Below, in pieces: positions 1 through 64,000 of a DNA stretch of 64,000 bases; positions within the stretch are counted from its first letter, which is position 1; every line of letters begins with the position of its first letter. The notes beneath the pieces were generated by a model that worked only from the letters and a program-made list of their open reading frames with translations, did not search any database and was not told the origin of the DNA. The translations under genes and the position numbers were made by a program. The DNA is taken from NCBI GenBank assembly GCA_013138735.1, contig WTCE01000063.1:1-64000 (forward strand). The letters are read 5' to 3'. This stretch comes from Crocinitomix sp. (GTDB lineage Bacteria; Bacteroidota; Bacteroidia; Flavobacteriales_D; Crocinitomicaceae).

Positions 1-73
1 TTGTTATCTCAAAATTATCAACTAAAAATTCTGGTAAAACTAATTTTAAAATAGATTGTAAGTCTGTATTCAT
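1..73 (-). CDS. 5' end of a transposase gene, ISAon1-like (runs off the left edge)
   Basis: Only the first 24 codons are in the window; the gene reads leftwards out of it from an ATG at 71-73. The start reads MNTDLQSILKLVLPEFLVDN. I associate this pattern with the N-terminal protein of ISAon1-type transposases, which are common in Bacteroidota; this is recall, not a search. The context agrees, because the next gene to the right has lost its start codon and signal peptide at a point about 30-40 bases upstream of this ATG, where the end of an insertion sequence would lie. The terminal repeat itself cannot be verified because the other end is outside the window. Confidence 0.5.
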   Translation of the reverse strand, partial: MNTDLQSILKLVLPEFLVDNFEIT

Positions 74-110
74 AGTCTACAAAACTAAAAACATTTATAG
101 CTAACAACAA

Positions 111-827
111 CTTTTTGCATTGATCCAGTCTTTTGCCCAAATGAACAATAGATATCTCACACCTAACGTAATTTATTGTTCGAATATAGGCCATTTAAAC
201 TCGTATGAATATCCAGATAGCCGTCCAAGTAATTCATATTTTGAATTAAATGATTCAACATTGATTCCTTTTAATGAGCATAGTACTTTTGAAGACCGTT
301 TAGATTTGGATGAAATTGGATTTGAAATTGATACAGGTCATTATCGGGTTTTATACATTGATGACGAATATGGTGTATTAGACGAAGGAAGAATATATTT
401 TAGTGCCAACAAGGACGAAAATTATTTTTATCTGTCTTTTGCATTCATCAAATGCTTTTTGGATGAGTCGGAGCAATTTTTACATTTTACTGTTGGAAAC
501 AATGAATTGGTTAGTGATTATTGCCGAAATATTGATTCTTTAATTATTACGATTAACAATTCTGTTAATAAATACGAAATAACTGGAATCACATCTGATC
601 GTATTTCTGCAGAAACGGCCAATTTACGAGTGGCTGTGGTTTATGATAGCCTAATTCGAAGTGGTATTGCAGCAGATCGTCTAATCAAGAATTACACATC
701 CATTTCTGAAACATCACTTGGGTACGAAAAATATTATGAATTATATCCTCCGGAAGACTTTATAAGCAGGGACAATGTTGAAAGCATTGCTGGCATTCGG
801 GTAAAAGAATACCAAAAGAATGATTGA
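111..827 (+). pseudogene. 5'-truncated exported protein with a degenerate OmpA-like C-terminus
   Basis: The frame opens after a TAA at 102-104 and reads LFALIQSFAQMNNR. The part before MNNR looks like the second half of a Bacteroidota signal peptide (hydrophobic stretch, then SFAQ as cleavage site), with no upstream Met or positive N-region. A transposase fragment on the opposite strand ends just to the left, so an IS has probably removed the start. If translated at all, it could begin at TTG 120 or ATG 141. The mature part is acidic and soluble. A segment around residues 145-190 (ISAETANLRVAVVYDSLI followed by RSGIAADRL) resembles the OmpA-like peptidoglycan-binding fold, in which RA..V..YL...GI...R is typical. 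Beyond that I do not recognise the family. Confidence 0.6.
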
Positions 828-860
828 GTTCAGATTATTAGGTTTATTAATTACGCAAAA

Positions 861-1127
861 ATGATCAGACGAGTTCTATTGTACATCCTTATAATCGCTC
901 CATTATTGTTCGGGCAATATCTATTCTTCAACATTTTCTTTGGTTTTGATATTTACACTGGCGGCATTTTTTCTGCAATGGTTTTTTATACATTGGTTAT
1001 ATGCGTGATTTCCCTCATTATTTCATTTTTGAGCAAAAAGAATCGTATTTCCAACTTCTTTTTAAGCTTTAGTATTGGTGTTTTGCTCCTGATTGTTTAT
1101 GCTATTATACAAGTTTATATGAGATAA
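861..1127 (+). CDS. Small inner-membrane protein, unknown function (paralogue of the next gene)
   Basis: 88 residues from an ATG at 861, 33 bases after the preceding gene. Three hydrophobic segments are visible: residues 5-25, 35-56 and 66-86. Basic loops (SKKNRIS) lie between helices 2 and 3. The second half aligns with the neighbouring 62-residue protein: SLIISFLSKKNRISNFFLSF against ALILSSFSNKSKSSTFFLIF. The two genes therefore look like a tandem duplication with divergence at the N-terminus. There is no recognisable family motif and no function is proposed. Confidence 0.6.
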   Translation: MIRRVLLYILIIAPLLFGQYLFFNIFFGFDIYTGGIFSAMVFYTLVICVISLIISFLSKKNRISNFFLSFSIGVLLLIVYAIIQVYMR

Positions 1128-1173
1128 GAGTTGCAGTTTTATAGCGGTTTTAAAATTTATTAACTTTACCGTA

Positions 1174-1362
1174 ATGGCTGTCTTCTTCGATTTATTTTTA
1201 GGAATTATTGGCGTAGGGATCACCTTGATGGTTTTTGCACTTATTTTATCATCATTCAGTAATAAAAGTAAATCATCCACCTTCTTTTTAATTTTTGCAA
1301 TTAGTGCGCTTTTAATACTTGTGCTCACTATTATCATGATTCATGACACCTTAAAGAATTAA
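1174..1362 (+). CDS. Small two-helix membrane protein, unknown function
   Basis: 62 residues from an ATG at 1174. Two hydrophobic helices, about residues 4-28 and 36-57, are separated by a polar basic loop (SNKSKSS). It matches the C-terminal two helices of the protein encoded just upstream, so it is a shortened tandem paralogue. The 46-base gap and common orientation suggest co-transcription. It is a plausible small membrane protein, but its length leaves some doubt that it is a gene. A hairpin terminator sits just downstream, oriented for the opposite strand. Confidence 0.5.
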   Translation: MAVFFDLFLGIIGVGITLMVFALILSSFSNKSKSSTFFLIFAISALLILVLTIIMIHDTLKN

Positions 1363-1374
1363 GGCAATTCAAAA

Positions 1375-1409
1375 AACGAATTCTAGCCAAAATTTGACTA
1401 AAATTCGTT
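1375..1409 (-). terminator. Hairpin with T-run, terminator downstream of yiaA
   Basis: Arms 1375-1386 and 1398-1409 (AACGAATTCTAG / CTAAAATTCGTT) pair over 12 positions with one mismatch around an 11-base loop. On the minus strand the stem is followed by six Ts. It lies between convergent genes, about 155 bases after the yiaA stop codon. Confidence 0.55.
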
Positions 1410-1563
1410 CTTGTCGGTTAAAGAAACCTAAGGTTTAATCTTTGTTCAATTCAGTAGAAGTTTTACTGCCAACCTCCCTCACCTTCACTTCATCCCCGTA
1501 ATTTGAGCAAAAAGTCAAAATTCTCAGTTCCACACGTACTACAATCTTGAAACAATACCAGCC

Positions 1564-2019
1564 TTATGCTTCGCTATCCATAATTTTAATGTCGCGGGTA
1601 TTCTTTTGAACTGCAATTGCAGCAAAAAGCGCTAGTGTGTATGCCATACCATAAAATCCTTTTTCGCTCAAGCTTATTTCCGCATTCCGCAAACCAATTA
1701 CTAATAACACAATAGATGCAACTGTCATGACCCAGCTTAAACCATAGTAAATATCAGTAACTTCTATTCCTTCTGCCTTATCTCGCACACATTTTTGAAC
1801 GGATATTGCGGAAAAAAGACCAAATAAAACGATCGCGAAATAATATCCCTTTTCATTCAATTCCATATTTGCATTCCATAATCCAATACAATAAGAAATA
1901 AGGCCAATTCCCAATCCAGCCCAAGCAGCTCCAATAAATGCTGCTGTTGGTCTTACACCGTTAAAATTGTTCTTTTTTTTCTTTTGAATGATTTCTTCTG
2001 TATTCACTTGAGTTTCCAT
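1564..2019 (-). CDS. yiaA: YiaA/YiaB-type inner membrane protein
   Basis: 151 residues from ATG 2019; an in-frame TTG at 2043 is less likely. It has two copies of the YiaAB two-helix repeat. Each has the pattern GLWNA.....EKGYY......GLFSAI..QK..RD; in the second copy it is GLRNA...LSEKGFYG.......FAAIAVQKNTRD. The four helices lie around residues 30-50, 60-80, 93-115 and 122-140. This matches E. coli YiaA in layout and in the conserved NEKGYYFA and QKN.RD motifs. The N-terminus adds about 25 polar, lysine-rich residues. The protein is thought to sit in the inner membrane; its biochemical role is unknown. It is transcribed alone and convergently with the small membrane proteins. Confidence 0.85.
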   Translation of the reverse strand: METQVNTEEIIQKKKKNNFNGVRPTAAFIGAAWAGLGIGLISYCIGLWNANMELNEKGYYFAIVLFGLFSAISVQKCVRDKAEGIEVTDIYYGLSWVMTVASIVLLVIGLRNAEISLSEKGFYGMAYTLALFAAIAVQKNTRDIKIMDSEA

Positions 2020-2118
2020 ATTTATTGTTTTTGTTTGGATCAAAGGTGCGGTATCAATCGTCTAAATAAAAAGCAATATTCATTCTATAATTACTATATT
2101 TATAAACTTGGAATAAGA

Positions 2119-2145
2119 TTAAACAGCTTATTAATAACTGTTTAA
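2119..2145. promoter_or_regulatory. Inverted repeat upstream of an alpha-solenoid gene
   Basis: TTAAACAG at 2119-2126 and CTGTTTAA at 2138-2145 are perfect inverted arms around an 11-base AT spacer, 24 bases before the ATG at 2169. It could be an operator or a leader hairpin; there is no T-run for a terminator. Confidence 0.35.
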
Positions 2146-2168
2146 TTAAAAAATTAATTACAATATAA

Positions 2169-3665
2169 ATGTCAAATACAGCGAAAACTTTATTGTCTTT
2201 ATTAAGCGAAAACGAGAAATTGGGTTTTCAGTACCATCTTAAAAAAAGAAATAAAAGACCAGATGCCAGGAATATTCAATTATTTAAAGATCTACAAAAA
2301 GACCAAGGCTATAAATTGCAAGAGGAAATTGGCTTAAATGCCTATAACGTGCTGAATAAAAGATTGACAGATAGATTAATCGACTATACCGCCGGGTGCA
2401 TTTTAGCAAAAGAAAACACCTCCGAAGTGGAGATCATGAAATTGATCATTTTAAGTCGGAAACTATTTAGTTTTAAAGCCTATAAAGCTGCCTTTAAATT
2501 GTTGCAATTGGCGAAGAAAAAAGCCAGCAAAATTCAGCATTATCATTTGTTGAACGAAATTTATCATAGCCTGATTGAACATTCGTATCATGAATATGCG
2601 CCCGATCAAAACGAAGTGATTTCCGAATTCCAATTAAATAAAAAAGCCTTTGAAAATCAATCAAACCTGAACATGGCTTATGCCGTTATTCGTAAAGAAT
2701 TTCACGACCATGAGCGGCAAGCAGCACCATTTAATTTAAGTACAATAATTGAGGATAACTTCAAAAAATTCAATATTCAAACTGATGTAGGCTATAATTT
2801 TAAATCCTTATATCAAATTGCCGAAATGACCGATATTTCGGGTGCATTGCGGAAAAACTATTTCGGAGTTGACCTCTTCTTTGAGCAACAAATTAAGAAA
2901 ATCAAAGGAGGACCATTGGACAACGAAGATCAGCTCATTTATCATATTGATTTGGTTTATTTAATTGCGCATATTTATTTCCGGAAAAAGGACTTTGATC
3001 AAAGTCTTGCGCATCTTGATAACATGATGGTGCAAATGACACGGTTCAACAAGCGTTATTATACCACTCGGATTGCGAAGCATCAAACCCTATTTGCACT
3101 CAACCATAATTTTAAGGGTAATTATGAGGTCGCCGAAACTGCTTTGGACATTCTTTCGACTCCAATCAAAGGTGAAATAAGCCGTGAGTTACTCCAGGCC
3201 GAACTTGCTAGAATCATGATACACATTCAACAAGAAGAGTTGCTCCAAGCAAAAAAAGCACTTGGAGCCTTAAAACGAAGCGACAGTTGGTATATGGACA
3301 ATATTGGAACGGAATGGTTACTAAATAAAAAATTCATTGAAATACTGCTGCATATCGAACTTGGAAACACGGGCTTAGTAGATAGTAGAGTCAATAGCTT
3401 AATGCGTAAAAAGGAAGCTTTTTTTAAAGGTTCAACTGCGCAAGGTTTAGTTTTTCTAAAGCTAATAAAAACTTACCATCAGAACCCGCAGCTAGTTACT
3501 TCTAGCGAATTTATGGCTAAAGTAGAAAAGGCTTTTGAATGGAAACCGACCGAAGAAGAAGATTTATTTTTGATTAGTTTTTATGCTTGGTTAAAATCAA
3601 AAATGACAAAACAACCTTTGTATGAGACAACTTTAAACCTTGTTGGGACACTTCAATCCAATTAA
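2169..3665 (+). CDS. Helical-repeat (TPR-like) protein, unknown function
   Basis: 498 residues from ATG 2169, without signal peptide or membrane segment, so probably cytoplasmic. The sequence is almost entirely amphipathic helix pairs. Segments such as residues 115-150 (AAFKLLQLAKKKA then LLNEIYHSLIEHSY) and 255-300 (YHIDLVYLIAHIYF then DFDQSLAHLDNMM) have TPR-like spacing but do not match the strict consensus. The N-terminus is basic (LKKRNKRP). I know of no enzymatic motif. Proteins of this kind are common scaffolds in Bacteroidota. It is the first of three same-strand genes, but the next gene has its own promoter. Confidence 0.6.
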   Translation: MSNTAKTLLSLLSENEKLGFQYHLKKRNKRPDARNIQLFKDLQKDQGYKLQEEIGLNAYNVLNKRLTDRLIDYTAGCILAKENTSEVEIMKLIILSRKLFSFKAYKAAFKLLQLAKKKASKIQHYHLLNEIYHSLIEHSYHEYAPDQNEVISEFQLNKKAFENQSNLNMAYAVIRKEFHDHERQAAPFNLSTIIEDNFKKFNIQTDVGYNFKSLYQIAEMTDISGALRKNYFGVDLFFEQQIKKIKGGPLDNEDQLIYHIDLVYLIAHIYFRKKDFDQSLAHLDNMMVQMTRFNKRYYTTRIAKHQTLFALNHNFKGNYEVAETALDILSTPIKGEISRELLQAELARIMIHIQQEELLQAKKALGALKRSDSWYMDNIGTEWLLNKKFIEILLHIELGNTGLVDSRVNSLMRKKEAFFKGSTAQGLVFLKLIKTYHQNPQLVTSSEFMAKVEKAFEWKPTEEEDLFLISFYAWLKSKMTKQPLYETTLNLVGTLQSN

Positions 3666-3715
3666 TATAAATCATATTTAAACTACGTAAAACTATTGCG
3701 CAGTAGCTAAGTAAG

Positions 3716-3746
3716 TTTGCCTCAACATTAATGAAGGATAAATTTG
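3716..3746 (+). promoter_or_regulatory. Bacteroidota-type promoter for the 3762 gene
   Basis: TTTG at 3716-3719, 19-base spacer, then TAAATTTG at 3739-3746. This matches the -33/-7 consensus TTTG-N19-21-TAnnTTTG of Bacteroidota. It places the transcript start about 10 bases before the ATG at 3762 and supports that start. Confidence 0.65.
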
Positions 3747-3761
3747 TCCTAGGAGTCAAAA

Positions 3762-4448
3762 ATGAACATGGAAAAATTATTGGATACCTATTTACTTAAC
3801 GCCCGGCTTTATTTTTCTGAGGCTGAGTTGTTAGCCTACGGCCGTTTTTTTGATGAAGTGATTATCGAGCGCTATTTGAATAACTTAGAAAAATCGAATT
3901 TCCCTCGTTTTATTAAGATACGGACTATACCCGAGTTTGAGGAAGAATTACCAGTACCCTATTCTGAAATATGGCAAATCCATCATGAATTTATCAATAG
4001 TCTAACACAGTGTGATGACAAGGATGCAAGAGATTTAATACATTTTTTTTTTAGTGAACGCCTTTTTAGTGAATTCTTAATCGTGCTTGGTCAACGCATA
4101 ACGCCGGCAAGTATACAAACTAGTGAAGCGCTTCCACCTGAAGATGCTATTCTTCTAGAACAAGCCTTTAAACCTTATAATAGCGAAATTAAAATAGCCG
4201 TTCGGGCTTGGGAAAAACATGTTGGCAGAAATGAGAACGACTTTTGGGGCAAGATTGATGGTTCGCCGCATCAAAAAGAAGAACATGTGAGAGAATTAGT
4301 GAACAGTATAATGGCTAAGCACAGTTGGTGGAACGTTTTTGGACATTTTAAACATGGAACCGTATACGAAATAAGATCAGAAAGCGGACATGGCTTGCGT
4401 TGGTCCATTGATCAGAATAAATTCATTGGTTTTGTAGAACCTTTTTAA
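3762..4448 (+). CDS. Conserved-looking protein of unknown function, partner of the downstream SDR
   Basis: 228 residues; ATG 3762 is preferred, with a second in-frame ATG two codons later. No signal peptide or membrane segment. The C-terminal quarter (about residues 185-228) has a distinctive pattern rich in W, H and G: HSWWNVFGHFKHGTVYEI and then SGHGLRWSIDQNKFIGF. It looks like a small beta domain that could bind a ligand. The rest is mostly helical with acidic stretches. The stop lies seven bases before the SDR gene start, so the two are very likely translated from one message and may form a complex. I do not recognise the family. Confidence 0.65.
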   Translation: MNMEKLLDTYLLNARLYFSEAELLAYGRFFDEVIIERYLNNLEKSNFPRFIKIRTIPEFEEELPVPYSEIWQIHHEFINSLTQCDDKDARDLIHFFFSERLFSEFLIVLGQRITPASIQTSEALPPEDAILLEQAFKPYNSEIKIAVRAWEKHVGRNENDFWGKIDGSPHQKEEHVRELVNSIMAKHSWWNVFGHFKHGTVYEIRSESGHGLRWSIDQNKFIGFVEPF

Positions 4449-4455
4449 CGTTATT

Positions 4456-5832
4456 ATGGAAACTGAAAACAATACCTATCCTTTTACGTCTGAAGAGTGG
4501 AATACTTGCCTTAAAGTCTTGTCATTATTGAAAGATGAACCTCTTAACAATCCCGACAATGATCGGTTTAAGGGATTAATAACGAAAATCAAGAAAAACT
4601 CTAGAAAGCAGCTTCGGTACGAGACTTACAATCAAAAAAAAGCGGCAGATCTTGAACTACAAAAACGGTCGGCAATTGTATCAAATGCAATAGACGGAAA
4701 AACGAACTACAGCAATGATTTATTGGAAAACGGTCACGCAAAATTTTCTGAATTAAATATTCCTCAGAATTGCTATTGTTGCAATGGCTCATTTAAGATG
4801 GCGCATTATTTTTACAGTCGTATTTGCCCTAAATGTGCTGAGCTGAATTATGAAAAGCGTCAATTCGAAATGGACTTGACCAATCATGTAGCTATAATAA
4901 CAGGCTGCCGTGTAAAAGTTGGCTACTCCACTACCCTAAAATTATTACGAGCGGGAGCAAAAGTTGTGGGAACGACACGCTTTCCGGCTTTGGCTTTAGA
5001 AACTTATCAACTAGAAGAGGATTATTCGGATTGGAAAGCTCAATTGAGTGTTTATGGTCTGGATTTAAGAGATTTGAAACAGATTGATGCATTTATTACT
5101 TATTTCGAAAGTCAATTTAATCACCTTGAAATTTTGATTAATAACGCCGCACAAACGATTCGATATCCTGATGATTATTACTTACCATTGCTCGAACGTG
5201 AAGTAAAACTATTAGATACATTTAAACAAGAAGCACTCGTACCTAACAGCACCGCAGTTATTGGAGAACTTAGATTGCTAGAATCTAATCAGGTACCAAG
5301 TATAGACCAAATCCCATTGACGCGATTTGGTCAACCAGTTGATAATCGAACTAAAACAAGTTGGAATTCAAAATTAGAAGAAGTGAGTTTAATGGAATTA
5401 TTGGAGGTGAATTTAATCAACCAAATCGCCCCCTACCATTTAATTAAAGCTTTAAAACCATTGATGCTTAATTCAGCAATTGAAAAGCGACACATTATAA
5501 ACGTCACCTCTTCTGAGGGAATGTTTAGCTATGCCAATAAAACAGAATACCATCCGCATACAAATATGACCAAGGCATCCTTAAACATGATGACTCGGAC
5601 ATCAGCAAGTGATTTTGAAAAGACCTATATTTACATGAATAGCGTTGACGTTGGGTGGATTTCGACAGGTGCCAATGAGGAATTGCGCAAAAAACAATTT
5701 GAACGTGGATATGTTCCACCCTTAGATTCTGTGGACGGCGCAAGTCGGATAATGGATCCTATTTATGCGGTAATTCAGGGAGAGGCGATTTTTGGGAATT
5801 TATTAAAAAATTATAAAGTGCATAATTGGTAA
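4456..5832 (+). CDS. SDR-family protein with N-terminal zinc ribbon, catalytic Tyr replaced
   Basis: 458 residues in three parts. Residues 1-100 are helical and lysine-rich. Residues 106-127 hold a zinc-ribbon-like cluster, with Cys106, Cys108 and Cys109, then CPKC at 124-127. From about 143 there is a Rossmann-fold short-chain dehydrogenase. Its nucleotide motif is TGCRVKVGYS (149-158) instead of the usual TGxxxGIG; NNAA is at 229-232, Asn319 is present, and Ser352/353 is the active-site serine. The usual YxxxK reads TNMTK (369-373), so Lys is kept but Tyr is Thr; Tyr365 lies four residues earlier. I associate the TGxRxKxGxxxxLKLLRAGA variant with a distinct SDR branch that also occurs in fungi (recall). 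Substrate unknown. Encoded with the 228-residue protein upstream and followed by two tRNA-like genes. Confidence 0.75.
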   Translation: METENNTYPFTSEEWNTCLKVLSLLKDEPLNNPDNDRFKGLITKIKKNSRKQLRYETYNQKKAADLELQKRSAIVSNAIDGKTNYSNDLLENGHAKFSELNIPQNCYCCNGSFKMAHYFYSRICPKCAELNYEKRQFEMDLTNHVAIITGCRVKVGYSTTLKLLRAGAKVVGTTRFPALALETYQLEEDYSDWKAQLSVYGLDLRDLKQIDAFITYFESQFNHLEILINNAAQTIRYPDDYYLPLLEREVKLLDTFKQEALVPNSTAVIGELRLLESNQVPSIDQIPLTRFGQPVDNRTKTSWNSKLEEVSLMELLEVNLINQIAPYHLIKALKPLMLNSAIEKRHIINVTSSEGMFSYANKTEYHPHTNMTKASLNMMTRTSASDFEKTYIYMNSVDVGWISTGANEELRKKQFERGYVPPLDSVDGASRIMDPIYAVIQGEAIFGNLLKNYKVHNW

Positions 5833-5838
5833 AAAATT

Positions 5839-5911
5839 GATCTGGTAGCTCAGTTGGAAGAGCGCTCAACATCCAGTTGAGAGGCCGTGCGTTCGAATCG
5901 TACCCAGTTCA
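5839..5911 (+). tRNA. tRNA-like gene, nominal anticodon TCC (Gly), aberrant
   Basis: A 73-base cloverleaf can be drawn. The acceptor is GATCTGG/CCAGTTC with one T-T mismatch at the third pair, then discriminator A. T8A9 is followed by D stem GCTC/GAGC with GG in the loop. The anticodon stem is CTCAA/TTGAG, perfect. There is a 5-base variable loop, then T stem GTGCG/CGTAC with loop TTCGAAT. The anticodon loop reads CATCCAG, which puts an A where U33 is almost universal and TCC at 34-36. It starts seven bases after the SDR stop and is followed by a short T-run. Either an unusual tRNA-Gly or a decaying tRNA. Confidence 0.6.
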
Positions 5912-5940
5912 TTTTTACTAAAAACGCGTATTTTTAAACG

Positions 5941-6025
5941 AGGCCGATAGTTTAACTGATTTCGATCAGAGGAAAAACGTCTGACTGTCACTCTTGAGTT
6001 GTGGGTTCGAATCCCGCTCGGCCTC
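5941..6025 (+). tRNA. tRNA-like gene, nominal anticodon GTC (Asp), enlarged D-loop
   Basis: The acceptor AGGCCGA/TCGGCCT is perfect and can be extended by G5940-C6025 to 8 bp. The T arm GTGGG-TTCGAAT-CCCGC is canonical except for one T-G wobble. The D stem GTTT/AAAC (5950-5953, 5975-5978) closes a 21-base loop instead of the usual 7-11. Inside that loop sits a perfect 5-bp hairpin, CTGAT-TTCG-ATCAG (5956-5969). The anticodon loop CTGTCAC (5985-5991) is exactly that of tRNA-Asp. Its stem TCTGA/TCTTG, however, pairs at only two or three positions. Spacing after the D arm is otherwise canonical. It may be a pseudo-tRNA or a tRNA-derived RNA. Confidence 0.5.
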
Positions 6026-6142
6026 ATTTTTTAGTGTTATGTATAAAGTGTTATGTGTTAGTTTGAAACTTACAAGACGAGAAGCTGTAACGAACTTGCT
6101 GATGTCTCTGAGTGCACTTGACGACAACCCTAGACCTCTGTT

Positions 6143-7339
6143 TTACTTGTGCTTCTCAGGAGCATAGCCCATTTCAAGATCTAGCACTGCTCCAAGCGTC
6201 CAACTAATCTCTTGTTCATTGATTTCAATGTTAGTTCTGATGACGGCGTTTTTATTAAAGCCATACTCTTGACTTAATAAAATCCAAAAATAGGCGGTAT
6301 TAAAACAATATGATTTTAGACGACTTTCATTTTCATCAGGATATTCTAACTTAAGTTCCTCCCACGTTTTACCACAAAAATATTCTCCACTAGAACGCAA
6401 AGCATCCAATGCTAAGGAATCTTCAAATTCTAAAAAATCAAATGTATAGTAAAAGGCGGCAATTGCAATAAACTCATTTTCGGTATTGGGATGGAAACTA
6501 GACTTAAATAAGGAATCTGCGATATCTAACGAGTCGCAAATTTCATTAAAAATTCGTTTGATTCCTTGGCTACATTGCGTAAAATCACCCGTTCCAGCCA
6601 AATCGTCAGTCAAGGGATAATTTGTTGGGTAACAAGCTGGAACCGCTACTAATTCTTGCGCGCGGTCCTGCCCCATTTGCAAATAACTTTTTGCGAAAAT
6701 AGTATATGATTTCCCACTGTAAGAGCGATAAAGTAAATGCTTATCTTTTGATTTTTCAGCTAGAAACGTAATTTGAGTGGACGCTCCGCCCATTTCTAAC
6801 ATAGATTCTCTTGCTGTTAAAGGATTGAATGAATCATCCAAATAATTAAGAGCAGACCAACCATATAAGCCTTCGTATTGACCAGAAAGAATCAGGGCTT
6901 TTTTAAAATTAAATTTAGAATTCTTTTTAAAAAATGCGGACAATTCCCGCATAGTTTGCTTTTGCTGCTTTTTTTCCACTAAGCGCATGCCCGCAGTGGC
7001 CATTAAGTAGAGTTTTGTTTCCTTCCAATAAGCAGAATCAATTTTGCTTTCTGCGAAAGTTAAGAGCGTATTCATTAATGTAAGAATAGAATCTGGATGC
7101 ATTTCAAAGGTAGAGATACCGGGTTCTACCTTTTTCTGAGTGATCAATTCAATAATTGGAAGTCCTTCTGTAGTAGTGGGTTTTATATGGTAGATATAAA
7201 TCCGTGAACCAGAACTTCCTGCATCAATAATTAAGGAATAGTGTGGTTTAATTTCATTGGCCTTTTCACAAACACTATTGGCGGAAACCGTGGGTGTATA
7301 CGCAATGAAAATAAGAATAAGCAATGCTAATTTATTCAT
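6143..7339 (-). CDS. Exported GDA1/CD39-family nucleoside triphosphatase (apyrase)
   Basis: 398 residues from ATG 7339; an in-frame TTG at 7360 would only add a non-signal leader. The signal peptide covers residues 1-20 (MNKLALLILIFIAYTPTVSA). All five apyrase-conserved regions can be seen: ACR1 DAGSSGSRIYIY (about 39-50), ACR2 ATAGMR, ACR3 with YEGLYGWSALNYL (catalytic Glu), ACR4 LEMGGASTQI and ACR5 SWTLGAVLD. The family hydrolyses nucleoside tri- and diphosphates to monophosphates with divalent metal. The protein should act in the periplasm or outside the cell, for nucleotide scavenging. The length is normal for a soluble NTPDase. Monocistronic; CD39-type enzymes are uncommon in bacteria (Legionella is the known case). 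Confidence 0.85.
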   Translation of the reverse strand: MNKLALLILIFIAYTPTVSANSVCEKANEIKPHYSLIIDAGSSGSRIYIYHIKPTTTEGLPIIELITQKKVEPGISTFEMHPDSILTLMNTLLTFAESKIDSAYWKETKLYLMATAGMRLVEKKQQKQTMRELSAFFKKNSKFNFKKALILSGQYEGLYGWSALNYLDDSFNPLTARESMLEMGGASTQITFLAEKSKDKHLLYRSYSGKSYTIFAKSYLQMGQDRAQELVAVPACYPTNYPLTDDLAGTGDFTQCSQGIKRIFNEICDSLDIADSLFKSSFHPNTENEFIAIAAFYYTFDFLEFEDSLALDALRSSGEYFCGKTWEELKLEYPDENESRLKSYCFNTAYFWILLSQEYGFNKNAVIRTNIEINEQEISWTLGAVLDLEMGYAPEKHK

Positions 7340-7528
7340 CTGAAATGGTTTTTGAAACAAAGAGAAACACCTTTTTAATTGTATTTCTCATTGTTATTCA
7401 AATTCTTCACTAAAATGGGGATAATATTTGATGAGCAAGGCCAATCCTTAATATTTCCCTTCTTTTTCATTTTTCAACTATAGGCTTTAGAGGATAAGAG
7501 GTTCTTAAAACATCATCCTTCAACTTCC

Positions 7529-10500
7529 TTAATCCGAAATAATCAAACGTTCTATAAAACTCACATCATTTGCCAAAAGAACATAGAAATAGGTGCCTGA
7601 GGACAGAGATGTGAGATTCATTTGGAGAGAATGAAATCCAATAGCTACTTCTTCTAAGTTTTTTGTCAAAATAGTTTTACCTGAAACGTCCATTATTTTA
7701 ATAGTAACGGTTGCAACTTCGGATAACTGATAGTTAAGCAAGACATTTCCATTGGTTGGATTGGGAAATAATGAAAAATAGGCAACTGATGGGTGCGCAT
7801 TAATCATATCCAAGTTCTCTAAATCGATTGGAGCACTTTCACCGCTGCAGCCCTGATCACTAACAACTTCCACTGAGTATATTCCTGGTTCCGTGCAGAG
7901 GTAAGATTGATCAGTCGCACCTATAATTGGCGTTCCATCCAAATACCATTGGTAGCTGACGTATTCATCTGTTGACACTGTCAAACCATCCAAGGTAATA
8001 ATCGGTTCTGGAATGAATCCTTCAAGTTCACAAGTCGCTAAGAAAACATCACTTTCACCTAAACAACCGTTTAAGTCTGTAACAGTAACAGTGTAATTAC
8101 CCAATTCAGTCATGTTATATGATGAATCAATTGCGCCGGGTATAATATCACCATCTTTATACCATTGATATGTTACATAACCATCCGTTGACAAAGTGAG
8201 TCCTGACACGTAGATCAACGGACTTGGGGATGACCCTTCGTCTTCGCATAAGGTTTGGCAACCTCCAACGATACAAGTTTCTGCCGACAACTTCATAATA
8301 AAAGATCCATGTATAGAGTCTTCGTATACAATTCCACTTAAGACAACTTCCAAAGCAGTGCCAGTCCCAGAAAGTTCCCCACTGCCAACTGATACTCCGC
8401 TAAAGAAAATGTCACCACACGCATTTCCGCAAAGCTGCTGTCCAAATTCTTGATAATCATGCCCAAGCGTTTCTATCCATTGGATTTCACCATCTATAGT
8501 CAATGAACCAATTACAAGACTACTGTTATCTTCTAATTCTTCAAGGTAGATCGGTTCGTCATCTACGATTACTGCACCATAATTTCGGAGTGAACCGATA
8601 AAAAATAATTCGGCATTGTTTTCACAAATGATATCACGAATGATAAAGTTTTCAAATGTTCTGTCCCAAATAAGATTAAAATCATTATCATATTTAGATA
8701 TGGTACTCTCCCCTAGATTTACTACATCCCAAATGAGATCTCGATAATATCCTGAATTGCTTAAATAAAGATTCCCATCATTATCTACGGCATTCGAAAT
8801 ATTGCCTGCACCAAATGGGCCGAGCTCATCATTTAGTTCAGCTTTTGTCCAACCATCATCAACTCCGTACGGTTCCAGTTCTAACATATAACTTTGTTGA
8901 TCCGCCGTTGCAGATAGGACAGCAATATCTAGTGTTAAATTACCTAAACCACGCATTTCTCCTGTGACATAAATTCGATCATTAGCTGGCATTTCTAATC
9001 TTGGAGAAATATAAGTAGAACGTGTAGGGTATGAATAAAACGGTTTGACTCTTCCTGTGTTTACAGTTTGATAACCGGAACCTGCTTTATAGAATTTTTG
9101 AATCCCTCCTGTTGCACTTAGTTTCAGCACTAAAACTCCCCCTGCATACCCATCACTCGTAACGTAATAATCATCATGAAATGTTGTTGAAAAATAACCA
9201 CTCAGATTGATTCCTGCAATAAAAACATTATTGCTATCTCGATCAATTAAAACATCTGAGATACCACCATTAACACTTCTCATGGACCCGAACCATAATG
9301 GTTCTCCATCAGAATTTAATTTTGACACAAAAGTTCTTCTCATTAAAGATGGATCCCCACCGGGAAAGACAAATAATTGCTCACCTCGAAATTCAAATAC
9401 TTCGGTCTGGAATGACCCAGAAAAATAAATATTCCCAAACTCATCTGTATCGACCGCATTATATAAGGTAGCTTTATGATCGTCATGAGAAGGAACATAT
9501 CTTTCATGCACATATTTCCACAAAAGATTTCCTTCGCTATCAAATTTCTGAATGACACCGCCTAATATTGGTCCCCACCAACTTGAAGCGACTCGCGTAT
9601 AGCCTACTACAATAAGATTTCCAAATGGATCAATAGTCTGATCTAAAACCACGATTCTTTCAATTTCTTCAACAAAACATTGACCATTTTCAGTTGAATC
9701 AGGTGGAGTGCTAATAAAAATTGTCATAGTATCAGTAAGTGAGTCAAGACAGCCCGCTATTTCTGATTCTACCATTAGGTTTAAGTCATAGTATCCATTT
9801 TCATCATAAGCAATATCAGGGTGCAACAAATCTGTGTTTTCCAGAATTGAGGGAGATCCTGATACGGTCCAATTAAATATTGAGCCTATAATTCCGTCGG
9901 TATTAATTTCAACCAAAGAATCTTCATAATAATAACCCAAACCAATGTCAAAAGTCGCATTTACGGGTTCCATCCAAATAGAATCAATTGTAGTGAGATC
10001 AGAGTGACAGCCTGCGGCCGAAATGGCTTCCATTTGAAAACCATGCATTGTATAAATGGGCAACGTATTAAAACTAATAGGATCACCAAGGGATATCGCT
10101 GCAGCAATGGAGTCCATGTCTTGAAAAAGCACATAGGTCGTTCCGATTTCAGGGGAAGGTATAACGATTTGACTTGAATCTCCTAAACAAACCATTTCTT
10201 CTAGCGCATAAAATAAATTACTAGAGTCTGGGTGCGCTTCTAAAATAAACGTAAATGTCGTTGACAGACTAATAGAATCACACTCATTTACAACCCACTT
10301 ATCTACTTGAAAAGTGGCAGATGTATATGCCTCTCCTCTGTAATAATAGCGATTATCTTCAAATTCTGAAGTGTATTCAATGAGTTCTCCATCCTGATAT
10401 ACACTATACCCCGTACCATCAGCAATATCCAGCAAATTAAAACTGTAAGCATCTCCCCAACAAATGAGAGTGTCACTTCCCCAATCGACTTCAATGTCGG

Positions 10501-11722
10501 TGATTGTTGGATACGCCAAAATAGTATAAGAATGTGCTACAGTATCAAAATTCCCCTCAAATTCAGTCACCATTTCGATCAATACTTCACCAGGTTCTAA
10601 GTGGGTATAATCAAAAATCGGATCAAAGGAAGTCGATATTCCGTCAACAAACCATTCGTAACTCTCAAGTGTAGGATTTGATGGTGTATAAGTCGTCAAA
10701 GCATCTTCGCAAAGGTCGCTAGTTCGAGTAAAATCAACCATTTGTTCCAAATCCCAAGGATCGTCATAGTCAAAGCGATAAACCTTGCCTTCGGCCGCAA
10801 AAGAAGTTACCACTAGACCCACTCCATAATCAAAATCAATCCCCTTGCTACCTTCAACAATGGGATCTAAGAAACGGTACATATATTCCCCACCTTCAAG
10901 ACCAAGAAAAGTATCGTAACCAAACCCAAAAAAGACGGAGTCGTCTTCAACTGGTGCATGACAATCTACAAAACCATCATCTATATATTGGCTGACCCAA
11001 GTTATGCCGTCGTTCGTACTTTCGAGAAGGTATGAATGATCTTCAGGAGACAAGGTATAAGTGGCAGTTACAATATCTGCTGTAGACTCATGTTCTAAAG
11101 ATCTAAAATACTTGTCAGTATGTACTTGAGTGGACCATGTTGATCCAGCGTCGGTTGAGCGTATAATTTTTTGATCGCCTCCAGCAACCACGTTTGTAGA
11201 TGACACAAAAGAAACACATGTTAAATCATTGTCAACTGAAGCAGTTAGTAACCAAGTTATTCCTCCGTCAGTAGTTTTATAGGCTAAACCGTCGTCTGAA
11301 ACCGCCACTCCAACAAGTGCATCTCTAAAATGTACACCTCTAAATTGACGGCCCGTGCCTAAAGGTCCTGAAAACACTACAGTCCACGTATCACCGTTAT
11401 CTGCCGTTCTGATTATAATATTATTGTTATTGCTAATGTGCCAACCGACAGCTACCGTAACTTCCTCAGTTAGAACCTGAATGTCATTTACAATAGTAAA
11501 AACATGATAGATTGAATCTGGCCCCGGAAAATCGACCTCTTCCCATGTTTCTCCAAAATCATCCGACTGCACGAAAGCGATTCCCGCGGCATAGCAAATA
11601 CCACTTTCATGAATATCGACTGAATAAAACGAATTGGTTGTTGGAATATCAATTTCTTCCCACTGCGCAAGACTGTCACTTGCAAATAATAAAATCAGAA
11701 TAAGGGTCAAGTATCCGTGCAT
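7529..11722 (-). CDS. Large T9SS-secreted protein with BNR/Ycf48-like, PKD-like and propeller segments
   Basis: 1397 residues from ATG 11722, where a clean signal peptide begins (MHGYLTLILILLFASDSLAQ). The TTG-started upstream extension has none. Residues 20-330 carry repeated Asp-box motifs of BNR/Ycf48-like propellers (DDFGETW, DNGDTW, TDGGITW, TDAGSTW, TNDGITW). Then come PKD/Ig-like segments with cysteines (about 350-680) and a region of SBBP-like propeller blades (DSEGNLLW, NSDGEPLW, DNDFNLIW; about 700-1170). Two near-identical beta domains follow (YQWYKDG..., YQWYLDGTP). The C-terminus is a type A T9SS sorting domain starting at FPNPTNGNV and ending ERLIISD. It is predicted to be translocated by T9SS to the cell surface, perhaps as an adhesin or stalk; no enzyme motif seen. 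Confidence 0.8.
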   Translation of the reverse strand: MHGYLTLILILLFASDSLAQWEEIDIPTTNSFYSVDIHESGICYAAGIAFVQSDDFGETWEEVDFPGPDSIYHVFTIVNDIQVLTEEVTVAVGWHISNNNNIIIRTADNGDTWTVVFSGPLGTGRQFRGVHFRDALVGVAVSDDGLAYKTTDGGITWLLTASVDNDLTCVSFVSSTNVVAGGDQKIIRSTDAGSTWSTQVHTDKYFRSLEHESTADIVTATYTLSPEDHSYLLESTNDGITWVSQYIDDGFVDCHAPVEDDSVFFGFGYDTFLGLEGGEYMYRFLDPIVEGSKGIDFDYGVGLVVTSFAAEGKVYRFDYDDPWDLEQMVDFTRTSDLCEDALTTYTPSNPTLESYEWFVDGISTSFDPIFDYTHLEPGEVLIEMVTEFEGNFDTVAHSYTILAYPTITDIEVDWGSDTLICWGDAYSFNLLDIADGTGYSVYQDGELIEYTSEFEDNRYYYRGEAYTSATFQVDKWVVNECDSISLSTTFTFILEAHPDSSNLFYALEEMVCLGDSSQIVIPSPEIGTTYVLFQDMDSIAAAISLGDPISFNTLPIYTMHGFQMEAISAAGCHSDLTTIDSIWMEPVNATFDIGLGYYYEDSLVEINTDGIIGSIFNWTVSGSPSILENTDLLHPDIAYDENGYYDLNLMVESEIAGCLDSLTDTMTIFISTPPDSTENGQCFVEEIERIVVLDQTIDPFGNLIVVGYTRVASSWWGPILGGVIQKFDSEGNLLWKYVHERYVPSHDDHKATLYNAVDTDEFGNIYFSGSFQTEVFEFRGEQLFVFPGGDPSLMRRTFVSKLNSDGEPLWFGSMRSVNGGISDVLIDRDSNNVFIAGINLSGYFSTTFHDDYYVTSDGYAGGVLVLKLSATGGIQKFYKAGSGYQTVNTGRVKPFYSYPTRSTYISPRLEMPANDRIYVTGEMRGLGNLTLDIAVLSATADQQSYMLELEPYGVDDGWTKAELNDELGPFGAGNISNAVDNDGNLYLSNSGYYRDLIWDVVNLGESTISKYDNDFNLIWDRTFENFIIRDIICENNAELFFIGSLRNYGAVIVDDEPIYLEELEDNSSLVIGSLTIDGEIQWIETLGHDYQEFGQQLCGNACGDIFFSGVSVGSGELSGTGTALEVVLSGIVYEDSIHGSFIMKLSAETCIVGGCQTLCEDEGSSPSPLIYVSGLTLSTDGYVTYQWYKDGDIIPGAIDSSYNMTELGNYTVTVTDLNGCLGESDVFLATCELEGFIPEPIITLDGLTVSTDEYVSYQWYLDGTPIIGATDQSYLCTEPGIYSVEVVSDQGCSGESAPIDLENLDMINAHPSVAYFSLFPNPTNGNVLLNYQLSEVATVTIKIMDVSGKTILTKNLEEVAIGFHSLQMNLTSLSSGTYFYVLLANDVSFIERLIISD

Positions 11723-12023
11723 GTAATTTTTAAAATATAAAGATAGAGAAAAATATCCGTCGACCATAAACAGTACCCTACTGTTTATAATCAATAAACC
11801 CTCTTTTTTGTACGAAACAATGAATGCCTAATCTACTTATAACGAGTATCTAAAGCTATCTCCGGCACATAAAAGATTCGATTATGAGTTTAGCGTGCGC
11901 GTTCTGAGTCTTTAGAATGTTTGAATTGATTTACAAAACAATACTTCGCCTGTTTTTCTGAGATATGATAATAACCCGCTCTGCTTTTTTAATATTATAA
12001 TATCATTAAAAAAACTAGTCCAT

Positions 12024-12188
12024 ATGCAGGTGAATTTAATTATAATTAGAACAAGTGCCGGTTCTATTGTTCGGCCAGGAACAGGGTTTGACAGCGTACA
12101 ACTAGATCTATCAAAATTGGCCTTGGGGACTTATTTGGTTCAAATCAAATCAGGAAACCTTGAATTGTCTGGATTGATGTTGAAATGA
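12024..12188 (+). pseudogene. Orphan T9SS sorting-domain tail (gene remnant)
   Basis: A 54-codon frame opens at ATG 12024 and ends TGA 12188. It reads SVQLDLSKLALGTYLVQI from about residue 24 and ends GNLELSGLMLK. This is the last strand pair of a type A T9SS C-terminal domain (pattern LDLS.L..GTY.V.I). No signal peptide or cargo precedes it, and the strand is opposite to both neighbours. It is best read as the 3' end of a deleted secreted-protein gene. The remainder of 11723-12207 (about 300 bases upstream of it) shows no gene. Too short to be a functional secreted protein alone. Confidence 0.65.
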
Positions 12189-12207
12189 TTTTTTATCCTA
12201 AGCCGAA

Positions 12208-15200
12208 TCAATGGCTAAAGTCATAATGATCTTGCATACGTTCGCCTGTGAAATATTCATTTCCTTCTTTATCTATATAACCTTTAAAACTTTTGATATA
12301 GGCAAATCCATTTGAAAAACACGGAACAACTAGATACGGCACTGGATAGGCTCCTGCCACAGCTATTTCATATTTTGGTTGGATTACCCAATTTCCTTTT
12401 TTGTCTACAAATCCTAACTTTTTATCTTTCGTTAAAGCTGGCGCTAATCCATCAGAAAAATTACCCGCCAATTCAATTGTATCGGATAAAACGACTTGCT
12501 CTGTTCCGCTTGTATCATAATAATAGTAGCAGACACTCTTAACCCACCAATCGTGGTATCCATCTGGATCTGCTTCATTTAAAGAGTCTGACCATTCGGG
12601 TCTTTTTAAATTGATAGCTAGTCCGTCATAGAATCCATAATTTTGAACCAGTCTTAAACTCTCATTCCGATAATTAATTGAAGGAATATTAATATCTTTT
12701 AGTAGTAATTGTTCACCCATAGCGTCAATAAATAAAGGCTTATTCAAAGTATCTCGACAGTAGTGATATCCATTTATTAATGGCCCAATATAAGAATATT
12801 TAAATTCGATCAAAGTATCTCCATTTCGATTAATACCTCCGTATTTTTGATGTTTTGAATCGTTCACAATGAACTGTTTTTGCTGAAAAAATTCCCCATC
12901 TAATTGCTGAAAATCAAAAGTTACTGAAATACTAGAATATGGTTTGCTTTTCCCAAGTGAATCACTGAAATAATATTTGTAACCACTAGACAAGGTGCCA
13001 AATAAATTAGGACTTAATTTGTAAATCTTACTTTGATCACGAATATGAACATTAAAGTCCATTTCTCCCGTAATTGAATAGGCTACCATACGATTTGTTT
13101 CTTCATTAAAGAGAAGTTTATTGTCTGCAATACCAATAAAAGTCTTATTTCTATCTACCTTAAATTCTTTGACCAAATCGCCCAATTTATTATACACATA
13201 ATAGGTTTTACCAAATCGAAACCACGCATAATCCTCCAGATAAAAACTCTCAGCACGGTGAGCGCGTTCACTAAATAGTAATTCTCCTTTTTCGTTAAAA
13301 TAAGAATGGGCATAATGGCTCGTATTAGCACCCCGCCTATTGAGTGTTGAATCGCCCCAAACAAAGTTGATTCCGTGATAAACCCCATTCTCTTTCAGTA
13401 AATTCTTGAAAATTGGTGGAATCAAATACACTCCTTTTTTATTAATCAAGCCATATTCAAAATTCTTGGCAGTGTCTTTTACAATTGCTCCTTCTTCATA
13501 TACGGCCAACACTTGTTCGAAACGCGGTTGAATGAGGCATTTATCTTTTTTACCATTTTTCACAAATCCGTACAATGGCCCGTCTCTAAAAGGAATCATT
13601 TTTACTTTGTTGGCATCAAGCTGAATATGTTCGCGCTCAATTTTATCAATCATAACATCATAATTGATAGCATAATAAACACGTTTATCAGAAGGATGAA
13701 TTCCAATCATTTCTACAGATATACAGTCAGAAGTATCAACAATAGCGCAATATTTTGAGGTGATTTCAAGACTATAAGTTCCCGTTTCTCTAAATTGAAA
13801 AATGGAATCTGTTTCTCCTCTTATGGGTTTATAATTATTCTCGCAGTCTAACCATTGAAAAGTAACATCTTTAGCGTTAGAATAGATTTGTTTTTCATCC
13901 TTTCGCAAACTCATGTCAATACTTTCAATTGTTAGCTTTAATTCAAGTGTAGAATCGGCTCCTGCTTTAGATTTGACAATAGAAGTATAAGTCCCAGATC
14001 CCGTATATATCTCCCCTGTTTCAGTCCAATAATAATTCGTGCAAGTTCTAATTGTTAAAGGATTTTGTGGTTCAAATAAACCCGTTTCAATTTTCGCATA
14101 TATTCCTTTAAGTTTAGGCTCGTTTGTCTGATTTAAAGAGCTGTTTTCTCCTTGAAGAATTGTTTGATAATCCAAAATCCGAATTTTATTGGTTTTAATT
14201 ATTGGTTCCAAAAAAAGATATAAATCTAAAAAATCGCCGTTTTCATCTAGTTTTTGTATTGCCATTCGGTAATCACCATTTCTATCCGTTTCAAGAATTG
14301 GAAAAGCCATGATTTTATTCGAGGGATCGAAATCTAGTCCGGCTCTAAAAGCTCCTAACCAATAAATAGTATTCTCTTTTCCAAAATAAATTTCGCCTCC
14401 TCCTCTTACTCTTGTATGCGGCAGAGCTTTAAACCACGTTAAGGCTAATTCCGAATTATACTTAGCCATAAAGGTCACTACTTCGTCCCACCTGCCTTTA
14501 AACCCTAATGTGTCATCCTCAATATTATATTCGCCAGAAATTGTTCCACTCAGCATTACATTGCCATAATCATCCAATTTAAGTGAGCTGACGTTCCCAT
14601 TCCTTTTACCCTTAAAGGTTTTAATAAATTCCTTTTCTCCGTTGGCATTTAGTTTCCCAAAAACGATATTACTCACATTACGCTCAAGTTTGAGGGTGTC
14701 ATCCTCAATAATAAACTCCCCTTCATAATATCCTGCAAAAAATATGTCGCCATTTTCGCCCATTGCTAATTGCGTAATTCTTTCGTTATCAGACCCTTTT
14801 ATTTTGCATGCCCACTCATACTCTCCAGTACTAGACAGTTTAAGTATGAAATTATCAATGCCGTATTCATCTGAATTGTGTAAAGTATCTGATTCTCCAT
14901 TAATTATCACATAATTATAAAAACTGCCAATCAAACAAATCGAATTGTCATCCCCCACTATTAAACGTTCTATTTCGCAACGATTATCATAATACATATC
15001 TTTAATAATGCGTTTGCTGCGTATTAACTCTCCATCCGCATTGTACTGCCGTATATAATAATCCTTCCCTCTACCACCCTTATGTACTGCTAAATGCAAG
15101 ATGATTTCACCCTTTTTATTCACATTAATTTTAGGGGATGAAAGATCCTTTTCTAAGCTTAAATTCTTTACCCACAATAAGTTCCCAAATGGGTCTAATT

Positions 15201-15453
15201 TTTCAATAAAATAGGTGTTATTATATGCTGATGTTATTATCTCTGTACCAGTAAGCGTTTCTGCCCAAAGCGTATCAAATGTGTTGCATAAAAGATAGAT
15301 ATTCCCCTGTTCGTCAGATTCCAAATCCATCACGGCTGATCCTTCATTACTTCGATCAATATGCGTCCACAACTCAGTTGTACCTTGTGAAAATGAATTA
15401 AAACAAAGCAGTACTGAAAAGGCTAGAAAGATACTTTGGAAAAGACTTTTCAT
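12208..15453 (-). CDS. Exported propeller + WG-repeat protein, unknown function
   Basis: 1081 residues from ATG 15453, with a signal peptide at 1-22 (ending FNSFSQG). Residues 30-440 are repeated blade-like units of the SBBP type (DPFGNLLWVKNL, SSTGEYEWACKI, ANGEKEFIKTF). A linker domain of about 100 residues follows. From about 590 to the end are WG-like repeats (FEYGLINKKGVYLIPPIFKN, KLGFVDKKGNWVIQPKYE). There is no T9SS tail and no lipobox, so it is probably periplasmic. The function of WG repeats is unknown. Divergent from the CAP-domain gene across a 152-base intergenic region. Confidence 0.7.
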   Translation of the reverse strand: MKSLFQSIFLAFSVLLCFNSFSQGTTELWTHIDRSNEGSAVMDLESDEQGNIYLLCNTFDTLWAETLTGTEIITSAYNNTYFIEKLDPFGNLLWVKNLSLEKDLSSPKINVNKKGEIILHLAVHKGGRGKDYYIRQYNADGELIRSKRIIKDMYYDNRCEIERLIVGDDNSICLIGSFYNYVIINGESDTLHNSDEYGIDNFILKLSSTGEYEWACKIKGSDNERITQLAMGENGDIFFAGYYEGEFIIEDDTLKLERNVSNIVFGKLNANGEKEFIKTFKGKRNGNVSSLKLDDYGNVMLSGTISGEYNIEDDTLGFKGRWDEVVTFMAKYNSELALTWFKALPHTRVRGGGEIYFGKENTIYWLGAFRAGLDFDPSNKIMAFPILETDRNGDYRMAIQKLDENGDFLDLYLFLEPIIKTNKIRILDYQTILQGENSSLNQTNEPKLKGIYAKIETGLFEPQNPLTIRTCTNYYWTETGEIYTGSGTYTSIVKSKAGADSTLELKLTIESIDMSLRKDEKQIYSNAKDVTFQWLDCENNYKPIRGETDSIFQFRETGTYSLEITSKYCAIVDTSDCISVEMIGIHPSDKRVYYAINYDVMIDKIEREHIQLDANKVKMIPFRDGPLYGFVKNGKKDKCLIQPRFEQVLAVYEEGAIVKDTAKNFEYGLINKKGVYLIPPIFKNLLKENGVYHGINFVWGDSTLNRRGANTSHYAHSYFNEKGELLFSERAHRAESFYLEDYAWFRFGKTYYVYNKLGDLVKEFKVDRNKTFIGIADNKLLFNEETNRMVAYSITGEMDFNVHIRDQSKIYKLSPNLFGTLSSGYKYYFSDSLGKSKPYSSISVTFDFQQLDGEFFQQKQFIVNDSKHQKYGGINRNGDTLIEFKYSYIGPLINGYHYCRDTLNKPLFIDAMGEQLLLKDINIPSINYRNESLRLVQNYGFYDGLAINLKRPEWSDSLNEADPDGYHDWWVKSVCYYYYDTSGTEQVVLSDTIELAGNFSDGLAPALTKDKKLGFVDKKGNWVIQPKYEIAVAGAYPVPYLVVPCFSNGFAYIKSFKGYIDKEGNEYFTGERMQDHYDFSH

Positions 15454-15605
15454 TTAATAGGTTTCTGTAAAAATATGAATTTGGAAATTTAGAACGAGCT
15501 ATTGTCTCAATTTATTGGATTTTTAGATAAAATAATGACCTTTTGTGTTTCGCTACATTAGTAATTGAATGATAACAATTTCATATCTTTAACGTTTACT
15601 GCTTC

Positions 15606-18287
15606 ATGCGCTTTGCCAAATCCCTATTGCTATTTATATTTTTACTGCTCGTTCATACTAGCATGGGGCAATCGGCTACTAGCCAAATTGAACCCGGCAA
15701 TGTAAATATCAAATACTTAGAACACCTCGTTAAAACTAAAGTGGATGCTGTGCGAAAGGCACACGATTGTAAACCTTTGATTAATGATTCTATTTTATAT
15801 ATCGCAGCACAACATCATGCCAGCTATATGGTTGAGAACAATCGTTTGAGTCATTTTGAAAATGATAAGGCGCAATTTAAAACACCACAAAATAGAGCTG
15901 TATACTATGGCGCGGTAAATTATAGCGTTGGAGAAAATGTACTCAAGACAACCGCTAATGCAACCGTCAAAAACAAAAAAGGAAAAAAATATAACACCAA
16001 TACTTATGAAGGATTGGCGAATAGTATTGTGGATGGTTGGGTAAATTCTCCAGGACATTTTAAGAATATCATCAAAGCTGAATATCAAATTACAGGATTG
16101 GCTATAACTGAGAAAGACGGCAAGATTTACGCCTGTCAAAAATTTGCAACGGTACAGTATAAATTCGAATTTGAGGAACCAGCAGCAATGTTCTCTTACT
16201 CAAATTATAAAAGCAAACCTGTAGCAAAAAGTTTCGCAGGAATTCAGGCTCAACTTATTCCGCATAAATATGAATGGCGCTTAAAACATGATAAATTAGA
16301 GAAATGTGAGTCTTGTAATGAGCTGGTAAAATTCACACCGTTTATAACCTTACGACAAGAGCGAGGGAACTTTATTTTAAGGGTTGAAAACTCTGCTTAT
16401 TTGCAACAATTAATTCAAGATAAAAAAGATGGTTTGGCGGTTGAAATAGTCACCTATAATGATTACGCTTGCGGAAACCCGGCCTACTACACGGAACCAA
16501 GCAGACGCAATGGACAACTCAAAACCAATGGGCGCATTTTAAAACCAGTTTATAAAAAGGATTTGCTCAAAGGATTCAAGAAAAGAAAACGGAAAAAAAA
16601 CATGCGCTTTCTTCCCTTTTTATTCGGCGCAGATTCTATCAAATTTAAAAATAGAATCAGCCAGTTTAAAATGGCGAAGTATGACAGTGAGTATTTTGAA
16701 ATGAAAATTGGGAAAGTGCCAAAGAACATCAACGGACTTTATGCGCACAATCTACTTTATATTCAAGAAAATCAAATTTGCCATGTCGATTACTTTACAG
16801 GATATTGTGGAGAATTATATAATGATTCGGCGCAATACGAATTTATTCCTTTAGACACATCTGGCGGCACCTACCCTTTTGAACCAGAAAAAAGAGTCCT
16901 GGATTTAACGATTCCGTTTGAACAGAATAAATCTAATTATACGGCTAATGACATTGAGCAATTCACACATTCTATTAATGATTTAACTTATTCAATTGAC
17001 TCTATTTATATTCAAGCATTTTCATCTATTGAAGGAGATTCTGTGAAAAATGTTGCCCTGCAAAACAAAAGGGCCGAGAGTATTGTTGCCGCCCTAACAA
17101 AAAATCAGCTCAGTGAAGTGCCCATTAAAATTGAGACTAAAAATTCATGGGATCATTTTTATAAAACAATTCGCAGGTTTCCAGCTTATAGGCAATTGGC
17201 AACTCAAGATAAAGCCGCAGTGAGTAAATTTTTACAGAATGGCAAAGTGTTGACAGATTTGGAGCCCTTATTTAAAAAAGAAAGGAAAGCATTGGTAAAA
17301 ATCCACTTATCAATTTATCCGCAAGAATCAACCTATAATTATTTGATTGAAAAGGAGTTTAAAAAATTACAAACCGAAATTGATAAAACAAGGCCTGAGA
17401 GTGATGCCGAATTTATTTTACTCTTAAAATTAGAGAGTTTATATACCTATACACACAAGCGTGTTGTGCAAGAAAAGGCGCCGGTTGAACTATTGGCTTC
17501 ACAAACATTTCCAATGCGTTATTTTAAAGCGAAAGAGAGATTAGCGCAAAAATTCATTCTTTACGGAGAGCAATTTCCAGAAGCTTTTGCAAAAAACACG
17601 ACTTGGGTCAATCAAAAAGACGCAATTCGCCGTGCCTTGACATTTGAGAGGCCAACGCTTTTACATTTGTATCCAGAGTTTATCTACTACGACTGCTATG
17701 AGAAAACAAGAAAAATTGAGGCAGTCCCAGGAGCTATGCGTGAAGAAGTTCAGGCTGTTTTTAATACATTAATTTTTACTTCAGAATTTTATCGGACTGA
17801 TACTGTTGCAAAGAAAAACATTGATGCTTTATATTTCACGTTGAATATGACCTTACTAAATGAGGTTTTCCCTGGAAACCCGAGTGAAGCAAGTGCTGAT
17901 GCAGGGAATGCAATAGCTGCTGTATACAAATTCTATTCGGAGAAAGAACAGCTCACGGATACTTTAACCTTTAAACTGGCTAAAATGGCGGTGTTTTACG
18001 GTAATGTGAGTCAAGCCTATGGCATGAATAGTCTATTCCCTGATAATTTAGAAATGTTGGCTTATAATGCCGTTATTGGTTTTGATCATCCTTCGACTCC
18101 AGGAATGGAACCTTATTATCAACATTTAATTGCAATAAAGGAAATTCTACCAGCTGATGTTTGGTGTAATTTATTCATTAACAATTGTAAAATTCCTTTT
18201 CAAGCTTTTGATCATGAGGAATTACGTAATTCATTTTGCGAAACATGTCAAGGTAGGAATGAATTTTTGAATGAAAATTCATTCTAG
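15606..18287 (+). CDS. Exported CAP-domain (SCP/PR-1) protein fused to an OmpA-like domain
   Basis: 893 residues from ATG 15606. Signal peptide 1-21 (LLLFIFLLLVHTSMGQ). Residues 45-185 form a CAP domain of the YkwD type. It has HHASYMVENNRLSHFE, GENVLKTT, and WVNSPGHFKNI with the typical H-x-x-N-I ending, then GLAI...GKIYACQ. Residues about 430-570 resemble an OmpA-like fold: LTIPFEQNKSNYT, then SIDSIYIQAFSSIEGDS, then LQNKRAESIVAAL. The last 300 residues are helical and unknown. A basic patch (KKRKRKK) lies mid-protein. A cell-envelope role with peptidoglycan binding is inferred from the OmpA-like part. A strong terminator follows. Confidence 0.75.
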   Translation: MRFAKSLLLFIFLLLVHTSMGQSATSQIEPGNVNIKYLEHLVKTKVDAVRKAHDCKPLINDSILYIAAQHHASYMVENNRLSHFENDKAQFKTPQNRAVYYGAVNYSVGENVLKTTANATVKNKKGKKYNTNTYEGLANSIVDGWVNSPGHFKNIIKAEYQITGLAITEKDGKIYACQKFATVQYKFEFEEPAAMFSYSNYKSKPVAKSFAGIQAQLIPHKYEWRLKHDKLEKCESCNELVKFTPFITLRQERGNFILRVENSAYLQQLIQDKKDGLAVEIVTYNDYACGNPAYYTEPSRRNGQLKTNGRILKPVYKKDLLKGFKKRKRKKNMRFLPFLFGADSIKFKNRISQFKMAKYDSEYFEMKIGKVPKNINGLYAHNLLYIQENQICHVDYFTGYCGELYNDSAQYEFIPLDTSGGTYPFEPEKRVLDLTIPFEQNKSNYTANDIEQFTHSINDLTYSIDSIYIQAFSSIEGDSVKNVALQNKRAESIVAALTKNQLSEVPIKIETKNSWDHFYKTIRRFPAYRQLATQDKAAVSKFLQNGKVLTDLEPLFKKERKALVKIHLSIYPQESTYNYLIEKEFKKLQTEIDKTRPESDAEFILLLKLESLYTYTHKRVVQEKAPVELLASQTFPMRYFKAKERLAQKFILYGEQFPEAFAKNTTWVNQKDAIRRALTFERPTLLHLYPEFIYYDCYEKTRKIEAVPGAMREEVQAVFNTLIFTSEFYRTDTVAKKNIDALYFTLNMTLLNEVFPGNPSEASADAGNAIAAVYKFYSEKEQLTDTLTFKLAKMAVFYGNVSQAYGMNSLFPDNLEMLAYNAVIGFDHPSTPGMEPYYQHLIAIKEILPADVWCNLFINNCKIPFQAFDHEELRNSFCETCQGRNEFLNENSF

Positions 18288-18310
18288 GCAATAGTTATTA
18301 GTCCTTGTTC

Positions 18311-18345
18311 TCGAGTAATCCCCAAGTGCCTTGGAGATTACTCGA
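18311..18345 (+). terminator. Strong hairpin between convergent genes
   Basis: TCGAGTAATC (18311-18320) pairs with GATTACTCGA (18336-18345), and the stem continues through CCAAG/CTTGG with one mismatch to a TGC loop. A TTTTTT run lies 12-17 bases later on the plus strand, so it fits the CAP-OmpA gene, though the stem may serve both genes. Confidence 0.6.
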
Positions 18346-18384
18346 ACTGACGTTCTAGTTTTTTATTCGAAGTTCAATTGGCTT

Positions 18385-19110
18385 CTAAAAATTAACCGTA
18401 ATTGAGAATTCAGAATAAACGGCTTTGCCTTTAAACTTAGCTGGGCGCCATTTGGGCATTTTTTTCATTACAGCCATTACTTCGTCGTTTAAATCGGGAT
18501 GAACAGATTGAATAATTTCTAACTCTTCTAACCTACCATCTGGAGCAATCAAAAAAGCAACGGTAACAACTGCTTCAGCTAATTCTTCTGAAATTGCCGT
18601 GCGCACTAGGTTTTCATCAATGAAGGCACTCATTTCCATAAAAGCTTTTGATGCCTTTCGGGAATTCCCGTAGCTTGATAAGCGATTACAAACGGTGAAT
18701 ATTTTTTTATCAGAAGCCGTTTTGTAATACTCTGCAGTAATTTTTCCTCGGCGATTGTATATTTCTGAACGGACATAATTTGCAGTTACATCAAAATAAT
18801 TGTGCGTTCCAAAGGGTCTATCATTGCGGAAATTTCCTTTTCTTGAAATCTCACCGTTTTCATGGTAGAAAACACCTTCTCCTTCTCTCCTATTTCTGCT
18901 GGCTGGAAATTGGCCATATTTTGTATTGTTAGACCGGTAATATGTAAGCAAACAATTTTCATTACAAATGCCTATGCTGTAAAAATCAAAAGTATCCGCA
19001 GCTTCTACCCTTGTCTGTAAATCTCCCTTATAATAAATTGTATCTGCAGCTTGGGCAAAGCCTTTTGAGAGGATGATTAGAAAGAATAGAATGAGGTAAA
19101 GCTTATTCAC
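18385..19110 (-). CDS. Exported protein with MORN-like repeats and TonB C-terminal domain
   Basis: 241 residues from ATG 19110, signal peptide 1-20 (ILFFLIILSKGFAQA). Residues 75-125 contain MORN-like units (GEGVFYHENGEISRKGNF, RPFGTHNYFD). Residues 145-241 match the TonB_C fold: VVTVAFLIAPDGRLEELEI, then KMPKWRPAKFKGKAV, ending FSITVNF. It lacks the N-terminal membrane anchor and proline-rich spanning region of a true TonB. A cleavable signal peptide suggests a free periplasmic protein. A combined MORN-TonB_C layout occurs in Bacteroidota, function unknown. Convergent with the CAP-OmpA gene. Confidence 0.7.
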   Translation of the reverse strand: MNKLYLILFFLIILSKGFAQAADTIYYKGDLQTRVEAADTFDFYSIGICNENCLLTYYRSNNTKYGQFPASRNRREGEGVFYHENGEISRKGNFRNDRPFGTHNYFDVTANYVRSEIYNRRGKITAEYYKTASDKKIFTVCNRLSSYGNSRKASKAFMEMSAFIDENLVRTAISEELAEAVVTVAFLIAPDGRLEELEIIQSVHPDLNDEVMAVMKKMPKWRPAKFKGKAVYSEFSITVNF

Positions 19111-19265
19111 GAATTATTATTATTGTTTTTAATATGGATTGCTAATTTATAATGAAAAAACGAAATTTAGTAACGATTAACAATTCCATATTCCCAGTAT
19201 TTCTATTTTTGGTGTAACCTTAAGCTGTTTTATCATTAAATTATTAGACCAAAAATCAAAACTTT

Positions 19266-20483
19266 TTGAAATACTTAAAACTCATTTTTATTCTAGGTTC
19301 AATTATAGCAAGCTATTCTGCACAAGGACAAGTTACACTTCCTTACTATGATGAAATGTATTCATTTCGTGATGGGTTCACCATCATTGAGGTAGATAAT
19401 AAATGCGGAATAATAAATGATGATTTAGAAGAAATCATTCCACCAATATTTAATGATATCAAATGTTATGATTACGGGCCTTTTCAATTCAAGGGAATGT
19501 TTTTTATGTGCTCTGTCGACTCCACATTCCTGTATGATACTTTAGGTGTTTTGCAAAAGGCGCTTTACGGCACTGATATTTGGCCTCATGAATATTATCA
19601 ACTTAAAAACGATTATGCTTTCAAAACTGGCGAATTAGAATGTAGTAATAATACCGATAATGTATTTTCGGCTCATTGGGGATGCAGCCAAAATGGAATT
19701 ACAATTATTCCTTATGAATTCAGGAATATTTACATTGGTCTATCTGATCACATTATTGTCCGTACTGCTAATCAGCAACAAACACGCTTCTTTCGTCAAA
19801 ACGGTGACAGTTTGAATAATTTTTACAATATAAAACTCGCTTTAGATGACGATTTAAGTAGATATTGGATCAAAAGCGACAAGTATTATCGCTGTTTTGA
19901 TACAACATTTTCTCTTATCTACACTTCTGAATTTGAAGAGATAAAAGATCCTAAAGACAGTTTGATGTGTGTCAAAATAAATGGAAAATGGGGCATTGTA
20001 AATCATGACTTTGAAATTGTATTAGCGCCCGATTATGAAGACGTAAGAATTAACGATCATTGGGGCTATGTTAAAAACAATGGACTTTATGGTATTATAA
20101 ATAGAAAAGGAGAATTGCTTACGGACATTATTTATACCACGACAGGCTCATATTCGCAATATATTACCGCTAATTCAAAAATAACGGCTTATAAAGGCGA
20201 GCAAATTATTATTCTTGATTCGAATGCTAAATGCATTGCCAATTGTGCTATAAATGATTCAATTAATAAAGCGTATCCAAATGGAAAGAAATGGGTTGAA
20301 GGTAATTTCGAAATGTACTGGAAAACTGGTCTATGGAATTACTATCGAAATGATGCTGAAAATTCAATTGAAAAATCCGTTAATTATACCGATAGTTTGA
20401 TGTACTTCACTGAATATGATTCAAGCGGTCAGGTATTGCACGAGTATACTGATATAAGAAAACCAATGATTACCTATCGATAA
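19266..20483 (+). CDS. Exported WG-repeat protein (TTG start)
   Basis: 405 residues. The start is TTG 19266, chosen because it opens a textbook signal peptide (MKYLKLIFILGSIIASYSAQ); no ATG fits. Repeats of the WG/KWG type run through the protein: NKCGIINDDLEEIIPPIFND near residue 45, GKWGIVNHDFEIVLAPDYED near 240 and GLYGIINRKGELLTDI near 275. The C-terminus (YPNGKKWVEGNFEMYWKTG) resembles a MORN-like unit. No lipobox or T9SS tail, so probably periplasmic. Function unknown. It is the second of three WG-type exported proteins in the window; the DUF2461 gene starts 46 bases after its stop. Confidence 0.7.
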   Translation: MKYLKLIFILGSIIASYSAQGQVTLPYYDEMYSFRDGFTIIEVDNKCGIINDDLEEIIPPIFNDIKCYDYGPFQFKGMFFMCSVDSTFLYDTLGVLQKALYGTDIWPHEYYQLKNDYAFKTGELECSNNTDNVFSAHWGCSQNGITIIPYEFRNIYIGLSDHIIVRTANQQQTRFFRQNGDSLNNFYNIKLALDDDLSRYWIKSDKYYRCFDTTFSLIYTSEFEEIKDPKDSLMCVKINGKWGIVNHDFEIVLAPDYEDVRINDHWGYVKNNGLYGIINRKGELLTDIIYTTTGSYSQYITANSKITAYKGEQIIILDSNAKCIANCAINDSINKAYPNGKKWVEGNFEMYWKTGLWNYYRNDAENSIEKSVNYTDSLMYFTEYDSSGQVLHEYTDIRKPMITYR

Positions 20484-20488
20484 GTTTG
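20481..20488 (+). promoter_or_regulatory. -7 box (TAAGTTTG) upstream of the DUF2461 gene
   Basis: TAAGTTTG matches TAnnTTTG and overlaps the preceding stop codon, 41 bases before ATG 20530. No good -33 element is seen, so this is moderate evidence only. Confidence 0.35.
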
Positions 20489-20529
20489 ATGAGTTGCGTA
20501 GTTCATTCATAAATACTAACTTTAAACCT

Positions 20530-21195
20530 ATGATTGAAAAAGACCTATTAAAATTCTTAAAAACGCTTAAAGCAAATAACGATAGAGATTGGTTTAATGC
20601 CAATAAACCTGTTTTTAAAAGCCATGAAGCGGACGCTAAAGCTTTTTTTAAGGAAGCTCATGAGAAACTAGCCTTAATTGATCAAATTGAAGGACATAAG
20701 CTCATGCGGATTTATAGAGATGTTCGTTTTTCAAAAGATAAAACACCTTATAAACCAAGATTCGCTGGAAGCTTTAGTCGATCAACAGCAGCCTTGCGTG
20801 GGAGTTATTATTTAAATATTGAACCTGGTAATTCAATTGTAGGCGGCGGATTCTACGGGCCTAATACAGATGATTTAAAAAGGATTCGGCAAGAATTTGA
20901 AATGGATGACACAGAGATTCGCGCTATATTAAATGACAAAAAATTTAAGGCCACTTTTGGGGAATTGCGTGGCGAAGGATTAAAAACTGCACCACGTGGT
21001 TTTGACCCTGAAAACAAGGCCATTGATTTAATTCGGAAGAAGCAGTTTTATGTTATTCGTGAATTCACAGACAAAGAAGTATTACAAGAAGATTTCATTG
21101 AAAAAGTAGTGGAAACGTGTCAAGTAATTCTGCCCTATTTCGATTATATGAGTTCCGTATTGACTACAAACTCAAACGGAGAAAGTATTCTTTAA
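20530..21195 (+). CDS. DUF2461 family protein
   Basis: 221 residues from ATG 20530 (MIEKDLLKFLKTLKANND); an upstream in-frame ATG at 20494 adds an unrelated leader. The family pattern is clear. FLK.L..NN.R.WF...K..F near the N-terminus is followed by MRIYRDVRFSKDKTPYKP (about 65-82), then GSYYLNIEPGNSIVGGGFY (about 99-117) and LKTAPRGFDP in the second half. The length is typical. DUF2461 (TIGR02453) proteins are widespread in bacteria and fungi and have no established biochemical function. No signal peptide, so cytoplasmic. Confidence 0.85.
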   Translation: MIEKDLLKFLKTLKANNDRDWFNANKPVFKSHEADAKAFFKEAHEKLALIDQIEGHKLMRIYRDVRFSKDKTPYKPRFAGSFSRSTAALRGSYYLNIEPGNSIVGGGFYGPNTDDLKRIRQEFEMDDTEIRAILNDKKFKATFGELRGEGLKTAPRGFDPENKAIDLIRKKQFYVIREFTDKEVLQEDFIEKVVETCQVILPYFDYMSSVLTTNSNGESIL

Positions 21196-21198
21196 GTC

Positions 21199-21495
21199 TT
21201 AACTACCTGCAACGCCGGGTATGATAATTCGCTCTGTTTTACCATTATAACTAACAAAATAAGCACCTGGCTTTAATCCAGTTGTTTCAACCTTATTGCT
21301 TGTGCCTTCTAACAATAATTCCCCCTCGTGCGTGAATAATTTAAATTCATATTCAGCATCTAATTTATGGAACGTTTTAGCCACGGGATCAGGTTGTTCA
21401 ATCGTTGTTATAGCATCAACATCATTCGCAATTGCTAAATTCTGCCCAAAAGCAAAACCACTAAAAACTAAAACAGATAAGATTATTTTCTTCAT
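21199..21495 (-). CDS. Small exported protein with T9SS-like/beta C-terminus
   Basis: 98 residues from ATG 21495. Signal peptide 1-22 (MKKIILSVLVFSGFAFGQNL). The remainder is one small beta domain: YEFKLFTHEGELLLEGTSNK, then TTGLKPGAYFVSYNGKTERI. This matches the rhythm of T9SS type A tails (YD..G..L..G, L.PG.Y.V.Y....R.I) but lacks a cargo domain. It may be a DUF3244-like secreted protein or a free sorting-domain fold. Convergent with the DUF2461 gene, four bases apart. Confidence 0.6.
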   Translation of the reverse strand: MKKIILSVLVFSGFAFGQNLAIANDVDAITTIEQPDPVAKTFHKLDAEYEFKLFTHEGELLLEGTSNKVETTGLKPGAYFVSYNGKTERIIIPGVAGS

Positions 21496-21578
21496 TGTAT
21501 GCGTGTTTGTTCTTTTACTATAACGTTGCCTTTTACAAGATGTTGCCAATTTACCTAATTAATCCTTGAACACAAGGC

Positions 21579-22337
21579 CTAATAACCTTCTTCAGGCTCT
21601 CCTTCTTTTAAAAATTCAGCAACAGTAAAAAGAGTTTTATTCCATGCTAATTTGAGAATAGGAACTTGAATTTCATCTGCACCAAGAACCAAGTCTACTT
21701 GCATGCCCGTCCCTTTTTGCGGAAAACGATAAACCAATTGACGATCCTCCGGATATTCTACGGGATACTTTTCATTGATAATATCAGCCATTAGATCCAT
21801 GTGTTTATTCATAGCATCCAATGGAAATAACTCATCCTGCGTATATTCTGCAATATCAGCCCCTTTGCCTTTATAGAAAGTATATTCATAACCACAAGCG
21901 GGGCCGCATTCAACTGTCATTTCACCAACTAAATCATCTCCATCAGCCATTCTCCAAACCACAAATTCTTTCCACCCTTCAATTCCGCCAGTTACTGAAG
22001 CAAAACCACCCACTACATCCAAGGTTTGATAATACCAATATTCTCCCTTAGTATAATCCGCAGTTTCGGAACTTGAAGCAATATCCTCGCCAATCAAATG
22101 TTTCGCATAATTATCAATTTGCCAAGCCGAGTTAGGAACAACTTCAGGTTCGTCCAAAAGTTCATCCATTAGATCTTGTGAATTGATTTCGCCGTCGCCT
22201 TCTAATTCATTTGACATTTCAGTGAATTCGCCATCTGAATCGGTATCATTATCTGATACGGTTTCATTGCCGCAAGAATAAAACATCACTCCTCCAATAA
22301 TGAAGAGGTATGCTTGTTTTAGTACTTTTTTATACAT
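21579..22337 (-). CDS. Lipoprotein of unknown function
   Basis: 252 residues from ATG 22337. The N-terminus is a lipoprotein signal with the lipobox-like FYSCGNE; the lipidated Cys would be residue 22. A very acidic linker follows (DNDTDSDGEFTE), then a folded domain with WYYQTLDVVGGFASVTGG and CGPACGYEYTFY. The latter cysteine pair could form a disulphide. It is probably anchored in the outer or inner membrane facing the periplasm. I do not recognise the family. It has no obvious operon partner; the gene downstream is 83 bases away. Confidence 0.65.
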   Translation of the reverse strand: MYKKVLKQAYLFIIGGVMFYSCGNETVSDNDTDSDGEFTEMSNELEGDGEINSQDLMDELLDEPEVVPNSAWQIDNYAKHLIGEDIASSSETADYTKGEYWYYQTLDVVGGFASVTGGIEGWKEFVVWRMADGDDLVGEMTVECGPACGYEYTFYKGKGADIAEYTQDELFPLDAMNKHMDLMADIINEKYPVEYPEDRQLVYRFPQKGTGMQVDLVLGADEIQVPILKLAWNKTLFTVAEFLKEGEPEEGY

Positions 22338-22492
22338 GAATTTTATTTTATAGGGAATTTCACTTCTGTAATTAAATCGTTTGGCTCAGTGTCCATTGGA
22401 TTGTTTACTTAAACTGAGTTTTTAAAAATGAAAGATAATAAAAAAATGTTTAAACACCCTAGTCATTGATTAACAGTAGCTAAAAAGGACGG

Positions 22493-22524
22493 TTTGATTG
22501 GTCCCCCTGGATTAATTAGCTTTG
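22493..22524 (+). promoter_or_regulatory. Bacteroidota-type promoter for the DksA/TraR gene
   Basis: TTTG at 22493-22496, 20-base spacer, TAGCTTTG at 22517-22524: a full match to the -33/-7 consensus. The transcript would start near 22531, which excludes none of the ATG-22553 gene and supports that start over an upstream TTG at 22544. Confidence 0.65.
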
Positions 22525-22552
22525 GTAGAACGATTTTTATATCTTGTATTTT

Positions 22553-22867
22553 ATGAATATTACAGCATTAATTGAAAAAGAGATTGCTAAGACCAAGGAA
22601 TTAATAATTGAGTATAAGGAATTCACGAAGCCCATTGCTCCTGAAAACGCTATTGGTAGAATTTCTAGAATGGATGCCATAAATAATAAGACAATTAATG
22701 AAGCAGCCTTGCGAAAGTCTGAAACAAAATTGAAAAATTTAGAAATCGCCTTAAAAAATGTGGATGATCCATCTTTTGGGAAATGTGCAAAATGTGGAGG
22801 AGAAATTCCATTACAGCGTATTATGTTAGTGCCTCAAAGTCGTTTTTGTGTGAATTGTGCACGTTAA
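22553..22867 (+). CDS. DksA/TraR-type C4 zinc-finger protein
   Basis: 104 residues from ATG 22553. The N-terminal 75 residues are a charged helical pair (coiled-coil-like). The C-terminus carries the DksA/TraR zinc finger CAKCGGEIP....................CVNC (residues 78-103), with the FGKCAKCGGEI and PQSRFCVNCA motifs. DksA-type proteins bind the RNA polymerase secondary channel and modulate transcription. The length here is close to short TraR/YbiI-like members rather than full DksA. The DxxDxA tip motif of DksA is not evident, so a DksA function is not assured. Confidence 0.8.
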   Translation: MNITALIEKEIAKTKELIIEYKEFTKPIAPENAIGRISRMDAINNKTINEAALRKSETKLKNLEIALKNVDDPSFGKCAKCGGEIPLQRIMLVPQSRFCVNCAR

Positions 22868-22876
22868 AACGGCGTC

Positions 22877-23662
22877 TTATAAATCTCTTTTCTTCATTGT
22901 AAAGAAACTCAAGGCAATAAATCCAGCTGTATAGAGAGAACTGACGAGTGCCCTCATCCATGGGTTAATATCTTCAACAATGACCATATTTTTATCCACT
23001 TTACTTTGCATATTTACTATGGCATCATATAAAGGAAAAGGGGTTAAATCTGCCAACATATTTGTAGGCATCCACATGGACAATTCTTCGCCAATAGCGT
23101 TTTGAATAATCAATCCCATAAATAAGAAAACGAAGATATAAGCTAAGATACTTAGCGCCGCTATTCTTATAATGACAGCCAAAAATAAGGCTATGGAGAA
23201 AATCCCTAAGGTTTGAAGAAAGAAGAAAAATAAATTATCTAAACCGCTGGTCATACTACCACCAGAAGAATAGATAAGTCCAAAAATAAGCCCGATTATA
23301 AAAACATATACTGTAATCGCTAGTGATAATAGTAATATCACATAAAACTTAGAGAGAATTACATCTAAGCGACTTAAACCATCAATTACGTTCTGTTTTT
23401 GTGTTTTAAATGTGATTTCGTTGCAAACCAAGGCGACGACTAAAATTCCAGGCAATAAATTAACCCATCCAGCAATATATGTAATATTGCCCCAGACTTC
23501 AGGGAAACCCAAAATGCGACTTTGCGAAGGGAAAGTTGGAAACTTGATCATACTAACAATAAACAGAGCTAATGGAAGTAGCACCGCAAATATTATCATG
23601 AAGGCTTTAAACACTGTATAGTGCCTAATCTTTAAGAATTCTATTTTAAGTAGTTCCTTCAT
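22877..23662 (-). CDS. ABC-2 type transporter permease
   Basis: 261 residues from ATG 23662. Six hydrophobic segments are visible: about residues 18-40, 57-78, 103-130, 143-168, 172-192 and 238-255. The C-terminus FFTMKKRDL is a common ending of ABC-2 permeases. A long periplasmic loop lies before the last helix. Its start codon overlaps the ATPase stop (TAATG, one base shared), so the pair is translationally coupled. Such pairs in Bacteroidota resemble bacitracin-type (BcrAB) or gliding (GldAF) exporters, but nothing here fixes the substrate. Confidence 0.8.
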   Translation of the reverse strand: MKELLKIEFLKIRHYTVFKAFMIIFAVLLPLALFIVSMIKFPTFPSQSRILGFPEVWGNITYIAGWVNLLPGILVVALVCNEITFKTQKQNVIDGLSRLDVILSKFYVILLLSLAITVYVFIIGLIFGLIYSSGGSMTSGLDNLFFFFLQTLGIFSIALFLAVIIRIAALSILAYIFVFLFMGLIIQNAIGEELSMWMPTNMLADLTPFPLYDAIVNMQSKVDKNMVIVEDINPWMRALVSSLYTAGFIALSFFTMKKRDL

Positions 23663-24558
23663 TAATTTACAATCTCTAAGAATTGATCTTCTAAACTTTT
23701 CTTTATTTCTTTTAAGCTATTGAGCACTACTCCATTTTCAAAACAATATTGATTCATTGCTGCCGCCGAAAAAGATTCTGGCACTTCAACTAACAATTCA
23801 AGATGCGTTGATTTGGCGATTTTAGCGCCTTTTATTTGTAAAACAAGTTCTTCTAAGCCTTTTAAATCGACTGCTGAAATTGCTATTTGTCGTTTCTTAT
23901 CTGTTAACTCGTCAATTGCAGATTCTTTGAGCGTTATACCGTCCTTTAAAATCAATACACGCTTGCAAATCTTCTCAATTTCATCCAATTGATGCGAGGC
24001 TACAATAATGGTTTTTCCTTCTTTCGCAATAGCAATAATTAAAGCTCTAATTTCTGCAATTCCTTGCGGATCTAACCCGTTAGTAGGCTCGTCTAAAACA
24101 AGCACATCTGGCCCTCCCAATAAGGCAGACCCTATTGCAAGGCGTTGCTTCATTCCTAATGAAAATGATCTAAACTCAGATGTTCGGCGACTATATAAAC
24201 TAACGGATCGCAAAACTTTCTCAATTTCATCATCTGCATTTTCAATGCGTTTAATTTTTGAAACTATTTTTAAATTTTGAATTGCATTTAAATAAGGGTA
24301 AAAATTAGGTGTCTCCAATAAGGTACCTATTCTACGTCTATTCGCATCTTCCTGTCCATTTCCAAACCAAGAAAACGTGCCACTAGAGGCATTTAAAACA
24401 CCAACTAAAATTCCGAGCGTTGTTGTTTTACCACTTCCATTTGGTCCTAAAATACCATACACCATTCCCCTTTCAACGGTAACATTTAAGTTCGTTAAGG
24501 CTTTTAAATTTCCGTAGTTCTTACAGAGGTTTTCTATTTTAAGGATAGTCTCAGGCAC
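23662..24558 (-). CDS. ABC transporter ATP-binding protein
   Basis: 298 residues from ATG 24558. Canonical ABC motifs are all present: Walker A GPNGSGKTT (about 38-46), signature FSLGMKQRLAIG, Walker B VLVLDEPTNGLDP and H-loop VASHQLDEI. The C-terminal extension of about 80 residues is usual for single-domain DrrA/CcmA-like ATPases of ABC-2 exporters. It forms an operon with the coupled permease downstream. No drug-binding or regulatory neighbour gives the substrate. Confidence 0.9.
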   Translation of the reverse strand: MPETILKIENLCKNYGNLKALTNLNVTVERGMVYGILGPNGSGKTTTLGILVGVLNASSGTFSWFGNGQEDANRRRIGTLLETPNFYPYLNAIQNLKIVSKIKRIENADDEIEKVLRSVSLYSRRTSEFRSFSLGMKQRLAIGSALLGGPDVLVLDEPTNGLDPQGIAEIRALIIAIAKEGKTIIVASHQLDEIEKICKRVLILKDGITLKESAIDELTDKKRQIAISAVDLKGLEELVLQIKGAKIAKSTHLELLVEVPESFSAAAMNQYCFENGVVLNSLKEIKKSLEDQFLEIVN

Positions 24559-24656
24559 TTTTTTATAGTTGCTGTGAAAATAGTAATTAATTGCTTACGA
24601 ACAATTTTGTTTGAATAGAATCTAAATAAAAGTAAAATTGATCCTTTTATAGGTTG

Positions 24657-24664
24657 TAAATTTG
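24657..24664 (+). promoter_or_regulatory. -7 box (TAAATTTG) for the Pif1-like helicase gene
   Basis: An exact TAnnTTTG match 19 bases before ATG 24684; a TTG at 24638-24640 has a shorter than usual 16-base spacer. Confidence 0.45.
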
Positions 24665-24683
24665 AATTACCGAGTTTATATTC

Positions 24684-26021
24684 ATGACACAAGATAAAGC
24701 ACTTCAATTTCTCAAAGCAGGTAGAAATATATTTTTAACTGGCTCTGCAGGTACAGGTAAAACGTATGTTTTAAACCAATTTATAAAACATTTAAAGGAT
24801 GCAAAAATTGAGGTAGCAGTAACTGCCTCCACCGGCATTGCGGCTACACATATTTTGGGTGTTACCATTCACTCGTGGGCAGGCATTGGGATTAAGCAAA
24901 AAATATCAGAAAAAGACTTGACTTATTTGAAAAAGCAAAAAGCAATTCGGAATAAGTTTAATAAAACCAAAGTTCTTATTATTGATGAGATTTCAATGCT
25001 GCATAAGGATCAATTAAACTCAATCCACCACGTTTTGTCGTATTGCATGGATTCTAACGCGGCTTTTGGTGGTGTTCAAATTGTTTTATGCGGTGACTTT
25101 TTTCAATTACCACCCATTGGAAATTATACCGAAAAAAGTCGTGATAAATTCGCTTTTATGAGTGATGCATGGCAATTTGGAGATATGGTGGTTTGCTATT
25201 TAACAGAACAGTTTAGACAAACAAATAATCAATTGAACAAGATTCTAGAAGAAATTCGTTCGGGCAGTGTAAGTCAAACAGCAATTGATGCCTTAAATGG
25301 TGCAAAATCGACTCATTTTGCAGAAGGAATAGAACCTACTATGCTTTATACCCATAATAAAGATGTCAATTTCATTAATAATGAACACTTGGCAAAACTA
25401 CCCGGGAAAAGTCGCTATTTCAAAGCGAAAACAAAAGGTGAAAAAGCAATGTGTGACCTCTTAAAACGCTCTGTTTTAACACAAGATGATATGGCATTGC
25501 GAATTGGAGCAAAAGTGATGTTCGTTAAAAACAATCCGGAGCGTGATTTTATTAATGGAACTTTAGGAGAAATTATCGATTATACATCATTGGGTTTCCC
25601 GTTGGTTAAAACATTGGACGGGAATAAAATTACGGCGAGTACAGAAGAATGGACGATAACAAATGAAAATGGCCAAACAATTGCTTCTTACCAACAAATT
25701 CCTTTGCGTTTAGCATGGGCAATTACGGTTCATAAAAGCCAGGGAATGACATTAGATGCGGCTGAACTTGATTTGAGCAAAACATTTGAGCGTGGCCAAG
25801 GTTATGTGGCGCTTTCAAGACTTAGAAATCTTGAACGATTACGTTTGTTAGGTTTTAATAATACGGCCTTGCAGGTTGATCCTTTAGCACTTAAAGCGGA
25901 TGCTCGTTTTCAAGAACTATCTGATATGAATGACGAAAAATTTAGCGTGGAGGAATTAGAATTGGAACGTAAGATTTTTATTAAGAGAAGCGGCGGTCGC
26001 GTATTGAATAAAATAGATTAG
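24684..26021 (+). CDS. Pif1/RecD2-like superfamily 1 helicase
   Basis: 445 residues from ATG 24684. Motif I is TGSAGTGKTYVL (about 19-30). Motif Ia is ASTGIAATHILGVTIHSWAGIG, split here as ASTGIAATHI and TIHSWAG. Motif II is VLIIDEISML, motif III is QIVLCGDFFQLPP, and motif IV-like is LTEQFRQ. The C-terminal 2B/UvrD-like part carries LAWAITVHKSQGMTLDAAEL and GYVALSRLR. These features are typical of bacterial Pif1 helicases, 5'-3' DNA helicases involved in genome maintenance. The length is short, lacking accessory C-terminal domains. Transcribed alone. Confidence 0.85.
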   Translation: MTQDKALQFLKAGRNIFLTGSAGTGKTYVLNQFIKHLKDAKIEVAVTASTGIAATHILGVTIHSWAGIGIKQKISEKDLTYLKKQKAIRNKFNKTKVLIIDEISMLHKDQLNSIHHVLSYCMDSNAAFGGVQIVLCGDFFQLPPIGNYTEKSRDKFAFMSDAWQFGDMVVCYLTEQFRQTNNQLNKILEEIRSGSVSQTAIDALNGAKSTHFAEGIEPTMLYTHNKDVNFINNEHLAKLPGKSRYFKAKTKGEKAMCDLLKRSVLTQDDMALRIGAKVMFVKNNPERDFINGTLGEIIDYTSLGFPLVKTLDGNKITASTEEWTITNENGQTIASYQQIPLRLAWAITVHKSQGMTLDAAELDLSKTFERGQGYVALSRLRNLERLRLLGFNNTALQVDPLALKADARFQELSDMNDEKFSVEELELERKIFIKRSGGRVLNKID

Positions 26022-26026
26022 GTACT

Positions 26027-26045
26027 TAGTGTCTGTTCGGAAATA
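26027..26045 (+). repeat. Dispersed 19-bp repeat (copy 1)
   Basis: TAGTGTCTGTTCGGAAATA follows the helicase stop. It matches the copy at 35725-35743 in 18 of 19 bases. Partial relatives lie at 47834, 54301, 58758 and 58905-58924. Confidence 0.5.
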
Positions 26046-26064
26046 CAACAAAATTAGAGATTGT

Positions 26065-29000
26065 TTATTTTCCGAATTTAAAACCAACGAACAAAATATC
26101 ATCTGTTTGTTCATTATTACCTTGCCAAGCTAATAGTTCATTATCAATTATCTCCCTATTCTGCTCCATTGTACTATCGCTGCCGTCATTCATTAAGTTA
26201 GCCAACCTTTTCATTGTGAACTTACGGACTCTTTCACCACCAAACTGATCTGTAACACCATCTGAGAACAGATAGAATATATCACCGTCAGTAACGTTTA
26301 ATTGATACGTTTCAAAACTTACACCAAAAGTATCACCATTATCACCAATAGAAAGTTTCGCCCCATTAATGGATTGCAACCCTTCCTGATTGAGGTGATA
26401 TAGTGGGCGCCTTGCTCCAGCATATGTTGCCTTCTTGGTTACATCATTATAGCAGAAAATACCCATATCCATCCCATCTCGTAATTGAACATCTGAAGTG
26501 GATGCAAGTGCGCTTATGATTGTTTTATTCAGTTCATTTAAGATTTCAGCAGGATCAATAATACCTCGAAGTTCAATTATATTATTCAATGCACTAATTC
26601 CAATAATGGTCATAAATGCTCCTGGCACTCCATGTCCGGTACAATCACCCACTGCGATAATTCGTGTATCACCAGATTTACCTACCCAATAAAAATCACC
26701 ACTTACAATATCCTTTGGGCGATTAATTACAAAGTTATCCTTAAAAAAGCCATCAATTGACACGTCATCAGGAATATAGGCTTGTTGAATCATTTTTGCA
26801 TAATCAATACTGGACGTCAAAGCCAAATTCGATAAATGCAGCTCATCCTTTAACTGGCTTTGCTGTATTGCAATAGCAAGACCTTTAGCTACCTCATTCG
26901 TGATTTCTGTGTAATGATCAACATCTTCCTGAATAGTATCTGTAAAACATACATTTAAAGAACCTATTAACTTATCGCCATGTAATAATGGAGAAAGAAG
27001 CGCTAATTTTGCTCCTTCTTCCACTAAAATTTGATCGGTTTTAGATTTTTCATCTTTCGTAGTAAGATCTTCTATATAGTTCGTTTTACTCTTTTTTAAT
27101 GTTTCATACAAACCAAAGTCTTCTAATCGGTATTCCTTCCCATCCGTTACAGAAGATTTCTCATTTGCCATTAGAGCATAAGAATAAAACGTGCCTTCCT
27201 CAGGTCTAAATAGCGTCAAACTCGCTCGTAATACAGGTAATTTGTCAATTGTTTTTTCTAAGGTATTATAAATAATATCTGCTGTAGACTCAGAAGTAAG
27301 TATTGTATTCTCAATAGCATGTACAACGTCCAATTGATCGGCAATTTTGCTAATCTTAATTGCTTGCGTTTTCTTGATTGTAATATCCTCTACAAAACCA
27401 GAAAGTTTAATAATTTCTCCTTTTTCATTTTTAATAGCGAATATTTTTGAAATCACCCATTTTTCTTCTCCGTTCTTCAATATTATTCTAAACTCATCAT
27501 CAAAAGTTCCATTTGCATAGCCATCAGTAACACCCGCTATCACTCGCGCTTTATCTTGAGGGTGAATTGTCTCGCGCCAACTCTCTACATCATCTTTTAA
27601 ACTTTGTACTGTCAAACCAAATACCTCTTGATAACTATCACTAACAAAAATCATTTCGTTAGTAACAGCATCTGCCAACCAAAACACCTCTTTAATCGAT
27701 TTTATTAATTCTCTAAAATTCGATTCACTTTCATTTAATTCCGCTTCTTTTTTGGACAATTCGGCATTGGCAATTTCCATTTCTTTTTGGTGCCTGATCC
27801 GCTCCGAAATATCAGTTCCCAAAACAAAATATTTTTCAACACTGTTTCCATCAAAAACAAATGGCATGATATCCACATGCGCATGAATCTCGTCTCCTGC
27901 TTTTGTCAATTGAACAATTTCTCCTTTAAAATTCTTATTTTCTTCAATAACCGTTCTATTGATCTCCGCCATTAACTCTGGATGTGCGTCTACTTTATGC
28001 AAAAATGTAGACGGCAGTCGACCAACAACCTCTTCTAACGTATAGCCAAATTTTTCAGTAAAGGCTTCATTCACCCACTCGACACCTGTTAGGGCGTGAG
28101 CAATTATAACGTAATTACTTGTAGTACTAGCAACTAATGAAAGTTTCTCAATTTGTTCTCTATCAGACACACGCTGAGTGATATCAGAGCCTATTACAAA
28201 ATATTTCTCAAGCTCACCAGTCCCATCTAATAGCGGTGTAACCTCCACACTACTATGAAATATATCCAGCGATTTAGTATAAGTGATCAATTCACATTGC
28301 ATTTGTTTTTTAGCAATAAAAACAGCCTCAGTAATTGCGTCGATTGTTGCTTCATCAGTCATGCCTCCCGAAATTAATCCAAGGGGTAATTGACCAATCA
28401 CTTCACTTTCTCTAAAACCAGTAATTCTATAAAATGACGGATTTGCCCATTCTACACGGTTTTCCTTACTTACCATTAAAATAAAGTTGTCTGTATTACT
28501 TGCTATTAATGATAGCTTTTCAATTTCTTGCTCTGCAAGTCGTTGCTCAGTAATGTCTTGACAAAGTCCTGTGTTCTTAATTACATTTCCTTTTTCATCC
28601 TTAACAGGATTAGACTTTTCTCGAATCCAACGGATGCCCTTTTCAGTGCGAATGCGAAAGGTGATGTTATACGACTCACCACTTTCAACCAAATGAACAA
28701 CTGCTTTAACTTTTGGTAAATCTTCCTTAACCACATATTTATCGGCATGTTTTCCGCCCGCGTAAAAGAATTCAGCTGGTGCCCCTAAGACGTTAATGCA
28801 GTTTGGACTGATGTATTCGTATTTGTTTTCTACAATATTATAGAGGTAAAAGACATCAGATAAAGATTCGTTAATTTGTCTGAAATTGCCCTCACTTTGA
28901 ATCAATTCATCTTCTATCCTTTTTTGTTCTGTTACGTCGAGGCCCATTACTAATACGCGATCGCCGTCCATTCGTTTTTCCTTAAAAGAAAACCATTTAG

Positions 29001-31056
29001 TTTCGCCAGTTTTAGTAGTTAACGCTTGGTATTTGTTTGGACTTGGTTCAATTGTTCCAATAGCCAAGAGAATTAAGTTGTTTTTAATTCGGTTTGCATC
29101 CGCAGGGCTAACACCCAATCGCTCAACCCAGTCATAGTCGCCCAAATCTTCGGGCGCAAAACCCAAAATATTTTTTATAGATTGACTCGTATAGATATTC
29201 TCCCCGCGACGGTTCACAATAAAAACAATTGCCTCCGCTTGGCTCACTGCCTCATTCGAAAATTCTAAATGTTTATCAAAATCTCCTTTCGTGAGCGTTA
29301 CAACTAATGCCACAAGACAAATTGAAACAATAATCCCTATGAATAGAAATGAATCCACATGTGGATCAACTGTCGTAAACCCAATTAACATTGTAACGGT
29401 AACTACAGCACCTATAAAGATAAACATTGGCCAAAAGTCCTTAATAACAACTGGTGTTGCAGACATGATTGTTATTAGAAACAAAAATTCTTCCAAGGCT
29501 ATATCATTCACATAAGTTAAATAGAGATGATGCGCAACCATTAGTAGAAAAAACACCAAGGTTATTTTGGTTAGATTCCTTCTTATCCAAGTTGAAACAA
29601 ATGTCAAAAAATAGATGAATAATATCAGTATAGAGACACCGTAACGAGCCTCAATTGGATCGATTAGGTTTTCAGTTGTAATAGGAACAACATTAAACAA
29701 TGCCGTATAGAGAATTGCTGCTAACAGATAGAGAATTCGTGTTGATTGCAAGGAATCTATATTTTCAACTTTCCGATCTATTTTGCCTCCATTTTTCCGC
29801 CTGACTTCTAAACCAATTATAAGTAGACTTAGCAGCACAAAAAACATGATAAGCACAAACCATTCGCTCTCCCAAAAGCCTTTATCAACCTTGATAATAC
29901 TCTCTCTGCCTTTCTCTAGCTCTGCAATACGACCTTCCGCATTAAATTTAGATTCAAAGTGAGCCAAGCCATAATCATCTCGCCCAAGAGTCATTGAATC
30001 TTGAATTCTTTGCGCGCTCAATGTATATTCATAGGCCAAATCATAATTACCTTCGCCCGCATTTGCGATAGCCAAGCTTTGCATGAATTTTTTTTGAATC
30101 ATCAATATACCTAATGAATCCGAGGTGTGTAAGCCTTTTATTGCAACCTCAATCGCATTTACATACTGCTCTTGCGCATTATGACTCACTGCTATACAGT
30201 ATTCAGTATTTAAAAGGGCATAGTTATCATTGAATTCATTTGCGATACTAAGTGATTGGTCAAAATAGATTTTGGCTGAATCATATTTTTCTAAATAGAC
30301 ATAGGTTAATCCTAAATTGGCATAATCTAGACTTAAATATTCTACCGCGCCAGCTTCCTTTAATAATTGAATGGATTTTATGAAATAATTTTTAGCCTTA
30401 AAGTATTGCTTCCTTGCTAAAGCAACCTCTCCTAAGTTGTTGTGTGCAAATGCATTATCGCCATCTATAGCACCCTCCTTATAACCGCCCACCATGGACA
30501 TCAAATAATATTTTTCAGCTAAATCATAATATTCTAACTCATGATAGACTGCTCCAATATTTAAATAAGCTGACTTTATATTTACAGTATCACCTAGTTC
30601 ATTGAATAAGGGAATGACATCTTCAAATTTGCTCAGAGCCTCATATTCGAGTCCTGATTGCATATAGACTTGCCCCATCCAATTGAGAACATTACACAAT
30701 TCCCTTTTATGATTAACCTTTTTGAAATAAGCTTCGGCAAGGAGTAAATTTTCAATGGCCAATTTGTATTGTGTATTAGCGAAATAGTGAATCCCCAAAG
30801 TTTTGTGTGAATAGCCAAGATATTTGAAGTTTTCTAATTCTGAAGACAATTCAATTGCTGCTTGAATGTGCTTCAAGGACTGCTCGCGATCACTAATAAT
30901 CAGTTCATTGGATAAGTCTAAAAGTGTCAAGATCTTGAGCGTGTCCTCTTGAGAAGTCGCAAGCTTGTCATTAAGGCCATCTATAGCACTTTCCGTCTTA
31001 CCCAAAATTGAGAATAACAGCAGAAGTGAGAGCAGTAGACTTGCCTTAATTTTCAT
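26065..31056 (-). CDS. TPR-7TM-PAS(x5)-GAF-SpoIIE phosphatase signalling protein
   Basis: 1663 residues from ATG 31056. Signal peptide 1-25, then TPR units to about 350 with periplasmic orientation (ALSKFEDVIPLFNELGD, NAFAHNNLGEVALARKQY). A membrane helix lies near 400 (WFVLIMFFVLLSLLII), with six or seven further helices to about 610. Five PAS domains follow (about 620-1250), with PAC-type ends such as VLVMGLDVTEQKR. A GAF domain spans about 1260-1400. The C-terminal PP2C/SpoIIE serine phosphatase has DFYWVGK, AVGDCTGHGVPGAFM and FLFSDGVTDQFGG, metal ligands included. It should sense several inputs and dephosphorylate an unseen Ser/Thr phosphoprotein, typically an STAS anti-anti-sigma factor. 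No such partner is encoded nearby. Confidence 0.9.
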   Translation of the reverse strand: MKIKASLLLSLLLLFSILGKTESAIDGLNDKLATSQEDTLKILTLLDLSNELIISDREQSLKHIQAAIELSSELENFKYLGYSHKTLGIHYFANTQYKLAIENLLLAEAYFKKVNHKRELCNVLNWMGQVYMQSGLEYEALSKFEDVIPLFNELGDTVNIKSAYLNIGAVYHELEYYDLAEKYYLMSMVGGYKEGAIDGDNAFAHNNLGEVALARKQYFKAKNYFIKSIQLLKEAGAVEYLSLDYANLGLTYVYLEKYDSAKIYFDQSLSIANEFNDNYALLNTEYCIAVSHNAQEQYVNAIEVAIKGLHTSDSLGILMIQKKFMQSLAIANAGEGNYDLAYEYTLSAQRIQDSMTLGRDDYGLAHFESKFNAEGRIAELEKGRESIIKVDKGFWESEWFVLIMFFVLLSLLIIGLEVRRKNGGKIDRKVENIDSLQSTRILYLLAAILYTALFNVVPITTENLIDPIEARYGVSILILFIYFLTFVSTWIRRNLTKITLVFFLLMVAHHLYLTYVNDIALEEFLFLITIMSATPVVIKDFWPMFIFIGAVVTVTMLIGFTTVDPHVDSFLFIGIIVSICLVALVVTLTKGDFDKHLEFSNEAVSQAEAIVFIVNRRGENIYTSQSIKNILGFAPEDLGDYDWVERLGVSPADANRIKNNLILLAIGTIEPSPNKYQALTTKTGETKWFSFKEKRMDGDRVLVMGLDVTEQKRIEDELIQSEGNFRQINESLSDVFYLYNIVENKYEYISPNCINVLGAPAEFFYAGGKHADKYVVKEDLPKVKAVVHLVESGESYNITFRIRTEKGIRWIREKSNPVKDEKGNVIKNTGLCQDITEQRLAEQEIEKLSLIASNTDNFILMVSKENRVEWANPSFYRITGFRESEVIGQLPLGLISGGMTDEATIDAITEAVFIAKKQMQCELITYTKSLDIFHSSVEVTPLLDGTGELEKYFVIGSDITQRVSDREQIEKLSLVASTTSNYVIIAHALTGVEWVNEAFTEKFGYTLEEVVGRLPSTFLHKVDAHPELMAEINRTVIEENKNFKGEIVQLTKAGDEIHAHVDIMPFVFDGNSVEKYFVLGTDISERIRHQKEMEIANAELSKKEAELNESESNFRELIKSIKEVFWLADAVTNEMIFVSDSYQEVFGLTVQSLKDDVESWRETIHPQDKARVIAGVTDGYANGTFDDEFRIILKNGEEKWVISKIFAIKNEKGEIIKLSGFVEDITIKKTQAIKISKIADQLDVVHAIENTILTSESTADIIYNTLEKTIDKLPVLRASLTLFRPEEGTFYSYALMANEKSSVTDGKEYRLEDFGLYETLKKSKTNYIEDLTTKDEKSKTDQILVEEGAKLALLSPLLHGDKLIGSLNVCFTDTIQEDVDHYTEITNEVAKGLAIAIQQSQLKDELHLSNLALTSSIDYAKMIQQAYIPDDVSIDGFFKDNFVINRPKDIVSGDFYWVGKSGDTRIIAVGDCTGHGVPGAFMTIIGISALNNIIELRGIIDPAEILNELNKTIISALASTSDVQLRDGMDMGIFCYNDVTKKATYAGARRPLYHLNQEGLQSINGAKLSIGDNGDTFGVSFETYQLNVTDGDIFYLFSDGVTDQFGGERVRKFTMKRLANLMNDGSDSTMEQNREIIDNELLAWQGNNEQTDDILFVGFKFGK

Positions 31057-31062
31057 GGACAC

Positions 31063-31070
31063 CAAAAATA
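31063..31070 (-). promoter_or_regulatory. -7 box (TATTTTTG) abutting the SpoIIE gene start
   Basis: On the minus strand TATTTTTG lies only six bases before ATG 31056. If used, the message would start at or next to the start codon, so it would be leaderless or nearly so. Confidence 0.35.
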
Positions 31071-31146
31071 AGAATATCTGTGTAAATTAACAGGTATAAT
31101 AGATGGACTACCAACTTTCGTCGACGAAGGCAGGTTGAACGAAGAG

Positions 31147-32106
31147 CTATAAATTATCAAAAACAAATTGCCTGACTTGTGTCAAACAATGATCACAATA
31201 AAAACGCGCATCATGTTCACCTCCTTGCACCGTAATAAGTTGATTAATCAGTCCAATTTCTTCTGCCTTTTGATGTATTAAGCCAGAACCTTCGGTCACA
31301 ACATCCGTTTCACCTGTTGTCCCTGACAAATATGGAACGACAATATCACTATCACCATGAATGCTGATAAGAATTGGTTCATTTTTATTGAGCAATACAA
31401 CTGAATGAATTGAACCAGCCATATTAATTACACCTTTAATTTTTGACGAATAACCTTGATTCCCACTTTGTCCTTCAATTCCTCCGTTATCAATGACATA
31501 ATCTAATAATTCTTTGCCGCCCATTTTCATTACATCCTCAGGAGTATTTGCATAAGCATAGTGCAAGCTTGAAACGGCTCCGGCAGAATAACCTCCAATA
31601 AAAATTTGGCTTGGATCAATTTTGTATTCGTTTTTCTTGTTAAAATCTTTATAAAAAAAACGGACTGCTGCTTTTTGGTCATTCACAGCATCTATCACAG
31701 CTCTTTTTGACACTTCTTCTGTTTGATCTAGATCTATCAGGCGATAATTGATCGTAGCAACTACATAACCAGATTCTGCAAAAAATTGACATTCTTCAGC
31801 AAAACCAGCCTTATCTCCAAAAAGAAAATACCCTCCATGTGCAAAAATGATCAAGGGTCGATTTTCAAGTGTGTCATTTGTCGGATAATAAATATCCATT
31901 AATAAATCTTGCCCTTCTCCACCTTGCGAAACCGCATGACCATATTTGACATCATAGTCTATTGATACGGCATCAAATATCTGGCTATTGTATCTTACAC
32001 TATCACTTTTTTCGTCAAGCGATTGCGCTCCAGACTGAATTGAAAGACAAAAAGAGAAAACGGTTATAAGGACTTGAATGCCTCTGTTTTTATACACACG
32101 AATCAT
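31147..32106 (-). CDS. Exported alpha/beta hydrolase (esterase-like)
   Basis: 319 residues from ATG 32106. Signal peptide 1-27 (LITVFSFCLSIQSGAQS). Oxyanion-hole motif FAHGGYFLFGDK (about 88-99) is of the HGG type. The nucleophile elbow is GGYSAGAVSS (about 168-177; GxSxG), and a late acidic/His segment reads GDSDIVVPY and GGEHDARFY. This fits the carboxylesterase/BD-FAE-like group of small esterases. Conserved NEPILISIHGDSD precedes the catalytic acid. It is probably periplasmic; substrate unknown. It is divergent from the Cache-PAS-GAF sensor. Confidence 0.8.
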   Translation of the reverse strand: MIRVYKNRGIQVLITVFSFCLSIQSGAQSLDEKSDSVRYNSQIFDAVSIDYDVKYGHAVSQGGEGQDLLMDIYYPTNDTLENRPLIIFAHGGYFLFGDKAGFAEECQFFAESGYVVATINYRLIDLDQTEEVSKRAVIDAVNDQKAAVRFFYKDFNKKNEYKIDPSQIFIGGYSAGAVSSLHYAYANTPEDVMKMGGKELLDYVIDNGGIEGQSGNQGYSSKIKGVINMAGSIHSVVLLNKNEPILISIHGDSDIVVPYLSGTTGETDVVTEGSGLIHQKAEEIGLINQLITVQGGEHDARFYCDHCLTQVRQFVFDNL

Positions 32107-32251
32107 GCTATCTATGTTATTATTTTAAGATGATTTTTTGTTCTTCAAAGTGAATATACTCTAAAATGCGAAATATTTTTCTTAATTTTAACTTGATTGT
32201 TACTGAATATTTAAAACTACACCTACTCTGAAAACTGCAACCTCTTATGTT

Positions 32252-34234
32252 TTGCGGGTTATAATCGTATGCGCCTTGGGCTTTTGCGGTTATTGGCTTA
32301 TTACAGATAATTACCAAAAAAAGCAAGAATCACTTACTTTTGAGGCTGCCGAATATGCAATAAAGTATACACGGAATTTGCTGAATGAAAAGGGGCGAAT
32401 TAAGCGAACGACGGAAGGTCTATCTGCAGGAACCACTACTTTAAACAATTCCACAGCCATTGTTAATAAAGTCAAAGAAATTACTGGTTTTGGTTGTACC
32501 ATATTTTCTGGTGATGTCCGCATAAGTACCACAGCATCTGTCCTTGGATCGGATGAAACAGCGATTGGCACACGCTCAAACAAAGCAATAGCAAAACAAG
32601 TTTATGGTTTAGGCGAAACGTTTAAAGGGATAACAGAAACAATAGGAAGAGACTGGCTGATTATTTATGAACCGCTACGTGACGAAAATGGTCAATTAGT
32701 AGGCATGATAGCGGTATTTAAAGAATATAAAGATTTCTTATCAGATCTAACTGAGTTTAAATTATTGGTTGGAATTACGATTTTTGTCTTTGTGGTGCTC
32801 GTTTTTATTTTAATATGGCGGACGCAATCTCGGAAAAACAAATTAGAGTTGGCGCATCAAAAATCAGCTATAAAAAACGCCAAATTAAAGGAGCAGAAAC
32901 TGGAGTTGGAAAATCTCATTTTTGTTGTTGAAGAAATAGAACAAACCATTGCAATTATTGATAAAACGGATAAAATTGTTTGGATAAATAAGTCTTTTGA
33001 AAAATCAATGCAGTATTCGAGCCGGGAGGCTGTTGGAAAAAAGGCAAGTGACATTTTAGGTGGACCTGAGACAGATAAACTCGTGCTTAAAAAAATGGAG
33101 GAATCCATTTTTGTTTGGAAAACGCCAATTGATTGTACGGTGATGCAATATCGTAAAGATGGCTCTTGTTATTGGGCTAAGGTATACTTAACTCCTTTTC
33201 TTGATGCGGATGGGGAAATAGACAAATATGTAGCCATTAGTTTAGACATTTCGGAAGAGAAGTTAGCGCGTGAACAATTACAAGAAAGTGAAGCGAATAT
33301 TCGGAAAATTGGTGAAACTATTGATGACGCTGTGTATTTGTATCATGTCGTTTATGATCGCTTTGAGTATATAAGTCCAAAATGTAATGCTGTACTTGGT
33401 GTGAATCAAAACTTTTTCTATTCTGGACAAAGTTATGAGAACTTGTTTGTTTTAGATAAATATAGGTCACTCATAAAAAAATCAAAAGATGCGGTCAGCC
33501 AGGGGAAATCATTTGACATTGAATACGAGATTGATTTTGAGAACTCAACGAGATGGATTAGAGAGCGCTCCCACCCTATTTATAATGACAAGGGAAAGGT
33601 CGTGAAAAACTCAGGTGTATTTTCTGACATAACAGAAAGTAAAAGTTTACAGGCCGAACTAACGCGAAAAACCCGTGACTTTAAATTATTGACGGAAATT
33701 GGAATGGATTTGACACAAGGTTTGTCAATTGATGGTATTATAGAAACTGTGCACGCTAGAATTAGTGAAATAATGGATTCACATAGTTTTGCTATTGGTA
33801 TTCTTGATCAAAAAATGAGTCGTGTGCATTTTCCTAAATTTATTGAAAACAATAAAATTCATGCAGATATTTACCACTCACTTGACGAGCATATTTTAGC
33901 AACAATATGTATTAAAGAAAAGCCTGAAATTGTGATGAATGACGTGAAGAACGAGATGAGGCAATATTCGAAAAAGGAACTGACACACACAGATGGTGAT
34001 GTTCCAATGTCTTTGATTTATTTACGTTTATTATTTAAAGGAGAAATCATTGGCATTATTACCGTTCAAAGTTTGAATAAATATGCTTATAGGAAAGAAC
34101 ATGTAGACTTTTTGCGTACCCTTTCAGTGTTCATTTCCAACGCCTTGGCAAATGCTATTTTATATGAATCGAACCAAGAACACCTGGCTTTAAATAAGAA
34201 AAATAAGCCGTTTGATAGCTCTTCAATAGACTAA
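32252..34234 (+). CDS. Cache-PAS-PAS-GAF sensor lacking an output domain
   Basis: About 660 residues. No ATG fits; TTG 32252 is used here, and CTG 32228 (giving MKTATSYVLRVIIVCALGF) is a good alternative because it completes the first helix. The periplasmic part (about 25-165) resembles a Cache3/2 domain: IGTRSNKAIAKQVYGLGETF, then DWLIIYEPLRDENGQLVGM. The second helix is near 170-190. PAS 1 (about 225-345) and PAS 2 (350-460) follow, with PAC ends, then GAF (480-640). The chain stops at SNALANAILYESNQEH plus 20 residues, exactly where a His kinase, GGDEF or SpoIIE module would begin. No such module is in other frames downstream. PAS 2 resembles PAS 2 of the SpoIIE protein. Confidence 0.8.
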   Translation: MRVIIVCALGFCGYWLITDNYQKKQESLTFEAAEYAIKYTRNLLNEKGRIKRTTEGLSAGTTTLNNSTAIVNKVKEITGFGCTIFSGDVRISTTASVLGSDETAIGTRSNKAIAKQVYGLGETFKGITETIGRDWLIIYEPLRDENGQLVGMIAVFKEYKDFLSDLTEFKLLVGITIFVFVVLVFILIWRTQSRKNKLELAHQKSAIKNAKLKEQKLELENLIFVVEEIEQTIAIIDKTDKIVWINKSFEKSMQYSSREAVGKKASDILGGPETDKLVLKKMEESIFVWKTPIDCTVMQYRKDGSCYWAKVYLTPFLDADGEIDKYVAISLDISEEKLAREQLQESEANIRKIGETIDDAVYLYHVVYDRFEYISPKCNAVLGVNQNFFYSGQSYENLFVLDKYRSLIKKSKDAVSQGKSFDIEYEIDFENSTRWIRERSHPIYNDKGKVVKNSGVFSDITESKSLQAELTRKTRDFKLLTEIGMDLTQGLSIDGIIETVHARISEIMDSHSFAIGILDQKMSRVHFPKFIENNKIHADIYHSLDEHILATICIKEKPEIVMNDVKNEMRQYSKKELTHTDGDVPMSLIYLRLLFKGEIIGIITVQSLNKYAYRKEHVDFLRTLSVFISNALANAILYESNQEHLALNKKNKPFDSSSID

Positions 34235-34272
34235 CGCTAGGCAATTTTTTTCTAAAACCACAAGTTAAAAAA

Positions 34273-34314
34273 TTAAAACCGGAACGCAAGCCCCCACCGT
34301 AGTCCCGGCTTTAA
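34273..34314 (+). terminator. Inverted repeat, possible terminator after the sensor gene
   Basis: TTAAAACCGG (34273-34282) and CCGGCTTTAA (34305-34314) pair with one mismatch around a 22-base loop; the T-run is poor. It lies between convergent genes. Confidence 0.35.
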
Positions 34315-34420
34315 TCTGTTAGCTCTAAAGCTGCTTATGTTTTCGCCTTCTTGGTTGACCAGACGCTAATAATATTAAAATAGCACTAAATCAATTCCAA
34401 AGCGCAAATTCACGCAGCTT

Positions 34421-34786
34421 CTAGATGCCGACCGTAAAGAAAAATTGTTCCTGAACAATTTTCCCATCAATTACTTGATAAACACAAATTTCTTCGATCG
34501 TTGATCTTGGAGCACCTTTAAATGTTAAATCCATTTTCATGGTGCATGAAAAAAAATTCTCAGCAATGATTGGATTTGAAATTTCGTAATTATGGACAGA
34601 TTCTACCATCTCGTTGAATTGTTGTCCTTTCTTAATTACATTCTGAAGTCCTCTTACTTCCTGAGCTGGTGTCCCTTTGGGTTCAATGCTTATTATTTCT
34701 TCTGCATATAATTCGCGCACGGCCTGCTCCATTTTGCCATGCCTACATAATGCTATTAGTTTATTTGCTACGTCTTGGGTTGTCAT
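34421..34786 (-). CDS. SnoaL/NTF2-like protein
   Basis: 121 residues from ATG 34786, with a -7 box just upstream. The cone-shaped NTF2/SnoaL fold pattern is visible: a helical start (DVANKLIALCRHGKMEQAV), RELYAEEIISIEPKG, a central helix (LQNVIKKGQQFNEMV), then strands ending in EEICVYQVIDGKIVQEQFFF. Members include ketosteroid-isomerase-like and polyketide cyclase-like enzymes, but also many stress or carrier proteins with no known activity. No catalytic Asp/His pair is evident, so only the fold is proposed. Cytoplasmic, monocistronic. Confidence 0.75.
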   Translation of the reverse strand: MTTQDVANKLIALCRHGKMEQAVRELYAEEIISIEPKGTPAQEVRGLQNVIKKGQQFNEMVESVHNYEISNPIIAENFFSCTMKMDLTFKGAPRSTIEEICVYQVIDGKIVQEQFFFTVGI

Positions 34787-34814
34787 TGTATTATTTTTAT
34801 GATTAGTATTTCAT

Positions 34815-34822
34815 CAAAGATA
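34815..34822 (-). promoter_or_regulatory. -7 box (TATCTTTG) for the SnoaL-like gene
   Basis: Exact TAnnTTTG on the minus strand, 29 bases before ATG 34786; the -33 element is weak. Confidence 0.45.
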
Positions 34823-35072
34823 ACAAATAATTGATTAAATAGTAGTCAACTCATGAATACTTTCGTTTATTTTTTCACCAAAAACAATTAGCCTTCGATT
34901 CATTTCTGGATAGCATCTTGTTCAGCCAAAATGTTAAATCAAAGCGCGTTGTAAATAAAATTCATTATTTTAGTTGAACACACACATCTGGCTACCAACA
35001 CTATGCGCCTTGTGATGAATTTCTTCATTAGAAAGCATAGTACCAACAGCACAGTAGCTATATATTTAATGC

Positions 35073-35723
35073 ATGTCTGATAGTAAAACGAAGATAAAAA
35101 TTGGCGTAGTTGATGATCATAACTTGTTTCGACTAGGATTAATTCAATTGATTCAATTTTTGGGAGAAGAGTATTGTGTTACTATAGCAGCGTGCAATGG
35201 GGAAGAATTATTGGAAAAACTGCAAGCCGAAGAATTGCCTGATTTGATTCTATTAGATATTGAAATGCCAATCATGAATGGATACGAAACGGCTGAAATA
35301 CTTAAAAGGGACTATCCCAGCATAAAAGTGATAACAATTACCATGAACGAAGAAGAAACTTCTCTCATTCAAATGCTTAAGCTTGGTGTTCGTGGATTTT
35401 TAAATAAAGACATTGAACCCAATGAGTTAAAACGTGCAATGGACGCAGTTATAATTAAGGGCTACCATTATACTGACCGTTTAACCGGGCGTTTGATTTC
35501 AATACTTCAGAATGACGTTGAAGCGCCGAAACTTTCAGAAAATGAACAAATTTTTATAGAGTTGGCTTGTTCTGAAGATCCCTATAAAGTTATTGCCGAT
35601 AAAATGTGTCTTAGCATTAAGACAATTGACGGTTATCGGGCCAATTTATTTGAAAAATTAAATGTAAAGTCTCGAGTTGGTTTAGTCATGTATGCGATTA
35701 AGCATAAAATGGTTAAGTTTTAA
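35073..35723 (+). CDS. NarL/FixJ-type response regulator
   Basis: 216 residues from ATG 35073. The receiver domain occupies 8-125: acidic pair Asp14/Asp15, phospho-acceptor Asp62 in LILLDIEMPIMNG, Thr in VITITMNEEE and Lys in RGFLNKDIEP. The LuxR-type HTH lies at 150-212 (LSENEQIFIELACSE, IADKMCLSIKTIDGYRANLF, then KLNVKSRVGLVMYA). It is a DNA-binding regulator waiting for a sensor kinase. No His kinase is encoded in this window. The nearest sensors are the Cache-PAS-GAF protein upstream, without kinase, and the AAA/TPR protein downstream on the other strand. Confidence 0.9.
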   Translation: MSDSKTKIKIGVVDDHNLFRLGLIQLIQFLGEEYCVTIAACNGEELLEKLQAEELPDLILLDIEMPIMNGYETAEILKRDYPSIKVITITMNEEETSLIQMLKLGVRGFLNKDIEPNELKRAMDAVIIKGYHYTDRLTGRLISILQNDVEAPKLSENEQIFIELACSEDPYKVIADKMCLSIKTIDGYRANLFEKLNVKSRVGLVMYAIKHKMVKF

Positions 35724-35724
35724 A

Positions 35725-35743
35725 TAGTGTCTGGTCGGAAATA
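35725..35743 (+). repeat. Dispersed 19-bp repeat (copy 2)
   Basis: TAGTGTCTGGTCGGAAATA directly after the response-regulator stop; one base different from copy 1 at 26027-26045. Confidence 0.5.
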
Positions 35744-35773
35744 GACGAATTTTCATATAAGGCTAGAAGAATT

Positions 35774-38740
35774 TTAGTTCAAATCCTGAACTTCTTTCTC
35801 TAGCTGCATAACCTTATGAGTTGCGCCCCATACGGTGTAGCATGACAAGGCTTTTTCAAAGAATTGGATGGCTTGCTTTTTCTCTCCCTCTTTTGAATAA
35901 AATTTGGCCAAACGCTCACTAAAAACGGCTTCATTGTGGATAAACCCATATTTATTCGCTGCGTTAATAGCCTCTTTATAGTGGATTTCTGCGGCACCAT
36001 TATTCAATTTAAGTTCAGCAATTAAAGCTTGTACTAATGCTAAGACTTGAGAATAATTTTCAGGATTAATTTTAGCCAATTTAACCAATCGTTTTTTAAC
36101 GACATTCAGGCCTTTTATTCCCCTTTTAGTTTTTTTATTGTAATGAGCCAATTCAGCTTTTGCAATAGAATAATAGATATCTCGAACAACTTCCGAAGAG
36201 CTGAGAGCATTATAACCTTCCTGGTCAATCTCATCCACAACTGATTGCATATCCTCGACCTTATTAAAGATAACCAATGTCATTAGTCGGTATAAATTCC
36301 AAGTGTATTGAATATGTGTAAAGCTGACGCGCTTCATTCGTTTTTCAACATTCAAAATTTTCTTCTCGCTTGCCTCAAATCCACTTTTTAGGATTTCGAT
36401 TGCGCAGTCAACGGCTTTATGTGAGCTCAAATAGTCGTAATTAGCCGTTCGTTTTAAGAATTTAAAAAAGGATTGTGCTTTATTTCTGACATCATCAATC
36501 GGAACTCCAACAGCCATCATGTTTTCAATTAAAATGATACTTGAATAAGCTGCAATGCTATAATCACCAGCGCCTTTACAAAGATCAAAAGCATCATCCA
36601 GTGCTTGGACATTTATTTTGGAATGCTGGATTAAATGACTGTAAGTTCCATGAACTCCAAATAGACCTCTACCATGAAATATTTGATCATCATATTTCTC
36701 GGTTAATTTGCCGCCTAACTCAATATACTCCCAACCCTTTTCAATTTGCCCAAGGCCCATTCCTAATATGGCGCCATAACCTGAAATGGCAAAATATCCA
36801 ATTGGTGTATTGCCATTTTTTAGAACAATTTCAAAGCCCTTTAAAACTAAAAAGGCCAACACTTCAGGTTTTTTGCCCCAAGCTGCGGCAATCATTTCCA
36901 TTAAAGTGAGTAAGATTTGTTCCGCTTCTTTGTTCGTAATATCTGGACGATCGAGTAAAGATTGAGGGGCTACCCCTCTAATCATCCACTTTATTTTGAT
37001 TAACTGCTTTAGCACCTTTCCTTTGCCAATTTTTTTAGGAAAATTCACGCCCAGTAAACTCAAGGCAGTAAGCCCACTTTCCCATGCAACATCTAAATCG
37101 CTAACGCCATTATACATGACTAAGAAGTTATGATGGACTTTGGCTCGCTGTAGATTGGTACTTGAATATTTTAATGCGGATTCATAAAACATTACACTAC
37201 TTACAAAATCACTTTTTAAATAGGCTGCCTCTCCAGATTCAAGATAAACTTCAAAAACAATATCATTTGACCAAACTTGGTCATTTTCTTCAACGGAGCG
37301 AATTACAAGGTTAAAATATTGCAAGGCCTGATTAAAGGAGCCCGCGAGTTTTGCTTTTTTCCCGGCTTGCAAATTCATTGAAACCAAATTCAATCGTTCC
37401 TTTGGCGTGTCAAAATAAGTGTTGCAACGATTGAACTGATTGACAATATTATAAATATTGCGATCCTGTGCTGCGTAACCTAAAGAGGATGCATAAGTTT
37501 TGCCAAGTGCAAAATGAACCCATTCCTTTTTGTCATCTGTCAACATTGAATAAGCCGAACTTTGCATTTTATCATGCACAAAACGGTATTCTGCTTGTCC
37601 AACCGTATCGCTAATCTTAGAAAGCGGTTCAATCATTCTTCGTTCCACTGCAGGATTTAACCATTCGACAATATCACTATAAGATTCTTCAGTTACAGCA
37701 GACAATATCGCCACATTGAATCGACTTCCAATAGACGCTCCAATACCTAAGAGCTCTTTTGTTTTCTCTTCAAGAGATTCCATCTTTTTGATGATAAACT
37801 CTAGTGTGCGACTTGATTTGTCAAAATTTCGAATTCGAGAGGCATCATAATCCCATTTCTCAGCTTCGTAAAATAAGACGTTATCTTCTAATAAAAATGG
37901 AAGTGATTCTTTTATAAATAAAGGATTACCGCCAGTAAGTTGCAATATTAATTCGCTAAATTCTAATAAGCGATCTTGCTTCATTTCGATCATGTCAGAA
38001 ACCATTTCTTTAATCACCAGTAAAGAAAGCCCTGTTAATTCAAACGTTTTTAATGAGTTGATCTCGCTGTCTGTTCCGTTTCCAGGATTAACCAACCAAC
38101 TATTATGCATTACTTCGTCATTTCTAAAGGCACCAATCCAAAATAAATTTTTGCCTTTCCCTTCTGACAAATACAACTTGAAAAATTCTAGGGTAGATTG
38201 ATCTGCCCATTGCAAGTCATCTAAAAAGAAAACTACGCGCTGATTCAGACATGAGATCGCATTGATAAAGCTCAAAAGGGCTTCGTTAAAGCGATCTTTA
38301 AATGTGATTGGTAATGCACGTTCAGATTTATTCTCGAGTCCAAATAATAAAGCTAATCGCGGAAACGTGCGTAAAATTATTTTATTATGTGAACCAATCT
38401 CAGTTTTTAAAATCGAAATAACAACGTTTTTTTTTGCATCCTCCTCCGCTAACCAGCGCTCAATTAACTCACCTAAAGCCTGTAAAATTGTTGCATATGG
38501 AGGGTTGTTTCGACTCAAATCTAACTTACCCTGAACAAAATAAGTTTCGGGTGTTTCAATTTGCTTAGCAAAATTTGAAACAAAACTTGACTTCCCAACA
38601 CCTGATACTCCTTTAATTAATGCCAAACCACCATTGTCAGAAACAGAAGTTTCATAAGCCTCAAGCAATTCAATCAATTGGTCGTTTCGACCATAAAGAT
38701 TGTCTTTGAATCTAATTTCACTGGATTTTTCTTGAATCAA
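35774..38740 (-). CDS. AAA_16 ATPase with long TPR-like C-terminus
   Basis: 988 residues. The start is TTG 38740; a stop codon lies nine bases upstream and the domain starts at residue 10, so no ATG is possible. Walker A is GVSGVGKSS (44-52), Walker B is VVFFLDDLQWAD (about 168-179) and sensor-like LFWIGAFRNDE follows. This is the AAA_16 type found at the N-terminus of large signalling STAND-like proteins. After a winged-helix-like region, residues 430-988 are an alpha-solenoid with TPR units (ALQYFNLVIRSVEENDQVW, AIQFFEKALSCYTVWG). In relatives this half is usually fused to PAS/GAF and a kinase or SpoIIE; here it stands alone. It is probably a cytoplasmic signalling ATPase. Its gene follows the terpene-cyclase-like gene by 87 bases. 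Confidence 0.8.
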   Translation of the reverse strand: MIQEKSSEIRFKDNLYGRNDQLIELLEAYETSVSDNGGLALIKGVSGVGKSSFVSNFAKQIETPETYFVQGKLDLSRNNPPYATILQALGELIERWLAEEDAKKNVVISILKTEIGSHNKIILRTFPRLALLFGLENKSERALPITFKDRFNEALLSFINAISCLNQRVVFFLDDLQWADQSTLEFFKLYLSEGKGKNLFWIGAFRNDEVMHNSWLVNPGNGTDSEINSLKTFELTGLSLLVIKEMVSDMIEMKQDRLLEFSELILQLTGGNPLFIKESLPFLLEDNVLFYEAEKWDYDASRIRNFDKSSRTLEFIIKKMESLEEKTKELLGIGASIGSRFNVAILSAVTEESYSDIVEWLNPAVERRMIEPLSKISDTVGQAEYRFVHDKMQSSAYSMLTDDKKEWVHFALGKTYASSLGYAAQDRNIYNIVNQFNRCNTYFDTPKERLNLVSMNLQAGKKAKLAGSFNQALQYFNLVIRSVEENDQVWSNDIVFEVYLESGEAAYLKSDFVSSVMFYESALKYSSTNLQRAKVHHNFLVMYNGVSDLDVAWESGLTALSLLGVNFPKKIGKGKVLKQLIKIKWMIRGVAPQSLLDRPDITNKEAEQILLTLMEMIAAAWGKKPEVLAFLVLKGFEIVLKNGNTPIGYFAISGYGAILGMGLGQIEKGWEYIELGGKLTEKYDDQIFHGRGLFGVHGTYSHLIQHSKINVQALDDAFDLCKGAGDYSIAAYSSIILIENMMAVGVPIDDVRNKAQSFFKFLKRTANYDYLSSHKAVDCAIEILKSGFEASEKKILNVEKRMKRVSFTHIQYTWNLYRLMTLVIFNKVEDMQSVVDEIDQEGYNALSSSEVVRDIYYSIAKAELAHYNKKTKRGIKGLNVVKKRLVKLAKINPENYSQVLALVQALIAELKLNNGAAEIHYKEAINAANKYGFIHNEAVFSERLAKFYSKEGEKKQAIQFFEKALSCYTVWGATHKVMQLEKEVQDLN

Positions 38741-38827
38741 GGTTTGTTAATTTTCTGTAAAAAGTTTGTCGTGTGCATTTTGTAATCGCTCAGAAAGATA
38801 AGAATTTTCCTAGAACTTTCTCTTTTT

Positions 38828-39520
38828 TTATGAAGCCGCGTTGGTCTTAATTTCACGCTTCATTTTCCAAAGTAATCCAACATACGCAAAATCAAGTATA
38901 ACCACATAAGTTCCCATGACGGCAATTATTCCAATTTCAGTGTAATAAATTGCGAAAATCGTTAAAATTGTATCACCAATTGCACGAGTAACCCCCGCTA
39001 AAAGGGAGAAATTTTTGGCCTTTCCGTTTGTATAAAGTAAAACAAGATACAATGTTGAAATACCAACAGATAAAAAGAAAGCGGAAGTTGCACCAATAGC
39101 TGTGTCGTATCCTCCTTTTGCAAAATAATAGAAAAAGAATCCGAAAAAGACTAATAAACCTATTGTAATTAGGACGGTGTTTTTTTTGAAAAGTGGAATT
39201 TTAAACTGCTTAGCGCCGTATTTAAAGATTAAATAAAGAATGAATAAATCTAAAACAAACCATGCGCGATAACCCCACAAATAGAAATCGCCCATATTGG
39301 TTTTATAAATAAAGCTCCAAACGAACTCCCAAGCTATATTTCCGGCAGCCACAAAAAGCGGCATTTCAATAAACTTATTTTTGAAACCACTTTTTATAAT
39401 TGCGATATAAGAAACCACCCACATTAATGTACCCACGCCTACAATGCAAAGGTCAAAAATGGAATAATCGCAAAGATTAAAATATTGAATAAGTGTAGGG
39501 TACTCTGTACAATAGTCCAT
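38828..39520 (-). CDS. Seven-helix membrane protein resembling Pyr4/PaxB terpene cyclases
   Basis: 230 residues from ATG 39520; an upstream in-frame start at 39556 would overlap the preceding gene. Seven hydrophobic helices can be placed at about 18-42, 53-72, 84-101, 114-134, 145-164, 178-193 and 198-218. Helix 2 carries GNIAWEFVWSF with Glu65. Helix 3 starts YRAWFVLDLFILY. Helix 7 carries GTYVVILDFAYVGLLW with Asp210. In fungal Pyr4 the two catalytic acids are Glu63 and Asp218, in similar helices and with the NxAWExxY-type context. Length and layout agree. The gene lies 10 bases after the MpaB/Lcp-type oxygenase gene. Cyclase activity is inference; a structural relative without catalysis is possible. 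Confidence 0.65.
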   Translation of the reverse strand: MDYCTEYPTLIQYFNLCDYSIFDLCIVGVGTLMWVVSYIAIIKSGFKNKFIEMPLFVAAGNIAWEFVWSFIYKTNMGDFYLWGYRAWFVLDLFILYLIFKYGAKQFKIPLFKKNTVLITIGLLVFFGFFFYYFAKGGYDTAIGATSAFFLSVGISTLYLVLLYTNGKAKNFSLLAGVTRAIGDTILTIFAIYYTEIGIIAVMGTYVVILDFAYVGLLWKMKREIKTNAAS

Positions 39521-39530
39521 AATTTGAAGC

Positions 39531-40763
39531 TTAAAGTGAGGATTTTTTCTTTTCAATTGCTAATCGGTATCCAGCAACCGCAGGACTTAAAGTTTTGAAA
39601 TGATCCCAAGAGGTTTCAAGTTTCCAATTCTCCTGCAATCCGGGCGGTATATAAAAATGCACTCCTTTATATTCATTAAAATGATTGAGCATGCCTTGTA
39701 GCATTGCTAAAGATACTTTTGAAGCTATTTTGTGATAGATATGACTGTTGTTTTCAAGATTTTCTTCTTCGCGAAAAACAGTCCGCAATAAACGGGGCAT
39801 TACTTTGGATAAAACCCCCTTTTCTTCTTTAATCCCCAACATATCTCCAGTACTTTCACCTACAAAATATCGAATAAGAATAGCTGGCGTATCATTAAAA
39901 ATATTACCTGGTAAAATTTCCTTTATAAAATCTGTTAAAGCATTTGTTAACTCAACTCCAGCTTGCGAACCTTCTTTTTGTTGATTCAAAATGGCATAAC
40001 CAAGCTTTAATCCTTCTGCATAAGTAGGTGGATTTAATGCCTCATCTAATCCAACAATATGTCCAGCAACTCGCCAACAGTGATAATAACCATCAATTTG
40101 TTCGGCTGTTAAAGTAACACCACATTGCGTAAGTCCTTCAATAACCAAAGATGAGAAGGACTGCAAGGTCCCGGCCATGTCTTCTTGATTAATAGGCAAA
40201 CCATTTAATTCAGCATTCCAATTGCCGTGAGCCACGATATAGTGTCGAATAACGGCATGTATTAAACGTACTTTTTGCGCAGTTATAATTCCAGAACCAT
40301 CCACTTCATATCCACCTGGTGTGCAAATATTGACCACAAATTGCGACGTCTCCATTAATCTCCGTTTAAATCGCTCTAAGGCTCCATCTGTTCCTTCACT
40401 CAATCTGCCAGTTTGGTGTAAGACTTCCGCTCCTTTTTTACAAGCGTAAGCTTCTGGTAGCGATTTACACATTAATAAGAGGCATATTTCGGGACCAAAT
40501 TGTGCAAACACATCTTGTCCTACTTTTATTTTATTCTGATCGGCCCAAGTAGGTAATGCTTCTGTGTTTTTAAAATATTCCGCAACTTCAACAGGAAGAT
40601 CGGCTTCATTAAAATCACTGTTTTTAATCATTTTATCAAACAACTCACTTATTGAGCGACCTGAACCGTTGGCCATAATCTTATCGACAACATGATCTGC
40701 CAAAGGATCTGATTTCGATCTAAAGGCTTCTAACTGTTCATTTGTATAATTGGAACTAGACAT
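39531..40763 (-). CDS. MpaB/Lcp-family haem oxygenase (DUF2236)
   Basis: 410 residues from ATG 40763, with no signal peptide or clear transmembrane segment. The core motif lies at about 130-185: ALERFKRRLMETSQFVVN, then PGGYEVDGSG, then TAQKVRLIHAVIRHYI. In the rubber oxygenase Lcp this helix carries the axial haem histidine and the Arg/Lys/Thr active-site residues; the His in RLIHAVIRH is the likely ligand. An earlier GPEICLLLMCKSLPEAYACK (about 90-109) is also typical of the family. Members cleave isoprene chains: Lcp cleaves polyisoprene, fungal MpaB' a farnesyl side chain. The pairing with a terpene-cyclase-like protein suggests an isoprenoid substrate. Preceded by miaE with a separate promoter. 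Confidence 0.8.
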   Translation of the reverse strand: MSSSNYTNEQLEAFRSKSDPLADHVVDKIMANGSGRSISELFDKMIKNSDFNEADLPVEVAEYFKNTEALPTWADQNKIKVGQDVFAQFGPEICLLLMCKSLPEAYACKKGAEVLHQTGRLSEGTDGALERFKRRLMETSQFVVNICTPGGYEVDGSGIITAQKVRLIHAVIRHYIVAHGNWNAELNGLPINQEDMAGTLQSFSSLVIEGLTQCGVTLTAEQIDGYYHCWRVAGHIVGLDEALNPPTYAEGLKLGYAILNQQKEGSQAGVELTNALTDFIKEILPGNIFNDTPAILIRYFVGESTGDMLGIKEEKGVLSKVMPRLLRTVFREEENLENNSHIYHKIASKVSLAMLQGMLNHFNEYKGVHFYIPPGLQENWKLETSWDHFKTLSPAVAGYRLAIEKKKSSL

Positions 40764-40903
40764 ATAAAACGGATTTTAAAGGTGCGTAAGTAGCCCATTA
40801 AAATACGTCTTTTTACGGATAAAATACTAAATAAAATTTTTAAAATCCGCTTATTTGAAACGGTTAAGATATTATACAACCTACTAGACTCGTTTAAAAA
40901 TGA

Positions 40904-41485
40904 TTAGCCATGTATGGTTTCCCTTTTACCATACTTAGTAATTATTGACGCTTCAAATTCCAACCATTCGTTCCAGCGTTCATCCACATCAACTTTTTCA
41001 GAATATTGTCGTGCAAATTTTAAAAACAAGGTATAATGACCTGCTTCACTCACCATTAACTCATGATAAAACTGAGCCAATTCTGGATCAGGTATGTTTT
41101 CAGATAATACTCTAAAACGTTCACAACTTCTTGCTTCAATCATGGCTGAGAACAAGAGGCGATCAATAAAAGAGGTATTTCTATCCATTCCACGGCGCAT
41201 GAATTTATACAACTCCCCTACGTATGGATCTTTGCGTTCAGGTCCTAGAGCGTTTCCCCGTTTTTTAATACGTTCATGCACCAATTCAAAGTGTTCCAAC
41301 TCTTCGCGAACAATAAGAATGAGCGCATCTACTAACTCAGTTCTTTCCGGATTTTGCGTAATAATACTGATCGCGTTTGTAGCGGCTTTTTGCTCACACC
41401 AAGCATGATCGGTCAATATTTCATCAATATTTCCTTCAACAATTGTGACCCAACGTGGATCGGTTGGTAATTTTAGTCCTAGCAT
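40904..41485 (-). CDS. miaE: tRNA-(ms2io6A) hydroxylase MiaE
   Basis: 193 residues from ATG 41485 (MLGLKLPTDPRWV); an upstream in-frame start lacks family sequence. MiaE is a non-haem di-iron monooxygenase that hydroxylates ms2i6A37 in tRNAs reading UNN codons. Ferritin-like iron ligands are seen in EQKAA (helix 1), REELEHFELVHERI (helix 2, E and EH), EARSCERF and MVSEAGHYTLFL. The N-terminal W and LTDHAWCEQKAA pattern matches bacterial MiaE. Length is normal. Cytoplasmic. The conserved TAATTTTG -7 box lies upstream. Confidence 0.9.
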   Translation of the reverse strand: MLGLKLPTDPRWVTIVEGNIDEILTDHAWCEQKAATNAISIITQNPERTELVDALILIVREELEHFELVHERIKKRGNALGPERKDPYVGELYKFMRRGMDRNTSFIDRLLFSAMIEARSCERFRVLSENIPDPELAQFYHELMVSEAGHYTLFLKFARQYSEKVDVDERWNEWLEFEASIITKYGKRETIHG

Positions 41486-41511
41486 AAACCTATATTTACT
41501 TTGTTTGCAGA

Positions 41512-41519
41512 CAAAATTA
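41512..41519 (-). promoter_or_regulatory. -7 box (TAATTTTG) for miaE
   Basis: Exact TAnnTTTG on the minus strand, 27 bases before ATG 41485. Confidence 0.45.
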
Positions 41520-41604
41520 ATCAAATTTGTTTTTCAAGTTCAGCCTGTGAATAAGTAATTTGCCTTAGAATTAACTGAAGTGATTTCAGCTTTACCTTTG
41601 TTGG

Positions 41605-41889
41605 GTGAAGCGATTCCTAAATATCATCCGTAATAAATACATTATTTCGTCTGCATTTGTGCTGCTTTATATTCTTATTTTGCATGAAACGGATATTGTA
41701 ACGTTAATCAAGCGGAATGAGCGCGTATCTGTCTTAGAAGAAGAAATTGAGCGTAAAAAACAAGGGATTGAGACCTTAAAAATCTCTATTGATCAATTAG
41801 AAGATTTGCGTTCATTAGAAAAATATGCACGTGAAAATCATTACTTTAAAAAGAAGGATGAAGACTTGTTTATTTTTTCGTTTGAATAA
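41605..41889 (+). CDS. divIC: Septum formation initiator, FtsB/DivIC family
   Basis: 94 residues; GTG 41605 is the start, giving a basic N-terminus (MKRFLNIIRNKY) and then one membrane helix (about 13-30, ISSAFVLLYILIL). Residues 36-75 form a coiled coil (RVSVLEEEIERKKQGIETLK). The C-terminal motif LRSLEKYARENHYFKKKDED matches the conserved FtsB/DivIC ending (E.yARe...M/.kkgE). The protein is a bitopic inner-membrane divisome component bridging FtsL-like and FtsQ-like proteins. A TACCTTTG -7 box at 41593-41600 abuts the GTG, so the message may be nearly leaderless. Confidence 0.85.
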   Translation: MKRFLNIIRNKYIISSAFVLLYILILHETDIVTLIKRNERVSVLEEEIERKKQGIETLKISIDQLEDLRSLEKYARENHYFKKKDEDLFIFSFE

Positions 41890-41960
41890 ATGTTTAGGCA
41901 GGTTCTGAAATAAATTCTGCTAAAAACTGTTAAATGCCCTACTCCAATTAATCAAATGAC

Positions 41961-41968
41961 TATTTTTG
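41961..41968 (+). promoter_or_regulatory. -7 box (TATTTTTG) for the T9SS protein at 41987
   Basis: Exact TAnnTTTG, 18 bases before ATG 41987; no clear -33 element. Confidence 0.45.
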
Positions 41969-41986
41969 TCCATATTATAAGAAGAA

Positions 41987-42778
41987 ATGATTAAATACTT
42001 AACAATAACATTGCTGGTAATCTCATCTGCAAGCCAGGCCCAAACAGTACTATTAGAAGAGGATTTCACAAGTGGGATTCCATCAACTTGGGCATTATTT
42101 AATGAAGATGGATTAACACCTGAAGCTGAAGTAGCGGATTTTACAGCAGCATGGATTGCGAAAATTTCTGGAGTTGACACGGCAGCAGCAAGTACGTCAT
42201 ACTACGACGATACTTTAAGTCTAGCGAATGATTATTTAATCACCCCACAAGTTAGCCTTGGAAACTTTTCACGTGTAATCTGGTCTGCGCGATCAGTTGA
42301 CGTTTCTTATCCTGATGGTTATCAAGTATTAATTTCAACAACTGATAGTTTACCAGCAAGTTTTACCGACACTTTAATGACTGTTGTTGCTGAAACAGGT
42401 TATATGAATACAAGAGGAATTGAATTGGATGCAGCAGGATATGCAAATCAGGACGTTTTCATTGCTTTTAGAAACAATACTACAGACGGTTATATCTTAT
42501 TAATTGATGATGTCAAGGTTTTAGGAGCAGAAACGGCTACAATCTGTACCATAAAACCAAACATTGCGTTAACAATTTATCCTAATCCTACTGCAGAATT
42601 CTTAAATATTAATACAGATGAGGCAATTATTTCCGTATCGATATATACTACGGCTGGCCAATTGCTAATTTCCGATCAAACTAGTCGTATTGATGTCTCT
42701 TCGTTAAACGCAGGCCTTTACTACATTCAAATTGAAACGGTAAATGGATTAGAAACAAGTCAATTTGTGAAGCAATAA
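41987..42778 (+). CDS. T9SS-secreted protein with cleaved-adhesin (choice-of-anchor J) domain
   Basis: 263 residues from ATG 41987. Signal peptide 1-18 (LTITLLVISSASQAQ). Residues 22-180 match the cleaved-adhesin/choice-of-anchor J beta sandwich: EEDFTSGIPSTWALFNEDG, then NDYLITPQVSLGNFSRVIW, and FRNNTTDGYILLIDDVKV at the end. Residues 193-263 are a type A T9SS sorting domain (IYPNPTAEFLNIN, SSLNAGLYYIQIET, ending QFVKQ). Such domains, first known from gingipain adhesins, bind carbohydrate or protein ligands at the surface. Short for the class: one adhesin module directly fused to the sorting tail. Confidence 0.85.
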   Translation: MIKYLTITLLVISSASQAQTVLLEEDFTSGIPSTWALFNEDGLTPEAEVADFTAAWIAKISGVDTAAASTSYYDDTLSLANDYLITPQVSLGNFSRVIWSARSVDVSYPDGYQVLISTTDSLPASFTDTLMTVVAETGYMNTRGIELDAAGYANQDVFIAFRNNTTDGYILLIDDVKVLGAETATICTIKPNIALTIYPNPTAEFLNINTDEAIISVSIYTTAGQLLISDQTSRIDVSSLNAGLYYIQIETVNGLETSQFVKQ

Positions 42779-42880
42779 TTGATACACGCAATTTCTACAT
42801 CATTATACTTCCAACTCTCCTTTAGTTTTACCACTTGTGTAAAACATCTTAAATAATACTGGTAATACAAGCTAAGTTTA

Positions 42881-42888
42881 TATTTTTG
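42881..42888 (+). promoter_or_regulatory. -7 box (TATTTTTG) for the S46 peptidase gene
   Basis: Exact TAnnTTTG, 22 bases before ATG 42911. Confidence 0.5.
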
Positions 42889-42910
42889 TGCGCTACACAA
42901 ATTTAAAACT

Positions 42911-45055
42911 ATGAAATATCTATTATTCCTTGCGCTTTTTTCAATTTCTTTTTTGGGTCAAGCTGATGAGGGGATGTACCTCCCATTCCAATTAAAAAAG
43001 AACAAAAAAGACATGAAAGCTGCGGGCTTAGAACTGTCTACTAAAGAAATTTTCAACCCAAAAAAACCAAGTGTAAAGGATGCTATTGTATCCTTTGGAG
43101 GTTATTGTACTGGTGAAATTATTTCATCAAAAGGATTAATACTAACTAATCATCATTGCGGATATGATGCAATTCGTGAAAACGCAACTCCAGAAGATGA
43201 CATTTTAACGAATGGTTTTTGGGCAAAAAACAGTAGTGAAGAAAAACCAATTGCTGGTTTAACAGCTTCTATTGTTGTTGAGATTAAAGATGTAACAAAA
43301 ACGATCTTGAAATCATTAAATGGTGACATGACACCAGCACAGCGCAAGAGTACTATTAGAGAACTATCTGCTAAGCTATCAGAAGCAGCTGTTGATGGTA
43401 CGCATTATGTGGCTGAAGTAAAGTCATTCTATGCGGGAACTGAATTTTACCTTTTCATTTATGAAGTATTTAGAGATGTCCGTTTAGTTGGTGCTCCACC
43501 ATCTGCAATTGGAAAATATGGCGGAAATACAGACAACTGGATGTGGGAAAGACATACAGGAGATTTTTCTATGTTCCGTATTTACGCAAATGCAAGCAAT
43601 GAGCCGGCCGACTTTGCAATGGACAATAAAGCATACGCACCAAAGCATCATTTACCAATTTCTTTAGACGGGGTTGAAGAAAATGATTTCGCTATGATTA
43701 TGGGTTACCCAGGATCTACCGATCGATTTTTAACGTCGTACGGAATTGATTTAGCTACTGAAAAAGAGCAGCCTAATCGTGTTAAAATAAGAGCTGAAAA
43801 ATTACGCATTATGAAAGAAGACATGGACGCGAGTGATGCTGTCCGTCTTCAATACGCTTCAAAATATGCACAAGTAAGTAATTACTGGAAATATTTTATT
43901 GGTCAAACAGAACAATTGAAAAACAATAAAGTTGGTGATAGAAAGAAAGGTATTGAAAAAGCTTTTACTGATTGGGTAAATGAAAAACCTAAACGCCAAA
44001 CTCGTTATGGCAACGTTCTAAAGGATTTTGAGGATGCTTATACTGAATTGGAAATTATTAACGACGTACAGGTTTATTTTTTCGAAGCTGTTTACAGTGT
44101 CGACTTTAATAAATTCATGCTCTCGCACATTAAGCTTTACAGAACACTTTCCAACACTCCTTCGCCTGAACCAGAGGTAGTTAAAGCAATCACTGACAAC
44201 TTAAAAACGAAGTCTGATGCATTTTACGAGTCTGTAAACATGGAAACTGAATTAAAATTGATTTCAGCTACATTACAAATGTATTTTGAAGATGTACCTA
44301 GCTCACAACGTTCAACCGAAGCGAATGTAATTTACAATACCTACGACAAAAGCATCCCTTCATTGGTTGCGGAAATTAGCGGAGGACTTTTCGCAAATCA
44401 AGCTAATTATGAAGCTTTTTTAGATGATCCTACATTAGAAAGAATGGAGAACAGTGATCTTTTTGTAATCTGTAACGGATTAATGAGCGACTATATGGAC
44501 ATAGCTAATGGACCTATGGCATCTAGCGCTAAAACCAAACTTGTTCAAGCGAAACGTTTGTTTATAGAAGCTTTGCGAGAAATGGATCCAAAAAAGAAAT
44601 TTTATCCAGATGCTAACTCTACGTTAAGGTTGTCGTTTGGAAATGTATTGCCATACACTTCTATCCAAGGTAAGACCTTTAAGCACTATACGACAATGGA
44701 AGGTTTAATGGCGAAAGAAGATCCAAACAACGAAGATTTTATCGTTCCTTCAAAACTAAAAGAACTTTATGAGAAAAAGGACTATGGCAGATACGGTACT
44801 GACGGCGACTTACGAGTGAATTTCATTACTAATAATGATATTACTGGCGGAAACTCTGGAAGTCCTGTAATGAACTCGAAAGGTGAATTGATTGGTTGCG
44901 CATTTGATGGTAACTGGGAATCAATGAGTGGAGATATTTCTTTTGAAGAAGATTTTCAACGTACAATTTGTGTTGATATTCGCTATATTTTATTCGTGAT
45001 TGATAAGTATGCTGGAGCTTCGCATATTGTTGATGAGATGACGATAGCTGAGTAG
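42911..45055 (+). CDS. S46-family dipeptidyl-peptidase (DPP7/DPP11 type)
   Basis: 714 residues from ATG 42911, typical length. Signal peptide 1-18. S46 enzymes are chymotrypsin-fold exopeptidases that release N-terminal dipeptides in the periplasm, where asaccharolytic Bacteroidota use them for peptide nutrition. The catalytic triad is visible: His in LTNHHCGYDAI (about 82), Asp in KYGGNTDNWMWERHTGDF, and Ser649 in TGGNSGSPVMNSKGELIG. The pocket segment reads CAFDGNWESMSGD. As I recall, DPP11 has an Arg in the corresponding FDRNWE and DPP7 a Gly, so a DPP7-like (hydrophobic P1) specificity is inferred. A strong terminator follows. Confidence 0.9.
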   Translation: MKYLLFLALFSISFLGQADEGMYLPFQLKKNKKDMKAAGLELSTKEIFNPKKPSVKDAIVSFGGYCTGEIISSKGLILTNHHCGYDAIRENATPEDDILTNGFWAKNSSEEKPIAGLTASIVVEIKDVTKTILKSLNGDMTPAQRKSTIRELSAKLSEAAVDGTHYVAEVKSFYAGTEFYLFIYEVFRDVRLVGAPPSAIGKYGGNTDNWMWERHTGDFSMFRIYANASNEPADFAMDNKAYAPKHHLPISLDGVEENDFAMIMGYPGSTDRFLTSYGIDLATEKEQPNRVKIRAEKLRIMKEDMDASDAVRLQYASKYAQVSNYWKYFIGQTEQLKNNKVGDRKKGIEKAFTDWVNEKPKRQTRYGNVLKDFEDAYTELEIINDVQVYFFEAVYSVDFNKFMLSHIKLYRTLSNTPSPEPEVVKAITDNLKTKSDAFYESVNMETELKLISATLQMYFEDVPSSQRSTEANVIYNTYDKSIPSLVAEISGGLFANQANYEAFLDDPTLERMENSDLFVICNGLMSDYMDIANGPMASSAKTKLVQAKRLFIEALREMDPKKKFYPDANSTLRLSFGNVLPYTSIQGKTFKHYTTMEGLMAKEDPNNEDFIVPSKLKELYEKKDYGRYGTDGDLRVNFITNNDITGGNSGSPVMNSKGELIGCAFDGNWESMSGDISFEEDFQRTICVDIRYILFVIDKYAGASHIVDEMTIAE

Positions 45056-45129
45056 TTATTTTTTATTAGGCTAGAGGCAAAAGAGATTAGGCAATAGTTT
45101 AATCTTCTGATTGCCGAAATTATATTTAG

Positions 45130-45160
45130 AAGTCGCTGCCAAATTGGTGGCGACTTTTTT
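45130..45160 (+). terminator. Rho-independent terminator of the S46 peptidase gene
   Basis: AAGTCGC (45130-45136) and GCGACTT (45150-45156) form a stem that extends by wobble and CCA/TGG pairs around a short loop, followed by TTTTTTG. A classic intrinsic terminator 75 bases after the stop. Confidence 0.85.
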
Positions 45161-45437
45161 GTTTTGATTAGAACTAGCGCCAGTAGGAATTTTCAGCGAT
45201 AAAAGCTGTACATTCGGTTATATAGCTTTTATGAATAATCCCTTTTAGTGATAACGGTTAGAAGTGAAAAAAAATCAACCTGTCAACCGCCGTTCGTAGT
45301 CTTCTAAACTAACTGTTGCTCTCCTCCTAATCTTTTAACACAACCTCAAATAACGTTTGATTGGTTTCCTTTCAAATACTTTTTAAAGTGCTTGGAACAG
45401 CAACATTCGCTAAAACATCTAGCGTTCAGCCCCAACT
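45161..45437. other. Intergenic stretch without gene
   Basis: No coding frame is supportable. A 9-bp perfect hairpin lies at 45199-45207/45234-45242 (ATAAAAGCT/AGCTTTTAT) with a 26-base loop and no T-run. Confidence 0.4.
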
Positions 45438-45797
45438 TTAATAAGTCTTATTCACATAGAAACTCCAATCATCCCAATAGATGCTTAATTCCTTTCCATT
45501 GTTGCGCATATAATTAATTAAATCATCTCCAGTATATAGCTTTAAAGGTTGCATATGCGTAAAACCATCTGGACATTTTTCTTTTTCATGTTGCGTATTA
45601 TTGGTAATGTCAAACAATACTTGCTTCGTTCCTCCTTCAGGTGTTACGGCCATGTAAAAACGACCGCTGGATTGACCCCCTTCTTTCAAATACAATTCAA
45701 TCTCCATCCATTCGCCAAAAGGAATAGGGAAAGTTGTGTTGGTTTGGTCCCAATTGTCATTCCACTTACATAGTTTGCAGTTCTTTTTAGAGTCTCC
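45438..45797 (-). pseudogene. C-terminal half of an IS-interrupted lipoprotein gene
   Basis: The frame continues the 47027-47647 fragment. With the IS and one target copy removed, VENIYFNVKG joins DSKKNCKLCKWNDNWDQ without frameshift. The half holds about 119 codons, ending WDDWSFYVNKTY. Repeated W/Y motifs (PFGEWMEIELYLKEGG, GRFYMAVTPEGG, THMQPLKLYTGDD, YWDDWSFY) suggest a concanavalin-like jelly-roll fold as in polysaccharide lyases or lectins; I do not assign a family. Alone it has no signal or start other than a chance TTG inside the IS end. Confidence 0.8.
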
Positions 45798-45823
45798 TAT
45801 AATACTCCCCAAAATTAGGACAG
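45798..45823 (+). repeat. Left terminal inverted repeat of the IS
   Basis: Starts TATAATACTCCCCAAAATTA and ends GGACAG; pairs with 47001-47026 at 20 of 26 positions. Confidence 0.8.
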
Positions 45824-45855
45824 TAATTTAAATCGTAAATTTAACACTGTCAATT

Positions 45856-46134
45856 ATGAAAAAATCAAGAAGAAAATTCACAGCTACTTTCAAAACGAAA
45901 GTGGTTTTGGAAGCGTTGAAAGAACGGCTAACCCTACAAGAGTTGGCTTCGAAGTTCGAACTACAACCTAATCAGATAACGCTTTGGAAGAAAGAGTTTA
46001 TGAATAATGCAAGTGCAGCATTTGAGACTAAAGCAAAAACAGATGATTCTGAAAAAGAGAAAGACCAGCTCTACGGCAAAATCGGAAGATTAGAGGTAGA
46101 GAATGATTTTTTAAGAAAAGTCTTGGGCAAATGA
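45856..46134 (+). CDS. IS3-family transposase OrfA (HTH protein)
   Basis: 92 residues from ATG 45856. The N-terminus is a helix-turn-helix of the InsE/IS3-orfA type (SRRKFTATFKTKVVLEALK, LTLQELASKFELQPNQITLW), which binds the IS ends. The C-terminus is a leucine-zipper-like coiled coil (KDQLYGKIGRLEVENDFLRK) used for dimerisation. The stop overlaps the OrfB start as ATGA (46131-46134). IS3 elements normally make an OrfAB fusion by -1 frameshifting. An A-rich stretch near 46110 (TTTTTTAAGAAAAG) could serve, but a start for OrfB is also available. Confidence 0.9.
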   Translation: MKKSRRKFTATFKTKVVLEALKERLTLQELASKFELQPNQITLWKKEFMNNASAAFETKAKTDDSEKEKDQLYGKIGRLEVENDFLRKVLGK

Positions 46135-46979
46135 GTACGACCGAAAAAAGACAAAAGGTTGTAAAATCTCATCCAGGACTGAGTCTTGAACGACAATGTG
46201 AATTATTAGAAATCCACCGCAGTGGGCTTTATTATAAGCCTAAAGGTGAAAGCGCATTGAATCTTGAATTAATGAAAAAAATTGATTTGCAATTGTTTGA
46301 TCATCCTCATTACGGTGTAGAACGTATGACTGACTATTTAAAATTAGACTTGGGTTATCATATCAACAAAAAACGAGTTAGGCGGTTGTATAAGTTAATG
46401 GGGATTCAGACCATCTACCCAAAGCCTAAAACTACAATTAGAGACAAAACGAGTTACATTTATCCTTATTTGCTCAGAGGATTGGAAATTGATCACCCCA
46501 ACCACGTTTGGCAAACCGACATAACCTACATTCCAATGTTTAGAGGTTTTATGTACATGGCCGCTATTATTGATGTTTACAGCCGTAAAATTCTCAACTG
46601 GAGTATCTCTAACTCAATGAGTAAAGAATGGTGCGTAGAACTCTTGAACGACACTGTTAAACAATTCGGTGCGCCAGAGATACACAACTCAGATCAAGGA
46701 TCTCAATATACAAGTGACCTTTACATTGACACCTTGAAAAACCATAAGATTAAAATCTCAATGGACGGAAGAGGAAGAGCTTTGGATAACATTTATATTG
46801 AACGGTTTTGGAGAACTTTAAAGCAGGAAAAAATATACCTAAACCCAGCAAATGGAGGATTAGAATTATATCAAAACGTAAGAGAATATATTGAATTTTA
46901 TAATAAAAAACGACGCCATACTTCAATCGGAAAAATTCCGCCTGATGAGTTATTTTATCAAAAAGCTATGGCTTCTTAA
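46131..46979 (+). CDS. IS3-family transposase OrfB (DDE integrase core)
   Basis: 282 residues from ATG 46131, overlapping OrfA by four bases. The N-terminal HTH_21-like part contains HPGLSLERQCELLEIHRSGL and YGVERMTDYL. The rve integrase core carries the DDE triad: first Asp in VWQTDITYIPM, second Asp in IHNSDQGSQYTS, Glu in IDNIYIERFWRTLKQE (the Glu of YIERFWR; the sequence begins LDN). The ending EFYNKKRRHTSIGKIPPDE is typical. Full length with no internal stop. Belongs to the IS150/IS3 group by pattern; exact subgroup not determined. Confidence 0.93.
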   Translation: MSTTEKRQKVVKSHPGLSLERQCELLEIHRSGLYYKPKGESALNLELMKKIDLQLFDHPHYGVERMTDYLKLDLGYHINKKRVRRLYKLMGIQTIYPKPKTTIRDKTSYIYPYLLRGLEIDHPNHVWQTDITYIPMFRGFMYMAAIIDVYSRKILNWSISNSMSKEWCVELLNDTVKQFGAPEIHNSDQGSQYTSDLYIDTLKNHKIKISMDGRGRALDNIYIERFWRTLKQEKIYLNPANGGLELYQNVREYIEFYNKKRRHTSIGKIPPDELFYQKAMAS

Positions 46980-47000
46980 AATAGAAGAACTATATTAATC

Positions 47001-47026
47001 CTGTCCTATGGATGGGGAGTACTTTA
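47001..47026 (-). repeat. Right terminal inverted repeat of the IS
   Basis: Read on the minus strand: TAAAGTACTCCCCATCCATA then GGACAG. The adjoining TCC at 47027-47029 duplicates 45795-45797. Confidence 0.8.
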
Positions 47027-47647
47027 TCCTTTAACATTGAAATAGATGTTTTCTACAGGCCCGCTTTCTGACTTATTTAAATTGACCGTAATTCTAAATG
47101 GAAATTTTTCTTTTGTCCAGTCTGCATTATTCCAAAACTCGAATATTGAAAACCAATAAAATGGTTCCTCCCATTCTTTTAACTGTGCCAAATCAGGATG
47201 CAATTTCAAACGAACGGTTTGATAAATTTCTCGAATACATTGATTATTATTTACATTGAGCTGAACACGGCCTTTCTCATGATTGCCCTCTTTAATATGC
47301 GGTTCAATAATGTTAAATTTAATGACAGAATTGCCTGCATCTTCGAGGTCGGCAACAATAAGCGCGCTTCTTTGTGCATTACTGCCTTCTTCGTAACTGA
47401 TCTCAGCACTACCAATTTTAGAATTGTTTTGAAATTCCTCCCAACTATTAACTTCATCAAAATCAGGATCCGTACCAGATAAAAAAGCATTAGAATATTC
47501 GCCATCAACTATGCTTGTTCCATTAAATCCAGTTTGAAACAATAATTCTTCGTTATCCGTGCATTCGACACCGCAATTGGTGCTTTCTTTCTTACAAGAA
47601 AGAAAACTGCTATAAATAAATAGGTAAAAAACAATTCTTCTCATCAT
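47027..47647 (-). pseudogene. N-terminal half of an IS-interrupted lipoprotein gene
   Basis: 207 codons from ATG 47647. Lipoprotein signal with lipobox SSFLSC; Cys18 would be lipidated. A cysteine-rich start (NCGVECTDNEE) leads into LLFQTGFNG and a beta-rich region (GRVQLNVNNNQCIREIYQTV, VRLKLHPDL, WFSIFEFWNNADWTK). The frame now ends at a stop created at the IS end (KG followed by TAA). It continues in phase in the 45438-45797 fragment, giving an ancestral 325-residue surface or periplasmic lipoprotein. The fold resembles concanavalin-like carbohydrate-active proteins, but this is inference. A truncated lipoprotein could still be made. Confidence 0.8.
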
Positions 47648-47977
47648 ACTAAAAATGTTTATGAAATACTACTTCAAGAATTGCGATTCGCACGCTCTGG
47701 TTCTCAGAAATGGAAATCACGCCAAATACATTAACTATTAATGGCAAGTTGTTGTTTTAGTATCAGTGGTACCGCTATTTTCGTGTGCTATCATTTGGTC
47801 GTAAGTACCTTTATACGTGTGTTAAGTTGTGTGTAGTGTTTGGTCAGCACCTATCCCAGTATTTGTAACTACTACGCAATTATAGGTTGTACGTTTAGCG
47901 CATGACACAAAAACCAGTGCGCGTATTGAAAGGAAGAGAAATTTTCTCATGACCGTCATCTATCTATTCAAATTTTA
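47648..47977. other. Intergenic stretch, no gene; fragment of the dispersed repeat
   Basis: No supportable frame. TAGTGTTTGGTC at 47834-47845 matches the start of the dispersed repeat found at 26027 and 35725. Promoter of the interrupted lipoprotein should lie near its right-hand side of 47648. Confidence 0.35.
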
Positions 47978-48490
47978 TTAAAACCTTTTATCCAAAACCA
48001 TTTCAAAAGCGTATTTATTGATCCAATTCTGAAGAACAGCTTCATCTACTACTCTATTTATGCGCTCAGTCATTTGTGATTCGAGTCCATTTTGGTCAAT
48101 ATATGTTATGGCATCATTAAATGACTTAAGCATACTTTTGTAAAATGCCTCTGCATTAATCGTGTGACGGGCATTATACGTTTGCGCAATTTCAATGTTA
48201 TAAAGCATTAAATCTGCAACCTTCATAGGTTCTACTCCTAATTTAATGAAATTTTTGATAAAATTTTGAGCTACTGAGCGTCTTTTTTTTGCGCGGCGTT
48301 TACCTGGAGGAAAGTATTCTTTCGAAACTTTGAATTTGGCTTCATCTAACAACTTATCTTCTTTCGGGTTGAACACGAAGTTGTAAAACTCTTTTACTTC
48401 CTTTAATCGATCGTATAGTTCGGTTATTTGCTCCTCCAATTCAGCTTTACTTAAATCGGTTAAATATTTTTTTAATGCGCGTTTGCTCAT
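47978..48490 (-). CDS. DUF6155-like protein
   Basis: 170 residues from ATG 48490. The N-terminus MSKRALKKYLTDLSKAELEE and the motifs EFYNFVFNPKEDKLLDEAKF, KVSKEYFP, and VADLMLYNIEIAQTYNARHT match the pattern I recall for DUF6155, a short helical family found mainly in Bacteroidota. A basic patch (PPGKRRAKKRRSVAQ) at about 82-96 suggests nucleic-acid binding, but this is inference. No signal peptide. Function unknown. Transcribed alone between repeat-rich intergenic regions. Confidence 0.65.
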   Translation of the reverse strand: MSKRALKKYLTDLSKAELEEQITELYDRLKEVKEFYNFVFNPKEDKLLDEAKFKVSKEYFPPGKRRAKKRRSVAQNFIKNFIKLGVEPMKVADLMLYNIEIAQTYNARHTINAEAFYKSMLKSFNDAITYIDQNGLESQMTERINRVVDEAVLQNWINKYAFEMVLDKRF

Positions 48491-48681
48491 GCCTTAAAGA
48501 TAATTGATAGTTTTTGATCTTGGTAATTGCTTGGTCGGAATTACGGATTAATTATAAAAATTATGTAATTCAAATTAATTATAGCAAAAACAAAGAAAAC
48601 TCAGTTACGAAAAAACTTCTAAAATCAATGTACTTTCAGAAATATCTATGCTATTACATTTTAAACAAGGAATTAACTTCT
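48491..48681. other. AT-rich intergenic stretch
   Basis: No gene. ATTAATTATA occurs twice about 25 bases apart (around 48548 and 48574); otherwise nothing distinctive. Confidence 0.3.
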
Positions 48682-48925
48682 TTTCTTTTGTCATTACCAC
48701 AAAAGAAACAAAAGGGCTAGTTGCCGACAGTTAAATCCTGCAGGCTCGAATTTTTTGATGGCTTCCTTGCTCTAACGTTTGGTCTTCAAAAGCTTTGCTT
48801 TTTCTTCTCCTGAAATCGTGAAAAGATCGGTGATTCCCCTGCGTTGCTACGGGGGCTTCCGCTATTTTTAGCACGATTCAGTTCGTTGCTATTCATCAAA
48901 AACTAATAGCCAATCAAAAATTTTG
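48682..48925. repeat. Intergenic repeat-like element with a 10-bp hairpin
   Basis: TTTCTTTTGT (48682-48691) and ACAAAAGAAA (48699-48708) form a perfect hairpin. A GC-richer stretch follows (CTGCAGGCTCG, GCGTTGCTACGGGGGC) without any coding frame. The composition differs from the surroundings. I recall similar 'CTTTTGT...ACAAAAGAA' leaders in repeats scattered through Flavobacteriia genomes, often mis-called as genes; no second copy is in this window. Confidence 0.35.
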
Positions 48926-49100
48926 CATCTAGTGGAAATAAGATTGATTTAAAATCAACTGTAAAACAGAATGATACTAAGATCACAAATTTAATCTTGA
49001 GCGGGAAATGCATCAAAATAGTAATTCAATATTTTCAAGTCAAATTTGACCAAACAACAGTCAAGGATTTCTTTTTTGATTAAAAATAGGAAACAAAAAA

Positions 49101-49132
49101 AAGGGTTCTTGCACATAAGTATAAGAACCCTT
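49101..49132 (-). terminator. Strong intrinsic terminator, minus strand
   Basis: AAGGGTTCTT (49101-49110) pairs perfectly with AAGAACCCTT (49123-49132) around a 12-base loop. On the minus strand eight Ts follow immediately. It lies 250 bases after the stop of the lipoprotein gene at 49382, leaving an unexplained transcribed stretch (49133-49381) that has no convincing gene. Confidence 0.85.
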
Positions 49133-49381
49133 CTAAAAACCGTATAAATAAATGTTATCCAAAGCATAGGATATACATTCCTTTTCATAGTTAACGCATA
49201 AGTAACCAAAAAGTTATGCTTTTTGGGGAAGAAATTTTGCTTTTTAACTTTAATTAAGAAATAAGAATGTGTCAAAGAGTTGATTATCAATGCAAAGACA
49301 GAATTAATTATTTCTCAAAAAAATCATGCTATGATCTGTTTTTTAGAGCGAAATCGTTGTTTTTTAATGTTTTAGTAGATT

Positions 49382-50305
49382 TTACTTTCTAAAAATTGTT
49401 ACAGTAACCCAGTTTGAATAATAGGTGTTTTCTAGGCCTCTTACATTTTTAGAAGGACGAAGCCCTACTCTAACTTTATATGTTCCGGGATATGCAAAAT
49501 GATGCAAATGAAAAATATCCATTCGTTTATTTAATTCAGAACCAGCCTTTAAAGTATGGTTCGGGCTTGAACTTGTGCTTGAATAAGTATTGGCTTTAAA
49601 AAAGTGAAATTTGTTTTCATCACTATCAACTGCTTCCAAAAATAAGCTAGTCATACTGCCCACTTCATGTCCAAAATCTAACAAACCACCCTTAATTATC
49701 AACTCAGGAAATGAAATGTTTTTGACTATTAAGTTCGCCATAACTGGCGTCATGCCTCCTGTTTTCTTGCCAGATTTCATAAATGATATTGAATCTTCTA
49801 ATACTATTTCAACTGAGATTCGTTCATCATTATTCCCTTTTAAATCATTAGTGAATTCGCGTTTACAATATTTGGTCAAATAATTTTGCGCATCACCTAC
49901 CTTTTTCCAATCCTCACATGCCGAACAGATATCACCAATATTTAAAAAATCTAAGGCTCTATCTTGGTACCTGCATCTAAGGCCCCAATCATCTTTTGAA
50001 AATTCAATTGCGGCTGAATGATCCTCAAAGCCACCATCAATGTCAATTTCAGACATGATTTTCAATCGCGCTCGAGCATGCAAAATGATCGGATTCTCAG
50101 GCTCCAATTCATTGGCTTGATTGTATAAATCTAAAGCACCTGCCCACTCAAAAACACCCTTATTTCCTTCGATCTGTGCTCGTGCAAATAATTCATCCGC
50201 TTTTTGATTAACAATTGTTTCAGGTTGTGTTGAACTTGATTCCGAACTTGTTTGGGAGCAACTTATCAATATTCCTAAAATAAAAAGCGCTATTAAATGC
50301 TTCAT
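49382..50305 (-). CDS. TPR-containing lipoprotein
   Basis: 307 residues from ATG 50305. Lipoprotein signal with lipobox ILISCSQ; Cys16 would be lipidated. A Ser/Thr/Gln linker follows. Residues 40-150 hold TPR-like units (ALDLYNQANELEPENPIILH, then GFEDHSAAIEFSKDDWGLRC and LGDICSACEDWKKVGDAQNY). The C-terminal 150 residues form a beta domain (SVEIVLEDSISFMKSGKKTG; FAYPGTYKVRVGLRPS; YYSNWVTVTIF) like an Ig-type fold. Third gene of the operon with the WD40-caspase and thioesterase genes, 16 bases after the latter. Probably envelope-anchored. Confidence 0.7.
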   Translation of the reverse strand: MKHLIALFILGILISCSQTSSESSSTQPETIVNQKADELFARAQIEGNKGVFEWAGALDLYNQANELEPENPIILHARARLKIMSEIDIDGGFEDHSAAIEFSKDDWGLRCRYQDRALDFLNIGDICSACEDWKKVGDAQNYLTKYCKREFTNDLKGNNDERISVEIVLEDSISFMKSGKKTGGMTPVMANLIVKNISFPELIIKGGLLDFGHEVGSMTSLFLEAVDSDENKFHFFKANTYSSTSSSPNHTLKAGSELNKRMDIFHLHHFAYPGTYKVRVGLRPSKNVRGLENTYYSNWVTVTIFRK

Positions 50306-50321
50306 TGATTCTTTCTGTTAG

Positions 50322-50876
50322 TTAATCCTCTACAATCTCAACAATACACCTATTGCCTTCCAAATCAGCAGCCAATTGCTCATCCGTCATATCTTTAAAT
50401 TCGCGGTGAAGCATATCCATAATATCTCTTCGTTTTTCTTTTAGCTTCTTTGCATCATGAAAACGTCGCACATCTAAATGTGTTTCTAGAATTAATTCAG
50501 GAACAGTCATCAAAGTACCGTCCTCATTTTTGGCAACCATTGTGAAATAGCAAGAATTAGTATGCTTGGTCTCCCCTGTTTTTGGTTTTAAAGATTCTAC
50601 TCTAATCCCTATAATCATTGATGAATTACCTACATAATTAATTGAGGCAGATAATGAAACCAATTCTCCAACCTCTACAGGTTCGCGAAATTCAACTCCA
50701 TCCACCGAAACCGTAACACAATACGCACCTGAGTGCTTTGCAGCACATACGTAGGCCACTTTATCCATCAAAGAGAGCAGTGTTCCCCCATGCACTTTGC
50801 CTGAAAAATTAGCGAATGAAGGAATCATTAATTCCGTAATGACCGTTCTTGAAGCATCTACTGTTTTTGCACTCAT
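50322..50876 (-). CDS. Hotdog-fold acyl-CoA thioesterase
   Basis: 184 residues from ATG 50876. The hotdog signature is clear: MIPSFANFSGKVHGGTLLSL (about 18-37) with N.xG.xHGG, then MDKVAYVCAAKHSG on the central helix with catalytic Asp. The strands read VTVSVDGVEFREPVEVGELV and SMIIGIRVESLKP. This matches the YciA/BFIT-like acyl-CoA thioesterases, which hydrolyse acyl-CoA to free acid and CoA. The C-terminal 40 residues (FHDAKKLKEKRRDIMDMLH) extend beyond the fold. Cytoplasmic. The gene sits between an exported caspase and a lipoprotein, nine bases after the former, so it is co-transcribed with envelope proteins. Confidence 0.88.
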   Translation of the reverse strand: MSAKTVDASRTVITELMIPSFANFSGKVHGGTLLSLMDKVAYVCAAKHSGAYCVTVSVDGVEFREPVEVGELVSLSASINYVGNSSMIIGIRVESLKPKTGETKHTNSCYFTMVAKNEDGTLMTVPELILETHLDVRRFHDAKKLKEKRRDIMDMLHREFKDMTDEQLAADLEGNRCIVEIVED

Positions 50877-50885
50877 ATTATGGTG

Positions 50886-53800
50886 TTATTTAAGTATTAC
50901 AATTGGAAAATCTCTACCAAAACTATAGCCAGTGGGATATTGCGGACTTCCATGATATTCGGCAGAAAGTTCTGGTACGCGCTCTTCTACATAAGATTTG
51001 AGTTCACTTACCGTAATTTTTTGATCTCCATCCAATTTAACTGCGCCTTCCAAAACTTCGAGCAATGCATAGGTAAATAAACCATGATTTAGTTTACCAA
51101 CTTCATTTGCATATTCAGCATCTTGTGCGGCGGTTAGAAAAAACGTACCCGTGTTCCGAGCTAACTGTGCCAGTGCTTTTTCTCGCTCACTGCCTCTAAC
51201 AGCAAATGTTTCTATTGCACCACCCGAATGGCAAGCATCTAATACGAATAATTGTTTTTCAGCAGCAATGTTTTTTGATATTTCCATCAACTCGCCTGCA
51301 GAAATGGCCTTTTCACGAATGACTGCCGAAGCATCATACAAGTTCGTAACATCATGTGTCACGATAAAAAATTCAGACTGATCTGGTGCAATTTCCGCAC
51401 TCATAACCCCATGCCCTGCGTAATAAAACAGAAAAACATCTTCGCTCCCAATTTCGCTTTTAATTTCGGTAATTGTAGCCATTATATTCGCCTTGGTGGC
51501 ATTGGAATTCAGTATGCTGTATGTTTTAACGGAATTAAAAAGCGAATCTCCCCCATCTTTTAAGCTCTTAACAAAAGCCTTAGAATCATTCACAGCATAA
51601 TCTAAATTATAAGCGGGGTTTTTATAATTATTAATCCCTATTGATAGGATGTACAAGTCCGTTTTAGCCAATTCTCCGTCATATTCAACTACAACTGTAG
51701 TTGGTTGAGATTCGGTACGCTCACTATTCACAACAATGCTAGTGAGTTCGTTAATCCCATTCGATAATGGTATTTCAAATAAATGCTTAGCTTCTCCTCC
51801 GCCCCGAAACGAAATATTTTCTTCTAGGCTTTCTTGTACAATCAATTTCCCATTATTGTAAATCCGGATTTCATCTAAAGGCGTATCATGTTTACCAATT
51901 GAAATTTCTAAGGGAACAGTAGCATTATTTGCTTTAAAGATTGAATCATTATCAATTACCACACTTCGTTTTCCGCCACTGCCAATCGCAACGATTAACT
52001 CGGGTAGATTGCTCATTTGAGATTCGAGTAATTCACTTCTATCATTCAAGCCTGCGTCCTTATTATGGATGCGTTCAATTAAACCAGGTGTATAATACTT
52101 TTCAAACAAACTATTTACGTTAACCACTTGATTTCCTTTCACATAATTAACCCAACCTAAAGCGTTAGATGACCCGTCGAAATAGCCAGAAGGATTGGTT
52201 GTTAACCATTCATCTTTACTCATTTGGATGCGTGAATAAACTTCTTTAAATGTATTTAAATCCCACATTTTCATTAACCCATCAACACTCATTGAAATCA
52301 AATATTGACCGTCAGAAGTAATATCAATGCTTGTAACAGAGGTCGAATGTCCAATTAATCTTGACACCACTTTATTGCTAATTGGATCCCATAATATGAT
52401 TTGATTGTCAGCCCCACCAGAAGCAATAAATCGGTTTTTAGGATCGTATTTTATAGCATAGACACTCCCTTGGTGTAAATCCATTTTACCAATTAACATC
52501 CCCGTCAAAAGGTCCCAAACTTTAACATGCCCATCCCAGGAACTCGTTGCCATATTCTCACCACCTGTACTAAAATCAAAGCCACTAGGAATAGAGGTAT
52601 GCCCAACTAAGGTTCTGAATGGGGCGGCAGCATCACGCTCCCAAAATTGAAAACTGTGATCGAGATCCCCCGTAACGATATAAAGTTCATTAGGAGTAAA
52701 ACCTACGCAATAAGGAGAATTATTCTCCATAAGCATATACTCCGATTTCCCTGTCTCAACTTGCCAAACACGAATAGATCCATCCCAAGCACCGCTCACA
52801 ATAAACTGACCATCTGCACTAAATTTGAGATCAAATACGGCTTCTTGGTGTCCGCGCAATGTTTTGACTTCTAGACCTGTTTCAAGCGACCATATTTTTA
52901 TAACACGATCTCCACCAGCCGTTGCCACATATTTACCGTCAGCACTAAAATCAAATGCAATTACTGAGCGCGAATGCCCTTGAAAATGTTTAACTACTCG
53001 TCCGTTTTCTAAATTAATGAGGAAAGCAGATGTATCAACACCAGCAATCATTACATGTTTATTATCTGGACTTAGTAGGACTTTTCTTTTATGCTGAATA
53101 TAGCTAAGGATAGCTTGTTGCATCCAATTGCTTTTGCTCAAATTGAGACCATTGTTGCTTTCATTATTTAAATAGCCAGAAATAGTTTTGCTATACCTGC
53201 CTTTTTGTAAATCCCACAACTCAATTCCACCATTGTCATTTGGCATTGCTATATAACGCTCGTTATCTGAAAAATTAATATCCAAATAATCAATTTTATC
53301 ATTTGTTAGATGTGCCTTTTCGGCGCCTGTTTTCACATCATACACATAAACGTTATCATCCAAAGCAATTAGCGCATAGGTTCCATTAGGACTGAATTTT
53401 AATAAATCCGGGCGCTTATCTATCTCCAAAAACGTTTTTATCTTTTTGCCTGATTTCACATCCCAAAGAATTGCTGGAACACTATTAGACATTGTCAATA
53501 AGTATTTGCTGTTTGGACTAAAAGCATGTTTGGTATTACAACCATCACATGACCCTTCACCCTCTCTAAATGTATTGATCAACTCCCCCGTTTCACTGCT
53601 GAAAACTGAAGCAAAGAGTTTTCTTGAACTAATAGCAATATATTCACCATTAGGACTAAACGACATGGAATAAGGCTTGTCAAAAGGAATCGAAAACAAG
53701 GTGTCTTCTGCAGTTAGAGAAACGGCTATTGCGCCTGCGTAGCCATCAACCGAAAGTCCTATTTCTTCATAAGGATGAATTATTGCGTGCTCGTTATGTG

Positions 53801-54284
53801 CAGCATATTCCTTTTTTAGGACTGTTACCTCATTTCCTGTAGCTGTTTCCCAAACGTATATTTCGTCACGATTGTCTAAGCCATAAAAATATTTGCCGGT
53901 AGAACTAAAATAAGCTTTATGAATTTCTCCATTTGAAACGCCTACTGAAATTAATTGCCGCCCCGTTTCAACTTCAAATATTTTCACCTTATTGTCAGCC
54001 GCTAATGAAAGAATTGTTTTTTGATCAGGACTAAACATCACTGATCTGATTCTCTCCGTATGGCCTGAGAAGGTCCGAATTTGTTTACCAGACTGCACAT
54101 CCCAAAGTAATAGGACATTGTCAAAACCTCCAGAAACTATAAATTGATTGTCTGGACTAAAATCATAGGCTCGAATATAATCTGTATGCCCTTTTTGCAG
54201 AACTGTTTCTAATGGGAAATCAGTTTGGGCAGAAACTCCGTGTGATAGAGAAAGAAATAGGATGATAAATAACGCTGTTTTCAT
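50886..54284 (-). CDS. Exported WD40-propeller protein with C-terminal caspase (C14) domain
   Basis: 1132 residues from ATG 54284. Signal peptide 1-19 (LFLSLSHGVSAQ). About 14 WD40 units, forming probably two propellers, cover residues 30-720 (GHTDYIRAYDFSPDNQFIVS, GHSTSVTSIDITSDGQYLIS). A beta linker with FDGSS and an Ig-like part runs to about 870. The caspase-like domain is at 876-1120, with catalytic His958 in FYYAGHG and Cys1018 in LDACHSGG; the fold starts LYILSIGINNYKNPAYNLDY. These are ortho-/metacaspase-type cysteine proteases. The substrate is unknown, and the domain is exported rather than cytoplasmic. First gene of the operon with thioesterase and TPR lipoprotein. Confidence 0.88.
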   Translation of the reverse strand: MKTALFIILFLSLSHGVSAQTDFPLETVLQKGHTDYIRAYDFSPDNQFIVSGGFDNVLLLWDVQSGKQIRTFSGHTERIRSVMFSPDQKTILSLAADNKVKIFEVETGRQLISVGVSNGEIHKAYFSSTGKYFYGLDNRDEIYVWETATGNEVTVLKKEYAAHNEHAIIHPYEEIGLSVDGYAGAIAVSLTAEDTLFSIPFDKPYSMSFSPNGEYIAISSRKLFASVFSSETGELINTFREGEGSCDGCNTKHAFSPNSKYLLTMSNSVPAILWDVKSGKKIKTFLEIDKRPDLLKFSPNGTYALIALDDNVYVYDVKTGAEKAHLTNDKIDYLDINFSDNERYIAMPNDNGGIELWDLQKGRYSKTISGYLNNESNNGLNLSKSNWMQQAILSYIQHKRKVLLSPDNKHVMIAGVDTSAFLINLENGRVVKHFQGHSRSVIAFDFSADGKYVATAGGDRVIKIWSLETGLEVKTLRGHQEAVFDLKFSADGQFIVSGAWDGSIRVWQVETGKSEYMLMENNSPYCVGFTPNELYIVTGDLDHSFQFWERDAAAPFRTLVGHTSIPSGFDFSTGGENMATSSWDGHVKVWDLLTGMLIGKMDLHQGSVYAIKYDPKNRFIASGGADNQIILWDPISNKVVSRLIGHSTSVTSIDITSDGQYLISMSVDGLMKMWDLNTFKEVYSRIQMSKDEWLTTNPSGYFDGSSNALGWVNYVKGNQVVNVNSLFEKYYTPGLIERIHNKDAGLNDRSELLESQMSNLPELIVAIGSGGKRSVVIDNDSIFKANNATVPLEISIGKHDTPLDEIRIYNNGKLIVQESLEENISFRGGGEAKHLFEIPLSNGINELTSIVVNSERTESQPTTVVVEYDGELAKTDLYILSIGINNYKNPAYNLDYAVNDSKAFVKSLKDGGDSLFNSVKTYSILNSNATKANIMATITEIKSEIGSEDVFLFYYAGHGVMSAEIAPDQSEFFIVTHDVTNLYDASAVIREKAISAGELMEISKNIAAEKQLFVLDACHSGGAIETFAVRGSEREKALAQLARNTGTFFLTAAQDAEYANEVGKLNHGLFTYALLEVLEGAVKLDGDQKITVSELKSYVEERVPELSAEYHGSPQYPTGYSFGRDFPIVILK

Positions 54285-54300
54285 TGGAAAGATTAATAAA

Positions 54301-54319
54301 TAGTGTCTGATGGGACACT
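54301..54319 (+). repeat. Partial dispersed repeat / inverted repeat upstream of the caspase gene
   Basis: TAGTGTCTGATGGGACACT shares its first ten bases, TAGTGTCTGa/g, with the copies at 26027 and 35725, and is itself an imperfect inverted repeat (AGTGTC/GACACT). Confidence 0.4.
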
Positions 54320-54360
54320 GTCTAACGAAGATAGCATTTTTAGTTTATTCTTTAAAACAG

Positions 54361-54388
54361 AAAAAGGGCGGGAATTTAATTCCACCCC
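54361..54388 (-). terminator. Terminator of the FMN-reductase gene
   Basis: GGGCGGGAATTTAATTCCACCCC can fold as GGAATT/AATTCC plus GGG/CCC with a small internal loop. On the minus strand five Ts follow; it lies 24 bases after the stop at 54412. Confidence 0.6.
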
Positions 54389-54411
54389 ATACTTTATAAA
54401 CCTGGACTCAA

Positions 54412-54930
54412 TTATAATTTCGCCAAATATCCGTTAAGCTCATCATTTAACTCTTGATTGACGATTTGTCTTGTGTTTACATCAAAATTATCGTTAAAAC
54501 TAGGAACAACGAACCTTCCAACTACGTTAGCTCCAGCATAACCTATAATCTTCTCCACATAATCTCCAGCATTTTTACCACCTCCACCACCTGGTGAAAC
54601 GCTCATCACAATTACTGGCTTGTTCTCTAAATATTTAACTCCTGTGCGAGAAAGCCAGTCTAAAATGTTTTTAAAAAATGCAGGCATTAAACCATTGTGT
54701 TCTGGTGTCGTCATGATTACGGCATCTGCAGCCACCATTTTTTCTTGTAAAGTAATTATATCAGCCGGAATTCCAGTTGATTGCTCCATATCCATGCTGT
54801 ACATAGGGATATCACAATCTGTTAATTGAATCGTTTCAACTCCTTCCGCAACCGTGGCTACATAATTTAACACTTGAGTATTGATTGATACGGAGCTATT
54901 GCTTCCTGAGAATGCTATTATCTTTTTCAT
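54412..54930 (-). CDS. NADPH-dependent FMN reductase (flavodoxin-like)
   Basis: 172 residues from ATG 54930. The flavodoxin-like fold begins with the phosphate-binding loop AFSGSNSSVSINTQVLNY (about 5-22). The second flavin loop is MTTPEHNGLMPAFFKNILDW (about 74-93), with PEHNG in place of the usual PEYNxxxPG. Then come VSPGGGGGKN and the family C-terminus. Family members reduce FMN, quinones or azo compounds with NAD(P)H. Cytoplasmic. It lies 43 bases after the MarR gene on the same strand and is likely regulated by it. Confidence 0.85.
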   Translation of the reverse strand: MKKIIAFSGSNSSVSINTQVLNYVATVAEGVETIQLTDCDIPMYSMDMEQSTGIPADIITLQEKMVAADAVIMTTPEHNGLMPAFFKNILDWLSRTGVKYLENKPVIVMSVSPGGGGGKNAGDYVEKIIGYAGANVVGRFVVPSFNDNFDVNTRQIVNQELNDELNGYLAKL

Positions 54931-54973
54931 CTTAATTTATTTTTATTCCTTAAAATTTTAAGGAGATTATATT

Positions 54974-55426
54974 TTAACCTCTTAGTTTGTCCAAAAGGTT
55001 GTTCAATTGTTTTGCTTCTTTTTCTGTTATTTTAAAGTCATACACTAGGTTTGCATCAAATTCGTTTGCAATTCGTTCAACCAAGTGTTTTCCTTTTTTG
55101 GTAATTAATAATTCCACACTTCTTCTATCATGTTGACTATGACCACGATCTATCAATCCCATTTTCACCAATTTATCTACCAACCGCGTTAAGTCGCCAC
55201 GTGAATTAATTAGAACGGCTTTAACTTGACCAGGAGAAGCTGGCTCCCCATTTTTGCCAATTAGTATTCGAAGAATATTGTAGTGTTGATCATTAATTTG
55301 GTAGGGCTTTAATAGTTCAACCATCCTGTCTTGCTGTATACTTGCTGTATAAGCGACATTTAGCATTGCCTTTATACTTTCGCTTTTAAAAGCTTTGGTT
55401 TGATTGATTTCTCTACTAAATTCCAT
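54974..55426 (-). CDS. MarR-family transcriptional regulator
   Basis: 150 residues from ATG 55426. The winged-helix core is seen at about 45-110: YQINDQHYNILRILIGKNGE, GQVKAVLINSRGDLTRLVDK, then MGLIDRGHSQHDRRSVELLI with the DxRxxx wing typical of MarR. Flanking helices form the dimer interface (NEFDANLVYDFKITEKEAKQ). It should repress from a palindrome that overlaps its own promoter at 55439-55456. The downstream FMN reductase is the probable co-regulated target, consistent with redox- or drug-responsive MarR pairs. Confidence 0.92.
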   Translation of the reverse strand: MEFSREINQTKAFKSESIKAMLNVAYTASIQQDRMVELLKPYQINDQHYNILRILIGKNGEPASPGQVKAVLINSRGDLTRLVDKLVKMGLIDRGHSQHDRRSVELLITKKGKHLVERIANEFDANLVYDFKITEKEAKQLNNLLDKLRG

Positions 55427-55438
55427 TTGTAAATACTT

Positions 55439-55458
55439 TATTTGTAATTACAAATATA
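55439..55458 (-). promoter_or_regulatory. MarR operator overlapping the marR promoter
   Basis: TATTTGTAATTACAAATA (55439-55456) is a perfect 18-bp palindrome. The minus-strand -7 box TATATTTG (55451-55458) lies within it, 25 bases before ATG 55426. A second half site, ATTTGTAAAT, follows at 55425-55434. Repressor binding would block its own promoter. Confidence 0.75.
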
Positions 55459-55526
55459 TAAAATATTCTATTAAGTCCCAATTAAAACTAGAATCCTTAT
55501 TATTGTTCTTCAAAATAATTGATATA

Positions 55527-56342
55527 ATGCATAGACTTAGGCGCTTCTTTTTAATTGTGAATTTACAGACACTTATCATCTCCGTTTTAGCGGTCTCTTC
55601 AACAGCACTTTGCATTCACTACAAAATATATGCGGACTTCCCTTTCTCTCTGATAGCCATGTCTGTGGTGTTTCCGATTGTTTTTTCGATTGGCGGAGCC
55701 TATAAAAGACGCGAAGCAGCGCTTAGAGAATATGCAGCGATTAAAGGGTACTTGAGAGCAATTTTCTTTGTTTCAAGAGATTGGTTAGAAAAACCGAAAA
55801 AAGAAAACGTTGACAAAATGGTCGGCATTATTGGTCGCTTCTTTTCAAACTTCAGAACCATGTTTATGGGACCAGTTGAAGATTTGGAAAAGAACGAAGA
55901 GAAGATTTACGATAATTTCTCAGAGTTTTCACTCTACATCAAACATGAATTACGAGAAGAAGGATTATCGTCTGGTGAATGTTCTCGAACCAATCAGTAT
56001 TTGCAAAAAATGATGATTTCATTTGAATCCATCAAACACATTTACCAATACCGTACACCAAGGACGCTTAGGTCATTCAGTAATTTGTTTATAAAAATTC
56101 TCCCCATTCTTTATGGACCATTTTTCGCGCATATGGATAGTGAATTCACTTTTGGAGGATCTAATGCTGCTGGTTTTTGGCAAACTTACGGGCTTGAATA
56201 TTTAATCCCTGTTTTATTAACTATGATTCTAGTTAGCCTTGATAATATCCAAGAACATCTTGAGAATCCTTTTGATCAAGTTGGTGAGGATGACATTACG
56301 ATTAATGTTGAGAAATTTGTTTCCTATTTGGATCATAAATGA
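55527..56342 (+). CDS. Bestrophin-like membrane protein
   Basis: 271 residues from ATG 55527 (MHRLRRFFLIVNLQTLI); the longer open frame upstream runs through the marR promoter region. Four hydrophobic segments are visible at about 10-30, 35-53, 192-208 and 222-242. The ending ENPFDQVGEDDITINVEKF matches the bestrophin/RFP-TM C-terminal signature, in which .PF......D.. follows the last helix. A cytoplasmic helical domain lies between the helix pairs. Bacterial bestrophins are pentameric anion or cation channels. The call rests on layout and the C-terminal motif. Confidence 0.6.
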   Translation: MHRLRRFFLIVNLQTLIISVLAVSSTALCIHYKIYADFPFSLIAMSVVFPIVFSIGGAYKRREAALREYAAIKGYLRAIFFVSRDWLEKPKKENVDKMVGIIGRFFSNFRTMFMGPVEDLEKNEEKIYDNFSEFSLYIKHELREEGLSSGECSRTNQYLQKMMISFESIKHIYQYRTPRTLRSFSNLFIKILPILYGPFFAHMDSEFTFGGSNAAGFWQTYGLEYLIPVLLTMILVSLDNIQEHLENPFDQVGEDDITINVEKFVSYLDHK

Positions 56343-56352
56343 TCTCAATTAA

Positions 56353-56438
56353 CAATGTACAATGGGCAATTATCAATGCGGTTTGACGCGGTATTCTTCA
56401 ATGTGCAATGATCAATGTGTTTTGACCGAGTTTTTGAA
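56353..56438. repeat. Two imperfect direct repeats in an intergenic region
   Basis: CAATGTACAATGGGCAATTA... (56353-56392) and CAATGTGCAATGATCAATG... (56399-56438) share about 30 bases with a small deletion; both end near TTTGAC. The remaining stretch to 56595 shows no gene. Confidence 0.45.
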
Positions 56439-56595
56439 GGCTTGATTGGGCTTTAATGGCTGAATAAGCTGTCTTCACCAAACTAAAAGTCTTTGTTATT
56501 TTATCAAAGATTGAAGCGATCTAAGCACTAATAATGCAGCGATCTAATAGCCTTTTTTGAATTCTGATCAAAATTCAACTAATGCCGATTGACTA

Positions 56596-56626
56596 TTGCC
56601 TATTGACTATTTCTTACTTATCTTTG
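56596..56626 (+). promoter_or_regulatory. Promoter of mnmA
   Basis: TTG at 56596-56598, 20-base spacer, TATCTTTG at 56619-56626: consensus Bacteroidota promoter. It lies downstream of the longest open frame's start and so supports ATG 56644. Confidence 0.6.
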
Positions 56627-56643
56627 CATTTGAAAAAAATGTC

Positions 56644-57819
56644 ATGCAAACAGTAGTTGTAGGTTTATCGGGAGGAGTAGATTCAAGTGTAGCCGCCTAT
56701 CTTTTAAAAGAGCAAGGCTATAATGTGATTGCTATCTTCATGAAGAACTGGCATGATGAATCTGTGACAATTTCTGATGATTGCCCTTGGATTGATGACA
56801 GTCAAGACGCATTATTGGTTGCCGAAAAATTAGGAATCCCTTTTCAAACTTTAGACTTAAGTTTAGAATACAAAGAACGCATTGTAGACTATATGTTTGC
56901 TGAATATGAAGCGGGAAGAACACCAAATCCTGACATATTATGCAATCGAGAGATTAAATTTGATGTTTTTTTAAAAGCCGCAGAAAAATTAGGTGCTGAT
57001 TTTGTCGCTACAGGCCATTATTGCAGAAAGGCACAAGCCGAAAGCGGTGAATATCGTTTATTAGCAGGAAAAGATGGCAATAAAGATCAAAGCTATTTTT
57101 TGTGTCAGTTAACACAGGCTCAATTGTCAAAAGCATTGTTCCCAATTGGTGATTTAGAAAAACCTGCCGTGCGTGAAATTGCAGCGGCACAAGATTTAAT
57201 TACTGCAGATAAAAAAGATTCGCAAGGCCTTTGTTTTATAGGGAAAGTTAAATTGCCTACATTTTTACAACAGCAACTATTACCGAAAGAAGGCGATATT
57301 GTTGAATTACCTGAAGATTTACCTGCTTATGATTATTATGCTGAATTGCTAAATACTGAAGATCACAAGGCTTTGGCTGAACCATTTTCATATCGACCAA
57401 ACATGGGACATGTAGTTGGTCAACATCAAGGCGCACATTATTTTACAATAGGCCAACGCAAAGGGTTGGGAGTTGGCGGAACGCCATTACCTTTATTTGT
57501 TGTGGCTACAGATGTTGAAACGAATACAATTTATACAGGACAGGGAGATGCTCATCCTGGACTAAATAGAAAAGCCCTTTTTATTAAAACAGAAGAAACA
57601 CATTGGTTGCGCAATGACTTTCAATTGGAAATAGGTGAATCTGCCAACTATGGTGTACGTATAAGATACAGACAACCATTGGTTGATGCAAAACTAATTC
57701 GTGAAAAAGAGGGATTGTATATTTTATTCTCTGAAAAGGTATCCGGAATCAGTCCCGGGCAATTTGCAGCTTGGTATGAAGCTGACGAATTGATTGGATC
57801 TGGAATTATCACACATTAG
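56644..57819 (+). CDS. mnmA: tRNA-specific 2-thiouridylase MnmA
   Basis: 391 residues from ATG 56644 ([20 protein letters not shown]). MnmA is the ATP-dependent thiolase that makes s2U34 in tRNAs for Lys, Glu and Gln. PP-loop SGGVDSS lies at 9-15. The first catalytic Cys is in [13 protein letters not shown] and the second in [11 protein letters not shown]. The tRNA-binding GHYCRK and [10 protein letters not shown] motifs are typical, as is [10 protein letters not shown] in the central domain. The C-terminus forms the usual beta barrel ([19 protein letters not shown]). Length is normal. Cytoplasmic, transcribed alone from a good promoter. Confidence 0.95.
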
Positions 57820-57874
57820 CAATAATTTCCTTCCATTTACTCGAAAGCTTATTTCAAAGCTCAGGCTCTAAAGC

Positions 57875-58069
57875 TTAGTTTAAGCTAAATCCGTTATCAA
57901 AGAAAATTGCTGGATGCGTGGTAGTAGCCTCATTTTTACCTGAAACGAAATCCAATAATTCAGCAACTTGTAAAACCGATAAAGTAGATCTTTGCCCTAA
58001 ATTTTTGTGACGTGCTAATTTATCTTTAGCCGACTTGATCATTATTTTTCTCATACTGCCTAAATTCAT
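57875..58069 (-). CDS. Small protein of unknown function
   Basis: 64 residues from ATG 58069; a TTG at 58102 would add 11 residues. Basic N-terminal half (MRKIMIKSAKDKLARHKNLG) with helical character, then STLSVLQVAELLDFVSG and a short C-terminal tail. The start of the second half could be an HTH-like segment, but nothing identifies a family. Two palindromic TTTTATAAAA elements lie upstream. It shares orientation with the basic 132-residue gene further upstream. Coding status is likely but not certain. Confidence 0.45.
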   Translation of the reverse strand: MNLGSMRKIMIKSAKDKLARHKNLGQRSTLSVLQVAELLDFVSGKNEATTTHPAIFFDNGFSLN

Positions 58070-58114
58070 AGTAATCGTGTTTAATTCAACTTCTAATGGC
58101 AAATCTTACGGTAG

Positions 58115-58138
58115 CCTTTTATAAAAGGTTTTATAAAA
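58115..58138. promoter_or_regulatory. Palindrome plus repeated TTTTATAAAA, possible operator
   Basis: CCTTTTATAAAAGG (58115-58128) is a perfect 14-bp palindrome followed at once by a second TTTTATAAAA. It lies just upstream of the small gene at 57875-58069. Confidence 0.4.
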
Positions 58139-58224
58139 ATTGCGCCAATTGTTTTTAATATTACTTCAAAAGCTGTGCCATAGCTCTTGTTTTATTTGTT
58201 AAAACTTGTTAATCAACTGTTTAT

Positions 58225-58623
58225 CTACTCTGGTGCGCGATACAAATTAATTCTATTATTTTTCAATTTTTTATTCAATTTCGTATTCACTTTAACTAAA
58301 GCCACCTTGTTTTTATGGTTAGATTGCTTAGTATTAAGACGAAGACGAGACTTAAAAGGTTTGTTTCGACGCTTATTTTTTCTTTCTTTTTCATTCAATT
58401 CTATTCCAAAAAACAGTGCAGCCTTTTGCATTAAATGCTCCTTTATATTTTCTTTTGAGTATTTAAATTTTCTTAAAAACTGATACTGATTTTTCATAAA
58501 CACAAAGAGTTGGATGGATAAACGTCCTATAAATTGTAAAAAGACATTCCACTCCCGCTTAAGCCAATCGCTTAACAATTGCATATAATCACTTAATTCT
58601 ATTTTAAATTCTAATTCTACCAT
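58225..58623 (-). CDS. Highly basic small protein, unknown function
   Basis: 132 residues from ATG 58623. The first half is helical with aromatic residues (SDWLKREWNVFLQFIGRLSI). The second half is strongly basic (KERKNKRRNKPFKSRLRLNT, then LVKVNTKLNKKLKNNR) and looks like a nucleic-acid-binding tail. No family recognised. The opposite strand also has an open, hydrophobic frame here. The minus-strand reading is preferred because it has an ATG, is longer, and lies downstream of an intergenic region with inverted repeats. It is divergent from the coiled-coil/HTH gene at 58932. Confidence 0.5.
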   Translation of the reverse strand: MVELEFKIELSDYMQLLSDWLKREWNVFLQFIGRLSIQLFVFMKNQYQFLRKFKYSKENIKEHLMQKAALFFGIELNEKERKNKRRNKPFKSRLRLNTKQSNHKNKVALVKVNTKLNKKLKNNRINLYRAPE

Positions 58624-58707
58624 AATACCTTGTTTTATGTCACAAACAACGATAGAATGCGCGGTTGAATAAAATTAATTAAGTAAATTAGCGTTAATTA
58701 AATGACT

Positions 58708-58751
58708 TTAAACTTAATTTAAGTGTAACGCTTAACTTTAATTAAGTTTAA
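58708..58751. promoter_or_regulatory. 16-bp inverted repeat in the divergent region
   Basis: TTAAACTTAATTTAAG (58708-58723) and CTTTAATTAAGTTTAA (58736-58751) match in 15 of 16 positions around a 12-base loop. The first arm contains its own palindrome ACTTAAtTTAAGT. It may be an operator shared by the divergent genes or a cruciform. Confidence 0.4.
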
Positions 58752-58757
58752 ATTAAG

Positions 58758-58924
58758 TAGTGTTTGTCTATTAAGTCCGATTTCTGCGTTATGCTTGCCC
58801 ATAAATTGAGACAATAACCAAATGTTATTGATCTTTTACGAAAGTAAACGCACAATTTATGGACTGCACAAGCCTTGAACTCAAACTTTCTAGCTCAAAC
58901 ACCTGACACTATGGACAGACACTA
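58758..58924. mobile_element. MITE-like or structured-RNA element, 167 bp
   Basis: Ends are inverted repeats: 58758-58777 against 58905-58924, 15 of 20 matching, beginning TAGTGT.TGTC. Inside are a perfect 10-bp pair CCATAAATTG/CAATTTATGG (58799-58808, 58853-58862) and, nested in it, CAATAAC/GTTATTG (58812-58818, 58824-58830). No coding frame. It ends eight bases before ATG 58932, so it could equally be the 5' leader of that gene. Confidence 0.45.
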
Positions 58925-58931
58925 AGTAGAA

Positions 58932-60059
58932 ATGAATATCTTATCTTCATATCACCCCGCCCTACTTTCTATGCAATCTTTGCACGATCAGTTTCCTGCT
59001 GCCTTGGCTTTTTATGTGTTTTGTAATGACAATGGATTAAAGGTTTATTATTCTAAAGGAAAGAATAAAGGAATTTTAATTCCGAAGGATATTGGTGATT
59101 TAGAAAATAATCCACAAGTCTTAAAATTTAGAAAAACAAAGAAAGAGGTGTTATGGGCAGATTTGGATGATTTGCCAATTAACCCTGTTCAGGAGAATAA
59201 AAAACTAGAAATAAAACAATTATCAATTCAAGATGAGATAGAGCAAAATGTATTAATCATTCGAGTTCCAAGTTTAAATGATGATAGTTTTGATGTGTTT
59301 GCGATTTCATTTTCTAAAACCTTCAGTAATTTCTACATTCCTTCAGGACGAAACGTGCTTTCCTCTGAATTGAAAACAACAATTGGTAAAACGGTTCGCG
59401 GGCAAATGCAATGGTTATATGATTTTCATGCAAAACAAAGCGTGAGCATTAATCGCATACAACATGCTTATCAGCAAAACAGTGATGAATTAGACGAATC
59501 GCATCAAGTTTTAGAACGAGAACAGGCCACCAATAGAGATTTACTTGAAAAATACTTGACACAATTAATTCGCAATCAAGAAATAACCTTGAATTGCAAA
59601 ATCATATTAAAAAATGGTTTCTTAGACCGCATTAAGGATTCGGGTTTTGGAATTGATTCAATTAAAACAATTGTAGACACAGCAGTTAATACGGCCTATG
59701 ATTTATCCTTGGACAAATCAATGATCTACCTCACGCCTAACCTCATTCGGCGCAAAGAAGGTCATTCTGAAGCATCCAATAAGTCATCTCAATTGGCTGC
59801 CCTGGATAAAACTGTTGCCTTATTAGACCGTTATGAACAAGCGGCGCGACAATTGGACATGAAGAGTGAGCGGATTAATGGGAGAAACTTGGCAGCCGAA
59901 TTGCAAATTAGTGCTCCAGCAATAACAGACGCTATAAAAAAGCACAATTCAAAAATTAGACGCTTATTGGATAAGTATCCAGTAAAGTGGCCATTAATTT
60001 GTGATTTCATCCGCCCAATTCGAGAAATTAAGTGGAACTTGGCAGCAAGTTCTGAATAA
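58932..60059 (+). CDS. Coiled-coil protein with C-terminal HTH-like segment
   Basis: 375 residues from ATG 58932. No signal peptide. Residues 1-165 form an alpha/beta region (FVLYYSK-like strands: LAFYVFCNDNGLKVYYSKGK, VLIIRVPSLNDDSFDVFAI) that could be a sensing domain. Residues 165-215 are a coiled coil (DELDESHQVLEREQATNRDL). The C-terminus has an HTH-like unit (NGRNLAAELQISAPAITDAI, then KKHNSKIRRLLDKYPVKWPL). This suggests a regulator with an unrecognised N-terminal domain. It is convergent with the rhodanese gene, two bases apart. Family not known to me. Confidence 0.55.
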   Translation: MNILSSYHPALLSMQSLHDQFPAALAFYVFCNDNGLKVYYSKGKNKGILIPKDIGDLENNPQVLKFRKTKKEVLWADLDDLPINPVQENKKLEIKQLSIQDEIEQNVLIIRVPSLNDDSFDVFAISFSKTFSNFYIPSGRNVLSSELKTTIGKTVRGQMQWLYDFHAKQSVSINRIQHAYQQNSDELDESHQVLEREQATNRDLLEKYLTQLIRNQEITLNCKIILKNGFLDRIKDSGFGIDSIKTIVDTAVNTAYDLSLDKSMIYLTPNLIRRKEGHSEASNKSSQLAALDKTVALLDRYEQAARQLDMKSERINGRNLAAELQISAPAITDAIKKHNSKIRRLLDKYPVKWPLICDFIRPIREIKWNLAASSE

Positions 60060-60061
60060 AA

Positions 60062-61042
60062 CTATTCGTAAACCTTTGTTCCTTCTTTTAGCCAACGTCC
60101 CCACTCTTTGTCAAAAGCATGAACGTTAGGCGTTTCATTTCCGTCAATGTCGTAAACCGGTCTTCCTTGATTTACCCATTCGAAAATACTGCCATACATA
60201 TTTGAAACGTTTTCATAATTGGCTTTTAACAGCTTTTCAGAAACCTTTTCGCTACGGTAACCAACGGAGCAATAAACGACTATGTTTTCTGATTTTGTAA
60301 TCGTGTCTAGCCGACTCATGTCAAAATCATCATACCCCACCCAAATGGCTCCTTTTATGTGACTGACTTTGTATTCATCATATTCACGGGCATCTAAATA
60401 AACGATTGAACTGTCGTAAGGATCGATTTCAGTTACCAAAATTTCAGAAACGGAATGATCTAGCAAGTCTGTTAACATAACGTCATACGCTTTGCTTTTT
60501 ACTTTTGCATATACTAAACGATCCGCAAAATCTATAGATTCTTGAATTAATGTATGACCAATAATTGAATCTAGTACAACATCAATATTATAAGCTGTTT
60601 CGTGATGTGTCGATTCGATTAAATCACCCTCTGCAAAATAGTATCGTCCTTCATATAAGTTAGAAATTGAATCGTAATTGAACTCACCTAACTCAACATC
60701 ATAGAAAAATGATTTTTCAACTTCGTAGACAAAAAACACAGCATTATTCCAATAATAATATTCTTTAAAATAAACGCCGTTCGATTTTCCAATGAACAGG
60801 TTTGCTCTCTTTAGTTCATTGTCTTGATAATAACCTTTAAGCTCAGCACCATTGCACGACGGGATTCCTATATCCTCTCCTGAAAGAAATCTTACTTGAT
60901 AAACACTATCCGCATTAATGGCCTTAAATTGCTCTCTTATCGTTTGAATTTGCTCATCTTTCGTTTGGCTAAATGTGAATTGAGAAACAGCTATTACTGC
61001 CACTAATAGAACGCTCTTTAAATATACTATGCTCTTGCCCAT
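60062..61042 (-). CDS. Exported protein with C-terminal rhodanese domain
   Basis: 326 residues from ATG 61042. Signal peptide 1-25 (VLLVAVIAVSQFTFSQ). Residues 26-190 are an acidic beta region (FIGKSNGVYFKEYYYWNNAV) of unknown family. Residues about 200-315 form a rhodanese domain: YLDAREYDEYKVSHIKGAIW, then IVVYCSVGYRSEKVSEKLL with the catalytic Cys in the loop YCSVGYRS, and MYGSIFEWVNQGRPVYD. The loop has six residues, typical of sulfur-carrying rhodaneses. Function of the combination unknown; periplasmic. Its start overlaps the 3' end of the next gene by 16 bases, so it is co-transcribed. Confidence 0.78.
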   Translation of the reverse strand: MGKSIVYLKSVLLVAVIAVSQFTFSQTKDEQIQTIREQFKAINADSVYQVRFLSGEDIGIPSCNGAELKGYYQDNELKRANLFIGKSNGVYFKEYYYWNNAVFFVYEVEKSFFYDVELGEFNYDSISNLYEGRYYFAEGDLIESTHHETAYNIDVVLDSIIGHTLIQESIDFADRLVYAKVKSKAYDVMLTDLLDHSVSEILVTEIDPYDSSIVYLDAREYDEYKVSHIKGAIWVGYDDFDMSRLDTITKSENIVVYCSVGYRSEKVSEKLLKANYENVSNMYGSIFEWVNQGRPVYDIDGNETPNVHAFDKEWGRWLKEGTKVYE

Positions 61043-61416
61043 ACTGCTTGACTTTTTGATTTTGCATTTTTAGGAATAATTTCGTAATGCAATTCAAGTA
61101 AAATTCCTTCGCCTTTTTTCTCTATTCGCACTTTATTTATTTCCCACTTTTTATAGCGACAAACAGTCGCAAGGCCCTTTTGTAATGAGGGCATATTAAC
61201 CATTGTATTGATCAATGAAGGATAATCTAATTTTGTCATTAATTTTTCCTGATGTTTTAACTTTATGTTTTGGAATCCTACACCAGTCATTTTGTACGTA
61301 GAATCCATTTGAATCCCCTCTCCTAACTCTAGTAAAAAGTTACAGAGTCCGTTCCTATCAGAAGCTTGGACGGAGAAAGAAGCAAATACTAACAAGGATA
61401 TTATGATGTTTTTCAT
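61027..61416 (-). CDS. Small exported protein, unknown function
   Basis: 129 residues from ATG 61416. Signal peptide 1-18 (IISLLVFASFSVQASD). Mature part is mixed: CNFLLELGEGIQMDS, then KWEINKVRIEKKGEGILLEL, ending with a basic segment (KNAKSKSQAVWARA). A possible disulphide (Cys27, Cys87). No known family. It overlaps the start of the rhodanese gene by 16 bases, which suggests translational coupling and a joint role in the periplasm. Confidence 0.6.
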   Translation of the reverse strand: MKNIIISLLVFASFSVQASDRNGLCNFLLELGEGIQMDSTYKMTGVGFQNIKLKHQEKLMTKLDYPSLINTMVNMPSLQKGLATVCRYKKWEINKVRIEKKGEGILLELHYEIIPKNAKSKSQAVWARA

Positions 61417-61450
61417 TTCATTGTTTTATTTAAGATAAATATTTTTTTTC

Positions 61451-62146
61451 TCACTTCAAAGTTATAAAACCGCAACTATCTAGGGTCACTCGCTCATTAC
61501 TCCCTTTAAACTGTGCAATATATGTGCCATTTTCAAGTCTATCGACATCCTCAAATAACTCACCATTTTTATTGACATACCCACCATCATAACCGTCTAC
61601 CCATGTCCAATACTCTCCCATGTACTCCCGCTTTCCACCCATAGTATATTCAGCCAATCCGTGCTCGAAAAAATCTACAAAATCGAATTTCGGCTCAATT
61701 ATAATCTCTCCAGTTTCGGCATTAATGAAACCCATCTTCTCGTCTATGACAATTCTAAAAGTCCCTTCATGCACATAATCCGGTCCATTATCATAGACGA
61801 ATGGTGCCCAGAGAAAGTTTTCATTCATATCAATTCCTTTCAGTCCAACCCCCGAATCATATACAATCGCATACGTTTTTAAAGTATCAGTAAAACACGT
61901 CCAATATTTCCCAAACGGTATAACTGTATCTCCATAAAAATCGACATATGCACAAGCATCATTCTCTTCATCATATATGTGATAGAGATAATCTTCAACA
62001 TTCACTGAATCCCTTTCGCTTGCTAGGTCAGTTTGCAACCCTAAGGAATCTACCTCAATCTGCTCTTCAGCCAGCTCTGACGTGCTATTGCAGGCAAAAC
62101 AAAAAAGACTGATTATAACAGGAACCGAAAATTTTAACGTTTTCAT
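61451..62146 (-). CDS. WG-repeat lipoprotein
   Basis: 231 residues from ATG 62146. Lipoprotein signal, lipobox FCFAC; Cys19 would be lipidated. An acidic linker (SELAEEQIEVDSLG) leads to WG-type units: YVDFYGDTVIPFGKYW, MGFINAETGEIIIEPKFDFV, and GGYVNKNGELFEDVDRL. C-terminal residues form an extra beta unit. WG proteins form beta-structures of unknown function. It is probably envelope-anchored. A promoter lies inside the 3' end of the upstream gene, so it can be transcribed independently of it. Confidence 0.7.
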   Translation of the reverse strand: MKTLKFSVPVIISLFCFACNSTSELAEEQIEVDSLGLQTDLASERDSVNVEDYLYHIYDEENDACAYVDFYGDTVIPFGKYWTCFTDTLKTYAIVYDSGVGLKGIDMNENFLWAPFVYDNGPDYVHEGTFRIVIDEKMGFINAETGEIIIEPKFDFVDFFEHGLAEYTMGGKREYMGEYWTWVDGYDGGYVNKNGELFEDVDRLENGTYIAQFKGSNERVTLDSCGFITLK

Positions 62147-62178
62147 AAAATTTGATAAGTCAACCAGATAAGTATAAT

Positions 62179-62210
62179 CAAAAGTATAAATTATGCCTGA
62201 GACAATTCAA
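62179..62210 (-). promoter_or_regulatory. Promoter of the WG lipoprotein gene
   Basis: On the minus strand: TTG (62208-62210), 21-base spacer, TACTTTTG (62179-62186). Consensus Bacteroidota promoter, 33 bases before ATG 62146. Confidence 0.55.
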
Positions 62211-63042
62211 AGACCGTAATTTCTGGCCGGACATTAAACCGAATTTGCCATAAATGGCCTAAGGCTCGGTTAATATAGAGCTTACGCCCATCCTTTAAAT
62301 CAACTTCACCAGCCGAGTATGCTTTATTCTTTACAGGTAACATGGGTGGCGTTAAAAATGGTGCTTTGCATTGCCCTCCATGAGTATGCCCACATAGAAT
62401 CCAACCTTGGTACCCGTTCCAAACATCCAAGTCTGCCACATCTGGATTGTGACATAATACAAGATTTGCTTTTGAAGGATCATAGGATTCGAATGCCAAT
62501 TCTGGTTTAAAGTTGGTGGCCCAATAATCATCAATGCCAATTATGTTTAAACCAGCAACTTCAGTGGTTGAATTCCGCAATATTTGCAGGCCATTTTCTT
62601 CCAAAATTTCTGTAATGCGACTCGCAACGTCTTCTTCTTCCCAATTATTGCCATAATCGTGATTGCCTAAAATACCTACTGTGCCTAACTTTCCTTCAAC
62701 CTTATGATTCAGAACCTCTTGTAGTTGTTCAAATTGTTCGGAGGATTCATAACTCACAAAATCACCAGTATAAACAACTATATCCGGTTCAAGCGCCTGA
62801 GCTTCTTTCAAGGAATCAATCAAATATTGCCGATCAAAGCGATTGCCAACATGCATATCACTGATCTGCATTAAGCGCAGTCCATTAAGGTTTTTCGGCA
62901 AGTTTTTGATTGGCATTTTATGATACACAAACTCTAACCAAAACGGTTCTATTTGCCATGCATAAAGTCCAGTTAACAGACCTGCACCGCCAACGATCAT
63001 TGAGCGTTTTAAAAATTTTCGGCGGTTAAATTTTCTTGGCAT
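62191..63042 (-). CDS. Calcineurin-like metallophosphoesterase with Tat-type signal (YkuE-like)
   Basis: 283 residues from ATG 63042. N-terminus MPRKFNRRKFLKRSMIVGG carries a twin-Arg motif (NRRKFLK) followed by a short hydrophobic stretch, so a Tat-exported or membrane-anchored enzyme. Metallophosphoesterase motifs: ISDMHVG (DxH), VYTGDF (GD), LGNHDYG (GNHD), LCHNPD, and LCGHTHGGQ (GHTH). This is the layout of the YkuE/YaeI group, some of which hydrolyse phosphodiesters at the membrane. The exact substrate cannot be read from the sequence. Transcribed singly. Confidence 0.88.
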   Translation of the reverse strand: MPRKFNRRKFLKRSMIVGGAGLLTGLYAWQIEPFWLEFVYHKMPIKNLPKNLNGLRLMQISDMHVGNRFDRQYLIDSLKEAQALEPDIVVYTGDFVSYESSEQFEQLQEVLNHKVEGKLGTVGILGNHDYGNNWEEEDVASRITEILEENGLQILRNSTTEVAGLNIIGIDDYWATNFKPELAFESYDPSKANLVLCHNPDVADLDVWNGYQGWILCGHTHGGQCKAPFLTPPMLPVKNKAYSAGEVDLKDGRKLYINRALGHLWQIRFNVRPEITVFELSQA

Positions 63043-63143
63043 AGGTTTGGTTTTAAAACGATAACAGGCTGTTGGGTGATATATTTCCTTTTTAAGGAAA
63101 TATAACTCTTTTTTCGTTAGATATGTATATCCTAAAAGCCTAT

Positions 63144-63632
63144 TTAATTTTTATAAGCTGGTGCTTCCAGATGAATATTACTTGCTCGATCATCCAATTC
63201 TCCATCCAGTTTATACGAATTTAACGTGCAAGCATACCCACAAAAACTTTCACACCAGCGCGGCTCCCATTCAGTTGTCATCTCTGTTAGCTTATAACTA
63301 AGACTATCGTTAAAAACAATGTTCCAGTCGTAACCAGTGGTGATTTCTGCTGGTAAACGAAGCATTCTTTCATTTTTTCGCATTTTATTTGGTTTATCAA
63401 TATTCAAATAAAAAACGGAAATTAAACTGTCAAATTTCGAATTTTTACGGTAAGTCTCTATGCTTACTGAATTATAATTCTCTGGAGCAAATCCACGCAT
63501 GATTATTGGCAGATTAGAAAGGTCAATGTTTTCGCAAGGTTCGCTTGGGTACCGGGAAACATCTGGTGAACTGCAAGCGATAGCAAAACTTCCCAAAAGC
63601 ATTATTAGGATATATTTATACGCCTTATTCAC
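63144..63632 (-). CDS. Lipoprotein of unknown function
   Basis: 162 residues. Start is GTG 63632, overlapping the TGA of the upstream gene (63629-63631) as GTGA; TTG 63635 is the alternative. Lipobox FAIACSS, lipidated Cys at about residue 20. Mature protein has several cysteines (EPCENIDLS, EPRWCESFCGYACTLNSYK), the last resembling a small disulphide-rich motif. Family not recognised. Coupled to the 104-residue gene upstream, so the two probably act together. Confidence 0.65.
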   Translation of the reverse strand: MNKAYKYILIMLLGSFAIACSSPDVSRYPSEPCENIDLSNLPIIMRGFAPENYNSVSIETYRKNSKFDSLISVFYLNIDKPNKMRKNERMLRLPAEITTGYDWNIVFNDSLSYKLTEMTTEWEPRWCESFCGYACTLNSYKLDGELDDRASNIHLEAPAYKN

Positions 63633-63943
63633 CAATCATGGATATTTAAAAGATATGTATTCTCTGTTCCCATTGAAAATTTTAAAGCCTTTCCATTAAC
63701 CGCTAATTTGCTTTTGTCTTGAATTGTTTTTACTAACGCTAAAGTACTTCCAGACTTATATCCTTCAACACATGTTAACAACATAAACTCACCATCTCCG
63801 GGATATTCGGCTAACATATATTCGTAATAATCATCCACTGAGTTTTCGACATTTAAGCCAACATTGTATAAGCGAAACCGTGTTCCTTTCCAGAATAATT
63901 TATTGCTGCTTATCTCGTCCAGAGGAATTAAGTTGTTTTTCAT
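63629..63943 (-). CDS. Protein of unknown function, first gene of a coupled pair
   Basis: 104 residues from ATG 63941-63943. No signal peptide. Alpha/beta pattern: FWKGTRFRLYNVGLNVENSV, EYMLAEYPGDGEFMLLTCVE, then STLALVKTIQDKSKLAVNGK and FSMGTENTYLLNIHD. It resembles small immunity-like or Imm-type proteins only in size and composition. No family known to me. The lipoprotein gene follows with an overlapping stop/start. The right-hand 57 bases of the window carry no gene start. Confidence 0.55.
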   Translation of the reverse strand: MKNNLIPLDEISSNKLFWKGTRFRLYNVGLNVENSVDDYYEYMLAEYPGDGEFMLLTCVEGYKSGSTLALVKTIQDKSKLAVNGKALKFSMGTENTYLLNIHDW

Positions 63944-64000
63944 GATTATATCACTTTAACAACAACCAAACTCGAATCCGAGACCGCCAACAATTGAATA

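Follow-up and report, generated by a model that had tools for sequence, protein, structure and literature searches.

What do a haem oxygenase of the Lcp/MpaB type and a Pyr4-like membrane protein do side by side in a Crocinitomix genome, and with what other genes? We addressed this in the window, meaning the whole stretch of 64,000 nucleotides analysed (contig WTCE01000063.1), and in related loci of other genomes. The features concerned are these:

39531..40763, minus strand: OX, Lcp/MpaB-type (DUF2236) haem oxygenase, 410 residues
40257-40259 (by count), minus strand: codon of OX His169, predicted haem ligand from the K30 alignment
within OX: Arg135 and Thr139, predicted distal residues from the K30 alignment
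38828..39520, minus strand: TM, Pyr4-like seven-helix membrane protein, 230 residues from its ATG
39326-39328 (by count), minus strand: codon of TM Glu65, in GNIAWEFVWSF
38891-38893 (by count), minus strand: codon of TM Asp210, in VVILDFAYV
within TM: Asp91, a conserved acid
35774..38740, minus strand: third gene, AAA_16 ATPase, 988 residues (PF13191, E 1.7e-26)

A sequence-only reading had called the first two genes MpaB/Lcp-type and Pyr4-type and joined them in a proposed isoprenoid-tailoring cassette. The positions of both reading frames hold, as do the 10 bases between the OX stop and the TM ATG, and both family calls were borne out above cut-off in Pfam profile searches: OX matches PF09995 (MPAB_Lcp_cat; E 3.3e-15, 57.2 bits, cut-off 23) and TM matches PF25129 (Pyr4-TMTC; E 8.5e-21, 75.1 bits, curated cut-off 27). 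The OX motif TAQKVRLIHAVIRHYI was confirmed in the window reading frame, and OX is the sole PF09995 match of the Crocinitomix genome at E 0.001. An alternative TM start at an upstream TTG gives 242 residues. On the minus strand the order is OX, then TM, then the third gene. Just upstream of OX lies a gene for a MiaE-like tRNA hydroxylase (40904..41524, minus strand; PF06175, E 1.9e-46; 106 bits against an NCBIfam MiaE cut-off of 320); it was seen beside OX only in the window and in a sister Crocinitomix locus, and its inclusion in the system is not supported. A few kilobases from the cassette, a short open reading frame (45856..46134, plus strand) has the look of a transposase helper, IS3-like by eye.

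The best PDB sequence match of OX is Lcp K30 (5o1m, E 4.6e-23), followed by two DsbM chains (E 0.003). Residue roles in K30, including His198 as haem ligand and the distal residues, are described in the accessible part of PMC5522427, which states that His198 occurs in 100% of 495 Lcps. In our alignment, with numbering worked out by hand, His198, Arg164 and Thr168 of K30 correspond to His169, Arg135 and Thr139 of OX. All 43 ungapped rows of the OX homologue alignment have Arg135, His169 and Arg173, and 39 of the 43 have Thr139, as does the window; the other four have Val. OX is akin to Lcp (5o1m, 5o1l) and MpaB of PF09995 by profile and sequence match, proximal His, and distal Arg and Thr. It differs from strict rubber-cleaving Lcp in having Glu138 at the position of the distal ligand Lys167 and no clear counterpart of K30 Glu148, in a region that aligns poorly, although Lys167 occurs in only 59% of Lcps (PMC5522427, accessible part) and so is not strictly defining. 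Also in contrast to Lcp, OX shows no signal peptide evident by eye and is encoded together with a membrane protein and a signalling protein.

The predicted TM structure has seven long helices (pLDDT 84.1, pTM 0.81). No PDB chain was matched by TM in a sequence search, and the predicted model is closest in fold to the KDEL receptor, SWEET and PQ-loop proteins. Pyr4 uses Glu63 and Asp218 as catalytic acids, and the sequence-only reading had singled out Glu65 and Asp210, at similar places in TM, as their candidate counterparts. Both acids are present in the motifs given above and are invariant in a nine-row TM alignment. The fair count comes from 25 loci found by profile, independently of any motif, nine of which are near-type (above 300 bits with a custom TM profile): Glu65 is kept in 21 of the 25 proteins and is Ala in the four others, none of them near-type; Asp91 is present in all 25, and Asp210 in 24 of 24, the remaining row having a gap. 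A second set, from a scan of named genomes, was found with the pattern N[IF][ASG]WEF[VIT][WY], which has Glu65 built in, so its Glu65 count (52 of 53) is circular and no evidence. That scan gave 58 loci: 47 near ones, in which TM scores at least 194 bits, and 11 far ones, with at most 114. Glu65, Asp91 and Asp210 are common to near TM and far Pyr4-like proteins. Five loci (L048, L056, L085, L087 and L091) carry TM in tandem, and in L085 the second copy lacks both Glu65 and Asp91. A search of PMC11109268 for catalytic residues found none given.

Bacterial Pyr4-like cyclases have already been described: XiaH, TylF, GroF and ZigF (PMC13307353, seen in part) resemble TM in belonging to PF25129, in being compact membrane proteins and in their conserved acids, a likeness by family membership. 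They sit in terpenoid gene clusters, a setting usual for characterised members though it does not define the family, whereas near TM loci adjoin signalling genes instead. The same survey reduced 1107 bacterial candidates to 264 by a terpenoid-neighbour filter, and its accessible text mentions neither Lcp, MpaB nor signalling partners. The statement of the sequence-only reading that no bacterial system of this form had been described is therefore too broad as regards the cyclases; as regards the pair with signalling genes, our literature search found no paper, most subscription papers being outside its coverage. A separate Pyr4-like subfamily (L012, L015, L016, L018, L002-L009) comes from a single family of Bacteroidota with small genomes; its gene order is conserved in part, and four members have Ala for the Glu65 equivalent. 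At L036 and L037, Pyr4-like genes stand in a row with histidine kinases and kinase-related genes and lack OX.

PF25129 is found in 20 of 296 genomes of a phylum sample and in 6 of 59 relatives, the window's genome being counted in both. Among the profile-found loci, OX is a neighbour of TM in 8 of the 9 near-type and in 0 of the 16 others, within flanks that reach 1.5 kb at most and less where a contig ends. The pairing of OX and TM is not accidental, because the genes adjoin in 43 of the 47 near loci of the named-genome scan, which come from several phyla, and in none of the 11 far Pyr4-like loci. Six of the 47 are the same places as profile-found loci; the two near-type counts together reject chance adjacency. 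Conserved adjacency was what the sequence-only reading had proposed to look for, and an outcome it named as refuting, homologues never adjacent and lacking the acids, did not occur. The hosts are mostly Bacteroidota, joined by Ignavibacteriota, Acidobacteriota, Gemmatimonadota, Planctomycetota, Thermodesulfobacteriota, a Fibrobacteria bin and a Leptospiraceae bin; the majority are metagenome bins. OX is on the same strand as TM in 41 loci, upstream in 40, where the matched domains are 7 to 125 bases apart, and downstream in L056; at L085 and L087 it lies downstream on the opposite strand. OX and TM distances are correlated (Mantel test, r 0.62, n 36, 0 of 2000 permutations as high), a value uncorrected for species history. 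Four near loci (L049, L070, L088 and L093) lack OX, and the OX profile found no match in the rest of these genomes (0 of 4), some of which are incomplete bins. Conversely, the idea that OX is always tied to TM is rejected: the OX profile matches in 28 of 296 phylum-sample genomes, where the three best matches (429 bits or more) adjoin TM and the other 25 genomes have no PF25129 beside OX.

The pair is not an isolated two-gene unit, a candidate we reject, as a signalling gene recurs alongside it, in 43 of the 47 near loci. The partner is a HisKA kinase in 12, a HisKA_2 kinase in 6 (two on split reading frames), a class III cyclase in 4, a SpoIIE protein in 3, an AAA16 or STPK-AAA16 protein in 17 and a 7TMR-DISM protein in 1, with some assignments made by clustering with Pfam-scanned members. 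Thirteen of the 17 AAA16-type partners lie downstream, three upstream and one convergently; the one at L048 is cut, so that only its kinase domain is visible. Direct counts over 44 downstream genes, in which one protein can score in several families, gave HATPase_c 15, AAA_16 13, Pkinase 12, HisKA 12, cyclase 8 and SpoIIE 8. Control genes farther off in the same loci (57 scanned) gave response regulator 8, HATPase_c 5, HisKA 5 and AAA_16 2, with Pkinase, cyclase and SpoIIE at one or fewer each, not being among the families listed. Three of the four loci without a signalling gene end at contig ends, and L055 has a 216-residue gene without a Pfam match. The kind of partner changes 6 times on the TM tree (43 rows), against a least possible 5 and a shuffled mean of 22.7; partner kinds are therefore inherited with the TM clade and have been exchanged only a few times.

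Homologues of the window's third gene lie beside TM in relatives. Its protein aligns with residues 296-1285 of a 1529-residue giant at L176 (24.7% identity over 1014 aligned positions, E 1e-75), and no kinase, GAF or output domain was recognised in it. By alignment it is the predicted AAA16-TPR core of the STPK-AAA16-TPR-GAF giants, without their kinase and GAF parts. Past the third gene, on the other strand, lie a Cache-PAS-GAF sensor gene (32252..34234, plus strand), in which no histidine-kinase domain was recognised, and beside it a gene for a LuxR-type response regulator (35073..35723).

Among 125 other near-locus neighbours, HATPase_c (12) and response regulators (11) are commonest, and no terpenoid family is among the 25 commonest, so that each has at most two members; the remark of the sequence-only reading that no prenyltransferase or polyketide gene lies nearby agrees with this, none being recurrent among those 25 families. 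Far loci differ in this respect, their 80 neighbours including two UbiA, two polyprenyl synthase and several MEP-pathway genes. The sequence-only reading is supported as to families, adjacency and the presence of the two acids, but its tailoring cassette leaves out the conserved context, which is signal transduction. Conceivably, the pair serves to scavenge terpenoids or rubber-like polymers from the environment, with the third gene as a food detector, a view in keeping with the kinship of OX to Lcp and with the diet-derived terpenoid of the sequence-only reading. We consider this very unlikely, given that no transporter or terpenoid-degradation family is among the same 25, that OX has no evident signal peptide and that the hosts spread over several phyla. 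Alternatively, the pair may make a structural or protective lipid, such as a modified quinone or carotenoid, with the signalling gene only regulating its expression or activity. The enzyme families agree with this, as do the LuxR-type regulator and the Cache/PAS sensor past the window's third gene. However, no DNA-binding family is among the commonest third-gene families, and the partner mostly lies close behind TM on the same strand. To our knowledge, local regulation is not a usual task of cyclases, SpoIIE phosphatases or STPK-AAA16 giants, and on balance we judge this alternative unlikely.

Exchange extends to the membrane component. Among the 148 genomes of the Algoriphagus formosus family, TM occurs in 5, OX-type proteins in 85 and a 6TM domain in 34. 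There we examined 19 of the 22 OX matches of 325 bits or more: TM is in the cassette in three, a DUF6989 gene lies beside OX in 13, both are present in one and neither in two. DUF6989 was confirmed by Pfam in all six proteins scanned; our DUF6989 profile was built from the same 14 genes that it finds. Five of the 13 OX-DUF6989 pairs precede 6TM proteins of kinase length, seven adjoin an STPK-AAA16-GAF giant or proteins aligning to it (L178 only partly), and at L182 no partner was seen. In the OX tree a branch (SH-aLRT 99) separates the DUF6989-linked rows from the rest, with L185, which has both genes, next to them; at L186, TM is placed after the giant. DUF6989 as a distant TM homologue is not supported (hhalign 0.4 and 1.1%), and our literature search on DUF6989 found nothing useful.

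The 6TM domain of the relatives' HisKA-kinase and cyclase partners matches Rv1625c in fold; none was recognised in the window's own third protein. The Rv1625c/Cya-type domain (7yzk) is known on class III cyclases and is found here on histidine kinases as well. Its origin as a copy of TM is not supported (hhalign 1% or less), and its restriction to OX/TM cassettes is rejected, as it also occurs at loci without OX and TM. Of 17 matches of 70 bits or more in the 148 genomes, with neighbours judged by custom profiles in 10-kb stretches, three lie by TM, five by OX and DUF6989, three by FAD enzymes and six by none of these, one of the six having a weak upstream FAD-type match. The 296-genome sample has 6TM matches in 14 genomes, the sole strong one (253 bits) at a TM locus and the rest at 83 bits or fewer; profile A5 is circular in that it contains most of the loci that it ranks best. 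The 6TM proteins at L187, L188 and L189, which lack OX and lie beside FAD amine-oxidase/MCRA-like enzymes, are possibly a sister cassette type.

These findings weigh on whether OX and TM are enzymes or sensors. TM might be a 7TM receptor with the fold of the KDEL receptor and SWEET proteins, and OX might be a haem sensor or a subunit that modifies the ligand; the two would form an input complex that switches the partner kinase, cyclase or ATPase and releases no product. The modelled folds, with TM matching the KDEL receptor and PQ-loop proteins, may accommodate such a complex, and the Lcp fold has been likened to globin-coupled sensors (PMC5522427, accessible part). Tight gene order, exchanged outputs and the keeping of TM without OX in 4 of 47 loci are also in its favor. 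The enzyme reading is nevertheless favored, because many partners themselves contain domains of a sensory or ligand type (6TM, TPR, GAF) and because TM has been replaced by an unrelated membrane protein. Far Pyr4-like proteins moreover have the same three acids, and in at least one case (L094) a UbiA prenyltransferase gene is present in the locus. We regard the sensor complex as a doubtful but serious alternative.

The signalling genes beside OX and TM suggest that the pair produces or alters a lipid signal, which the bacterium then reads. The families, the conserved key residues, the adjacency, the exchange of outputs and the receptor-type fold in two partner kinds are established; from the sequences we infer the catalysis, the substrate and the role of the product as ligand. 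The substrate may be a common membrane isoprenoid, such as a menaquinone tail, a polyprenyl lipid or a carotenoid. OX would oxidise or cleave its chain using O2, and TM would then protonate and cyclise the chain through Glu65 and Asp210. The lipophilic product could be the ligand of the co-encoded signalling protein. Where the partner is a kinase, cyclase or phosphatase, its 6TM receptor-type domain would read the ligand; in versions like that of the window, the AAA16-TPR(-GAF) protein would do so. We put the probability that OX and TM turn a membrane isoprenoid into a ligand for their partner, in the manner of CqsA/CqsS, at roughly 0.5.

As the accessible text on CqsA/CqsS and LqsA/LqsS (PMC3376566) describes them, those systems have adjacent enzyme and receptor genes, an arrangement that we propose here as well, together with a lipophilic ligand, and some relatives carry a six-helix membrane domain on the sensor, here matched by fold to Rv1625c. 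The present loci differ in having isoprenoid-type enzymes, with a proposed isoprenoid ligand in place of an alpha-hydroxyketone and no CqsA-type synthase seen, and in exchanging outputs among kinase, cyclase, phosphatase and AAA16 giants. It is tempting to speculate further, and more tentatively, that these loci form an undescribed class of signalling cassettes in which OX and a Pyr4-like cyclase (or, in one clade, DUF6989 as an unrelated cyclase-like enzyme) would make an O2-dependent terpenoid ligand, possibly an autoinducer, from a housekeeping isoprenoid. It would be read by exchangeable receptors, either 6TM kinases, cyclases and phosphatases or STAND-type AAA16-TPR proteins.

Pyr4-like genes of this kind would be missed by a terpenoid-neighbour filter such as that in the accessible part of PMC13307353. 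If our reading is true, the cassettes would offer a source of cognate ligands for Rv1625c-like 6TM receptor-type domains, which the accessible part of PMC9433096 describes as having no identified ligands. DUF6989, a family label without a function, would acquire a testable role, and terpene-cyclase-like membrane enzymes would gain a role in bacterial signalling.
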